A stretch of 64,000 nt of DNA from Cystobasidium ongulense (Eukaryota > Basidiomycota > Cystobasidiomycetes > Cystobasidiales > Cystobasidiaceae). A program made the position numbers and the translations under genes. Every line of letters starts with the position of its first letter. Positions within the stretch are counted from its first letter, which is position 1. Shown piece after piece: positions 1-64,000 of this stretch. The stretch is from assembly GCA_022835595.1 (NCBI GenBank), contig BQUP01000002.1, positions 558,001-622,000 on the forward strand, written 5' to 3'. The notes under the pieces are model-generated. The model was not told where the DNA came from. It did not search any database and saw only the letters and a program-made list of their open reading frames with translations.

Positions 1-1962
1 TGTGGCAACACCGCCGCTAGTTACAGCTAAGCTACCGGCAGGACACTTCTCTGCGCACTTATTGTTATCGAGAACCAACCCATCTAGGCATTTCGTGCAT
101 TGTATGTCGCTGCGTTGTGATGAGATCGAAAAGTTGGGGGTTCTACCAGCTGTACATCCCGGTGGAAGAGCTGTATCCGCAAAGTATAAGCTATACTGGC
201 CTAATTGAGAAAGCAAAGTCAGTCAACTTACGATCGCAGGTAGAAGTTGCCGAATTCAGTATCCAAGCAACAGCATTTGCACTATCGAATGCTGATCCAT
301 CGCATATGCCTGTGCCAGAGTCGACTGATACGCAAGTATTCTCCAAGAGGCCACGTCCACTTGAGCATGACAAGCATTGATTCGCATCTGCACCAAAGCA
401 GTCCTTACATGCCGCATTGCATGGTGTACAGGTCTGATCAGCAGGGTTCGACAGAAAAGTTCCGCTTGGGCACTGTGTGAAGGCTGAAGAGCCCGACGGA
501 AGGAATTGTTGCGGTATGCACGTCTGAGGTTTGTCTTGAGAAGGTTGCAGATTAGGCTGGCATGTTGAGCATGTGCCTGTTGAAGCTGCACAAGCAGAGC
601 AGCCAGATGCACAAGCTGCCAATGGATCCAATTCAGCAGAGTTTCGCACGTATCTTGTAGAGTTGTGTTTAGCTTACCTAGGCACTCGCCCTGGCTGCTG
701 AGGTAGAACCCAGTACTGCATACACTGCATTGTCGCCCGCCATTGGCATCAGTCCAACCAGGGCTACACGCACAGTCCGAACTACCAGCAGAGCAGACTC
801 CATTGAGACAATTGCAAGCTAGGTGAAAGTTGGCAAGTTAGTTATTGTACGGTTTTCCATACAGACGCGACTTGATACTCACATTCGGCTGCGGGCTTTG
901 TTACCGCGGGAATGCACCTGCCTGTTCCTGTGATGCCCTCTTCGCATGTTCCGTTGTCACAGCTGGCACACGGCGTGCAACCGGATCCAAATCGTCCAGG
1001 TAGACATTGATCTACACACAGTGGTCAGCTTCGTACACGCATGTCGAGTCATAAAGCCACTTACTGCAAGTGTCACCCGTGAAGCCCTCGGAACATACGC
1101 ATTTGCCGCTTCGCGAGCAAATACCACCAGAGGAACACGCAGGTGCGCACGTGGCTGTGTGGAGGAGGGCATTAGTTCACCGAAGTGCTAAATCAAAGGC
1201 CTGGTTTAACCCTTGATGTACTCACAGCTTTGCATAGAAGTGACAGTCCAGGGACCTTTGGCGAGATTCATCGGCAACTCGTTCGTATCCGCTACGCTCG
1301 TCCAGAGTACCACTCGCTCCTTCTTATCACCTCTCGAAGTCGGCACTTCTGCGACTGCGAATATGTCGTTCGAAAGTATATAGCTCAGAGGGGTGAACGA
1401 AGACGTAGCGTTGGTGACGAAAGAGTCGTTGTATGCCAGCAAAGAGGAGCTACCGGTGAACATGGAGGAAGAGTAGACAAGCAAACCAGGTGCTTGGTTT
1501 ACTGTAATTGTGTTTGCCGTCGAGCTGGAAGACGGAGAGCCGGTGAAGCCTGTCCAGGGTTGGAGAGTGCTTGCGGAAGATAGCAAGAAGGGAGATAGCA
1601 ACGTAGCATTGTTGTCTGCTGTTGCCACTGACGCGGAGGAGTATGTTCCAGGGAGTAACAATACTGTTGATGGTAGAGTGCTGTTCGGGGTAGCAGGAAT
1701 CGATATTTGAACACCAGCTGGGATACGGTATAAGTGTATTAGCTATATATCAAACCCACGCTCCTTGCACGTACAGTCCTTGTTACACACCTTCGGTTCC
1801 AACTCTGCCTTCTATGCATCCGCCAGTCGGCGAGCAGATCAGATCAGCGAAGGTAGTCTGCGCTTGTGCGAGATTGGTAGTGTTCAAGGCTGCACATAAA
1901 GCGCACACCACTGTGCTCAGCGAGCTGAAGGGGTGACGCCGCTTCCTCTCACTAGATGGCAT
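1..1962 (-). CDS. Secreted cysteine-rich EGF/furin-repeat protein, partial (3' part outside window)
   Basis: The ATG at 1962 opens a signal-peptide-like N-terminus (basic start, then STVVCALCAALNTTNLAQAQ). The first intron begins near 1787 (GTGTGT) and the next exon runs from about 1720 to 1234. That exon encodes a Ser/Thr-rich region. Later exons, separated by short introns, carry dense Cys motifs: an EGF-like unit near 1150-1070 (CVCSEGFTGDTC), a CxxCxxC unit near 1000-890, another near 800-690, and furin/growth-factor-receptor-like repeats from 650 to 1 (CTPCNAACKDCFGADANQC; CTKCLDGLVLDNNKC). Such proteins are normally extracellular or membrane-anchored. No membrane helix or kinase domain is visible because the gene runs off the left edge. 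The ligand and role are unknown. The family call is secure, exact internal splice sites less so. Confidence 0.75.
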
Positions 1963-3190
1963 CCTCTCTTCTCTTTTGTTGAATGGTGTGGTTTCCTGCA
2001 GGAACAGACGCAGTGTAGAGTGATGCTAAGAAATGAGTGGATGTGAGTTGAGAATAGACTGCACTGTATGCGAGAGCTTGCCGTTTTCGAAGAATGTAGT
2101 ATGTGAGTGAATGAGATCGAAGCAGTCAGTGAGCAGGAGCGCACTCTTCTTCAAGCACGACAATCCAGCAAGGCCAACACAGCCACAGCCGTGTCCTTGT
2201 GCTTCGTGCGTCTTGCTTTGCGCAATTGTGGCCATGGTTGTGCTTCTGTGCTGTCAGAGGCTTTGCTCTTCTCGAACAAAGACGGCTGCATTGTCAAATG
2301 TGCTTTTGTTTGCTGGCGGAGCCGTGCGTACTGTCGTCGATGGCAGCAAGTCTGCGATGAGGGACATTATGGTTCCTTGCTAGCACTCCAGCTCAATGTA
2401 AGACGACTCCCTACCAATACTCGATAGTAGTAGTGTTGTCGAAGCGAGCGGTGTTAAGGAAAAGTGCACAGCTTGCAAGCCCGGCGAGGCAGGCAAGAGG
2501 CGGCAGAGGCAAGCTCAGCGAAACGCAGGCAGTACGGAGAGCATAGTAATAGACCATCGATGCGCAACACTACACAACCAACGATGCCCTTGAAAGCTGC
2601 ATTCGTCCTGGAACTCTGATTCTATTGGAAATGGCTCTATTGACTGCTTAAACGTGCACGTGACGGAAACGAGCATTTGAATAGACACACCGACTCCGAC
2701 TACACGGGACCGGCGAGGCCATAACACAATGCTTGATAATTGTATGGAGTCTCGTCGATTGTAACAATGCATTGCTGCAGCTGCATCTGGCTCCCGGTCG
2801 AAGCGACAAGCTCCTGTCAAGTCCAAGACTGGTTGGTACCCTGGCTCCAGTCGAAAACGCGAAGCCTTCGCCGAGTCGACTTTGTCGCATTCGAGTCGTT
2901 CCTCAACTTGGTGAGGAGAGTATGACGGAAAGGTAGATGAGTGGTGAAGCGATAGTTGTTTTGCCATTGGCAAATGATTATCAAGTGGTGTTGCGAGCCA
3001 GAATCGCAATAGAGTTATCTTTCAATATGTATTCTCTTGTCTTTCAGCTGTGTGTTTCTGAATCTTGTGCCTTTCGAGCTGCGGTGGGTATTCTGACGAG
3101 CGTGGGCACTTGAACATCTTCAGGTGGAACGCCTCGTTTCTCTTGATTAGCCAAGCTCGCTACCAAGGCAATGTTGATTAGTATATATTA
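1963..3190. other. Intergenic region with no supported gene
   Basis: This 1.2 kb lies between the start of the cysteine-rich gene and the stop of DAD2, both on the minus strand. It should hold the promoter and 5' UTR of the former and the 3' UTR of the latter. A 164-codon open frame on the minus strand (3009-2515) has no recognisable motif, low complexity or domain, so I do not call it a gene. No tRNA signature or repeat was seen. Confidence 0.5.
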
Positions 3191-3642
3191 TTAGAAGCAG
3201 GAGATTACCCAGCACGAACTTAAAGCCAGATGCGTCGCTCTGAAGATGTTCTGCCAATTTGAGACCACTTTGCCGACAACTGCGAAGCAATGTACGCAGT
3301 TTAGCCAAGTTGCATTTCCTCCATACAGCGCAGAGCCGCCAGCTCACCTGCAGTTCCATCGCTCATCAAATTCGTCTTGTCTGCCAGTTCAGTCATGTAT
3401 TGCTGCTGCACTCCAGTCTGCCTGAACAGCTTGAGGAAGCCTTCCCACTCGCTTTGCTTGTCGAGCACGCGTTGTTGTACAGGACTTAGCAGTAGTTCGC
3501 CATTGTCGTCGTACTGCACAGCATTCTGAGCGTGATTCAAGCCCATGGCTCCTGGTGCCATGGACTGCCTGCTCAAGCTTCCAGCTGCAACGCTTTGCCT
3601 GCCATAGACCTGTTGACGCGATGATGGTCGTGGCGCCGCCAT
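3191..3642 (-). CDS. DAD2: DASH/Dam1 complex subunit Dad2
   Basis: Two exons (3642-3348 and 3279-3191) separated by a 68-nt intron (GTGAGC...CGCAG) give 127 aa. The protein has a short disordered N-terminus followed by the Dad2 coiled-coil signature: VLDKQSEWEGFLKLF, then LADKTNLMSDGTA, and after the splice VVSNWQNIFRATHLA. The NWQ(N)IFRA ending is characteristic of Dad2. In fungi Dad2 is part of the ten-subunit ring that couples kinetochores to spindle microtubules. Size fits the family. The gene is divergent from ABD1 with about 260 bp between start codons. Confidence 0.92.
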
Positions 3643-3901
3643 GTTGACTGATTCTAAAGGGAGCAGAACCGTCGCTCTTTCGGCAGAACGTGGGTGCTGG
3701 AGCGTGACTGAGCGTATAGGATGACTCTAGCGATCCACTATGACCGAGATTTGGTGATATCAAACGTGAGCGAAGTTGGAGTGCTGCTGAAGGGACAGAA
3801 GCAGCACAGCTCTGCTGGACGCCAAACGATCGTCACTATCATCAGGAGAACGCGAAGAACAAGACGAAAGCGGTCCACGAGCCGCTTGGGAGGCACACCT
3901 A

Positions 3902-6199
<2,298 letters not shown>

Positions 6200-6697
6200 C
6201 TTGCTCCGAGCAATCTAATTATAGACGATGTTGACGAACATGCGTCTTCCTTGGCACTTGCTACAAAGGCTTTCTTGCTCCGAAGGCTTCTTGGTGGACC
6301 ATACTGAAGGATGGGAGAAATCGTGATTCCGGGTTTCTAACTCTCTATCAACGCTTTCGTCTGACACAATTTTAGGGACTTATTGCGGCTAGAGTTTCTG
6401 TAAAGCTCACTGTTGGCGGTCGCGCATTATGGTCCTATAAAACGGCGCATGAGGCAATGTGTCACGAAAATTTTTGATGAATAGTATATCCCATCCCAGC
6501 CAGCTACCGCACACGGCGAGTTCGGGCTTTGCTCGCTACATCAGTATCTCTCCGAATTTCATTACGCAGGGCTTCAGCACTCTGCCCGATCACCTGGATA
6601 TTCGGCCACATTCTTGCAAGTTGTCGTCTTCTCGCGAAGTTCTGCTCCTGCCATATTCACAACTATACTCGCTCGTACTCACAGCGATATTCTCATC
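6200..6697. other. Intergenic, promoter of SDR epimerase
   Basis: About 500 bp between the ABD1 stop and the epimerase ATG. It holds the ABD1 3' UTR and the epimerase promoter. I see no further coding exon, tRNA or clear TATA-type element. Open frames at 6459-6790 overlap the epimerase first exon in other frames and look like shadows. Confidence 0.5.
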
Positions 6698-8028
6698 ATG
6701 GCTGCATCTTTCACCAAGGACAGAGCTCTCGGAGAAGCCGAGCGGGGCCCCCGAAAGCCACGCGTGGTCGTGACAGGCGGAAGGTGAGTTGACGGATGTC
6801 GAAGATCGGCAACGGCGGTTGGCCCGTCTTCCCCAAATTTGGTATACTGATAGTTCTGTGCGTGTAGTGGGAAACTTGGACGCTCTGTAGTAGCTTACCT
6901 TGCAGATGAAGGCTGGGAGGTCATCAACGCCGACACTCGTCGTCCTGCAGGAACCAGCGAAGGTGTGTGGCGGCGAGTCGACATCATCGCCAGATTGGAA
7001 AACACTGACATACAACATTAGACGGCAAGACTGGCTCGCCAGCTTATCGGATTGTCGAGATTGATCTGAGTATGTGAAATACTTTTTTTACAAAACAGCC
7101 TTCTCACACGACCTTACCTCAACCCTAGCGAACATGGGTGCTGTCCTTGAGACCTTGATGTCTTGCGATATGGGCTATTCCGGAGTTGATGCAGTAGTAC
7201 ACCTGGCTGCCATCCCTAGCCCTGGTCAGACCAATTCATCGGAGCAGTTCAGAGTCAACACAATGAGGTACGGACGATGACTGTCCGTTAATTCACCGAC
7301 TAGAGACGCTAATTCTGTAACAGCACATACAACGTACTGGAGGCGTGCCGCAAGCTCAGAATTACAAACGTTATTCTTGCTTCGAGCGAGACTCTCATTG
7401 GCATTCCCTTTGACCCTCATCCACCCGCGTATCTGCCCATCAATGAAGAGTAAGCTTTCAACCAAGTCGACGCGGTAGTATATAGCAAACGACCAAACAA
7501 TCTAACTTTGTATCTGACTGCCTAGCATTGAGCGACGCCCAGAGTCAGCATATAGTCTCAGCAAGTTGATGCTTGAGACGATGGCAGAGCAGTACTGTCG
7601 ATGGGATCCTTCGTTAAAAATCCTCAGCTACCGCTTCAGCAATGTTATGCTTCCTGAGGAGTACAAGAACTTTGAAGACTGGCAGAGTGATCCAAAAGCT
7701 CGATACTGGAATTGCTGGGGTGGGTCCCTGCTGTGATGACCGGATCTCCAGTCGCATTGATTGACCATCTTTGACCTTTTCAGGATACATCGATGCACGA
7801 GACGGAGGACAAGCTGTTGCTTTAGGCCTCAAGTCTGGCATGAAAGGACACCATCAGTATCTGATCGCGAACAACAACACCTGCATGCGAATGCCAAACG
7901 AGGAGCTCGTTAAGGCGTGCTTCCCGGGTGTAAAGTACAATCCCACAAAGGGTCCTAATGACAGTCTTCTTTCCATTGAGAAAGCCAAAAAGGAGCTGGG
8001 TTATCAGCCCAAGTACGACTGGAAGTAG
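6698..8028 (+). CDS. NAD-dependent epimerase/dehydratase (extended SDR)
   Basis: Seven exons (6698-6783, 6868-6962, 7022-7069, 7129-7267, 7324-7449, 7526-7719, 7784-8028) give 310 aa. The Rossmann NAD-binding motif VVTGGSGKLG lies at the N-terminus and is split by the first intron. It is followed by AVVHLAAIPSPG and the catalytic YxxxK in AYSLSKLMLE. The C-terminus (AKKELGYQPKYDWK) is typical of sugar-nucleotide or uronate-type extended SDRs. The closest functional idea is a uronate dehydrogenase-like or sugar epimerase-like oxidoreductase. The substrate cannot be read from the sequence. No signal peptide is seen, so it is probably cytosolic. Confidence 0.85.
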
Positions 8029-8274
8029 ATCTAGCCATCGTCTTGTCACTAGTACTTTACGCCGTGAAACCCTTGCTTATTGTAACGGCTCTTCCTGGGA
8101 CGATTAGCATGCAAATGAATCCACTAGCTTGAGTTATTCGCAAGACTGCTTCGACATGCTGGCCTGCTGTTGCTTCGTTCTGCCTCCGAACATTGCCACC
8201 GGTGTCTTTGCATGCACAAACTGGTGTCCAACTTTGTATCTGACCATACTTCGTCAACGTAGATAAGGAGCAAG

Positions 8275-9355
8275 ATGGCGATACCGAGTCCCATGTCGTC
8301 CCGGAGTAGCAGTCCAGCGTCCAGCAGCGACGGAGAAGAAATGTTAGAAGCCAAGCGGCGCGAAGCTCAATTCTTAGCAACTGCTGCACAAACTGCAAAG
8401 AATGGCGCCGAAGACTCGATGTAAGCGCATCTTCCACACAACGCAATGTTTTCTGAAGGTAGCTCATACTAGACCCACTCAATCAGCGCAGCGTTCACTC
8501 CTCCCAAAGGCATGAAGAAAGCAAGCGGCGACGAGACGCTCACAGAATTCAGTCTCGAGGCGATCAAGGATAAGCTGAACGCAGGCTGTCAGCTGTGGGC
8601 AGTCAGGCTGCCGCAGAATGTAAGCAGACATACTCGCACAGCTGTTTCAAAGGTGTGCTGACTCAGTCTTGCATTCGTGCAGTTCGGCAAGCTCCGCTAC
8701 CTGAACGACATCAAACTTGTATTGCCCGATCATGCAGACGCCTCGACGAGCGCACCAAGTGCAAAGGTAGCTCTGTTTGAGCACAAGAAGAGAGACTACG
8801 AGGTATACACCTTGGGTGACAACACGGAAGATGTGTCCAATATCGGAGCTGGCGAGATGCGCAATATGACGGCTCTGTTGGCGAACAAGCGCAAAAAGTA
8901 TACTTCTGGTAGGCATTACAACCGTTATACCACGCTCTAATATACGCTAAGGCCGACAGATTCCACCAGTCCCAATACAAAGACATCTCATTATCAAACA
9001 AAGTATCTCGTTCCCACCCGAGACGAATGGACAATCAGATAGCTCGGCTGGATATGTCAGACACGAACAGCCAGAAGGTTTGGATGGCTTCTTTAAACCA
9101 GCTGGATTCGATTCAAGTCTAGAACAAGCTCGATCCAAGCGTCAACGTACAAAGAACGACGATCAACTCCCTCCACCATTAGTAGGCTCTATCAACGGAA
9201 GCGCTAATGAAACAATTGGCGACATTTCCATGGCACCTGCAAGTCCAAGCGAGGAAGACAAGAAGAGGCTGAAGAAGGAAAAGAAGGAGAAGAAGGAGGC
9301 CAAAAAGGAGAAGAAGAAGAGAAAGTCCGAAGCTGCTACTGAGGAAGCGGAATGA
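8275..9355 (+). CDS. RPA34: RNA polymerase I subunit RPA34-like
   Basis: Four exons (8275-8420, 8487-8619, 8683-8908, 8970-9355) give 296 aa. Features resemble the fungal A34.5 subunit: a short acidic/Ser start, a CQLWAVRLP strand segment, an NMTALL segment, EGLDGFFKPAGFD near the C-terminal third, and a very basic tail of KKEKKEKKEAKK type. In yeast this subunit pairs with A49 to form a TFIIF-like module on Pol I in the nucleolus. Similarity is by motif order and tail only, as this family diverges fast. The acceptor of exon 4 was chosen as TTCCACCAG because the AG nine bases upstream gives an early stop. Confidence 0.72.
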
Positions 9356-10415
9356 AGATTCCCTGTGAAGCTTAGCTGTTAGTATTTGTTGTTGTATATC
9401 AAGTGATTTTGCGTTATATTCGCGCGGGTGATGCAAGGCATTTATCGGGTCCTGAATATCAACGGCTATCTCGCACTTGTTGCAGACCTGAGTCACCATC
9501 AACGACGTGTCACATCAGCCACTCCCAAAGGAAAGGAAGAACAGGCAAAGGACGCGAAGAATTGTCAGAAAGTTTTTCGTCTGCACAGAGAGACAGCAAC
9601 GAGCATAAATTGCAAAGACCTTCTTCCAGTCGTTTCGTTAGAGAAATATAAGCACAATGGAATACTTTTTCTGCTTCATGCATCGCCATTTTACGATTTG
9701 GTATGATTTGGTTTTCATTTTTGACCAGAGTTAAAGTCTGCTAACAACTTGAGATGGAAACTAGACAGAAATGACAATGGCAAAACAATGCTGAGGAAAG
9801 ATGATGCTAGTTTGATTGATTGTTGAGAATGAGCGAGAGCAAAAAACGGGTGTTGAAACTATATTAAACGACATTTTGCATGCGGAAGATAGGTGAAAGC
9901 ATTGAGAACTCGACAATTTAGCATTTGTGCAGTCCTGTTCTTGCCTAACTTTTGGGTAAGCACCTCCTCGTGTCTTTGCCCAACGAAAGGGACGCTAAGA
10001 GAAGAGAAGGCTGAAGTGGTATATAAGGATACATATTACACAGCCTTTCCGTAGGCGGCGCATTGTTGAAGCGTTTGATTGATTTTCGAACGAGGTCGTT
10101 TTGGACATCGTCCTTTCTAGCGTTGAGACTTTCCTTCTAAATGAGTGGCATAAATACTTTGCTTACATGCAACGGATAGCAATAAGGCGTAAAAAAGAAA
10201 AAGAAGGTGAAGAGACCCTCTTCTCCAACGAATGTATAGGTGGAAAATATAGTCTAGGTGTATATTTCATGTTGCTGAACTGCTGTTGCTGATGGGTACT
10301 GAATATATCTCTCAATAATTTGATTTCCATGTTTGATGAAACGATTGAGTTGATGCAAAGACTGTGAGTCTGCTTTTGTGTTTTGGTGCGTGCGGAGTTT
10401 TCGAGTATCATCCTC
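9356..10415. other. Convergent intergenic region, AT-rich, no gene seen
   Basis: About 1.06 kb between two convergent genes. It should hold both 3' UTRs. Open frames here are short, overlap each other and carry no motif. The stretch is visibly richer in A/T runs than the neighbouring exons. No tRNA, snRNA or repeat was recognised. Confidence 0.55.
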
Positions 10416-13400
10416 TTATCGCGTCCGTAAGCGTGGTGAATCCCTGCCTCTAGCTCTTGAACTTGATCTAGCAGGCGATACGCTCCTGTGCAGGGCAGCT
10501 GAGCCTCTAGCTCTCGATCTGCCTCTGCCGCCATCATCCGGGTGATTCTTCAGATCTTCAGGGCTACCCCGTTCGAGCGTAGTGAAAGGAGAGACCATTG
10601 GCCTTCTACCGTTCCCTGAAGACCGTCTGCGAGCTGTCGCCCGACCGCGATCTTGTCGTTCATCGTCCGATTCTTCCGATAAACTGTCATCATCATCTTC
10701 GTCATTTTCTGCGCCTTTCCCTCCTTGAGATTGATCCCGCAATTTGACGACATACTGAGATCCCTGCCCTACAATAGCGGATGGATTCTGGTTCAAGCGA
10801 GAGGTTTGCTGGGTCTCTCCATCCTTCTTCGATGTGTCTACTGTCTCCTCGGTACTTTCAGAATTCGAAGCTGTACTCTCGCTCAAATTCGAGTTTTTGA
10901 ATGCATTGCCACGACTGAATAGAAATCGCGTGGGTCTTCCATTGCTGCTCGTATTTGATCTAGCAGGCGAAACATCCGCTGTACTTATATTACTTGCAGG
11001 ATTGTTCTGAGATTCACGATCTTCAGCCTCATTGCTGGCCTTGACCACATTATTCAATTTCTCCTTCAACAGAGCAGGTTTAGCAGTCTGAGCTCCGCCA
11101 ATGTAGCCTTGAGCGTCGCTCTTAAATAAAGTTTTATGATTTTCAAAAGAAGTTCTCTCAACAATCGGTCTACGATTGCTGTTCCTCCCTCTCCCTCTAC
11201 CAGCAGAGACCTGTTCATCTTGAGCATCATAACCACTTTCGCTAGAATCAGGCGTAGAATGATGTTCAAAAGAGGCTTTCTTGGCAGAAGTATTGTTCGA
11301 ATCGCTTGCCTGTTGTGAAGAAGACGTAGAGGTAGCAGCAGCAGCGTTCGCTTTCCGTTGATTGTGTAGAGCGAACAAGAATCCAGCGAATCCAGAATAA
11401 TCTTGAGGTTTCACACCTCCTAACCCAGGTGAGGGTGAAGCCTCAACGATAGGAGGAGCTGTCATACTAGTAGATAACGAAGGTCTCCTTTGCGGCGTAT
11501 TCCCACTTCCATTCAAACTACCATAATCACCAGTTCTGGAAGGTGATAGTGTACTATTCTTAAATGTAGCAGTAATAGAATCCGAAACAGATCTAGAAGC
11601 GAAAGAGTCTGCGAAAGGATCAAAAGGAGTATCTGAATAATGGATTGCAGGAGAAGCGAAAGGAGATCCAGCGCCACCAGGTTCCGAGACTCTTCTGCCT
11701 AATGGACTTAACAAACTAGCTAAGGGATGCAGAGCAGATTGGGGAGGGTGATTAAGACAGTTTTTCTTCCCGCAAGGAGCGTGCATCTGTGGATTTGATG
11801 ATGAACCTTCTTCCGCCGCTGTCCCGATTCGTGACAGTGTCGAAGAAGGCCCATTATTGAAAGAGAAAAGATTCTTGGTAAGTTTGTTACGTTGTAACCA
11901 GGTCTTTTTGACATTTTCCATTCCTCCTTTCGTCGATGTCGATGGTATCGATGGACCATGTTCCGGTATAGAATCATGGAGGACAGTATCACTTTTGCTT
12001 GCTCTTTTGTTCCCCGCTATCGAAGAAGGATGAGATTGCGGCTGAGCCACTATTGACTCGGTTCTCGAAGTAGTTCGGAGTAACAAATCCGATAGACTAC
12101 TAGCCGCTAATGAAGGTGAAGCCAGGCCAACCGGACCATCGACAGGCCTCATGCTAGGAGATGAAGTAGAAGTGGCCGAGACTGAAGCACCGTTGTCGCT
12201 TTCCTTAAGTGCAGGTATAGATTTACTTGTCGTACTCTTTGCTTTGACCAGTGGTGAGAAGGCCGGAGCCATTTTAGGGGAAGTGATCGTAGTACCATGC
12301 GATGAGTGTCTCCTGGAGGACGAGGTTGACGTAATAATGGGGTTGGGTGCAGCATGAAGAGCAGGAGATGCATTGGAAGATGTGGTACTCGATACATTTC
12401 CATTTCCATGCGAGCTTTTCTGATGACCGTTGATAGAGTCCGCAGCATAATGTCTCCTTCTGAATGTGATGACTTCGGATGGATTGAGAGGCGGAGTATT
12501 GCTATTGTCATGTGTAGTGTTGGAGTTGGATGAGCTTGAAGTAGGTCGCGAGGCAGAAGCCAAGGACGGATCGTGTATGAGTCCTCCATTCGAAGTGGTC
12601 GTAGCACCCATCGATTTGGGTGCAAAGATAGGGGACAGCATGAGGTTCTGTGACTTCGAGTGCCGATTGTGCTGCTGTGATGTTGATTTCCGCATTCCTG
12701 CAGATGACAACGTAGCTACTGTAGCATTCGGATTTGTCCGATTAGGCTGAGTCTTGGCTGAGGGCGGTGATTTTGGAATGACGACTGCTGTGCCTGCTCT
12801 AATGCCATACCTGCAGTGTATAGGAGGACAGATCGATACGCAGAGAGTATGTATAAAATGTCAGCACAGGTACCTCGTAGATGCACAGGCTCCTCCCAGA
12901 TCGAGAGGCAAGGAAGAAAAAAAAAGGCGAAAAAGAGCGCAGACAGGGGGAGGACCGCGATAGCAGGACAAACTCACGGATAGGCATAATCGAAACCATT
13001 CGGAGCAGCTCTCTTATCTGATGGAGCCCCAATGGGAGGTGGTAGTAGCAAGTTTTCAATGTCCTCCTCTATCCGATCGTCATCGGTTGCAGTTTTCGTT
13101 GGACTCGAGGTCGCAGATGAGGAAGGTGGAGAGCTTGACGATCCTTCCCCTGCAGAGGTGTTGATGTGATGCTGTTTGGAGGTGTTGCCGTTGCCATTGC
13201 TACTGCTGTTGCTGCGCCTCTTTGAAGCTTGATCTGCTGCCGAGGTCTGGGGATGTGCTCGATTCGAGGATCTCCGCCTGGCTGCAGAAGCAGGAGCAAC
13301 AGGAGTTGTTGTTCCGGACCTACTCTTTCTGCCACTGCCGCTTGGTACGAGAGCCGGGACAGCATGTACGGCGGGTGACAGGTTGGGTGACAATTGCAGC

Positions 13401-13821
13401 TGTCCGGTATAAAGGATGAGGTCGTCGTTTAGCACCTCCTGCTGCTGATCCGCGTTCATTGACCTTTGCAGGTTATCAGAGTCCCTGCACGCTGTTGAGC
13501 AGTATGCTTGGGATGCCCTTGTCGCATTGCCGCAGCTGTAGAGCATGCAGTATAATTGTCCGGTGTGATGTGTGTAGAGTAAAATGTCACAAAAGGGAAG
13601 TGGGCGGCGGAACGTGCGTGTTGACGGAGAGGCACAGCAGTCAGCATTGGACACAGCGATGGAATGGAAGAGCATACGTACACCCAACAGCCATCGCTCT
13701 CATCCTCGTAGCCGTATAGGTTGCTAGCGGCCGCTGCCTGCTGCTTGACGATACCCGAGGATGCTCTTTCGAGTGCTTGCAGGTAGGGCGAGGTTGGCGG
13801 AGGGAGTGCAGCAGCAGCCAT
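10416..13821 (-). CDS. Large disordered protein with Ecl1-type N-terminal zinc knuckle
   Basis: Three exons (13821-13682, 13535-12978, 12810-10416) give 1,030 aa. The first intron is placed so that exon 1 ends in DGCWV and exon 2 begins CGNATRASQAYCSTAC. This creates a C-x2-C...Y-C-S-x2-C motif at residues ~44-65, as in fungal life-span regulatory (Ecl1-like) proteins. The rest is low complexity, rich in Ser, Asn, Thr and Pro. There is an acidic run (DEDDDDSLSEESDDE) and an Arg/Ser-rich C-terminus (RSVSPARSSSRARGR). S. pombe Ecl1 proteins are about 80 aa, so this one is far longer. An in-frame ATG at 13872 could add 17 residues. Role inferred only: a regulatory nuclear protein is possible but unproven. 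Confidence 0.7.
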
Positions 13822-13856
13822 GGTTGCAGGCGCGAAGGGTGGTGGTGAGAGCAAGA

Positions 13857-13908
13857 GCAAGCAAGCAAGCAAGAGCTGCCCTCCTGCCCTGCTCTGCTCT
13901 GCTCTGCT
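13857..13908. repeat. Short tandem repeats (AAGC)n and (TCTGC)n
   Basis: Two adjoining microsatellite-like tracts: four AAGC-type units, then a run of CTGCT/TCTGC units. They lie just upstream of the ATG of the Ecl1-like gene, probably in its 5' UTR or, if the upstream ATG at 13872 is used, partly in its coding start. Confidence 0.8.
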
Positions 13909-14984
13909 TAGATCCGGTGCTTGACCTCAAACAACGGCAATTTGATGCTCTTAAAAAGAGTCTCTCTTCGGTGCCGAAGAATTCACAGCGCGGAATGCAG
14001 CGATGGCAATTGACGTGGTCGCCGGCGAGATTGGCTGGGACTTGCGGATGGGATGCAGAAGAGCAGCGTAGTGTGGGTGTGTGGGTGCTGATAGGCGTGT
14101 GTCTCTATCGTGTCGTGTCGTGTGCCAGCTGCAATGGTGTCGACTCGTCCAGCAGCACGTACGCCACTTGTCTGCGTGAAGAGTGACGATGGCGGGTTGG
14201 TATGAATCGCACCCAGCAGCAGCAGACCACGCCTGTGTGGTGCTGGCTGTGCTATTGCTACTGTGTCTCCTGACCCTATACGCTGTGCTGAACTGAATTG
14301 GTTGTGGATTGACCTTGACAATGTAGAAACGGTCAAAGTATTCCAAAGACGCAATAGTGGCGTGCATACGAGGTTGGCAAAGTGAAAACTACTATCGACA
14401 ACCAGTTCTACCATTCCAGCTACACTGCAATCACTCGTTGTAAGTTTGTAACAATACTTTGATAACACGTCACTACGCTTTCTCTATCTACGTACAGCGT
14501 CACTAACCTGACATTACACTGATTACCAATTCACTAGCCGAAATGGTAATCACAGTAATCAAAAGACTACCCCTCTTTTCATCATCCTCTAAGCCAGACC
14601 CAGACACGTGCGCCAAAAAGGCTCGGCACGAATTCAGGCTTTTGCGGGATGGCATGGCTAATCCGGTTTTCTAATTACTATTAACTCAACTTAAATCTAA
14701 TGGTCTAGACATTTTCACTTTTCATTACTTTTCCCTACTTTCTTCCTTTTATTTTATTACTATTATTGAGAAAACCTGTTAAGTTATAACCGTAGTCGGA
14801 TTCTGAAATCGGAGTCAAGTCGCTAAAGGCATCAACTGGAAGCACCAGTGAAGTAACCGGTGAAGCAAGTCCACTGATGAAGGGAAGAAAATCAGACGCC
14901 CTAGTTTATTTTACTCTGCTCGGAGAATCGCTCCATACGAGTCCTCTTCTCCGCGTCCGCCGCCAGACCCGCGTTCCCTCGACC

Positions 14985-15000
14985 TCGATGTCGACATCGA
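14985..15000. repeat. Perfect 16-bp palindrome TCGATGTCGACATCGA
   Basis: The two halves TCGATGTC and GACATCGA are exact reverse complements without a spacer. A second, shorter inverted repeat (GGTATC...GATACC, 7-bp spacer) lies 18 bp downstream. Such palindromes can be dimeric transcription-factor sites, but no factor can be assigned. Confidence 0.7.
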
Positions 15001-15519
15001 TATCATAGCTCAGTCCCGGTATCACATATCGATACCAAGAATGTACTGCCAGTCCGATGTTAAATCTCATGACACATACTCTTTTGATCTAACAGAAATG
15101 GAAATTTTTCATAATTCGTCTGTTGCATTACTTCATCATTGCTTCGTTTTCGAATGTTGCAGAAGAAAGGCGTACTACTGACAAATAAGAACCGAGGTAT
15201 CAAAATAACGAGAGAGAGAAAACTTGTTGTAACAAAACAGTTATTGGGTACCGATACAGCGTTTCTAAATCTGAAATAAAAATGTTAAAATCATAAGGCT
15301 CGACTGCTGCGTTGTAGATGCGAAGAGTGAGGGAAGTGTAGTAAAGAGGTAAAGACTGTCCCGTGAGAAGCGGTCGGCCCATCGCGTACTCGCAAGTTCC
15401 ATGTTTTCGAAAAGGAGAATCTTTGTGTGCCGTGTTAAGAGATAAGTAGGTGAATGAAGAGCCTTTGGAAGGAATTTAAGGTAATCGGATATGTGAAGGC
15501 CCAGCGTAGGAAAGCGCTA

Positions 15520-18500
15520 TTAAGCCGACATCGCTCTACAATCACAGATGAAACGTATGTTAGTACGGTCTTTTGGCAATCGTAATAAGAACGAAGCATT
15601 CACTCACTTAGCAAGCGAACAAGTTTTGAAGTCCCACTTCTTGTCCAGAGTCAAAAATTTATGGCACAGCAATCTAGAAGCGGTAGGTCTTCTATCTGGT
15701 TCTCCATGAAAGCATTCTTTCAAGAAATGCGATGATTGATTGTTTAGGATGACATCTTTTGGTACTGGTGGTGCTAATCGTTCTGCTCCGAGCTGTTATA
15801 AGTATATCGAGGAGATCAGCATCTTTCTGTTCCCGCAAGAAAGGGAAGGGAAGGTGCAAGCCAAATACAACTTACTTTGAACATCGCCTGGATGGCTTCT
15901 TCAGAATCCCAAGGTCGTCGACCAGCGAACATTTCCAATACTACACAGCCGAGACTGAACGAAGGAAGCGAAAATTGGCGAACAATGTTTCAGTATATGC
16001 ACACATGGTTAATGAGAGGATTTGCAGGCGAAAAACGGTGACTCACGACCAAATATCAATCTTAGCCGAATATCCCTTCTTCTGGTTATGTACGACTTCA
16101 GGAGCCATCCAAAAGATAGAACCTTGCATCGACATATTAGAATTATTATTATAAATATCATTCGATTTTTTGCTAATACCAAAATCTGATATTTTTATAG
16201 TACCATCCATCTTGACTAGAATATTATCTGCTTTCAAATCTCGGTGTAATATACCTCTTGCATGTAAATATTCCAATCCTTCTAGAATCTGTGTAGTGAA
16301 GAACTGGATAACCTGGACATCAAATTTTCCATATTTTCTTAGACATCTACCAACACTTCCACCTGGTACATATTCAAGTAAAATTGACAAATGCGCGGGA
16401 GTTTCTTCAAACCCTAAATAGGATACTATTTTTTCATGTTCCAGGTCCTTCAAGAGCTCCATTTCAGATTTCAAAGCTTCGATAACACTTAATTGGCGAT
16501 TGTCTTCTTTGTCGCTTGCTGTTCGAGGTAGTTCAACTTGCTTGACTGCAATCATCTCTCCATTCGTTACGTTGAAGCCAATGTAGACATGCCCATAGGT
16601 ACCCTTGCCAATCAGTTCTCCCTTGACCCATTTGATAGGAGCGACTGTCGAGGAGTGGAAAAGCAGCAGGTCAGCATAGGATGCGTACACCGAGCCGCTA
16701 TCAGGCCTTTTAATATAGTCGTAGCACTCACGCTCATCACGTTCTTTCTCGGAAGAATCCGTCCTCGCAGAATGCAGCAAATCTGCTTCAGCCGCAGTAA
16801 CTTCTTCGATTTTCCTGCCCCAAACTTTGGTACTCTTCCTTCTAGCCAATTTTTGGGCAGCAGCGTCTTTAGCATTACTACCTGTAGAAGCAACCCCGCC
16901 AGCAGTAGCTTTCTGTAGACTTTCTTCCTTTTTCATGCGTATCTTCCTATCATGGGCTACCATTCTCATACTCTTTCTATTGCTATTGAACCTCGTTCGG
17001 GATGGTTCAACACCGGCCACTGCAGCCGCCTCTCGAACTGAAGACTCTTTCTCTTTCCGAGACAACAATGGTTCTGTATCTGGTGAAGAGTGAGACGCTT
17101 GCGATGGTGCGGACGGGCTTGGAGAGACCATGGGCGGATCTACACGTTCTTCGTCGATAGGAGCCGCCTTGACACGGGTGGGAGAGGTGAAAGGGGCAGA
17201 TTCTTGCGCAGGAGAAGACATGGCAGAATTAGATCCGGAAATGGCGACGTCAATAATAGGCTTGTCTAAATCGTGACCCGGGAAAAACTCCTCTAGATTC
17301 TCGTACACCTGCTCCACAGGAGGACGGAATGCCCAATCGTTTGTACTGAAGGAGCGGTGTTGGGTGAGCTTTTCTCCCTCTGTCTTATCGTCATGTTTGC
17401 TGGCTGAAGCCGGTGTTTTACTAGACGGTTGGCTCTTAGAATTCGAGGTAGGGTTGTGCGCTTCTTCTGTAGGGAGGTTGTCTTTGCTTGCATGTCGCTG
17501 TCTACGACTGGCTGAGCGTGGCGAGCTTGAAGCAGACTGCTGCCCAGTGGCAGCCAGTGCTGCAGCTGTACCAGAACCAGACTTGTTGTAGTTGCTGCTT
17601 GCGTTGCTGATGGACGTGTGGGGCAATGCACTGGATTTTGAAGGTGGCGTTCCGTTCGGTCCAAGCATGTCTGTCTGCAATTTGAGAGACGGCCTTTCGA
17701 CTCTTGGCGAAATAGCATTTGGAGCATCATCAACGTTATTGACCGGAAGGGAGATGTACTTTGGCGGGTCCTCGCGAGTCTTGTCTGATTGCTCGAATGA
17801 CGGCAAGGTCTTGGCGGGCGACTCGGCCTTCGCAGGTGCAACTGCTTCTTGAGCTTTCTTCGAAGGCTGCATCTGAACAGCCCAAGTCATAACCTCGTCA
17901 CCATCGTCGTCATCCGCATTGAACGCAAACTTAGGCTCGGGCATAACGAAATGACTGCCAGACTTTAATCCTTCTCCAGTAGCTGCAGATTTGGTGGAGT
18001 CAGTCTCGGCTGCAACAGGCAGAGGTTTTGTGGTTTTGCCCAAAGTACTGCTTTCTTCGTCACTTTTCTCCACTGATCGTCTATTTGTAGTTTTGCCCAA
18101 AGTATCGCTGTCCGAAGTAGTGTCTTTGTCGCCCATACGGATAAAGAGATTAGCCCATTCAGATGCTTGTATCGTATCGGAAGCATCGTCTCCTGCGTCC
18201 TGCGAGGAAGGTTTGTGTGCAGTGGCAGGTCGCGAGCCATATTGCTGCTGTTCCTTGGCGTCGCCGTCGTCGATGGTAGCAGCATCGAGAGACTCGCGCA
18301 ATATTTCTACTCCTTCGTAAACATCGTCGTGATCCACGACAATAGGGCCTGCATCAATCCTCGCAAGCTGCGAAGGCTTGACTTCGTGAGGCTCATTGGG
18401 CAAGCTCCGACGAGATTTGTCTTGTCTATCCGACTTTGGTGTGGCTAGCTCATTCGTGCTATTCGAAGAGTAGCTATCCGGTCTCTGCACACTCTTGTCA

Positions 18501-21433
18501 ATGGACACGGCTTCGGAAGACGTAGATAGTCGACTCGAAGCTGGTGACTGTGGGTATTCAGCACTCGTTTCAGCCGATCTATGCACTTCAAAGAATTGCG
18601 GGCTAGAACGTGAGGCATTGGGGTTAAGGCGCGCATAGTCAGAATTAGGTCGAGGGGTGTAGTTGTAGCCTTGCTGCTCATATGAGCCATTCTCCCCCGC
18701 TTGCAAAGGCGGGGATGCAGTGAAAGAGTCTTGATGGACAAACTGTGGTCGAGAGTTATTATGAGGGGTCTGTTGTTGTCGTAGTTGAGCTTCTGAAGCG
18801 CTAAAGGGCCGTCGTTGGTCTTCATACGAGTGTGCTCTACCCCCATGCGGAACGGACGTTTGATGCATCTGGTGCTGTGGAAGGCTGTAATGATGATAAG
18901 ATGGGCCCAGCGGCTCGAAACTATTCTGTGAATGCCTAGGGGAAGTGTGAGAGCTACCAGCAGAATGTCGGGACGGTCTTGGACCATATTGTCCGGACAT
19001 TGATTCCTGCACCGTTTCACCGGGCTGTAATGGTATACGCTGCGGGCCAGCCAAGAGTTGAGGAGTAGGCATCATCGGCCTTTGCATCTGGTCATACGAT
19101 GATTGACGATTTGTTAGTGGAGGAGCAGGGTAGGCGCGTTGTTGCGATGAGCCAGGTCGAGGCGCCTGACTGGGATGCACTGGGGGAGGAAGCCTTTGAA
19201 GGGCAGGTGGATAAGAAGGGATACGTGGAGATGAATTGGTAGGAGGCAGACGAGCCTGCGGATGCGTTGGGGGCGAGAAGGAGTGCTGCAAAGGATTTCG
19301 AGGCGAGATTAGCTGAGGCGGTGGTCTACCGATATCAGAGCTTGCGGCGGCCATGGGTGGTGAGGCATATCTAGCATCTTCGTATAAAGTGGGCGGTGGA
19401 GCATAAGGTGAGCGGGAAGCTTGCGGCATGCCAGACCCCGATGAGGATGGCATGGGAGGTAAAGAGGCACCGGTCCGACTATTCGAACTATTACCATAGC
19501 TTGCAGGATTACCTCGAAGATCGCCCATACTCCTGGGAGAGTTCAGACTATGATCAATCCTCGAAGGACCAGGCTGGAGATGCGTAGGGTGTTCTGACAT
19601 GTTCTGCCTCCGGGATGATGATGAAGGATCATGGTGGCTTCCAGGCTGAGGGAAGTGGACAGGGCCTGTCGACCCAACATTGACCGATGCAGGTGGGTTG
19701 CGACTCCCTCCTGATCTATTGTTGTGATGCGAGCCGTATGCCTCAGGCGCTCCTTGTATACCATTTCCATTGCTAGCTGAATTCGAGCGGGGTCTTGAAT
19801 TCGAAGGTCCACCAGCAGAGCGATGAGCCGGTCCGGGCGGACCCGGACGACTGATCCCGACTTGCTGCAAATTAGTTGGTTGTCGTTGAGCGTTGGGTGG
19901 GGGTGGCATAGCCCTAGGATCCCAATGCGGCCGAGGGTGAGAGCTCTCCGAATGACTTTGCCGTTCTTGACGACGAAGTTGGCTTGGGCGTTCTAGCCAT
20001 TCTGGACGATCAGAGTAATCCGAAGTACCCGCACTTGACCGTCGCTCCCAATACTGCTGATATTGCTGTTCGTGCTGTGGTTCGACGTAGTCGTGACTCC
20101 GATTCGTTTGGTGTTGCTGATGCGCCCTTTCACGATGTAGAGTCTGCTCAGCAGATGCTCTTCTGTCAGACTCAAAGAATGGTGCAGGCGGAGGATTCGG
20201 TGAATGATTTGCGGAATGAGGTCGGTGTGAATAAGCAGGGGGAAGCTGTTGGTGTTCAGCACGAAGAGGCGAGGCAAGAGGATATTCCTGCGTGTGTGAG
20301 CGAGTATATTGCGATCGAGAAGGCGGACGTCGACTTGCGGAGACGGATGAGTTTGAAGAGGTATCGTGTCGGGAATCGGGTCGATTATTACCACTGCTCG
20401 TGGCTGCATGGTCGCCAAAGGGTGACTGACCGTGGAAAGGTGACGAAGGCGTGTATTGATATTCAGGCGAATGTGAAGGATACTGTGGAGAGCTGTGGTG
20501 TGAGCCAGCGTTTCCATTTGTATCTACAGACATGCGAACGTAGAAGAGCGGAGCAGGCACTAGTTCGCCGCTGACAACTCCTTGGCATATCTGCCATATC
20601 TCGCCGTCATCCAAAGATGTCCCAGGATCGACCTGATCCAGTGAGGATAGATGTAAGCTGCAATGTTGGAAGTCGTCGTCTGGTATATGCGCTTTTGTAT
20701 ATAAGCGCTCTCGAATCGCGGCAGCTGATCCAAGATTAGCAATGTCGACTTTTGCCAGCGATTCGTGATCTTGAGTGACAAGCACAAACGTAGGCTTCTT
20801 CATGCTTGATGTAGACCCAGCACTGAGGGGTCCTGGAGACCTATGGCTTGTGCTATTGTTGTTGCTGCTGCTGCTGCCGCCGGGTTGAACTTGCGGCCTT
20901 TGAGGTAGATCGGGCGGAGGTCCCATTGCAGCAGCTGCAGTAGTCGCAGTGGAGGTGCTATCCGGTGAACGGGGATCCCCATCAGCTGTTGTGCTTCTCG
21001 AGTATGGGGGAGAGGTCTTGTGCACGTCTGGAGACTTCTGCGATTGTTTGAAAGAGTGTGACAGCGCAAAGAGCGGTCAGATAAGCATAACTGATGGGAA
21101 TTTCGAGCTATCGCTTACAGGATCTTGAGAGCGACTGGAGGAGGTCCCACCGCTTTTATCTCGTTCGTGTCTCTGACGTCTAGAGAGCACTTCGAATCCA
21201 AATTCCTTCAGTCCACTCAGGCGCTCGAGTCCTCGTCGGGACCAGCTGGGCTCTTCAGGCGAAACGATGCTGCTACTCGATGGGCGTTGCGAGCTGGCAG
21301 CGGCGGCGCCTGGAGAAGCTGAAGATCCACCTGAAGTGCCTGGTGAGATTCCATCTGCAGCAGGAGACACTCCTCGTGCTCCTCCTCCAGTAGTTGCCGA
21401 TGTCGCTGAGGAGCGCTCGAAGGAGCTGCTCAT
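15520..21433 (-). CDS. BCK1: MAP kinase kinase kinase, cell-wall integrity (Bck1-type)
   Basis: Five exons (21433-21119, 21037-16047, 15954-15876, 15792-15608, 15535-15520) give 1,861 aa. Residues ~188-274 form the ubiquitin-like/RA-like domain typical of fungal Bck1/Mkh1 (FVLVTQDHESLAKVDIANL). A ~1,300-residue disordered Ser/Pro/Gln-rich linker follows. The kinase domain (~1575-1855) shows GKGTYGHVY, the catalytic Lys in IAVKQVEL, HRDLKADN, ISDFGISKK and WMAPEVV. Bck1 sits between Pkc1 and the Mkk/Slt2 cascade. An in-frame ATG at 21502 could extend the N-terminus by 23 residues. The last tiny exon is optional: without it the protein stops with TGA at 15604-15606. The motif TLGKTT occurs twice in the linker. 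Confidence 0.92.
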
Positions 21434-21502
21434 TGCATGCTGCTTGGACGCAATGGGCTGAGAATTGACAGACAGATCTGCGGGTCGATTGGGAGCGCGC
21501 AA

Positions 21503-22360
21503 GATGCTCCAGTCGGACTAGTTGCTAGCCAGCGTGTGCTTGATAATTGCTGCCTTGCGTCTCTGACCACGTTCTTTTGCAAGTATTACGAGACCAGGTG
21601 CGGGGTGCTGGCCTGCCCGAGGATTCGCACAAGCTAGCACTCTTGGTCCCACGCGCCTGCACGCTCTAGCAACACTTTACACAGCGATGGCTGCTGTAGA
21701 TGAGAGCGCGAGATGCTGCAGAAGCAGTCGTCGCTGCGTTGGTCTGGCAGGTATTCGTCGACCAGCAAGGTGTCGAGTCGGACTCGGGCAGCATGGTCCA
21801 CTTGATCGGAAGCAGACTTAAGAAATTGCAGACACGTCCGGCGCGAATACTGAAGATACGTTAGCTCTATACTCTTTACTTGTGCGCAATTGCAACCTGC
21901 CAGTGTACGCTTCCTCAGACTTGCTTTAGGCGCCCATGGCGGTTGCAGCGCTGACAGGCAATGGATGTGGCACGTGCTTGGTCAGATGAACTAAGATAGA
22001 AGTCATTTGAAAAGACAATAGGCTGATTAACGTTTCATACAATTACATAGCTCACTGACCAGGAAACAGACACGGAGAAGACAAAAACAGGAGAGAGGGA
22101 AGAGGGTGGGTAATGGAACAGGTAGAGGAAGAAATCTGCGGGACTGGTCCGAAACCCGAGGGCTATACATCCGGCCTTCCTGCCTTTCCTTTTTGCTTTC
22201 TCTCTCCCTTCCTTTCAAATGCACTCGTGATAGAAGTGGAGTCAATTTGAGAAACAGCTAGCTATGGCATGCTATCTATTCGTTTTGATGTAGCGGTTAA
22301 TGCGCGGGTTGTTTGGGCGCGAGTGAGCGGGTGGGAGGCACTCATTGCACTCGCCGCCAT
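21503..22360. other. Intergenic region upstream of BCK1
   Basis: About 0.86 kb between the BCK1 start and the stop of the downstream 1,814-aa gene, both on the minus strand. It should carry the BCK1 promoter and 5' UTR. No coding exon, RNA gene or repeat was recognised. Confidence 0.5.
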
Positions 22361-25300
22361 TTACCATCCTTGACGGCGACTTCCATACTGCTGAGCGGAC
22401 GCGGAGCGCAAATGGTTCATTGAGCCGTTGGCCGGTGCGCTAGGGTAAGCACTTTGTGCACCAGGGGAGGCCAATTGAGGTGAAAAAGTAGAGTAGTGGT
22501 GTCGGGGAGAGTGTTGAGGAAGAGCTGACGAAGGGCCTGAGCTCGGGTAGCCATACGAGCCATATCCTTGGTGCTGGTGCGATTCAACACTGCCGATGGG
22601 AGATGCTCTTTGTTGACCCGGGTACATCGGCGAGCTGTGCATGCGTGACTTGCCACTGTTGTTGCCAGCGTAGCCTTGGCCGCTTGGAGGGATGCCAGGT
22701 GATCCGTAAGACGACATAGCAGTTGCTGAAGTGAACGATCCATTCATCATGCTAGTATTTGGGACCCAGACGCTTCCATTTTGTCCTGCCATATGACCTG
22801 ACATACTTCGGCCACTGGAGAGTGAAAACACTTGTCGTTAGCTCAAACGAGTTTTAGGCACTTGCTATGTATAACTATCACTCACTCTTGGCTAGTCATA
22901 GTCACAGGTACAGAAGAATATTGAGACGAATATGCGGGAGACATGAGCATGCCGTTGGCAGATTGATAGCCAGTAGCATAGGTAGGGGTACTTGAAACAT
23001 AGCCACCATACTGAGCTTGCTGATGCGCGAGACCAGGCGAATATACAGTCTGATGGTGCATGCCAGCCGGCAATTGCGCTGGAACGCCATATGGACTTCC
23101 CTCGACTGGATAACCTTGCGCAGGGGAGAAGTTGAATGACCCATGTCGAGACGAGCCATGTTCTCTTGATCTTCCAGTCAAAGGCATAGAAGGCGCGTGA
23201 TGGGAGGAAGAGCTGATAACTTGGCTAATAGACATGGTATGCGATCTTCGGTCGTCGCTTCTCGATCTTGAAGGGGAACGTCTCTGAGTTTCCGAGTCTT
23301 TACTCTGAGGTCGCTCACCCTCGCTGATGGGCAGATCCATGGCATTAGAAGGCATGGATGACGGATAATCATCCACTAGATCCTTCAAGGAATTTTCTTG
23401 CACGCTGTCATTAGCTGCGTCCTTTGAGGCGGAATTGAAAGCTGCTGCTGCGGCCGCTGCTGTCTCCTCGGTGGGTTTCGACCAAACTGACATGCTTGGA
23501 TCGATTGCCGACAGTGACAAAGCAGAGGGCATCATGGTAGCCTTATTACCCATTGCCCAAGGGGAAGTAGATCGGCCAGCCAACAAAGATGTGGGCGAGT
23601 CCAAACGTGGAGGATTGGTTAGTGGCGTCTGCGCGATTAGAAAGGTATGAATAAGCTTTGACTTCGATAAATGACGGTACTTAGGACGACTCACAGCACT
23701 GACGGTCGCATTCAAGCGTTCGAGCTCAGCAATAACATGTCTAGGCAATTCTTCGCGACGAATGCCGCTGAAGCTCGATTGGCTGCCAGTTTCCGCATTG
23801 TCTGCATTTCGCTCAGCCGGTGATAAGCTGGGGAAAACTGGTTCCAATGGTGGAGAGGGTTTAAGGTCCTGCCTTGATCCGGACGAAATGACAGCAAAGG
23901 CCTTGGAAGGCGCAGAGACTTCGTCGACTACTTGCTGATCGTATGAGCGCATAAAGCTGGGAAGCCCATCTTCCCTGCCACCATTGAGCTCGCTGTTGAC
24001 CATGAACATGTGTCTGTCCAGCGTATCCGCTGTATCCAAAGCTTTCGATGGTGAGATGCCTCTTCGAAAGGCGACTGTAGAGTTTTGAGGTAGTTTAGGA
24101 CCGTATGTCTTGAAACGGCCAGCTTCTTGAGAGGCGGCTTCTTGTGCAGATGTATGACCGGTCTGGTACGACGGCGAAGATAAGTGCTTCGGTAGGGAGA
24201 CTTTGATAATAGCTGGTGCATCCTCCTCATCCTCGTCTTCCACCAAGGGAATCGTAGCTACATCCTCCTCTTCGTACTCATCGGTAGAGACATTGCGGGT
24301 GAAGGCATCGCTGTCTAAAGACGCTTTATCCGCAGTATTGCTATTTTCGAGCAGCTTTGACGAGGCAATCTGTTCTGCCTTATCACCAGTTGTATCAGCT
24401 GCGGTATTTAAATTGCTACTGCTTGATGCAGAGGGGCTTTCTTCCGCTAGATCTTGAGTCGCTAGGTACAGCTTAGAGACCTTGACTCGAGGCTGCGCCG
24501 AAGGATCTTCGTTGCTGAAGAGGTACTCTTCCAACGATATATTTCTAGGCAAGCGCATTCCTTTTGGCGGTATCCACGAAGACGAATAGATAGGAGGAGG
24601 GAAGAAAGGATCTTCAAATGCTCGCACGCGGAAAGCTGGTAAGTCGCGAACTTCAGAGCGCAATACTGTAGGTATCTTGACGTTGAAAGTCTTCCAGATG
24701 CGTGGCGATTGTGGACGCTCCGGTACCGTCTGCTCAAACGTTTCAGCGATGACAAGCGGGTTCATCTTGATAGGAGTTGGAGCGTTTTCGCGAGGTTTAG
24801 CTTTTAGTGTAGCTTGGTTCAACGCTTTTGAGATTCTATCTAAAGCACCATCGAAGCCCTCCTTGCTATTACTCTGCATCTTCTTTCGTTCCTCTTCGAG
24901 CATTGCAGCCGCAGCGTGGCGAGTTTTGAGATCATCCTGTGCTGCTCTGACTTGTGACATAATTTTATCGAGCGCCGAAACAGGCTGGGATCCAGCTTGA
25001 CCTTCTTGCGGCTTTGGGTGTCGTCCGACGAGGATTGTTGGCTGGGGGAAAGCATGCGGCACTCCTGATGGATTAGGGGCTATTGCTACAGAAATGTCTT
25101 CGAACCCTTCTCTAGGAGAATTTCGGCGACCGAGACGCACTCGAGGTGCCTCAGTCGGCGGTGATCTGGCTTCTTCATTTTCGGCACGCGCCGCTGTTTG
25201 TCCTGCATTTGTTCGATAAGCTGGCGCTGCTTCAGCGCGACTGGATGGAAGCGCTATGTCGCGCTTTTGAGTTGCCGGGTGCGACTCGACCTCTGCCTTG

Positions 25301-28219
25301 CCAGATGGCCGCCGCGTAGTAGAGGTATTGCCCGCTGGTATTCCAGACGTTGGTTGCGTTGGAGTAGCTTTAGGTTCAACTTGCGTCTGTCTCGTTGCAG
25401 ACGCGGAAGGAACATCCTGTCTGTTCAACTGTGCGGAAGTTGGAGTCGAAGCAGGTTGTTTGTGCAGGTCTTGAGTCGATTTGATTTCCACGCTAGGGTT
25501 CCTCCAGTTAGACATGCTGTCGAATTTCGAAGCAGGTGGTGATAGAATAGTAGTGGGAGTAGGTTTGGCAGAGGTAGGAGTGGGTACGGGTGCTGAGATT
25601 GGTGGTGCATCTTTCTGAGCAGCAATTTTCATTTTCTCTTCAATTTCCTGAGCTTTTTTCATCGCTCTTGCCTTTTGTGCTTCTCTTTCTGCTTCTTCAT
25701 CTTGCCGACGTTTGCGAGCTTGATCTGCAATACTTCGCATTTCTCGCTTGTACGCTTCTTCAGGATCTTCAGCTGGAGTTGCTGGTGCCGCAGGAGGTTG
25801 TGTTGACTGGACCACAGGAGTCGATCCACTCGGGATAGGTTCAGGAGCGGGCGCACTCGATGTGCTCTGTATTGATGCGGCCTTTCCAATTGTAGGCGTC
25901 TCTGGCTGTTGCGTAATTGGGGGAAGCTTCGCCCATGGGCTTTCAACTTTAAGAGGAGCTGACTCGGTATTCTGGGGCTGAGGCGCTTCAGTTTGCGTTT
26001 GGTCTTTGGCAGAAGTAGGTAACAAGGGAGATTTGGTAGGTCTTGCGGCAGTTGACGGTTGCTGTCCACTCGGGACGCGCTGTGGAGGGGGTCTCACTTG
26101 ATCCTGGGGAGGCAATGGTGCTCTAGTTGGTCTCTGTAGCACAGACGGAGGTGTAGGTTTCGAGTCTTTTGAGTCCTTTCTGCCTGGCGGAGGTGCTCTC
26201 CCGGCATAAGGCTCGAATCGACCGAGTCTATCATTGAACAGCGTTCGACCGCTAGCGGGTTGTCGAGGGGCAGCAGATGCAGCGGAAGTTTGCTGTTGTT
26301 CCGCTTGTGCCTTTGCTTTTGCTCCACGATCAAAATCGTCAACGAAACGTTCGGACTTATCCCCTGACGAAGGGATTGCGCTTAATTGTGTGCCTGCTTT
26401 GCTTTGCTCTCTAGCGAGACTTTCCCGATATTCATTGCTCAGAGCGACTGCTTCTTTTTCAGCTTGTATAGCTTGTTCAAAAGCGGCAGTTTCCGCCTCG
26501 GTAGGTAACGTTGCTGATTGAGGCACTTCGTAGCGTGTTCCATCAGCGAATTCTAAGATGTCTCCGAGATCATCGTCGTCATCGTCCTACAAAGTAAAGC
26601 TGTCAGAATGCAATCTTGTGTCTATGCCTGGTTTTACTTACCAATTCGTCCCAATGCGTTGTACTCGAGGTGTATTCGCCCGAGAAACTCTTGAGGCCAT
26701 CCAATACACGCTGATTGTACGCCGCCTGAGCAACGACTGCCAATTTCTCAGCTCTATCCTTCGCTAGCAGGGCATGTTGCCTTTGCTCTTCCGCTGCAAA
26801 TTTTGATCAAGAGGAGAGTTAGTGTGAAGGCCCACGATACCGACGTCAGGACCGAAAGTTCGTAAAGAACATGGCTAGAACTTACCTTTTGCAGCTTCCT
26901 GGAAACTAGGGAATTCTTGATCCAGCGATCCACCTCTTGAGAATCCACCAGCTCCTCTGTTCGCTCCAGCCCAAGGAGCTTGTCCCGCTCTACTCTGCTG
27001 TCCAAATGCGCCTCTCATGCGGCCCAGACTCTGCTGTAGCATGGGAGGGCCTCCTGGTCTTGGACCTGCCGATCCCGGGGGACCGCCAACTTGACCAGCT
27101 GGAACAAAACCAGTTTTGCCGAAGGCAGCTCCAGAAGGTACGCCAGTAGCTAGTCCTGGTCGACCCCATGTCGCTGATGACGATGGTGGTGGTGCTGAGC
27201 CTGCCCCACTTCCTGATGCGAGGCTTGATAACTTGCCAGTGAGTAGACGAGGAGCGGACGTAGATGCACTGATGGGTGGTGAAGCACTTGTTCCTGGATG
27301 TGCTGGTATCCCGGGAGAAGCCAATGCTGGCGATCGAGTGACTGGGAATAATCGAGTTGAGCATTCTACAAAGCAAGGAGCCCTTTAGATACGACAGACA
27401 TACCTGGAGATAGGCCTGGCTTGGGTACAGACGCGTGAGCAAGTTGTGGTGATTTGGTATCTGTCGCTCCAGACCTGGATCGAATGACAGAAAGAAAGTG
27501 GGATGGTAAAATGGTCAGACAAGCAGAGAGGCGAATGAGTGCAACCTGAAGGAAGCGCAAACGTACTTTCCAAGGAACTTTTTGTTCATGCTCAAACTGC
27601 TCGTGAATTTCTTTGGAGGAGCTGCAGTTTTCGTGCTCGAAGTTGTTGGTGCAGCAGTATTGCTTCCTGCATTGCTCGTCGACCCATCGCTCGGGGCCGG
27701 TTCTAAGTCTGCAGAGATGGCTGTTGAGATGGTTGGAATTGAAGCTGGTGGAGCTGAGGAGGATGGGCTAGCATCGGAAGGTGCTGATGCTGAAGTGGGC
27801 GGAGCTGCTGCTGATGCGCTATCGCTGGAAGGTGGATTGTCCCCCGGAGAACCATTGTCGGCAGCGGTAGACGCGACTTCAGGAGCAGCGTCAGAGTTGG
27901 TGAGTACATTTTCTTGTTGTTGGGATGGCGTGGGCCCTGCTACGTCTGGATCTACATCTGCCGCCGTCGTGCGCTCACTCGCGCGCGGTGCCTCGTCTGA
28001 TGCGGCATTGTCTCGAGCGTCTAAGCCGTGGGATGTTGTCGATAGTTGCTGATTTAACGCAGCGTTTGACTCGTCCGTTGCTTCTATCGTGGCACCCGGC
28101 TGGCTGCTCCTGGTATCCTGCTGCTGTTCTTGTAATTGCTGCTCCTCTGTCACACCTGCGGTCAAAGTGACTGGCTGCTCGATGTGGGATGTGGAGTCGC
28201 CGAGGCCATTGTTGCTCAT
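22361..28219 (-). CDS. 1,814-aa mostly disordered protein of unknown function
   Basis: Exons 28219-27567, 27474-27404, 27365-26886, 26793-26642, 26586-23695, 23628-22886 and 22814-22361 join in frame to 1,814 aa. The 66-nt intron at 23629-23694 is stop-free, so unspliced RNA would add 22 residues. The N-terminal ~400 residues are Ser/Ala/Gly/Pro-rich. A compact conserved-looking block follows: FPSFQEAAKAEEQRQHALL, a charged helix, then HWDELDDDDDDLGDILEF and DGTRYEV. The middle is coiled, charged and Pro-rich, with a more structured patch (WKTFNVKIPTVLRSE; RAFEDPFFPPPIYSSSWIPP). The C-terminus is Tyr/Gln/Ser/Gly-rich and prion-like. I do not recognise the family. Low-complexity RNP or regulatory protein is the best guess. 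Confidence 0.8.
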
Positions 28220-28844
28220 TGAGTGGCTATGGCTGCGTCGCTGTACGGATGGTGAGTATGTCTACGAAGACTGGCGGTGTGGCTTTTACGAATGCAGTTG
28301 TAGTGGGTGTGAAGCTGTCCAACAGTGTCGAGTGTACTTTTTACAGAACGTTAGCGACGACCAGATCGGGCAGGTAGACAGGACACGACAGCGAGTACAG
28401 ACAGCAGACGGAGTAGCATGACATTCATGGCATTGCACACACAACAAGAAGACGCTCTATATTTTAAATGTGGACACTACATAATTTTGCAGACCTGGTG
28501 AGAGGTACAGTTGACCGCAAACTCAAAAGAGTGCCCTCAGGACAAGCCTGATTCACGCTCTGCCAGCATGGACTGTGAGCTGCAGTAGCGAGTACTGCAG
28601 ATGGAGAGACTGCTGCGCGTGTAGAGGGTGAGCTGAGTCGCACCTCGCAGCGCTGTCTGCAATCCGCCATGCTGGATGGTTGGAGAAGCAGAAAGGTGCG
28701 CGCTGGAGAAACGAGCGGGATAGCTTGCATCCAACTACTTCGCGATTATTATTTTATTGTCCGCATAGAGCCCAACACCCATGACATCGAGAAGGGAGAG
28801 ACTGCGCAACCTCTTCGGAGCTGCTCACATCCACCGTCCAGGCC
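28220..28844. promoter_or_regulatory. Divergent promoter region of the 1,814-aa gene and choline kinase
   Basis: 625 bp separate the two divergent start codons. Nothing in it looks coding: the open frames are short and without motifs. It must supply both promoters. I see no firm TATA or known operator. Confidence 0.5.
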
Positions 28845-31613
28845 ATGGCCACAGCTCGACCGCAAGCCATGCGCCTCACCCTCCCCGTGCAAGGTGAGTA
28901 GATGAGTTGGTCACAGTGGACGGTACGGCAGGCAGAAGCAGCATCGTACACTTCACACCGCCCACTACGTACATGCTCAGCTGGCGTGCAAGCTGGCGTG
29001 CTGCGTCTCGCATATGGATGGCCGCCTTATCTGCCAGCTATCAACGTCAACAGATGCCAGCGCCACACGACAAGCAGGCAAGCAGTCAAGCAGTCAAGGC
29101 TGACCATCCTCTCCATAACCTGCATCTCTGCAACTATCCAGCGAAACACGAGGCTTCACCGGCGCTGGGCTGTTCGTGAGGTCACCCTCCCTGCGTGCAA
29201 CGCCCGAGCAAGATGTCCTGCAAGACGAGCTGCCAGACGATATCGAGTTCCTCTCGCTCGACAATTCGCGCTATGACGAGCCAGACATGTACGAGCAGGA
29301 CGACCTCGATACAATCGACGAAGATGGTGATTTCCGTCATGAAAGTGGGAGCTCGGGGCAAGGCAGCAGTCTAGGCGACAACAGTGCCGACGATGATGAT
29401 GATATGAAGGACTGGCCGGACGAAGTTGACCCCGCCGACTCAGCTGTCCATCTGGAAGGCGTACCACAAAGTGATAAGCGACTGGCTGCGAGGTGAATAA
29501 TATTACGACTCTTTCAACTCCGCTGTGCCTGTCGTCGGTAGCTACAGACAAGTATTGCAGTTTCCCGGTGGCCTCTGCAGTGCCGCGCCAAGCATTTGCT
29601 GATATGATTGCCTGTATTCCATTTACGTATCTTCAGACAATACAAACAAGATCACTTTGCTAAAGATCTCTTGCAACTCCTTCAATACGACCTCAAGGTA
29701 TCGGGGTGGGCCTCGTTAGCCGAAGACACTTCACCAGACCAAGTCTCTGTCTACAAAGTCTCAGGATCACTCACCAACGCCGTCTTCTTCATCTCATTCC
29801 CTCAATCTGAAGCGTCCAAATCGACAACAAATGGCTCATCACCCAATGGTCATTCGAACGAGCAGGCTGAGAAGGTCCAGCCTCCGACGGTCCTCCTACG
29901 CATTTACGGTCCCTCATCAGGCAATCTCATCTCGCGCCGGAAGGAATTACACGTGTTGAATACTCTTTCAGCTTGTTATGCTATTGGGCCTGCTATCCTC
30001 GGTACATTCGCCAACGGCCGTGTCGAAGAGTACTTTGAGAGTCGAGCGCTATACAAGGATGAAATCCGCGAGCCAAGGATAAGTCGTTGGATCGCACGAC
30101 GAATGCGAGAATTGCACTCTGTCGATTTGAGCTTGATGGAACTACCATCTGATCATCCTAAATCGCCCTTCTTTGGTCCTACTCGAAGAGGAAGCTCCGA
30201 TCTTGCAAGACCAGGTCTGAACCCACTTGACTCTGGTCTATCTGCGATGTCTACATCATCAGCCTCGTCCATACGGAGCTTCTCATCCTCGTATTCGGAA
30301 TTATCAACCACTAGTGTCCCGCACTCGCCTGCTCTTAATGCACGTGCATCTTCAAGACCTGGAGTTTCAGAAGGCCCAGCCCCACGCAAGAAGAGATCAA
30401 CGTCTTCTATAGGCTCAAGGGCTGACTTTAGCCTTGAAGGAGAAAAGTTCAACAAGCCTAGGAGCGTCGTATGGCAGAACATAGATAGCTGGACGAAGGC
30501 AGCTAAGCGAGTGTTGAACAAAGTTGATAAATTAGAAGAATTGGTTGAAGAGATTAGTCAGAACAACCCTCACACTGGAAAAGGTGACTTTATCTATGAT
30601 GTCAATCCTCTGAACGCACCTTCGTTACTGGCAGAATGCCGAAGACTATTGGATATACAAGCATTCCAGCAACAAGTCAAAAACTATCGCAAATTCATCA
30701 ACCAGAGAGAGACGCAGGGCGGTCGGAGCAAGCGCGTCTTCGGTCAGTACAGTTTGGATTTGAGAACCAGGTCTGTCTTCAGCTGACCCTCGCTTCTGCA
30801 GCACATAACGATGCACAATGCGGCAATCTCCTAAAGCTAACTCCCGGTGGAAAGGATGAGATTGTACCTGGCTTAAAATTCCCTCATGAGATGATCATCG
30901 TCGTGTAAGCTTGTCGATGAGTCTGTTACTTGCTTTGGACTCCGCTGAGTCTACTTTCCAGTGACTTTGAGTATGCCGGCGTGAATCCACGAGGCTTCGA
31001 TATCGCCAATCACTTTCTAGAGTGGCAAACCGACTATCATCACCCTGCTTTGTCACACTCTTTGACTAAGCATACACCCGGACCGACTGTTGAAGAACGC
31101 CAACGATTCTATCGAGCATATGTACCTTGCGATGGTGCGTTCGATACAGGAGATGAACCTCCCATTCCACCCTTGGCAGAAGATGATCCACGCGTGCAGA
31201 GGCTAGAAGAAGAAGTTCAGCTCTGGACGGCAGCTAGTCATGCTATGTACACGGTTTGGAGTATCGTACAAGCGACAGACGATATCGTCAGGCGTATCGA
31301 TGAATGGCTAGTCGATCACAAACAAGCAGAAGCTGCTGAATTGAAGATATTCAACTATAGACAGTCATTGATCAGTAATGGACAACATAGGGAGGAAGAA
31401 GGGAAACCGAAGCTCGAAAGAAGCAAGAGTGGTGAAACGATTTGGCTGGAAAAGCCAACATCCGAAGATACTGCAAGAATGAAAAACGGTGGACACACAG
31501 AAGATTCGAAGTCTACCGTCGAATTGCAGCCTATTGGCGACTTCGACTACATGAGCTATGCATTGGAGCGAGCTACTTTATTCAGGCAAACCATAGCACA
31601 ATTCGGTCTTTAA
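28845..31613 (+). CDS. CKI1: Choline kinase
   Basis: Five exons (28845-28893, 29153-29492, 29637-30742, 30802-30904, 30962-31613) give 749 aa. Catalytic hallmarks are the Brenner-type motif FAHNDAQCGNLL and the DFEYAGVNPRGFDIANHF metal-binding segment, both formed across splice junctions, then DYHHPALSHSL. The kinase phosphorylates choline in the CDP-choline route to phosphatidylcholine. The N-terminal ~120 residues are acidic (DDDDDMKDWPDE), and a Ser-rich insert of ~100 residues splits the domain. The first intron uses a weak acceptor (ACACGAG): a nearby TATCCAG puts the frame into a stop. The exact N-terminus is therefore less certain than the rest. Confidence 0.9.
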
Positions 31614-31709
31614 GTAGCTTTGGATGGCAATATTTGCATCACCTTGATATAATTTGCCAAAATCATGAAATACCGAACTAGCAATACACATACATGGAGT
31701 TTTGCTATC

Positions 31710-32828
31710 TTAATCCAACTGACCACCCATGATGGGGCTGATTCCTGCTTTTTGCCAGAACTCGCGTGAGTCGAGCGCTTTGCCTAGCTGTTCCGGAGTG
31801 CGAGGTAACGCTCTGATACCTTGTTCTTGCATGAGTTCAAGCACCCAGTCGGCTTGAGGGCCCTCCATTGGCTTTCCCCTTCCGTCTTCGCCTGCGGTAC
31901 CCCATTTGCTTGCCAGATCATACCAATCGTATACTCGTAGATCTGTGAGTGAGGGCGTTTGCTATTAGAAGGTAGGATAGCAGAATCGCGCAATGTGAGC
32001 TGACCTGTGAGCAACCACCTCTCACCCATCATATGTGAAGGGCCTTTCGCTGTAGCGTAGATCGCACGGGCAACATCGATACCATGTATCATGTGTATAG
32101 AATTCTTTGCTCGTAGCATTTCTTTCGTGCCAGCTATTCTACCCACATAACGGCGAATCGACCTTTCGCCACCATAAAGTCCACATAGATTAAGTATGGC
32201 GACTGTATTGCGTGCCTCCTTTGGCGAATGAAGATCAAGTAGTTCCTTCTCCGCGTTTGCCCGAGCATTTGTCGGGTCATAGGGTGATAAACGATCGATG
32301 AAAGGCGACTTGGCTACCTTGACATCCTCAGCCAGGGTGCGGCCTCCCTGAAAATGACATACAGTCAGACTTCTAATGGCTATCCCTAGTTCAGTGTTGA
32401 AGTAGAACTCACATCCCAGATGCCGGTCGAACCGAGCTGAATCCATCGGATTTCAGTATCATGCAAAGAAGGATGACTCTGTCGATACCAGTCGACGAGC
32501 TTCTTGGATCCACCACTTTCGTATATGGGGAATATAACGACAATAGCTTTGGCATTGGGCAGCTTCTTGAAATCTTCAGACGGGGTTTCGTCTTTTGGAT
32601 CGAATCCGAACTTGAGCGATCCAGCGCGGCCATCACGAGTAGTGGAAGCACAGGAGACTTTCTTCTCCTTTAGAAGCGGTATTAGGAAAGTTGATGTCCA
32701 ACCTGGTAAAGTGCGTGAGATCGTTCATATACTTGCGATCTGGACACTACATGTTCCCGCTACGTAGTGGCAAGCAACTTACCCGCTCCCAGCATGAGGA
32801 CATCCACAGAATCGGCATTGCTAGGCAT
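31710..32828 (-). CDS. Atypical short-chain dehydrogenase (NAD(P)-binding)
   Basis: Four exons (32828-32783, 32702-32413, 32347-32005, 31942-31710) give 303 aa. The N-terminus MPSNADSVDVLMLGAGW carries a glycine-rich nucleotide-binding turn of the GxGW type seen in YeeZ-like atypical SDRs. IQLGSTGIWD, LNLCGLYGG and HGIDVARAIYA follow. The tail contains DWYDLASKWG. No signal peptide or membrane helix is seen, so it is probably a cytosolic oxidoreductase or a nucleotide-binding sensor. The substrate is unknown. It ends tail-to-tail with choline kinase (about 95 bp apart). Confidence 0.82.
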
Positions 32829-33086
32829 TGCAAGCGCTGTCTTGGTGTTAGAACTGCTGAGACGACCTAAGCAGGCGAGCATATCCGGTCAGAGTTGGTG
32901 TGGACAGAAGCTCACATCGGCTACATCGGCTCGGGTTCGACGGGCAAAAGCGTTTTAGTGCAGCATTGAGGCTGAGGTTATATCCGAGCGACGTTATATC
33001 CATTGAACCATCCAACACACCCATTGACGCCTCGTCCTCACCGGAAGGTTTTACAGCAAAACAGTGCAAAAATAGTTCGTGCATCC

Positions 33087-33091
33087 AAAAA
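33087..33091 (-). terminator. Pol III T-run terminator of tRNA-Leu
   Basis: Read on the minus strand, five T residues lie about ten bases past the discriminator base of the tRNA. This is the usual distance for an RNA polymerase III terminator. Confidence 0.75.
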
Positions 33092-33101
33092 GAAGCTCAT
33101 T

Positions 33102-33244
33102 TGCTGCGGACGCGATTTGAACGCGCGAGGATTGCTCCAGTGGTTCTTAAGACCACCGCCTTAACTGATAGATGGAAAGGCCGTAAGAATGTGCATTTGC
33201 AAGAGTAGCGAATTAATTGTACTTACCCACTCGGCCACCGCAGC
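33102..33244 (-). tRNA. tRNA-Leu(UAA) interrupted in the D loop
   Basis: Exon parts are 33244-33227 and 33164-33102. The joined molecule has a perfect 7-bp acceptor stem (GCTGCGG/CCGCAGC), a GCC/GGC D stem and a 5-bp anticodon stem (GTGGT/ACCAC). The 7-base loop CTTAAGA contains anticodon TAA. A long variable arm (GGA/TCC stem, GCAA loop) marks class II Leu, and the T arm has loop TTCAAAT. The discriminator base is A. Internal promoter boxes survive: A box TGGCCGAGTGG ends exactly at the interruption and the B box is GTTCAAATC. No intron lies at the usual 37/38 site. Intact stems argue against a pseudogene. Confidence 0.93.
33165..33226 (-). other. 62-nt GT-AG insertion (candidate spliceosomal intron) in the tRNA D loop
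   Basis: The segment begins GTAAGT and ends CTATCAG on the minus strand, with CTTAC (a YTNAY branch-site match) about 20 nt before the acceptor. Its removal restores GAGTGG joined to TTAAGGCG, the standard Leu D loop. Length and signals match the protein-gene introns of this window. Eukaryotic tRNA introns removed by the tRNA splicing endonuclease normally sit after position 37, so this location is abnormal. Confidence 0.85.
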
Positions 33245-33381
33245 GATTCATTCAGGGCTGGCCAGTCCGCCAAGACACCCATGTACGCTGTGATGCATCT
33301 GAGAGTCAGTCTGGTTACTGGTTAATAACTGGCCATATTCAGGGCACCTGTGCACAGTCTTCGTTCTCTTCACGCCTACAC

Positions 33382-34965
33382 ATGGTCGACACAGGCCGGA
33401 TATGGTGAGCATCTGTGCCGTAACAACCCTCAGTACGTCGTCTAACCCGTTTCCAAGGGTGACTGGCACCTCATGCCTGATCGCGTTCATAGCATATTCG
33501 CCGCAAGTGTGCGGACTATTTGAAGGGGTCTCAAGAACCCAACAGATCGTCTTCAACCTTCTAGTCGCTGTCATATACCTGAATTACTATCGGGTGGTAA
33601 CGACTGACCCTGGAAGCGTTCCAAGAGATTGGAAACCGTTGCCTGGGAGTGATACCGAATCTACAAACGTCAAGTCTAGCGAAGCGACCTCGACACCTTT
33701 CAATCAGGACGTAGGCGATTTGCGCTACTGCAAGAAATGCGAGAATTTCAAAGCACCGCGATCTCATCACTGTCGATACTGTAAAAGATGCACTTTGCGC
33801 TACGACCATCACTGCCCGTGCGTACAGTCGGCGTATAGTGCGGATATCCACCAAAAACTTACTGTAACTCTTTCACTCCGCACAGATGGATCAACAATTG
33901 TGTTGGCTTCCACAACTACATCTACTTCCTTCGGTTCCTTCTCTTCGTCGACCTTAGCTGTGCTATGCATCTCTACCTCCTCACCTTTTCTGCTTTCAAT
34001 ATCGAACTCTACCGAAACCGAAAGGACGATCCGACCACAGTCGAAGTCATCTTCCTTGTTCTCAATTACGTAATGTGTATCCCAGTGCTGATAACGGTTG
34101 GGCTATTCAGTTTGTACCACTATTGGAATGTGCTTACGAATGTGAGTTGAAGAACTCGCATCTATGGACAAGTATGGCTGCTGATTTTATGGACAAAGAC
34201 TACAACTATCGAAGGCTCCGAAATTGACCGGGTCAAGAAAATGGTGCGCCGCGGCAAGATCACAGAAGTACGTTCAGGTTCCTTTCAATGTTAGGGGCTT
34301 CATACTAATACTTGACGCAGGTAATATACCCTTTCAATGTTGGTATCCTGAATAACATTACATCAACGATCGGCCATACGCCGTTCGAATGGTTGTTTTT
34401 CGGAAAGCCGGCCGGGGATGGCTTATCATACCCATATGCCGAGGGGAGTGGTGCGTATTTCTGCTTTGTTGAAGCTTTCTAGCATCTGATTTTCGCCGTA
34501 GACCCGTTACATTGGCCCCCGCGTGACCCTTATGATGCTTTGAAGCAGTCTTGGGAAAGGGAGGCAGCGACATCCAATGCAATTGCCAGATCGCGTTACC
34601 CTCCTTATCATCCTGCATATTCAGCACTAGATGCAGAAGACGAAGAAAACGATGAGCGATATCAAGATGTGTCGCGACGGCACCAAGCTGACAGCACATC
34701 GGAAGACGAAGAGGACGACGACGACGATGTACCATTATCTCAGTTACGACACCGATCAGTAAAGCTGCGGCGAGGCAGCGAAGGCCTGGAAGTACGCCCG
34801 CGTGGAATGGGTGTTGGGTATCTCGAAGACAATGCTTCACAGAGCTCAGATGAGGAAGTAGTGGAAGTAGACAAGCACACCATCACTCGCAGCTCTGACT
34901 GGGAAGAACTTTACGAAAAGCGACGAGAAGTGTCATTGTACGACTCCGGCAGTGAAAGCGACTGA
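33382..34965 (+). CDS. PFA4: DHHC palmitoyltransferase, Pfa4 type
   Basis: Six exons (33382-33404, 33458-33817, 33886-34141, 34199-34267, 34321-34450, 34502-34965) give 433 aa. Two hydrophobic helices come first. The Cys-rich domain follows: YCKKCENFKAPRSHHCRYC, then DHHCPW completed across the exon 2/3 junction and INNCVGFHNY. Two more helices and a TTxE-like motif (TTTIEGSE) come next. The part from YPFNVGILNNI through KPAGDGLSYPY to LHWPPRDPYD resembles the Pfa4 C-terminal region. Pfa4 is an ER enzyme that acylates membrane proteins such as chitin synthase in yeast. The extra C-terminal ~140 residues are acidic. The first exon encodes only eight residues and is the least certain part. Confidence 0.88.
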
Positions 34966-35159
34966 GGTACCAGGGTTGTAATATTATGTAGCAGGCACAA
35001 TTGCAGAAGATGTGTAGATAGGGTATGAAACAGAGCTACACGGGATGAAAAGGATGCGTAGAGATATACCTACAACACTACAGGGAATCCCTACTAATAT
35101 GATGAAATGCTAGAAAGGCTTTCAATGCGAGACACTTATCGTTCTTGTATATCTGACTA

Positions 35160-37648
35160 TCAAGCATTACCTTGCCCCAATTGAACCTACAAGACAGTGG
35201 AAAGTCAGCTTTGTAAATCAAGACACAATGATGAAGCGTAGAAAGGACGGCCTACCAAGGCATATACATCTGCTATACAGATGACGACGAAGATAGCCCA
35301 ACCTAAAGCCATGATGAAATAGTTATTTGCGAAACTGATACTATCGTTTGAAGGCGCCATTCTCGTTCCAAAAGGATTGACCATACGAGCGCGCTCTAGC
35401 CACTTCCGTGATGTCGCTACCTCTCCCGAAGCTGAGTTCCTTTGTTCACTTTCCGGCTTCGGTATGCTCATGAATCGTTGCAGACAGGTGAAAGCTATGA
35501 GACTGTATGATATTATCAGCATGGGTCGTATGGTGAGGTTGACGAGCTGGAGTCGACTTACGGTCCCAAGACAAATGGTAAGACAAGCGAGAGAGTAACT
35601 TGCGACGCGACCAAGAGAGTATTCACTCCTTTTTGACCAACAGCCACGGCAACGACCAGTGCAGGTACCATGCTGATGCAGCGCGTAATGAGACGCCGCT
35701 TCCAAGGCGTTGTCCGCCACTCTATAAAGCCTTCCGATACTACTTGTCCAGCCAATGTGGCAGTGATAGAAGCAGCCTGCCCGCTCATCATCAAAGCTAG
35801 CGCAAACAAGAATGCGAAAGCTGGCGGAACATAGGAGTGTCAGCTTGTATAGATCAAATTCATCTTCTGAAGTGAAGACTCACCTGTTCCTACCCGGGTT
35901 TTGATCAGCTCATGAGCGGAGAATAAGTCACCTTCCTGCACACCACTCTCATCCTCTCCACCGTTGTTGTAGAAGAAAGCAGCACCAGCTACTGTAAGGA
36001 TAGCACTATTTGTTACGAGAGCAAAACAGAAGAGGCTGTATGCAATATCAATCTGAGCGTGGTGTAGATGTATGCGTATAAAGTTGGCAGATCTTTCCGA
36101 TTTCGGCAGTTCTTGTATGGGATACTGTGGCATTGGCATAGGGTGCGGGAGATGTAGCGAAGGTGCATGAAGGTGCGTGTTTGTCGTCGACCTTGCGCGA
36201 GGCGACGTTGGCGAGCGAGGCGAGCGTAAAACGCCACCGCTGAGAACGGCCATTTCGTTCGCTTCGGCGGCTGAGGAAGAGGCAACTTCTTTGCCAAGCT
36301 TTAAGCCTTCTTCCTCGTCAACAGATGCCTCTTCGTTGTCTTCGATTCTTCGTATTGTGCCAAGCTTAGCGCCTAAAAAGAGAGCGTGTGGCATGACCGT
36401 CGCTCCGATGATACCGACAGCAAGGTATAGTGCTCCGGGTTGAACGAGAGCGGAAGAAGGTAGATAGCCATCAAAAACGTCACTCCAATCCGGAGATAGG
36501 CGAACAATGAGAACGACAAAAGAGGAGAGAACGGTAAGGACCATTATGGAAACGAGAATCTCAAATGCGGTGATGCTCTTGTTCCGGCTTTCACCAGGGT
36601 ATGAATTGAAGACTGCAAGCACGACAAAGACATCGAGCGAAGTGAGGAGGACGCCAGCATATAGAGGAATCTTGGGAATGAGTCTAAGTGGATGGAGACT
36701 GTCAGAAGGTTCCGTCCCAGTGTACAGTAGATAGGCCTACAGGTTGAAAGCGATTGCCGTGCCTAGCAGCTCTGCCAAGTCTGTGAAGATGATACCGGCT
36801 GATGGAAGGGAGGGGTCAGATATTCGAAGTGCCGCTTTGTGCGATGAGTACTCACCTTCTGCTATGACATACAAAGGGTATAGCATTCCCCATCTGTAGA
36901 ACATGGTGTGCTTGGGTCTGTTATGGAGGTTTTGCCTGCAGAGTTGTCCAATGTCTAGACAGATACGATTTTAGCACCAGCTCGACGGCGGAATTTCAAT
37001 AACCACTGCACACCCTTGCCAGTCACAATGCCCAGTCGCGCAGCAAGAATCTGCATCATGATGCCTATAAGTCCCGAGAGGAGGACGATGAAGAGAAGTT
37101 TGTAGCCGGCCGTCGCGCCAGCTGCCAGGTTTGTGGCATAGTTCCCGGGGTCGAGATAGCTACAGGACGATGAGAATGTGTCAGTTTCAGTTCCAAGCTC
37201 GTGAGGTCTATGGGACCAAGTGCACTCACGCTGCACTTGCGACTGAGGATGACCGAGGATTAGCGGGCAGCAAGCTTATTACGAAATTGTGGTGAGGCTA
37301 TAACTCACTCAGGCCTGGTCCAATAAATCGCAGATGCCGTCTGCTCCATGCGATGGTCTTGTTCAGCCTGGTCTTTGATGGCCTCTTCTGGCACGTGTCC
37401 AGCGAGGCATTGCTGCTCTTTTCGTCGATGTCGCCGGGGCTCCTACGACGCGTTGACGGAGTTCCGCCTGAGTCGTCCAGAACGTCTATCTGGTCGGGCG
37501 GCAGCGATAGTGTGCTCGAGCCAGCTTCAGGCAATTGCTGCTCTTCGCGCTGCCCATCGCGCTCGTGTTCCTTCTTCGCGGGCCTCTCGAGCGGCTGAAC
37601 GGAGATCTGACGTCCTGCACCGTGCGATGGCAAGCGTGGGCCTTGCAT
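35160..37648 (-). CDS. NRAMP divalent metal (Mn/Fe) transporter
   Basis: Nine exons (37648-37309, 37242-37230, 37159-37014, 36954-36856, 36798-36741, 36683-35884, 35820-35562, 35502-35256, 35186-35160) give 662 aa. The first ~110 residues are hydrophilic. NRAMP hallmarks follow: the metal-binding DPGN motif in AAYLDPGNYATNLAAG, GLIGIMMQILAARLG, AGIIFTDLAELLGTA, the TM6 motif GATVMPHALFLGAKLG, and MMSGQAASITATLAGQ. A hydrophilic loop of ~75 residues follows TM6. Exon 2 is only 13 nt. Family members import Mn2+ or Fe2+ with protons across the plasma membrane, vacuole or endosome. Which metal and membrane apply here is not visible. It ends tail-to-tail with PFA4. Confidence 0.93.
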
Positions 37649-37947
37649 GCTGGGAGGCGTGTGCCAGCAGTTGGCTACTATAGCGGTGGTCAGCACGTCG
37701 GTGTGTGGTAGAAGAGCAAGCAATTGCTGTATTGGGCTGGATGGGTCGACATTCTTAGAGTGGTGATCGGGATGGTGAATCTGCGAAGACCTTCTGACAG
37801 CGGGTCTGATAGATTATGGTACGCATCATTCCAGCTTTCACATGCAATAGATAGGTGCAGCTGATGTGTTGTGATTCTGCGGGACTCGCCTGGATTCCCG
37901 AAAGAAACGCCACACTGTGCATACGAGCTCGTACAGATTGGACCGCC

Positions 37948-39102
37948 ATGCCTGCTTCTCCTAATGCCTCGACATCCTGTCAAAGAGCTGATCCTGACGC
38001 TACAAGCTACCTCGACTATGCCGATGCCACAATGACCAAGAATGAATCTGCTGCTGCTACTCGAGATTCGACCGAGTCCAGACCTGCGAAGAAACGGTGC
38101 GTATTGTACGTCTGTAACAGAAGATTCATGCTCTGAGACCATGAGGAACTTTCAGAAAACTAAGACCTCCAGGAGAAGCTTTCACGGCTAAAGGTATGCT
38201 GCAGTCCTGTGACTAGAACAACAAGCGCTTACGATATTTAACACTCCTCTTACAGCTGGACCTGCAGACAATCCTGCTTTGCATAGCGGAAGATCTCGCG
38301 CAATAGCCCATGTAGACGGACAATGGTCCACTCATATCTACATTGAGCGTGAGTCTAGGCGCTTGCCTCTCTATGCCAAGGAAGCTTAGCAGGCTGAAAG
38401 TATCTCTATAGCCCTTGCATCAAAGGCTCTCAGCAAGACCCTTGAAGACGCTATCAGTCAGGCAAACGCTGCTTGTCAGAGTAGCGATGGACCCACATTA
38501 CATTCGATGTTAGAGCCAGACCATACACGTTCGCAGAGTCTGCACCTCAGTCTCTCCAGACCACTACAATTGTGGACCGGCCAAAGAGGCGCATTTATCT
38601 CTGCATGCCGGGCAGCAGTGGTGGACCTGAAAAGGTAGGCCATTCCTTCGTAGTATGCATGCTACATGAGTCTTACCCATCTGCTCGTCTTGATTTCAGC
38701 TTCGACTTCAGCTTTGCATCTTTCGATATTCTGACAAATGACGAACGGACCCGGAGCTTTCTTGTCTGTGAAGTCGGATACGGACATGACCAGGTAAATA
38801 TACTCGACATACTTCATAGTGCAGGCTGTTGCTAAGATTACTTTCCTTTTCATTAGCTGGCCTCGCTCACAGGCATATTTAACGAAGTACTCGAAAAAGG
38901 GCATCTGCCGAAATATTACGCCGAACCCCGGTTTCACGTCAGTATAGCTTGGTGGTTGCAAGATAAAGACAAGATGCTTTCCCCAGAGGTGCTCAAAGCA
39001 TTAAATGACTCTCTTGGCGAAGATCTGCGAAAGCCCATCTTGGAAGTAGGACACATAAACCTCAAGATAGGCAAAGAAGTTACGGCTATAGAATTACTTT
39101 GA
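37948..39102 (+). CDS. USB1: U6 snRNA 3' phosphodiesterase Usb1/Mpn1
   Basis: Six exons (37948-38096, 38156-38193, 38256-38348, 38412-38634, 38700-38793, 38857-39102) give 280 aa. Two HxS catalytic motifs of the 2H phosphoesterase fold are present: SLHLSLSRPL and FHVSIAWWL. Between them lie FISACRAAV, FLVCEVGYGHDQ and a LASLTGIFNEVL helix, the usual Usb1 order. Usb1 trims the U6 snRNA 3' oligo(U) tail in the nucleus. The disordered 50-residue N-terminus is normal for fungi. It is divergent from NRAMP (about 300 bp) and convergent with the copper transporter (about 110 bp). Confidence 0.92.
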
Positions 39103-39213
39103 CATCCTAAGCCCTCTACAAGTACAAGCCAAATGGCGCTGATTCTCTGTCGGTACAAGCAACACTCGACGCTCTTCTTCGATCGTCGCAACTGGATAAG
39201 AGGGTCGTTTGTC

Positions 39214-40195
39214 TCAGTGACAGGCCATGCCCTTCTCAGCTTCAACGTGAGGCGAACTATGAAAGACAAAATGCCCGACGAAAGCTCCACTAACAATGAA
39301 GGCCATAATTGTCAGAACGAAGAAGTTCACAAGTCGAAGAAGTGTCCCTGCTTACGACAAGACGGCTAGGATCAACCAGGCATTGTACCTGAAAAGCGGA
39401 AGGATAGACTCAGCTCAGATGAACTACACGGGTGGTTCAGTCAATGATGCTCACGTCATGATCACAAGCATAAGAAAGAAGCTGTTTTGTCATTCGGAGG
39501 AATGTCAGTCGATGTTCATAGACAGCGTGCGTACTTATTGACGTACGATAACGCCACGTTGTAGGTGTATAAAGCAGACCGCTGCAGCTTCTGGATGGTC
39601 GTATAGTGACCTCGTCTAACATTGCGCATTGCGCCTCCGAATTAGCAGGTCTTGCTCATGTGTACAGGCAAATATGTTGGCTCACACGTTGCTCCACATT
39701 ACTGGGGTCGGAGCCCGCTCTCCAAGCAATGGATCTCGCGCTCCATCGTTACTACTCCGTCTACTTCGTAACGATCCACTTGAGCGGATACTGAGTTCTA
39801 GCATGCCAGGTAATAAGCGTGAGTATTCGTACAGTACAGCCAGGCCAAAGATCGCTAGCATGTAAAAGACGAGCGTTGCGAAGTTGTGTATCCTGAACGC
39901 TAACGATGAAAACCGCGAAAAATGTGTCAGTCGTCGTTGGCGTTGGAGCTGGATACAATATCCAGCAACACGTGCATAACGGCAGCGCACCTGGATGAAC
40001 GATACAGGTGTCTGTATAGTCGGCTAAAGTCAGTGCAACGAGACTGGATCAGTCAGGTCTTGCGAAAGTGAGCATGGGTGTGTTGCCCTTACCGTTCCAC
40101 AGCATCGACATAGAACCCATGCATTGCATCGCGCCCCCGCCGTGCTCCATTCCACCGTGGTCCATACCACCGTGATCCATTCCACCGTGGTCCAT
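39214..40195 (-). CDS. CTR-family copper transporter
   Basis: Seven exons (40195-40093, 40011-39991, 39899-39688, 39581-39547, 39481-39455, 39388-39356, 39289-39214) give 168 aa. The N-terminus has four Met-Asp/Glu-His-Gly-Gly repeats and then MQCMGSMSMLWN, a Cu(I)-binding Met cluster. DTCIVHP leads into TM1. A cytosolic loop of ~50 residues precedes TM2, which holds the MxxxM-like FFLMLVIMTYN core. TM3 is AWLILAVLSGAFVGHFVF with a GxxxG-like packing motif, and the protein ends in MACH. Such proteins import Cu+ as trimers at the plasma membrane or vacuole. The exon structure is extreme for so small a protein. The start ATG lies inside CCATGG. Confidence 0.92.
40136..40195 (-). repeat. Four 15-bp tandem repeats encoding Met-Asp/Glu-His-Gly-Gly
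   Basis: Four near-identical 15-bp units (ATGGACCACGGTGGA type) form the first 20 codons of the copper transporter. Three encode MDHGG and the last MEHGG. Copy number could vary between strains and would change the number of metal ligands. Confidence 0.9.
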
Positions 40196-41342
40196 GGCAG
40201 ATGTCAAAGAGTACTTGGAACCTCTTGACGGTGTCGCAGCTCTATGGCTAGCGGCTGTCGCGCTGTCGTATGATCAGTACGGAATCAACATGTGGCGGAT
40301 GGGTTGGGCAACCTCTTCCATGGTCGCTTGATGGCTTCCGTCCATCGTATGCTCGTCGGATTGAGAGAGTGGGAGGATGAGGCAGATGGAACAGCAGGGA
40401 CACTTAAGCATAGGTCCTCGAATCTGCCTGGACTCTATTTCACCATGCTGCTGCTGCTCTTTCCGATCATCCTCGAAGCTATCCTCTTTGTTCGCAACAA
40501 TGGAGAAGCAACAATGGTCGCTTCAACGCACAATGCATGTTTCGCAGAAGGTGCTTTGGGAGCAAGAGAGCTGCATCGTCATCTTCGATGTATTACTGAA
40601 AAAGGCTGCGCTGGAGCGTCCTGCAGGCTAATAGTCAATATTGCTATTTCACTAACGCCAGAAGATCTACAATGGAAGACCGCGTGATGTGCTTGAGGTC
40701 GAAATAGTGCGAAAAGGCATGATACTGCAGGTATCTCTGATCAAGAGCAGTAGGTTTGTCATGCCCTGACGGTGTTGCCGGTCAGTGAAGAGCTATAGCT
40801 GAGATACACGCTCAAATCCACCGTGTCGAAGTTACGAAACCTCCTGCATAAAGACCTGAGTGCCCCCGGCTCAAGAGCAGCTCAGCCTGTTCAAACCCAT
40901 AAAGCGACGAAGCTCGCGCGGACTACTGTACTCTGGTGTTCCGATCTTATAGCGCCTGCGGACGAGTGTGGTCAGAGGATACTGCCCAGCAAGGACTACA
41001 AGTTAGCCGTGTGGACCAGAAGTGTCCGTGCTGTTGGCTGCTGAGATGGGAAACCTGAACGAGGAATAGTCTAGTTTGCTTGTTGTTAGATTGTACGCCA
41101 GCAGGGTGATCTTCTTCGATGCACAATTTCAGTTGGACACGAGGGCGAATTGCTGTCTGATATGTGGACAGAGCACACTCTCTGGAGTTCAGAATTACGG
41201 AATACCAGACCTTGCGTATGTGTCGAAAGCAGAAGGGCGATTCGACCAAATTATTTGATCGCTGGCCGACGACGCGGCCGACCTTTCTTCTTCGCAAGCG
41301 CTGCCCACCTCCAAACGACCCAGCTCCACCTTTATATTCACA
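40196..41342. promoter_or_regulatory. 1.15 kb divergent promoter region, CTR and MSS51
   Basis: Separates the start codons of the copper transporter and MSS51. Open frames of 131 and 48 codons on the plus strand near 40194-40690 have no recognisable motif and start at or within the CTR start region, so they are not called genes. No exact copper-response element could be confirmed by eye. Confidence 0.5.
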
Positions 41343-42993
41343 ATGCTACACTCTTCTCGCACAAGACTGGTAGCTAGTGCGATATGCAAGAGAGCGGGAA
41401 TGCGAAGACCTGCTGGCACTGGCCGGTTCGCCATGCAGCCTGCAGCAGCAGCAGCAGCGCTCCCAACCTGGCAAGCCGAAGCTAGACGTTCGCTCTTCGG
41501 CTTTGGAGGTAGCAAGAGCAAGCAAAAGGCTGCAGAGTCAGCAACGCCTGCACCATTGCTTGCTCAAGATGACCTGTTCCATCCTGTAAGTGTCGCTTCG
41601 AGTGTCCGATCACGAAATCGCGACTTCTTCGGCCTTGCAATTCGTAGATGAAAGCTGATACTATCGCTGCTGCAGCTATCTCAATCGCCCTTTCCTGAGA
41701 TGCGCGAAAAGGCGAAACGTGTGCGAGAGCAAGCCTACTGCCCTGTGTCTCTGTCGAAGGGACAAATGAAACATGTTGAATACGAGTGCCCAAATTGCGG
41801 CTGGCCTACACACTACTCTCGAGCGGAGTGGGAGCAGGACACAGAGCATGGAAGATACTGGCCACGTCTACGAGAAGTCAATGAAGACGAACACGACTTG
41901 CGATCTGGAAGAGAATTGGGCGAATTCAATGCTCTGGCTGGTCCGCAACCTTATGAAGAAGCTATCAGCATGGCAAGCTGGGATGTCTTCTTCTACACTC
42001 GAGGCTTTCCTTCCATCGATAGTGACCGAAGCCGTAGACACGTCTCAAAGCTCCTTACCTTCCCTATCACCGTTGGCACAGTCCTGCACGAAAGCTCGCC
42101 TTACAATACAAGAAATCAACGCCTAACGCCAGAAGGCCTAAGATCGTTAACAGGTAGGCTCAGAGTATACGGAAAGAAATGGCTTTTCTTACTGACATTC
42201 CACACTATTCCTAGCTCTACGACAGTCGCTTCACCCAGCTCTAGGGGCCAAGCCTACTATCACAGGGCGACCACAAGAGCCGATTCGGCTGTTCATCCTT
42301 GGCGCACGAGCAGAATCATCTTTACCACCGCACGTATGGCAACAGCTATCACATCTTTTCCAGCCGAATGTGGCCTTCCATATCTACTTTATCGGACCGG
42401 ACGTGCTTTTCACGCATAAAGAACAAGGAGCAGCTATGCACGTGAAGGAGACCACCAAGTACGGAGTTCCAGCTTTCACGACGTATATTAGCGAGCAACT
42501 CTCCTTGACGAGCATCAAGGCACCTTACGACAAGGTGCACGATTCTTTCGGTGGATTCGACCCATACAAGTGAGCTTGAGGTGATACGGCAGGGAAGCAC
42601 ATTGATCTGACTGCCTGGTCTTGTAGCGATGTATTCTTCTCCTTCTCGCCAGGCTTTGGCTTCCCGGACGAGGCCGATCCATCCAAGCCACAAGCATTGA
42701 CAAATTGGTCCAAGACGCTTTCACAAGTCTTGAGCACCAAGGCGCCCTTGTTCTGCACTGGCTTCTCTCCTGCCGATGTCGAAAGAGATGTCCTTGCGCT
42801 CGATACCTTACAGAGCCAAGGGACTCAGGGCGAATTTGATTGGATCCTCACACCCGGTGAGAACACTTTCCGAAGCGACAAGTGGGAGATCTTGGAGGCC
42901 GATCCTAGAGTGGCAGCAAAGGCAAACTGGGGAATATGGGGTATCCGCGGCCGCCTGTATGAAGTAGACGAGAAGACATTGCAGATTGATTAA
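41343..42993 (+). CDS. MSS51: Mitochondrial COX1 translation factor Mss51
   Basis: Four exons (41343-41585, 41676-42153, 42215-42569, 42627-42993) give 480 aa. The N-terminus is Arg/Ser/Ala-rich with no acids, as in mitochondrial presequences. The Mss51 signature is clear: CPVSLSKGQMKHVEYECP, NCGWPTHYS, then ASWDVFFYTRGFPSI and LTFPITVGTVLHESSPY. The C-terminal half has IYFIGPDVLF and DVFFSFSPGFGFPDE. In yeast Mss51 activates translation of COX1 mRNA and binds newly made Cox1, linking translation to cytochrome oxidase assembly. It shares its upstream region with a copper importer. Confidence 0.92.
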
Positions 42994-43165
42994 CACACAG
43001 TCTCTTGTCCTGCAACGTCGATTGGCAATTTGGAGAAACCCCATTGTAACCTACACTAATAGCTTAAATCTGATCCCACTGATAGTACCAAAAGACCAAA
43101 AGAGCTAGCTCTTTTGATGCGCATAGTATTAATACAAGTTACAATACAGCATCATAAGAGCCAGC

Positions 43166-44573
43166 CTACGACATCGCTCGCAATGCTCCGTACAATAAGT
43201 TTATGCTCAAACCTGCGACTATAGCCATTTGCATTCGTTTGCTAAAGACGGGAGTTTCACCTTCTGCTGCTCTAAAGAAGAACAATGGTAGGAAGGGAAA
43301 GAAGAAGCCGACAATGACGCCCTTGAATAGTGTACCATACATGTCGCCAGTTGCTGTGTAGACCGAACGTTAGCTACTGCACACGAAAACACGGAACAGC
43401 AGTGTTCTTACGGCCTGTCAAATCACCCGCGCCTCCGGTACCGAGATTGTCCATCCACTGCTCTTCCAACGCTCTAGCATGTTCGTCCTCGTCTGGAGAA
43501 TCGCGTCAGCACAGCTTCTTCAAACGTGTGTCAGAAGGACTTTTTATTACCTCCTGTGACCACCGTATCACCAGGACCATCTACGTGGAACTGGGCACGT
43601 ATGTTTGCAATCTCCTCTTCCGAGAAGCCAGCTTCCCGGAGTCTGTCGAAACCGGCTAGTGGCGCCCTGGTATTTGTCTGCGAAGCAAAAGGCAGTTGCG
43701 TGAGTAGTCGCATTACACAGAGTCGCACACTTGGCAACTCACTTGCTGCTGCTCCGGAGCTGCTTCGGTCTCTTGCTCTAGACTGCCAGGTTCACCGACG
43801 GAACAATGCAGCCAGATTCTCGTAGCGACAAGGGGAGGTTGCGATTCAGAAGGATCCTTTTGTTTCCCTTTGCCCTTTTCTATGCTTGTCAACGGCTTCT
43901 TGGAGTCTGTATAGCTTTCGAACGGATTCATAGAAGCTGTCGATTGATGACCGTTGTGGCGACCATCGTGCGACTCATTTGTATTAATACTGCCGGACTC
44001 GTCGAATGAGTGGACAGCCCGGTTGACAACTCCTTCAAGTAGGTCGCCTATGTTTGACTTGTTCTCCCGGTCTTCCTGGGTACGTTGTCGCTGAAGCAGG
44101 CTTGTCATGTAGGGCACGAGACGAACGCCATCCATCAGAACGCGGCCTAGGTATATAAGCCGCAGACGGTTCGTTGACAAGCTGGGTCGCAATATGCGTA
44201 TCTAAAGACACAATCGAAAGCGTCAGTGTCGTTCTTGCGTATGCGCTGCAGCAAAGGTGCCGAGACGCACCCGTCGCTTGACGTCTCGGATAGCCTCGCC
44301 ATTGTTCACGTAGATATCAACGAGGTCATCCGTGGTGCCGTCTGTAAAGCGTATGCTGAAGGACATGCCCTTGATGGCTTCCAGGTCTGCTGATCCATCG
44401 TCGCCATCCCCGTCTTTGCCGTCCTGCCTGTCCACGTCGTCGTCGTCGGTGTCGAGTGCTCGTCCCTTGCCTTTGCTCCCACCACTTTTGGTGCTGCCTA
44501 TCGAGGGTGGCTTGCTTCGTTCCAGCCGTCTGCTGCTCGTCGAAGCACCATAATCAGATACTGGAGGCGCCAT
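43166..44573 (-). CDS. DSC3: DSC E3 ligase complex subunit 3 (ubiquitin-like, DUF2407)
   Basis: Five exons (44573-44271, 44201-43743, 43677-43551, 43492-43412, 43353-43166) give 385 aa. After an acidic N-terminus comes a ubiquitin-like domain (MSFSIRFTDGTTDDLVDIYV ... STNRLRLIYLGRVLMDG). A disordered linker leads to the C-terminal DUF2407 part: LAGFDRLREAGFSEEEI, ANIRAQFHV and DEDEHARALEEQWMDNLG. Two hydrophobic helices follow (GVIVGFFFPFLPLFFF; AIVAGLSINLLYGALRAM). Dsc3 is a Golgi/endosome membrane subunit of the Dsc ubiquitin ligase that in S. pombe is needed to activate SREBP. Convergent with MSS51 (about 170 bp). Confidence 0.9.
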
Positions 44574-46451
44574 TCACCGCGAGTTGCCCTGATGCGGTGG
44601 TTCGAAGACAAAGAAGACACGTCCAACTGGGTCGGGTATACGCTGCCGACCTCTACGTGCAAAATATAGTGTTTGCGTCCCGAAAGCTTATGTGCAAGGC
44701 TTGACATTGCACTACTGTTCGTCACACAACATGATCCAGCTCATGCCCCCTTCTGCTGCTTCTGGTCCCTTGGGTCTGGCCATTCAAGACGGTGCTTGGC
44801 GGCCTTCAAAACGCAGATAAATGACAGCCGACTTACATCAGTCACTACATGTATTCAGGACGGCTAGAAGCGTCGGATTTGCAATAGCTTCTTGGTCCCA
44901 GGTCGTGCTCGCCGGCGCACCGCGAACACCGAATTGGCAAAGGGTATCCTGGGCGAATCTGTCAAGATCAGAGATCAGAAGCAGAGCAGTCAACCGTTTG
45001 ATTCAACACTTAAATCGTTGTGTCTGATGTCGAGAAGGCTTCCGATTTTTAGGTAGGTAGGAGTAAGGGTGTCATCCACTAGGTCTTGTGGAAACATCTC
45101 GAGAATACTTCGCAACAAGCTTTGGTAAGTTAGGCTTAATCGCGGATATGTCTACAAATTTAAGCAGCACTAAATACTCACACCAAAATCACATAGGTCA
45201 TTGAGCTGGCTTGAGATTCGCCTCTTACTGCTACTGATCTACAAGTTCCGCAACTTCTGATGCGGGTTCCTTGATGACCTGGAGTCCCGGTCGCAACAAC
45301 GCCAGATATAAGCCACTACTTGGATTTGTGTGCCAAATAAAAGACCAGAAATAACTACGAGAGGCCCCTGGCCTACTCCAAGACTAATTTGCTACTGATG
45401 AGGTCGGCAGCAAACTCCACAAGCTCTGGTCTATCGCAATGCCCTCAAGATGTTTGCACAGCTGGGAGAAATACTCCTTTTTTAAGACTGTACTATCACC
45501 ATAGAATCCTTAGGAAACCAGTTACACAACCCATATTCTCTTCCATCCTACGGCGTCCGCTGCCATTTTGTGAGTGGTGATACGCAGAAAACCTGGCCGG
45601 TATGCTTTCAAGTCATAAATTACTCATAAATCATCTGCATACCTAACCTTGAATTATCCATTATCATAGCTGCGGTACTAGCAGACTGTTGTAAGAGCTA
45701 CCGGAGCTTGTTCAGTGGGTGCCGTATCGTGGCAACCGTGTCACGTGAGTTCGCCGACCATTGCTGCCGGTGACTGGATTGTCTTGTGTTTCTCTTGCCG
45801 CCTTCTCATATGGGGTAGTTACCATACTACCGTAAGTATAATAATTCATGGCTAGCTAGCTAATGCTGCGTACTTTGCTCGACTGGATACCATGAGACGC
45901 AACGGGCTTGACCTGTATTGCGCAGCCAGACCGCGAAAGACCGTAGCCAGCTCCTACCACTTCTCTCGAAATCCCAACGCCAACAATCCAAAGCTACCGG
46001 TACCGGTACCGCAGGTACACCTCGAGCAGTCTATCATCAGATGAGTTCGGCCACCGCCTTGACGTGCAGCATAATTGCCATTTAGTAGTTATACGGGGAA
46101 ATGGGAAAAGGCCGGGCAGGAAGAAGATCTCGGTCGCCGCGTTTCCACTGCGCCTGCCGAAAAACCAGGAAGCAGCGCCCGTTGCTTCTGCTACAAGCTG
46201 TGATAACAGCACTTCAAGCCTGCGGATATCCTATCAGATGTCGGCTTGTTCGCATTTCTGTCGTGGGTGACGGTCTCCGTTGAGCCGAGTGCAAGGACGT
46301 GATCAAGATAAGCCAGCAAAGCTGCAACTTCGTGCAAGCTTGCCTGTGAAGCAAACGCGGGTTCCCCTCCTCCAGGTTGGTCTTCAGCGAGCTTTCGTAT
46401 ACCGACACAGTGTCTAGATAAGACGCCTATCACAGTCCGTCTCACTTCAAG
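44574..46451. other. 1.9 kb intergenic region, no gene recognised
   Basis: Longest gene-free stretch of the window, between divergent DSC3 and the MFS transporter. Only short, motif-free open frames are present. Several splice-like donors occur but no coding chain could be built around them. It contains short self-complementary tracts: GGCTAGCTAGCTA near 45848 and ACCGGTACCGGTACCG near 45998. Long promoter regions are common upstream of regulated transporters, which is an inference here. A non-coding RNA cannot be excluded. Confidence 0.5.
45995..46014. repeat. GGTACC-rich short tandem/palindromic tract
   Basis: Three overlapping copies of ACCGGT/GGTACC lie side by side about 440 bp upstream of the MFS start codon. 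Each copy is its own reverse complement. Role unknown. Confidence 0.6.
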
Positions 46452-48707
46452 ATGTCAGGCTCTCAGACTTCTCTCTCCGCTGGAGATGAAAAGTTTATTC
46501 CGTCCGCAGACAAGTCTATCTCGTCTGTCCATATAGATGACAAGGCCCGTCGCAGCGGCCGATGGAAGCTGGATATCATCATTACTGGATTCAGTACCCT
46601 GATCTACCTCATGTCGTATGTTCACAGCCTCTGGGAATGCTGAACAAAAATCTACAAGCTGTCTGACTCACTTGAATCACTTGTCACTTGGCCCCGTAAC
46701 GTCGCCTGAATTCGTACATCCCATATCGTAATGTTTACTGCATTGTACTATCCTTCAGCTTCCTGGACAAGGTGAGTGCACCCAAGCCCAGGCTAAACAT
46801 CGTATTCAGTTCATGCATGCTGATTGTGGCCAACGACACGACAGGCCAATCTCGGTAATGTGCGTTTGCAAAGGACGGTCCAGAATCTGTTGGCGCCCAT
46901 CTGACCGACACTACATTCACAGGCCAACGCAGCTGGCTTGTCCAAAGATCTCGGAATGTCATCTCGTCAATATTCGATCATTCTCACCGTTTTCTACGTA
47001 CCCTACATTCTGGCCGAATACCCCGCTGCTCTTCTATTGAAAAAGCTGGGTCCCCATAGAATGCTTCCAGCTCTCACTGTCGCTTTTGGTCTCACAACTG
47101 CCCTACAAGGACTCGTAACTTCATATGGCGGATTGTTTGCATGCCGCATTGTATTGGCTTTGACAGAAGGTGACTAAGTCGAAAGTTGTGTGCACTGTTC
47201 CGGTAGACTGCTGACATGGCTTTTCGTTGCTCCACAGGTGGTATCATCCCTTCCCTCTGTTTGTATCTCTCCAACTTCTATGCTACCCAAGAATACCAGC
47301 TACGGTGAGTATTGCCCGTCCTATTTGCCACTGAGAAAATGCTGACGGTTTCAACAGATGCACAATCCTCTTCTCAGCTATCACATTAGCAGGTGCCTTC
47401 GCAGGCCTCTTTGCAGCGGCGTTAGTTAATCTGGATGGTGTTCTCGGGCACGCGGGATGGGGTAGGTTGCAAGCTTGTACTATTTGTTAGCGAGAGAGAA
47501 GCTAAGATCAACTGTGCAGCCTGGGTCTTCATCGTTGAGGGCATTCTTACTATCGTGGTCGCCCTGGCAGCGTTCGTCTTCATGACTCCATCCATCGAGA
47601 AATCCTGGTGGCTTAAGCCTGAAGAGAAGGTTGCCCTCCGTGCAGTTATGAACGCTTCTAGTCGTGCTGGCGAAGAGCACGGTGTCTTTAGCTGGAAAGA
47701 GTATGTCATGCCTGCGTCCATTAGCTAAAGATCATGGCTAATCTTCCATCATCAATCAGGGTCTTCTCCGTCTTCAAGCATCCTTTTGGACTTCTTTGCT
47801 GGATATTGAACATGTCGATGGCTATCATTCTCTTCAGCATGGCCTACTTGTGAGTTCTTCCCTCGATGCAAGTTTCAGTCACATGCTAATCGTCTCGTCG
47901 CCTTTGACCAACAGCCTACCCACGATTGTCCGAGGCTTCGGCTACAGTCCAACTATTACTCAGCTACGAACGGTACCACCCTATGCCGTCGTCTTTGTCA
48001 TCACTCTCCTTCTCGCACCTTTGAGTGACAAGAAGCGCATTCGTGGCCCTCTCGTATCGTTCTACGGTGGACTTGCTATTATCGGCTGCGCTATGCAATT
48101 GACCTGCAAGAGCCCCGGTGCGCGATATGGTGCTATTTTCCTGCAGATCTGTGAGTGATCATCAAGAAGCTCGGGATGACATGAAATATCCATACTCACG
48201 TTCCTGGTACTTGCACCAGTCGGTGGCTACGCAACCTCACCTGCTATCTCGTGCTGGATGGTCGACAATGCCGCTCCTCACTACGCCCGCGCTACTATGA
48301 TTGCATGGTGCTTCACCTTTACCCAAATTGGTGGTATCATTTCAACCGTAAGTTGACTTTAGGTCCGTTCGGTAACAAGCATGCCTTGCATTGACATGCC
48401 ATGTATCATCTTCAGTGGATCTACCCCGTCAGCGAAGCACCGTATTATCCCACAGGTGCCAAAGTCAGCATGGCCGCTGCAATCATCCTCTTTACCTTCC
48501 CTTGGATCCTGGACTACATGCTCCTCCGGGCTAACAAGCAGAGAGAGGCGAAATTGGCTGAGCTACCTGCCGACCATGTCTTCCCCGAGGGACCTGTCGG
48601 TCACATGGATGGTGAGCTGCAGACTTTGGTATTTGCGTACGTGGCGTGCTTCCTGTGCTGATCTTTTTCGTTTCCTCCATGCAGTTCGATTCCGATATGT
48701 CCTATAA
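46452..48707 (+). CDS. MFS transporter, anion:cation symporter type (Tna1/Dal5-like)
   Basis: Twelve exons (46452-46615, 46759-46771, 46845-46859, 46923-47169, 47238-47304, 47358-47461, 47520-47700, 47760-47849, 47915-48150, 48220-48347, 48416-48611, 48685-48707) give 487 aa. The TM1-TM2 loop reads FLDKANLGNANAAGLSKDLG, the family signature (usually LDRxNxGNA), and is carried partly by two microexons of 13 and 15 nt. TM4-5 holds FACRIVLALTEGGIIPSLCLY. The protein ends FRYVL, the normal terminus of this family, which fixed the final intron (48612-48684). Known relatives import nicotinate, allantoate, pantothenate or similar carboxylates. The exact substrate is not visible. Confidence 0.9.
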
Positions 48708-49403
48708 GCGTAAAGGCACCCTATAGAGACAAGTCCACAACACAGTGGGCAGATTTGTCCCATTCGTTGATGCTATAATCACAAGCTATAACTGTTAGAA
48801 GCGGTACTGGTACAAGGGAAGCGAGACAGCATCCAAGGATCTGTCCAGCAGTTGATTCATTGTGTAAATTAGGGAATACAGGTCGTGAAAATTAGGTCGC
48901 GTCCGGTCTACTTTTTCGACTGACTTTGGCCGTTGCAGACCCAGTACGACCTGGAGCTGCTGTGGCAATTGTTATTTGAAAGGAACCAAGTGTACTGTTG
49001 CTCATGGGGTGGGACGGACACACGTATTTGGTGACTCAAGGTGTTTGTTGCGGCAGATAGAAGCTGACCCCATCCAGCGCGGATGTTGTCAAGGTGAAGG
49101 GAAGTGGCTGGTCAATTTACGCGTTGCAAATACGCGTCTCGGCAGATGATCGAGCCCGCGAAGAGAAGCGACGAGCGAGACTGAGCGAGACGTCCACCCG
49201 CGAGTCACTCAGTCTTCCATACTCTCTGCACACTCGTTGGACACACTCAAACCACACGCTCTTTCTACTGGCTCCTTGTCCGCTTCAAGCCAGATCGTCG
49301 CGCTTGCCAATACCTCACGCGCCAGCAAGCAGGCTTCTCATCCGGCCTGGGCCATTATTCCAGACAGGAAGGACAGCAGTGGAACGCCTGAGCAGCCGCA
49401 ACG
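48708..49403. promoter_or_regulatory. Intergenic region upstream of RIF1
   Basis: About 700 bp between the MFS stop and the RIF1 ATG, holding the MFS 3' UTR and the RIF1 promoter and 5' UTR. The 132-codon open frame at 49094-49492 overlaps the start of RIF1 in another frame and looks spurious. Nothing else was recognised. Confidence 0.5.
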
Positions 49404-52400
49404 ATGGCTACAGTAGCTCTTCAGGTCGTTCACAGCAGCAAGCACACGCCGCTGCTGCCGTCATCTGCCAACTTTCAACCACCTCCGCTTGAGTGGTCAT
49501 CCTCTCCGCTTGCGAGCAATTCGAGCACTGGCAGCGCCAAATCGCTGCAGTCGAGTGGCAGCAAGAGCGACAGCAGCGCTAGCAGCAGCATTGAAGACCT
49601 ACCCACGCCCAAAGACATAATCAGCAATGCGGCTGCTGCCTATGCCAACTTGAATCGAAAGAGGCGCGTCGTTTGGGACCTCAGCCATCGTTCTAGCTGC
49701 CTCTCTTCTCCCAAACACCGATACCATCCTTACGACTCTCACAAGACAGCCAGCAATGCAAACGGTCCCAAATCTGCAGCCGTCACCTCGCTGGACACGT
49801 TGGATGGCGTGACATCTTCCTCCTCTTCCCCTTCACGCCGCACCTCTGCTCGCCATCGAAGAACCTCTAGCAAGTCTTCTTTCAAACCGCCTCGTTCAAT
49901 CCTCAAGTGCCTTCGCAATGCCAAAGTCTCGCAATACAGCCTGATCCACTCCAGTCCTGGGAAACGTGCCTTGCATCCCTCTCCAGGCGGCCGCACCTTT
50001 TTCGCTGCTTCTCCAACAGCCTCTCCTCGACGTCGATCATCTACCTATTTCGCCAGCATTAGAAGTCCTGGAAGAAGTCCCGGCAGAAGTCCTCGAGTTC
50101 CTTCACTCTCATTTGGCATTGGCTCAAAGTCTCCTTCCCTAGCCGACATTACACGCCTTAACGGAGGTGGAAGGAAGCACACCGTGGCCTTTCCAGACTT
50201 GCATGCTCCTCAGCTCACAGAACTTGGAATGGCAAGCAATGGCAACATGATGATGAGCATGAGTAATGGGGACGGTTGTAGCCCAGAAGGTCATGGAGAC
50301 CAGAATCCTCCGTCAAATCAGGCGTCTTCGCTACTACATGGCCTCCTCGGGCCATCTTCATCCAATACTTCACTCGCGGGTCAGGCGGTGAACGCGTCAA
50401 GTTCACAACCTGGAACCGGGGTTGGACTTGGCCTCGGCCAGCCATTCGAAGGACATGATGGCACAAAAGGGGAAGCATCAAGTAACGATGCTGACCCACG
50501 CATGCACATCATCTCCGCTTGTCATACCCTCAAGCATTCCCTAGCGTCTGCAGTCTGGCGAGATCCCACTTCAAACGTCGAAGCACTTGAAGGTGTTTCG
50601 GAAGAAGATTGCTTCGACTCTCAACCCTTCGATTTTGTACCTCGGAATATAGAACAAATCTTGCCCGAAGCGGTCACGTCCACTCGAGAGCTACCTTTCC
50701 CATCCGTACATTTACGAGAAGTCGAAGCGGCATACGCAACAATCTTTCAGTATACTCAAGTGTACATTCAGGCGTGGTATGATGTCGCCAGTCCTGAATC
50801 AGCAAGCACATCCGACGCCATCCTGCCGGCTCCTTCTTCTACTTCACCGGAAGACGACTTAGATCGCGAATTCGCTAAGCTAGCACCTTTGATTATGAAA
50901 TGTGTATCGCGAGATGTATATCGCGCTCTCCATCCAGTGCCCGTATCAAGCCTAGAGTCAGGATCGGCCGCGGTATTGAATGACACCCTGAAAGACAAAG
51001 CTTCGCCAACAATTGAACAAACGAAGGAGGCAAGACAAGCACTCTTACATCGCTCCGGTCTATCAAATGGTACCGTAGACGAAGAAGTTGTGAGCTCGTC
51101 TCCTTTGACTTTCCCTACCAATTCGCCTGATCTACCGGCGACCAGTGCTGCGAAGACTATATCTGAAATACCTAAGAGAATCGGTAGGAGTACGACGGAA
51201 ATGCGAAGGAGAAGGAATGAAATCAACGTTGTTGAAGCTGCTTTGCAAGCTTTCGGGACGCTCGTCTCGTGCAAACGTTTCTGGCGGTATTTTGACGGTG
51301 AGTGTGATGTCGGAAGTAATTGGGTAGGAAAGAGTTGGTGCTGATGTACCTTGCACGCCTTAGTGACGACTTTGCAAGCGACATTATGTGAAGTGTCTCA
51401 ATTACCGACAAGCAACCTCTTCAAAGGTCCAAAGCATCGAGACCTTCTGTCTTCCTTCAATTGGATTTTCGCGAATCAGACCCTCACTACTCCGGCTTAT
51501 CTCACTACCGTCAATACTCCACAACCCCTCAAACCGATCCTCGATACTATTACAAATGCAGTTATGTCAACTATCGAGTCTTCTACCAAGAATGGCGAGA
51601 AAGCGCGTCGTGTACTATCAGAAAGCTTCCGAGCGCTACGGACACTTCTGTTTGCGTATCCATCTCACGTCACCGGGCGCCTAATCAGTGAAGACTACAT
51701 TGGCAAGATCGCTTTCTTCGCTAAATATCTTTGCTCTCCTACAAAAGCCCTCCGGGACAATGCTGCACTTCTATTATCTGCAATCGCTTTTGCTATCACC
51801 GCCAACTGGGATGATCGCTCGGCCGCCAGCCAGACCATGAAGTCAAAGGCCCAGGAGATGGTCTCGATGGAACTTTACAGATATTGGACTCTGAGCCCCA
51901 ATCAGATTGAAATTGCCGAACTCTCGAAACACCTCATTTCGGCTCTCGAAACGAAGCTACCTTCCGACTATCATTTTGTCCGTCTGGTCGTAAACACTAT
52001 GCCTATTATCATGGGGAGAAGGTTCAGGAAGATGGAACGCAAAGGTCCGCATATGTGGCTCAATAAAGCCGTCGAATTAAAGAAGAGGGAAGATCTACCC
52101 AATGCCGCTCCAACGTATGCCGCTGTTTTCCATTTGATGACCTTCTTCCATGTCACATATGCTTGGGCTAGCTCAAGCAAAGAAGTCGCAAGCAAGCATC
52201 TGCTCGTCCACGAGCAGCTCAAACGAACAGGGGGAGAGCCTCCTTTACCATCGGATGGTCAAAAGCTGGAAGAAGGGTTCTGGGGTCTTGGCAACAAAGC
52301 TCTACGTGTTATTGCCCAGAATGTAGACGCTGTAGTCACTAAGCCATGGACGAGAGACAGCTACTCCAATACCTCAAATGCCTTGGAAATTGATGCGGCT

Positions 52401-55400
52401 GTGGCGCTGATCCTCAGCTTTGTCTATGCTTTTACTGGACTCTCATACACCGCATACCGAACAGTACACACAATACCGAATTCAGACCAGCCAGAAAACC
52501 CAAACTTGCACCAAGATCTCTCCAGAGTTTGGAATACTTTCACCGGCAAATACATACCTAACCTCGTCACGGCTGGCGTTCCCAGTTTGAGGCTGATAGG
52601 ATGGCAGACCATGCATGCATTACTTCGAGCTGGAGAGGAGCATCCTACCGAGGATGCCGCTCTTCGATTGTGGTCCATGGATCGCGTGATAAATTGGCGG
52701 ATGCTTGGCACCTACTCAAGTCAAGCAAGTCAGTCTCTCAGCTCACCAGCTTTGATCCTCGCAGAGTCGGTCAAGCCTTCCGAAATCCCCTCGCTCGAGG
52801 CTTCCTGGGTGTTTAGTCACCGAAAAGAAGTCACAAGCATGTTGGAAGAAAGTATGAAGGCGCTCGCGAAAGACATGATTGCCTGTGAAGGAGTATTGGA
52901 CGACTCTGTAGAACTAGAAGAATGGGTCAAGAACGCTGATGGTCATTCAATAATGCCATCTTCACTGTCCAATTGCATTCGAGCATTCTTCAACACTCTT
53001 CGCGCCGCGGTCGGGCAGGAGGATTCACATGCTGAGCCAACGGACTCCACACTGGAAATCGTCTTCGAGATGAGCCAGTTCATTCTATGCTTACTCGATG
53101 CATATTTGAGCACGGAACAACGGACAGCATTGGCAAGCGGCCCATTGAATGTTATAGGAGTCGCGTACTCGATACTTCCGCACCTCGCTGGTCTTCTGGA
53201 GCAAAGTTTTGGTACTGTTTGCATGCAAACTGCAATCAGCAGTCAGATGCATCCTAGTGCTGCCAAAGGAATTGTGCAATCTGCCCTCGCTCTCCCTCTG
53301 CCAATTAGCAGCGACGAGCATGCTTGCAGCGCCTACCTATCTCTACTAGACTTCGTCTACAAGTCGCATCAAGCGACCGCCGACCTAGTTGTAGCAACCG
53401 TACAGAACATCGATAAGTCAATAGAGACTTCAGGTGCCGGCGATCCAAGTCAGTTCGCTATAGGTCTTTGGAGCAAATCGGTAGAATGGGTAGCAAACGA
53501 CCTAAAGACACAGGACTTACCTCTTTCTGCAAGATCTGCCCTTCAATCTTTATTGAGAAACGCTCTTTTCATGTTTACCGATAGTCGACCAGTCGAATCT
53601 CTCATCGTCGCATACGCGACTATTCTTTCAAAGGTCTCCTCTGGCTCGCCAACCGATGCTTGGAGGAATTTGCAAGGTTTAGCTGCATCAGCAACCAATG
53701 GTCAAGAGAACCCTCAAGTCTTCTTGGCATGGGCAACATTGCCTCTCTTACGAGACTTGCCGCTGGTAGAGGATGAGTCCTTCTTTGAACAGATCTCAAA
53801 GAATGCAGCTATAGCTAGTAGTGCGCCACATTCCACTACATGGTCAGTAGTCGAAATCGCACTGTCTCTTGCGACCGGACTCTCCAAACTTTCCGGAGGA
53901 ACAGCTGTGCGTATCATCACACGCCTGCAAAACACCCTCGTGGCGCTATGCGGATCCACCTCGATATCGCGAGACGTCACTATGCGATTGTATCAAGCTA
54001 TCGCTCAAGCATTCGAAGCTGCGTATCAGCATGACTCGCAAAGTCTGGATCTACATTCATTTTCTGAGTTGCTTACTTGCGGTCCATCGGACAATCTACA
54101 AATGTTCGTTGATCTATGGAATGCTACGTACGGCAACAATTCGGTGTCTTTGGAATACAGTCCAAATTTGGAGAACCTGCTTCGAGCTGCCCTCGATCAG
54201 GGCCACGAGCTACAATTACCGGGATGGCCTGTACAGGTACGTGCTGAAACCTGTGAGATACAGAGTAGAGCATTGCTGACTATGAGATATTCGTGTGAAC
54301 AGTCCTCAACTGAGATGATTGAAGAGGGATCACCCGCCCATGTCCAGAGCAATCTCGACGGCTCATCAGAGAGTGCATCAATTATAGAAGAATCCCACGA
54401 GTCAGAAATCATACTCGAAACGCAAGTCAAAGCAGCGGTTGACCTAGCTCTTGACCTTGCTCCGGCCGCTCCATCGGTCCAGTCTGCCGCAGTCGGCCCG
54501 GACAGCCAGCAATCCTCTGCAATCGCTGAGACACAAGACAATGCCATTATCGAGGAAACAGTATTGGGAGTCGCGGCAACACAGATTCCGAGCATGTCTC
54601 AAATCCCCGAAATCTTCGATACCTCCGTAAATCATGGTGCCGAATTCGCAAACGAGGGTCTGGACCGGGTTGACAATGTCTTTAAGGACAGCGAACCAGT
54701 TGAAGAGAGCTTCGAGGAGACGGATACTTCAATTATTCCTGAGACCCAGGTGTACAGCGCTGAAGCTCGAGAACAGAGCGAAAAGCCAGAAGGTCCCGAT
54801 CCCTCCACTAGCGTCGACGCCCCTCAAGCACCGACAGATACAACAAATGCCTCATTGACGACCGATATGATACCTGAAACGCAAGTACAGAGTGCGTTGA
54901 TCGAAGAGCCAAGTGTTGCTGAGAGGAGCGGATCTCCTGAACCTTCGGAGATCGAAGAGACACAATATCAGGACCAGACTATTCTCGAGCCGCAAGTGTC
55001 CGGAAGCTCCGACTTCGTTGAGCAGGATATCCTCGCACAGCCTCCCAACGAGAAGAACCAAAATGCAGAAGGGAACGTAAAAACTCACACTGCATCTACC
55101 AGCTCCTCATCCGTTGATATTGTCGAAGAAAGCGTGCTACAATCGCAGCCCATTGAACAGACTTTACTACAGAGAGAAGCAAGCCTTGGTAGCCTAGCTA
55201 GCAGTGTTGCCAAACGCGGAGGTAAGTTCTGGCTCTTTTGCACTCTGTAGCTAGCTGTATACTGATGTTTGCTATATTCATGCCCACAGGCAAGAATGCT
55301 CCGCGTAAGAGACAGATTGTTGAAGTTGTCATTCCCTATCGCCCGTGGCTGCCACGTTACCCTTCGACGATTCGGAATGGTGACGAGCACAGTCAACAAT

Positions 55401-56308
55401 CAGTCAGATCACATTCAAGCAAGTCGGACCACGTCACCAAGACTGAAATGGCTAGCGAAAAGGCTGCAGTCACGTCTAGCACTTCGACAAGAAAGCGCAG
55501 TCGTGAAGCTTCAGACGGTCTCGTTTCGGATGAATCTTCGATTGGCAAGAGGCAAAGGAGTTCGAAGAACAGCAAAGCTCGCCGTGAGGCTCGCAAAATA
55601 CGGCTGGCTGACATCGCACGATGCCGATATCCCCAAGAAAGACCTCAACAGGGAGTCCTTCAGCACGTTAAGGCTGACAGTCAGCCTTCACGCGGTCTCA
55701 GGAAGACGACAAGTCTACCGACTATCATTCACTCGAAGCCTGTCTCCGATGCCACAGATAACGAGAGCGATAACAACGACATCTCCTCGTCCGAGGAAGA
55801 GATAGTCGTTGCGTCATCGCCGAATGTTGCCAGACGTATCAGGCAGACATCTGATTCTGTTGAAATCGCCAAGAAGATGAAGTGTTCTACAAATGGCACC
55901 CATCGCATGGAAGAAGACCAGTCTTTGCAAGAAGAGCCGGTACATGCAACAGATACAGAGGAAAGCTCCGTTTCTTCTTCGCCCACCACTGCCGCTTCAC
56001 AACGTCCTCGGACCTATTCGCAATCCACATCTGCCTCCGGTACGTCTAGTCAAGCAGCCCTGGACATTGCCTCGGACAAGAGGAAGCATCAAGGATCTGT
56101 CTTGTCAAGAGCTTCCAATTCGACAACGCGCACTGGCATCGAACTTGCAAAGTTGTTGACGGATGGTGGAGAGTCTGATCTGGAGGAAATACTGGAAGAT
56201 CTTTCGGAAAATCAGATGAAGAAGCTGCACCAGCAGCTCGAAGATAGGCTTAAGCGAATGTATGGTTTAAAGCCAGTAAAGAAGAAGAAGAAGACGCAGA
56301 CGAGATAA
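49404..56308 (+). CDS. RIF1: Telomere and replication-timing regulator Rif1
   Basis: Exons 49404-51297, 51364-54236, 54303-55221 and 55290-56308 give 2,234 aa. The N-terminal ~300 residues are basic/Ser-rich and contain candidate PP1 docking motifs: RRVVW at ~87-91, RSILK at ~164-168 and KHTVAF at ~258-263. A long helical-repeat region follows (~350-1550), with the Rif1 N-terminal domain signature around the exon 1/2 boundary (KGPKHRDLLSSFNWIF; RALRTLLFAYPSHV). Residues ~1625-1820 carry repeated ETQ motifs. The C-terminus is Lys/Arg-rich and ends in a short coiled coil. Rif1 recruits PP1 to oppose origin firing and acts at telomeres and breaks. The 66-nt intron 54237-54302 is stop-free. Confidence 0.87.
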
Positions 56309-56895
56309 TAGAAATGCTATGCTGTGTCAAGGTGATAGGATTCCTATTTTGTCCATACAACCAAATACCCCAGTCATTCCGTACCGCATGGAAAGGCGTA
56401 AAGCAGCGAAGTCATAGTTCAGTTCAGGTCCAAGTAGTAGTAGGAGTAGTAGTGATAGTATAAGTTGTGCGCATAGTGTGTAGAGCGAGTAAGATACGGC
56501 ATTAGCTAGATTGGCTACGATCCTGCAAATAGTAATGATATGATGGATGAGGAAGATGTTTCCGATGGCTGCTTGCACGTGTCTGACATGGGCGCCACCG
56601 CGTGACCTTGGATGCAAGCGATGGAGTCCTCAGCATCCCATCTGCAGCTTGTCTCTTCGCTCTCTGCAACCAGTCAGCAGCGCATACCTCCCTTCGAGCT
56701 TCATTCTGCAGCTGCATCGCGTCTCTTGCACCTTCAGCTTCTCGCCGGCTTCGCGAACACTAGAAATCCGTCCTAAGGTCCGACCTTGATTCAACACCAT
56801 CAAGCAATTGCAAGTCCGGCAGCCAACAGCACCGCACGCTCAACAGCGGGCTATCTGGGCTCGTCTGTCCTCGTTACACCACACGAAGCTCCGCC
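56309..56895. promoter_or_regulatory. Intergenic region between RIF1 and GCV2
   Basis: About 590 bp holding the RIF1 3' UTR and the GCV2 promoter. A short AGTAGT-type repeat lies near 56430-56455. No coding exon or RNA gene was recognised. Confidence 0.5.
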
Positions 56896-59800
56896 ATGAT
56901 CCACGTCCCACGAGCTTCTGCAGCAGCGCTGCTGTCTCGCCGCGCCCTCGCCTCAACCAGGCGCCCGACCTGCCTGTCGACTTTTAATGCTTCACGGTCA
57001 CAGGCCTGCAATGGCCTCAGTTCGCGTGCGATAAGCTCATCGACCCGGTACATGCCCAACACACGCACTCTGCACGTCAGCACGCCTTCTGCTACCTCGG
57101 CGCACATCACGAATGCGCCCGATCTTCCATTTGGGTCGGACAAGGTGTGTTGCAGGATATCGCTGGCCACGGCATGATAATACATATCCAGGCAATCACC
57201 AGCTGACAATTCGTTTGCATACGGTATACATCAGGTCTCAGACTCCATCTTCGCACCCAACGACACCTTTGAACGCCGCCATGTCGGACCTTCGGGTCAA
57301 GACGTAGAAAAGATGCTCTCCACTCTAGGCTACCAATCCTTGGATGCTTTCGCCGACGATGTTGTCCCAAGCAACATCAGACTGGATAGCAAGACTATAT
57401 CAAACGAGTCTGGTATGCTACCTCTCAGCGAGTCGGAGATGCTCAGGCGAGCAACTGAGCTTAGCGAAGATAACGAAGTGTTCCGGACGTTTATCGGCAT
57501 GGGTATGTAACCGCATATCTTTCGAACTTCACCTTGATGCAGGACATTCCAGCTGATTTTAGTCATCAAACACATAGGCTACCATCAAGCGGTAGTGCCA
57601 CCCGTCATTCTGCGAAAGTAAGTAGCACATACTAGAAGTCATGGCGAGATGCGTTTTACAATACTAACAACATCCCTATCTCTTTCAGCATATTAGAGAA
57701 CCCCGCTTGGTACACACAGTACACTCCATACCAACCTGAGATCTCTCAAGGGCGCCTGGAATCTCTGCTCAATTTCCAGTCGATGTGCACGTCTTTGACC
57801 GGTCTTGATATCTCGAATGCATCTCTTCTCGACGAAGCAACAGCAGCGGCAGAAGCTATGATTATGGCATTCAATCAAGCCAAAGGCAAGAAGAACACCT
57901 ATCTCGTCGACAGAGGCGTTCTCCCGCAGACTATCGCTGTGCTGCGAGCTCGAGCTGAACCTTTCGGAATACAAGTACACGTTGGGCCTGCCAGACGCGT
58001 GCTAGGTCTACGAGAGGGTATAGCCGGTGATGAAGCAGTGCAAAAGGATCTCTTTGGTGTTATGGTCCAGTATCCCAACACTCGAGGAGAAATCATCGAT
58101 TGGCAAGCTGTTGCAAACAAGACTCACGATTTAGGCGGACTTCTCACCGTTGGTGCGGATCTACTGTCTTTGACTATGCTCAAGCCTCCTGGAGAGTTCG
58201 GCGCCGATATCGCTGTCGGTAATTCTGCTCGCTTCGGTGTTCCGCTTGGATCAGGTGGCCCTCATGCAGCTGTAAGTCAATTTGGCGCTTTTTGATAGAT
58301 TTGTGGGTCACAGGAACTCATTATCATTCGTCACTTGCAGTTCTTTAGTTGCAAAGACAGCCTGAAGCGCAAGCTTCCGGGCCGTCTCGTCGGTGTTTCG
58401 AAGGACGCACAAGGCAATGTCGCTTATCGACTTGCGCTTCAAACACGCGAGCAGCATATCAGACGGGATAAAGCTACCAGCAACATCTGCACAGCTCAAG
58501 CTTTGTTGGCAAACATGGCCGCTATGGTAGGCTCCGGAATTTCTCTCAGTACGATGTCGCGACAAAGCTGACGCAATTGTCGATTGTAGTACGCTGTGTA
58601 CCATGGCCCAGAAGGCCTCAAGCGCATCGCTAACAAGGTACATGCTCTCACTACCGTAGTCGCAACAGCATTGAGGGGACAAGGACACGAGATCGTCAAT
58701 GAACAATTCTTCGACACCTTGACAGTCGGTCTGGACGGCGCAGCAGGCGAGGTAGTTCACCAAGAAGCGAAACTACAACGTATCAATCTTCGACGAATTT
58801 ATGGCGATTATGTCGGCATTACGTTCGATGAAAGCACCACCTTCGAGGATGTCATTGATTTGCTTAATGTCTTCTTGGCTGTCGGCAAGCAAGGCTCAAC
58901 TAGACGTACCGGCCGCGGTCGTCGAGCACCATATACGCATGAATCGGTCTCTGCACTCGCCAAGGAACTTGGCTTGGATCATGCCGTCCTCGGCGAGGAC
59001 CACATGCCCACTAGAAACATTCCAGATTCGCTCAGGAGAAGTTCTAAGTTCATGGAGCAGCCTGTCTTTAACATGATCAAGAACGAAACAGACATGCTTC
59101 GTTACAGTGAGTCCTGTATTCGCGCGATATGGTAGGCCCAAATACTGATAGTAACTGTCTATAGTCAACTACTTGCAATCGAAGGATCTGTCCCTTGTGC
59201 ACTCTATGATCCCACTCGGATCGTGCACCATGAAGGTGAGTAGATAGCCTGTTTGCGATAGAAAGAATCCTCTTGACACTTCAACACAGCTCAACTCGAC
59301 TACTTCAATGATGCCACTGTCTCTACCTGGCTTTGCCAACATCCATCCCTTCGCTCCCCGAAGCCAGACATCTGGGTACTCTGCAATTATCAAAGAGCTC
59401 AGTAGTGACTTGTGCAAGATCACAGGCTTCCCTGCTGTATCGCTGCAACCGAACTCCGGAGCTCAGGGTGAATACGCTGGTCTATCGGTCATCCGCGCAT
59501 ATCACCGCTCCAGAGGGGAGAAGCACAGAAATATCTGCTTGATTCCTGGATCAGCTCACGGTACAAACCCAGCTTCAGCTATTATGGCAGGCATGAAAGT
59601 CGTTGCTATCAAGAACAAGGCCGACGGTACACTCGATCTTGAAGACCTCCAAGCAAAGGCAGAAAAGCACAAAGACAATCTTGCTGCATTCATGGTAACA
59701 TATCCCTCTACCTACGGTGTCTTCGAGGACGGTGTAAGTACCCTTTCAATTCGTGATTCAACTCTTATGCTGACTCATAATCCTACAGATTCAAGATGCT

Positions 59801-60905
59801 TGCAAGATTATTCACGACAACGGCGGCCAGGTGTACTTGGACGGCGCAAACTTGGTGAGCCACCATTCAAAAACTTCTCGTTGTATCCTTGCTGACGAGA
59901 ATCCTTTAGAACGCTATGATCGGACTCACCAGTCCCGCCAAATGTGGAGCTGATGTCTGCCATCTGAATCTGCACAAGACTTTTGCCATTCCCCACGGTG
60001 GTGGTGGTCCTGGTGTTGGCCCTATTGGCGTAGCGGCGCACCTCGCGCCGTTCCTGCCTGGTCACCCTCTCGTCAAGACAGGAGGCGCTCAGGCAATTCC
60101 CCCTGTTACTGCCGCTCCATTCGGCTCGGCTTCTATTCTGACCATCTCGTGGGCTTACATCAGGATGCTTGGAGGCGATGGTCTATCTCATGCATCCAAG
60201 GTGGCCCTCCTCAACGCGAATTACTTAATGGAGCGATTGAAAGATCACTATCAAGTACGATACGTCAATGACAAGGGACGTTGCGCACACGAATTCTTAA
60301 TCGATCTTAAGGAGTTCGAAGATGCTGCCGGGTAAGCTTGAAACACTATTTATACGAGAACTACGCTAATTAATTTTTCTTTCCCTTAGCCTCAAAGTCC
60401 AGGACTTCGCTAAGCGCTTGCAAGATTATGGTATCCATCCACCGTAAGTCAACTAGCCTGTTTACCGGTCGCAGAAACGCTGAACTTTCTTGTTTACAGA
60501 ACATGTTCATGGCCAATCAGCTCTGCCATGTTGATCGAGCCAACTGAGTCAGAAGGTCTTGGCGAGTTGGACCGATTCTGCAACGCTATGATCAACATCC
60601 GCAAGGAGGTAGACGACATTATTTCTGGTCAACAGCCAAAAGACAACAACCTACTGAAGAACGCGCCTCACACTATTTCGGTACTGACGGAAGAAGAATG
60701 GGATCGCCCTTACACTCGAGCACAAGCAGTCTATCCAGAGAAGTACCTCCGCCGACACAAGTTTTGGCCCGCGTCCGGCCGTCTCGATGAAGTTTATGGC
60801 GACACCAATGTGAGTATGAGCGTCTTCAGCTACTGGATGCGTACTAATTGTCCTCATCTATAGCTCATCTGCGATTGTGGTTCAGTCGAGGAATATACGG
60901 AGTAG
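56896..60905 (+). CDS. GCV2: Glycine decarboxylase (P protein), mitochondrial
   Basis: Thirteen exons between 56896 and 60905 join in frame to 1,083 aa. The start is Arg/Ser/Ala-rich with no acids, a typical mitochondrial presequence. Family motifs in order: [62 protein letters not shown] (formed across two introns), [11 protein letters not shown] and [10 protein letters not shown]. The PLP lysine site is [20 protein letters not shown], and the ending is DTNLICDC. This PLP enzyme decarboxylates glycine and loads the aminomethyl group onto the H protein of the glycine cleavage system. Length matches eukaryotic P proteins. Confidence 0.96.
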
Positions 60906-61145
60906 TTCAATGTTATGATCGGGACAGGCGGATAAAGTCAGTAGTGCATATATTTTAGAGTCGTTCATACCACATTTCAACATGTCGTTCAAAACTTGTA
61001 TCCATCAACGGGTTCTTGGGGAAAAGTCGCATCTTACACAGTGCGCTAAAGCGCTGGGCAGTCTTTTCAGTAAAATTGTGATATTGCAATAAAAACCTAT
61101 TATGAATTATCATTGTTTCAAGTTGCTATAAGTGGCTCGTGATAA

Positions 61146-62346
61146 CTACAACCGCTGCCAGAATGCATCTTTGGACCAGGCCTGGTCGAGTCTAACAATG
61201 TTTGTGTTCCGTCTCGCTCCGGTGCGGCGGCCCACTCTCCTGTCGGTACTGGGAGCCGCGGCGATACTATCCGATAGCTGGTTTTCCCGATTCGATAAAT
61301 AATATAACTCCTTCACGTTTGCAGCTAGCAAGTACTTGTGTGCGTCTAGGTAGTGCAGAGCAACTGCCTGTGGACCATGCGCGTCATCCGACAAGGTTAA
61401 GCGACCGGCCTTGGAAATAATGAGCTTGGAAGACAAGTTGTATCAGCAGGTGCCCAACTCTGAATGTGAATTATAACATACATCGAGGACATCTCGTCCG
61501 GGATAAGCAGTATTCCAGCCTTTTCGAAATGCTGCTGCATTCACTTCGAAAAGTGCGCCGTAGCTGACTGCATAGTCTATGTTACGTTCAATCTTCGACC
61601 AGACCGCTGGCGTGTCGAAAGATGCTTCAGGTATATAAAGCCGGCATAAGTCGATATGACCAATGACTTCCGGTTGGCATAGTCGAAGCAAATCATATTG
61701 CGCATCGAAATAGGCGCAAAATAGCTGGTCGCGCTGTGATAAGCCTGCCTCTCCCTCGGTGAAACTGTCCAATGCCCGCTCAAAAATTTCTTTGTCGAAA
61801 TCGATAGGGATACCGTTCACGTGGTGGACGGACCCGACGATATAGCTTATGGTCTGCTCATGCTTGTTCAAGAGCTTTTGTAGATGTGTCAGGCTGTCTT
61901 CTGTTATGCATTCGGTCTCTAAGCCTATCAGTAGCTCGATGCGGTCAGCATAAAGCTGCTTGAGCCTTGACGCTTCCACGACGTATGCATCGAAAGTGGC
62001 TTCGAGTTCTTCCAGCGGAAGTTCGGCCTAGCGAGTGCAGTGCACTTGGGTAAGATGAATTGGCAGTGTGCGAAACCTAGCAGCAACTCACTTCTTCAGG
62101 GTAGAGGTCCTGTAGCCGATAGCGGGGGACATGTTCGGAAAGGCCGTAGACTTTGAAGCCTTTCCGTACGGCTTCTTGGGCTACTTCTTCCAATGTGCCC
62201 TTTGCATGGCGGCAGAACTGACCTGGAGGGTAGTGGCGGGCCAGTCAATCAACGGCGTTCACGAGTCAGACCGTGTCTAACTATATGCTGCTGCATTCGT
62301 TACAGCAGTGATTGCACGCACCGGAATGCGAGTGAAGGCTTATCAT
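61146..62346 (-). CDS. HIS2: Histidinol-phosphatase (PHP family)
   Basis: Four exons (62346-62322, 62222-62092, 62027-61482, 61424-61146) give 326 aa. The PHP metal motif HSHSGQFC is assembled across the first splice junction. It is followed by GFKVYGLSEHVPRY, LLIGLETECI, VGSVHHVNGIPIDFD and, after the last intron, GRLTLSDDAHGP. These are the metal-binding His/Asp clusters of yeast-type His2. The enzyme removes phosphate from L-histidinol phosphate in the penultimate part of histidine synthesis. The first exon encodes only eight residues. It is divergent from the TatD-like gene (about 215 bp). Confidence 0.93.
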
Positions 62347-62560
62347 GCCATCGGTTGGGTTCTTGGAGAGCCACAAGCCGACTCGATTGGCCTTCTTGTC
62401 TTTCGCATAGAACGCGAAGAACAGCTTTTCTTCCTACAAAAGTGCAATATACCCAAGTCGCTTACTTTGCATGCGTTCAAGCGTGCCACTGTCATTCTTC
62501 CTCTCTCCTCTGCGTCTCGCTGCATCAAAATCCCGGAGTCGGCCCCAAAAGAGCGTCAGC

Positions 62561-63927
62561 ATGGGCAAAAAGAAGAGCGTCCATACGCCAGAGTCTGCTC
62601 TGTTGATGCCCAAGCACCCTGAACTTGCTGAGGTCAGTATCTCATATCTATACACCGATTTGCCGACCAACGAAGATCTGACTTGCGTGTTCTGCTTTCC
62701 ATGGTGCAGGCGTCGACGAGCAAGACTGTACGCCACCAGATGACGGTACCAATTCACAAAATACAGGTATAATCCGCTGATGCCGGCTTGACGTGCAGAA
62801 TATCTTCGATACACATTGCCATATGCTTTCGACTCTTTCATTCTATCGATCCAAGTACCCAGAAGGAGATCACGCGACCGTGCAAGAATTCGTTTCTGCA
62901 TACTTTACGCCCGAACAGACGAATACAGTGGAAGGTCTTGTCGACGTGTATTGCGAGCCACCTTTCGTTGGCTGGAAAGAGTGAGTGGCTCCTGCCAACA
63001 ATGTCGAGGAGTCTCTTACGACGTTCTATACTTTTCAGACTAGCCGACTCTGCATTAAGCGACAAGAGTGCTTGGAAAGGAGTCTCTTACAACTTCGTGA
63101 TGGGCGTACATCCCCACAATGCGAAAGAGTATACAGACGAAGTCGAAGCAATGATACTAGACGCTATGAAGCATGTAAGTCGCCTCAGAGCCTTTGACGT
63201 CAGCATTCTACTAACTGTGTTCCGGCAGCCACTATGCGTAGGCTGGGGCGAGGTAAGACGAACACTTCTGGCCGACACTGGAGCTAGTGCTGATCTAATG
63301 TCCCATATAGATTGGTCTAGACTATCATTACGATCTATCCCCTCGCGATCTGCAACAGGAGGTTCTGAAACGGCAGTTGAAGCACGCGATTGCCCTCGGC
63401 AAGCCTATCACGATACATACTCGAGAAGGTATGTCCTTAACGCCTCTGAACAGACATGTGACAAATCTGATGGATATTACTTAGCCGATGATGACATTTG
63501 GCGCATACTAAGCGAGAACGTGCCGAAAGAGCAAAAACTGCACATTCATTGCTTTACAGACACACCTGAGCTGGCAGCAAAGCTACTTGGACATTTTCCG
63601 AACTGCTTCATTGGCGTAACAGGAGTCGTCACATACGCAACAAATCACAACACGTCTGCCGTGATTCGAAATCTGGCCTCAGCATCGTCAGAAAAGACGT
63701 CTGCAGTGTTGCGACTATTGCTAGAAACGGATTCGCCCTATATGACACCAAATAACCTGCCGGTGAAAGAGATCGGTATCAAGAACGCTAGAAGTCTAGC
63801 GACGTGTCATTCTGCTATGATTCCGTATACCGCTCAATTTGTAGCGGAGCAGGCTGGCAATGGATGGACAACTGAAGAAGTCTTGAGTGTGTGTAGAGAG
63901 AACGCTAAGAAGATGTATGGGGTCTAA
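62561..63927 (+). CDS. TatD-family metal-dependent hydrolase (Scn1-like)
   Basis: Seven exons (62561-62632, 62710-62766, 62799-62980, 63039-63174, 63229-63252, 63311-63428, 63485-63927) give 343 aa. Metal-site motifs are intact: FDTHCHM near residue 46, GVHPHN, GEIGLDYHYDLSP (completed across exons 5/6), ITIHTREA, HIHCFTD and LETDSPYM. This matches TatD-type nucleases or phosphoesterases, more specifically the longer fungal branch that includes S. pombe Scn1. Exon 5 is only 24 nt. The basic N-terminus (MGKKKS) has no targeting signal I can name. The substrate is not known from sequence. Confidence 0.9.
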
Positions 63928-64000
63928 GATGCGCAATATGAACAAGTATCGAGCAGTCGTGGGCGCTCGCATAGGCGGGTAGGGTAGCATCTACGCGGTA

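Follow-up and report, generated by a model that had tools for sequence, protein, structure and literature searches.

The window, a 64,000-nt stretch of the Cystobasidium ongulense genome (contig BQUP01000002.1, positions 558,001 to 622,000), carries a tRNA-Leu(UAA) gene on its minus strand (Table 1). On that strand the gene reads GCTGCGG-TGGCCGAGTGG, 62 nt that interrupt the tRNA, TTAAGGC, the remainder of a class II tRNA with a TAA anticodon, CCGCAGC and A73. A sequence-only reading of the window had described the insert as GTAAGT...CTTAC...CAG and the tRNA as folding without it. The insert as first described is real: the letters are as stated, and ARAGORN reported Leu(taa), an 81-nt class II tRNA, only once the 62 nt had been removed. 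From the unspliced gene ARAGORN forced a wrong Leu(aag) with a 50-nt insert. At gathering scores Rfam found no tRNA anywhere in the window; below the cut-off, a weak tRNA-Sec match (15.9 bits, E 3.9) fell on the 3' part of the gene. The break had been placed in the D loop directly after the A-box GG, not after position 37, and the insert does follow G19, outside the 37/38 position of Sen-type introns. Both Pol III boxes and the T run, the presumed terminator, were also found, as had been claimed. The gene thus shows the cloverleaf of a class II tRNA, a TAA anticodon and A73, together with both promoter boxes and the T run.

Table 1. Features of the tRNA-Leu(UAA) locus, in window positions.
Feature	Position	Strand	Remarks
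tRNA-Leu(UAA) gene	33102..33244	-	143 nt: 81-nt mature tRNA plus one 62-nt intron
Exon 1	33227..33244	-	acceptor 5' strand, T8 to G19
A box	33227..33237	-	TGGCCGAGTGG; wholly within exon 1
D-loop intron	33165..33226	-	62 nt, GT-AG, after G19
5' splice site	33221..33226	-	GTAAGT
Branch-site match	33183..33187	-	CTTAC; 19 nt from its A to the intron end
3' splice site	33165..33167	-	CAG
Exon 2	33102..33164	-	remaining D arm, anticodon arm, variable arm, T arm, acceptor 3' strand, A73
Anticodon	33147..33149	-	TAA; ARAGORN Leu(taa)
B box	33113..33123	-	CGTTCAAATCG; 7 of 9 consensus positions
T5 run	33087..33091	-	presumed Pol III terminator, 10 nt past the discriminator base
Predicted exon junction			GAGTGG joined to TTAAGGCG after intron removal

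In an unconstrained energy fold of the spliced tRNA the acceptor and T arms formed, and a different central hairpin replaced the D and anticodon arms; the cloverleaf therefore rests on tRNA models and not on free energy alone. In a blind pairing scan of the gene 49 of 3,427 deletions, the parsed one included, scored equal or better. Because cloverleaf pairing alone leaves the intron ends unfixed, these were taken from the GT-AG and from the matching D arms of the paralogous Ser genes. Some 270 nt downstream of the gene's end lies an ATG that, judged by eye, could start a gene on the same strand. A neighbouring choline-kinase-like ORF had 29 matches in a protein search. An adjoining stretch (33017-32925) looked tRNA-like by eye and was dropped, as ARAGORN and Rfam reported nothing there.

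Intact Leu(UAA) genes elsewhere had been named as part of the case that would speak against a working gene, and they were sought in the whole 19.77-Mb genome with two structured patterns (TTAAR, a gap of 14-44 or 45-75 nt, GTTCRANNC, 11 nt, A, TTTT). Besides the window gene, the first pattern hit an intron of Glu and the A box of a Thr gene; the second hit two places, neither of them tRNA-looking. Thus no second Leu(UAA) gene was found by patterns that a long intron in the 3' half or an odd B box would escape. The uninterrupted D arm GCCGAGTGGTTAAGGC had no exact match. UUA accounts for 66 of 7,154 codons in nine long candidate ORFs of the window. A Leu(CAA) gene is present in the genome, and by established wobble rules Leu(CAA) should not read UUA.

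An Rfam tRNA match was obtained at 24 places (63 of 554 candidates were scored), and because these were few, B boxes followed by T runs were sought and the acceptor strands paired. In one B-box listing of 53 rows all but C8:875558 were inspected or were already-known genes, and the B boxes with a 5-of-5 T stem all lay in parsed tRNA genes except for the truncated copy L095. In two further listings (30 and 42 rows, several per gene) the rows that were inspected gave, besides known genes, eight places that were fetched, six of which were tRNA genes. The truncated copies L027 and L095 were excluded before counting. In the 19.8-Mb genome 43 tRNA genes were found, comprising the 24 Rfam loci (Arg(CCU) and Ala(UGC) among them), 15 more interrupted genes, Glu(UUC), Gly(UCC), Thr(AGU) and a third, partly masked Asp copy. 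The census is incomplete and 43 is the number of genes found; His, Trp, Gly(GCC), Val(AAC), Ser(UGA) and others are absent from it. Seventeen of the genes are interrupted outside 37/38 and 26 are not.

Many tRNA 3' halves sit about 60 nt away from their 5' halves, and 22 ectopic inserts were parsed in 16 genes. Single inserts are present in Leu(UAA), Leu(UAG), Ser(AGA), Arg(UCU), Arg(CCU), Lys(UUU), Cys(GCA), Phe(GAA), Gln(UUG), Asn(GUU) and Thr(UGU), two each in Leu(AAG), Tyr(GUA) and both Ile(AAU) copies, and three in Ser(GCU). In the D arm they lie in the 5' strand of the stem and in the loop; in the anticodon arm they lie at the junction leading into the stem, within the stem and on the 5' side of the loop. 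Others are in the variable loop and in the T stem. The seventeenth gene, Ala(UGC), probably carries an ectopic intron as well, a 64-nt insert (GTTAGT...AAG) after acceptor position 7. ARAGORN found Ala(tgc) only with this insert removed, and a 5' acceptor match next to a GTNNGT donor is expected with a chance of 0.001 per random 92-nt stretch; the insert ends in AAG, and its removal leaves one acceptor mismatch. Ala(UGC) and a U6 gene described below were kept outside the statistics on the 22 introns. The Leu(UAA) insert is not a chance feature, because inserts of the same kind are present in 15 of the other parsed tRNA genes and probably in Ala(UGC). The sequence-only reading, which treated Leu(UAA) alone, holds for that gene but was too narrow, as the phenomenon spans at least 16, probably 17, tRNA genes.

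Sites without an insert are also present. Ala(CGC) reads GGGGCTG-TAGCTCAG uninterrupted and is the empty site of Ala(UGC), and Lys(CUU) is that of Lys(UUU); spliced Lys(UUU) equals the intronless Lys(CUU) except for the anticodon and one T-stem pair. By our own reading of the anticodons, no anticodon is common to interrupted and uninterrupted genes among the 43 found. ARAGORN and our labels differ at L010 (Ala(tgc) against AGC, as in the near-identical L011) and at L021 (Ile(gat) against CGC); L010, if UGC, would be an uninterrupted Ala(UGC) copy. Second, inverted copies were observed for Ser(CGA) (C5:637225(-) and 639895(+), 5' part), Gln(CUG) (C9:330802(-) and 333621(+), 3' part) and Asp (C6:780047(+) and 782284(-), partly masked), 2.2-2.8 kb apart, an arrangement that a local inverted duplication or a mobile element could have left. 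One further locus (L019, C12:330124-330195) resembles a tRNA gene, has unusual anticodon and T loops (GATCAAAA) and was left unnamed by ARAGORN.

The 22 ectopic introns are 56-66 nt long (mean 61.0, sd 2.6). GT-AG ends are present in 21, the exception being the GA-AG of Arg(UCU), and the 3' ends are CAG in 18 and TAG in four. The donors are GTTAGT (seven), GTGAGT (four), GTAAGC (three), GTAAGT (two) and six others with one each. A CTNAY branch-site match is present in 22 of 22, against a mean of 10.0 and a maximum of 18 in 2,000 trials with shuffled interiors, and 10-23 nt (median 18; 8-40 were allowed) follow its A. The introns thus have the GT...AG ends, GTNNGT-like 5' site, CTNAY at a suitable distance and length of the U2 type. 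Among the seven GTTAGT donors six, two of them in the Ile copies, occur with a complementary CTAAY branch site.

The parses had been made by eye with GT-AG in mind. In a blind scan every deletion of 40-85 nt was scored by cloverleaf pairing only, the gene's other introns being removed as parsed. A GT-AG deletion was in the best set for 16 of the 22 introns, where 0.55 were expected (P about 5e-26 if the 22 are independent, which the two Ile copies are not). For six, Leu(UAA) included, another deletion was ahead by 0.5-2 points, because loops tolerate shifts. The scan left many ties for loop introns, and several inserts located in or beside stems were fixed to one or a few deletions. For Arg(UCU) the GT-AG deletion in the best set differs from the parsed one; to read this intron as GT-AG requires an enlarged D loop. 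The parsed D-loop intron of this gene (L067, C2:2726685) reads GAAAGT...TAACTAAC...CAG and is a possible GA-AG intron.

A motif-and-frame search of the window gave a rough set of 42 mRNA-like introns, against eight in the reversed control. Their lengths were 55-74 nt in 25 of the 42 (median 69.5), and the ectopic introns agree with this U2-type length; the branch distance had a median of 18, as in the ectopic introns. Since the set was selected for CTNAY and YAG, only its size, the control and the lengths are independent. The leading donors were GTAAGT (eight) and GTGAGT (seven). The Leu(UAA) insert had been likened to the introns of nearby protein genes, and it is similar to them in length and has GTAAGT, one of their leading donors. 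GTTAGT, the commonest donor of the ectopic introns with seven of 22, is absent from the 42 mRNA-like introns.

At 37/38 a short insert of 11-24 nt is present as well in 12 of the 16 genes, and none of these 12 inserts can be written as GT-AG. They are presumably removed by the Sen endonuclease, and the genome contains two partial matches to the Sen catalytic domain above the cut-off. The same enzyme might also excise the ectopic introns by accepting new sites, as it does in many archaea and in Cyanidioschyzon. Passages of one article (PMC3978253) describe endonuclease-cut ectopic introns of algae in the D loop and at 27/28, and many ectopic introns of the Guillardia nucleomorph that have no defined bulge-helix-bulge (BHB), and with the partial Sen matches such a route would have its enzyme here. 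However, BHB pairing at the ectopic boundaries averaged 2.95 of 8 against 3.10 of 8 at shifted ends and was complete in 0 of 22; in the Leu(UAA) intron two of four central, two of two outer and one of two inner pairs form, which is not a BHB. With pairing at background, the endonuclease route is without sequence support for the ectopic introns, and BHB introns were rejected as their class. The endonuclease would require neither GT-AG ends nor CTNAY nor a length of 56-66 nt, and the 37/38 introns of the same genes share none of the ends or lengths of the ectopic ones. Cutting at new sites is therefore very unlikely. The sequence-only reading had left the choice between spliceosome and endonuclease open; the genome-wide evidence favours the spliceosome, because of the GT-AG ends, the branch match in 22 of 22, the narrow length, the lack of a BHB and the different 37/38 introns.

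The interrupted genes appear functional. After removal of the introns the cloverleaf scores were 27-31 in 16 of 16, while 24 of the 25 genes without ectopic introns that were scored reached 27-30 and L019 reached 23. ARAGORN reported a tRNA for 15 of the 16 spliced forms, which also gave the identity of Cys(GCA); the exception was Ser(GCU), whose third intron had not yet been removed, and Leu(AAG), Arg(CCU) and Thr(UGU) were given another anticodon because the 37/38 intron was placed elsewhere. On the 16 unspliced forms ARAGORN found no tRNA in 11 and made a wrong call in five. The ectopic introns would account for the small number of tRNA genes that standard tRNA finders report in this genome. 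Before splicing, 14 of the 16 genes have an A box that agrees with the consensus at 8 or more of its 9 positions; the box is weak in Arg(UCU) and Arg(CCU), with 6 of 9 positions matched in place and 7 of 9 at another site. In our reading the ectopic introns lie after the A box, or their GTNNG restores it.

That these genes are decaying copies, with intact genes elsewhere supplying the tRNAs, is more improbable still. Truncated tRNA copies exist in the genome (L027, L095), and the incomplete census may have missed intact genes. Yet none of the 16 has a cloverleaf score below the range seen in uninterrupted genes, each is followed within 13 nt by the start of a run of at least four T, and among the 43 genes found no uninterrupted one has an anticodon of this group. 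The two Ile(AAU) copies do not differ at any of 74 exon positions, while their introns differ at 17 of 63 and 2 of 65. The pseudogene reading was rejected on the scores, the Ile(AAU) exon identity and the absence of intact anticodon copies among the genes found. Least probable of all is that the introns belong to overlapping Pol II transcripts (e.g. as parts of 5' UTRs) and that the tRNA is made otherwise or not at all: the same-strand gene start downstream of Leu(UAA) and nearby mRNA-like introns of similar length would suit this, but removal restores the cloverleaf, several times inside stems, at many loci with their own T runs, and the unspliced RNA could not fold as a tRNA.

An insert was also present in a U6 gene (L111, C1:2352990-2353230), where AGAGAAG is followed by a 60-nt insert (GTTAGT...AATAG) in the conserved core and then by ATTAGCATGGCC. 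The ACAGAGA box of U6 is essential. The locus could be a divergent U6 copy, since Rfam aligned it through the insert, below the cut-off (37.3 against 44 bits), but the ACAGAGA box is missing unless the insert is removed. The U6 gene is thus probably interrupted by the same kind of intron as the tRNA genes. A further upstream intron ending in CTGCAG is perhaps present. U6 is made by Pol III (PMC10484740).

Among 231 pairs formed by 20 tRNA introns and those of Ala(UGC) and U6, 16 were alike at z>3, values that are inflated by the shared branch motif left in; the introns of Ser(AGA), Phe and Leu(AAG)-2 are alike with z up to 5.5. The 22-nt 3' part of the Ser(AGA) intron matched, with three mismatches or fewer, four places in the genome, three of which are tRNA introns; the one outside a tRNA gene (C6:87194) lies in a stretch that is protein-gene-like by eye. 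These likenesses are suggestive of spread among tRNA genes. A 181-nt stretch with the whole Leu(UAA) gene matched itself only. A genome-wide mobile intron family (introner) was considered and rejected, as no set of many near-identical copies was found in the genome. A D-loop intron pattern gave no match in IMG/VR or GTDB contigs, neither of which is a fungal collection.

To our knowledge, the known classes of tRNA intron are group I, group II and endonuclease-cut introns, none of them spliceosomal, and spliceosomal tRNA introns would therefore form a class of their own. Titles and the beginnings of abstracts gave no precedent for spliceosomal introns in tRNA genes, in a search outside which most of the subscription literature lay. 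The main text of Yoshihisa 2014 (PMC4090602) contains no word beginning with 'spliceosom'. In the sections of Canzler 2017 that bear on this (PMC5832005), spliceosomal introns occur in fungal U6, including that of S. pombe, and in U3, and among small structured RNAs these two alone are named as known to be interrupted often. The U6 introns are the nearest known kind, being mRNA-type introns in a small structured Pol III RNA; new here are the tRNA host and the larger scale, with many genes, up to three introns per gene, many positions and Sen-type introns alongside. The U3 snoRNA introns likewise combine GT-AG ends and a branch site in a small non-coding RNA (PMC5832005, in the same sections), but in a host that is not a tRNA. 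The mRNA-type intron in U2 snRNA of Rhodotorula hasegawae and the introns of ascomycete rDNA are, as far as partial accounts go, also spliceosomal introns in structured fungal RNAs, with snRNA and rRNA as hosts. Algal and archaeal ectopic introns resemble the present ones in number per tRNA and in their D-loop and anticodon-stem positions (parts of PMC3978253 and PMC8450103) but depend on a BHB, as in the BHB-mediated introns covered by portions of Soma 2014 (PMC3978253), whereas here the BHB is absent and GT-AG ends and a branch site are present. Noncanonical tRNA introns are handled as archaeal by tRNAscan-SE 2.0, in an excerpt of its description (PMC8450103). The canonical eukaryotic 37/38 introns share the nuclear tRNA host, and both kinds occur in 12 of the 16 parsed genes, but position, length, signals and the enzyme presumed to act all differ from the ectopic set.

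The Leu(UAA) insert is thus very probably a U2-type spliceosomal intron in a functional gene transcribed by Pol III, and one of a population of such introns across the tRNA genes and U6. Pol III would transcribe the gene from the A and B boxes to the T run; U1, U2 and U6 would recognise GTNNGT and CTNAY, and the spliceosome would excise the ectopic introns of about 60 nt as lariats. The cloverleaf could fold once these are gone, and the short 37/38 intron, where present, would be removed by the Sen endonuclease and tRNA ligase in the usual way. The ectopic introns may have arisen by spread among tRNA genes, for example by reverse splicing. From what can be read in the DNA, namely the introns and their signals, the restored tRNA structure, promoter boxes, terminators and two partial Sen-domain matches, we infer transcription, use of the spliceosome, the order of these steps and the origin by spread. 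For the fungus as a whole it is likely that spliceosomal introns have invaded the nuclear tRNA genes, reaching 17 of the 43 found, with as many as three in one gene in addition to a Sen intron. On this reading they moved between tRNA genes, probably through reverse splicing, and became established mostly where the A box stayed intact or was rebuilt by the splice motif. Pol III transcripts would then pass through both spliceosome and Sen endonuclease, and many codons would be spliceosome-dependent.

Nuclear tRNA introns are held to be removed by a protein endonuclease and a ligase. The sequence of this genome indicates that a large part of the tRNA set needs the spliceosome. If this is true, translation is coupled to mRNA splicing by a previously unknown dependence of protein synthesis on the spliceosome, which would act on many Pol III transcripts that are unable to fold as cloverleaves before splicing. 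Paralogues with and without an intron, such as Lys(UUU) and Lys(CUU), offer a natural system for intron gain, in which reverse splicing into structured RNAs becomes directly testable.
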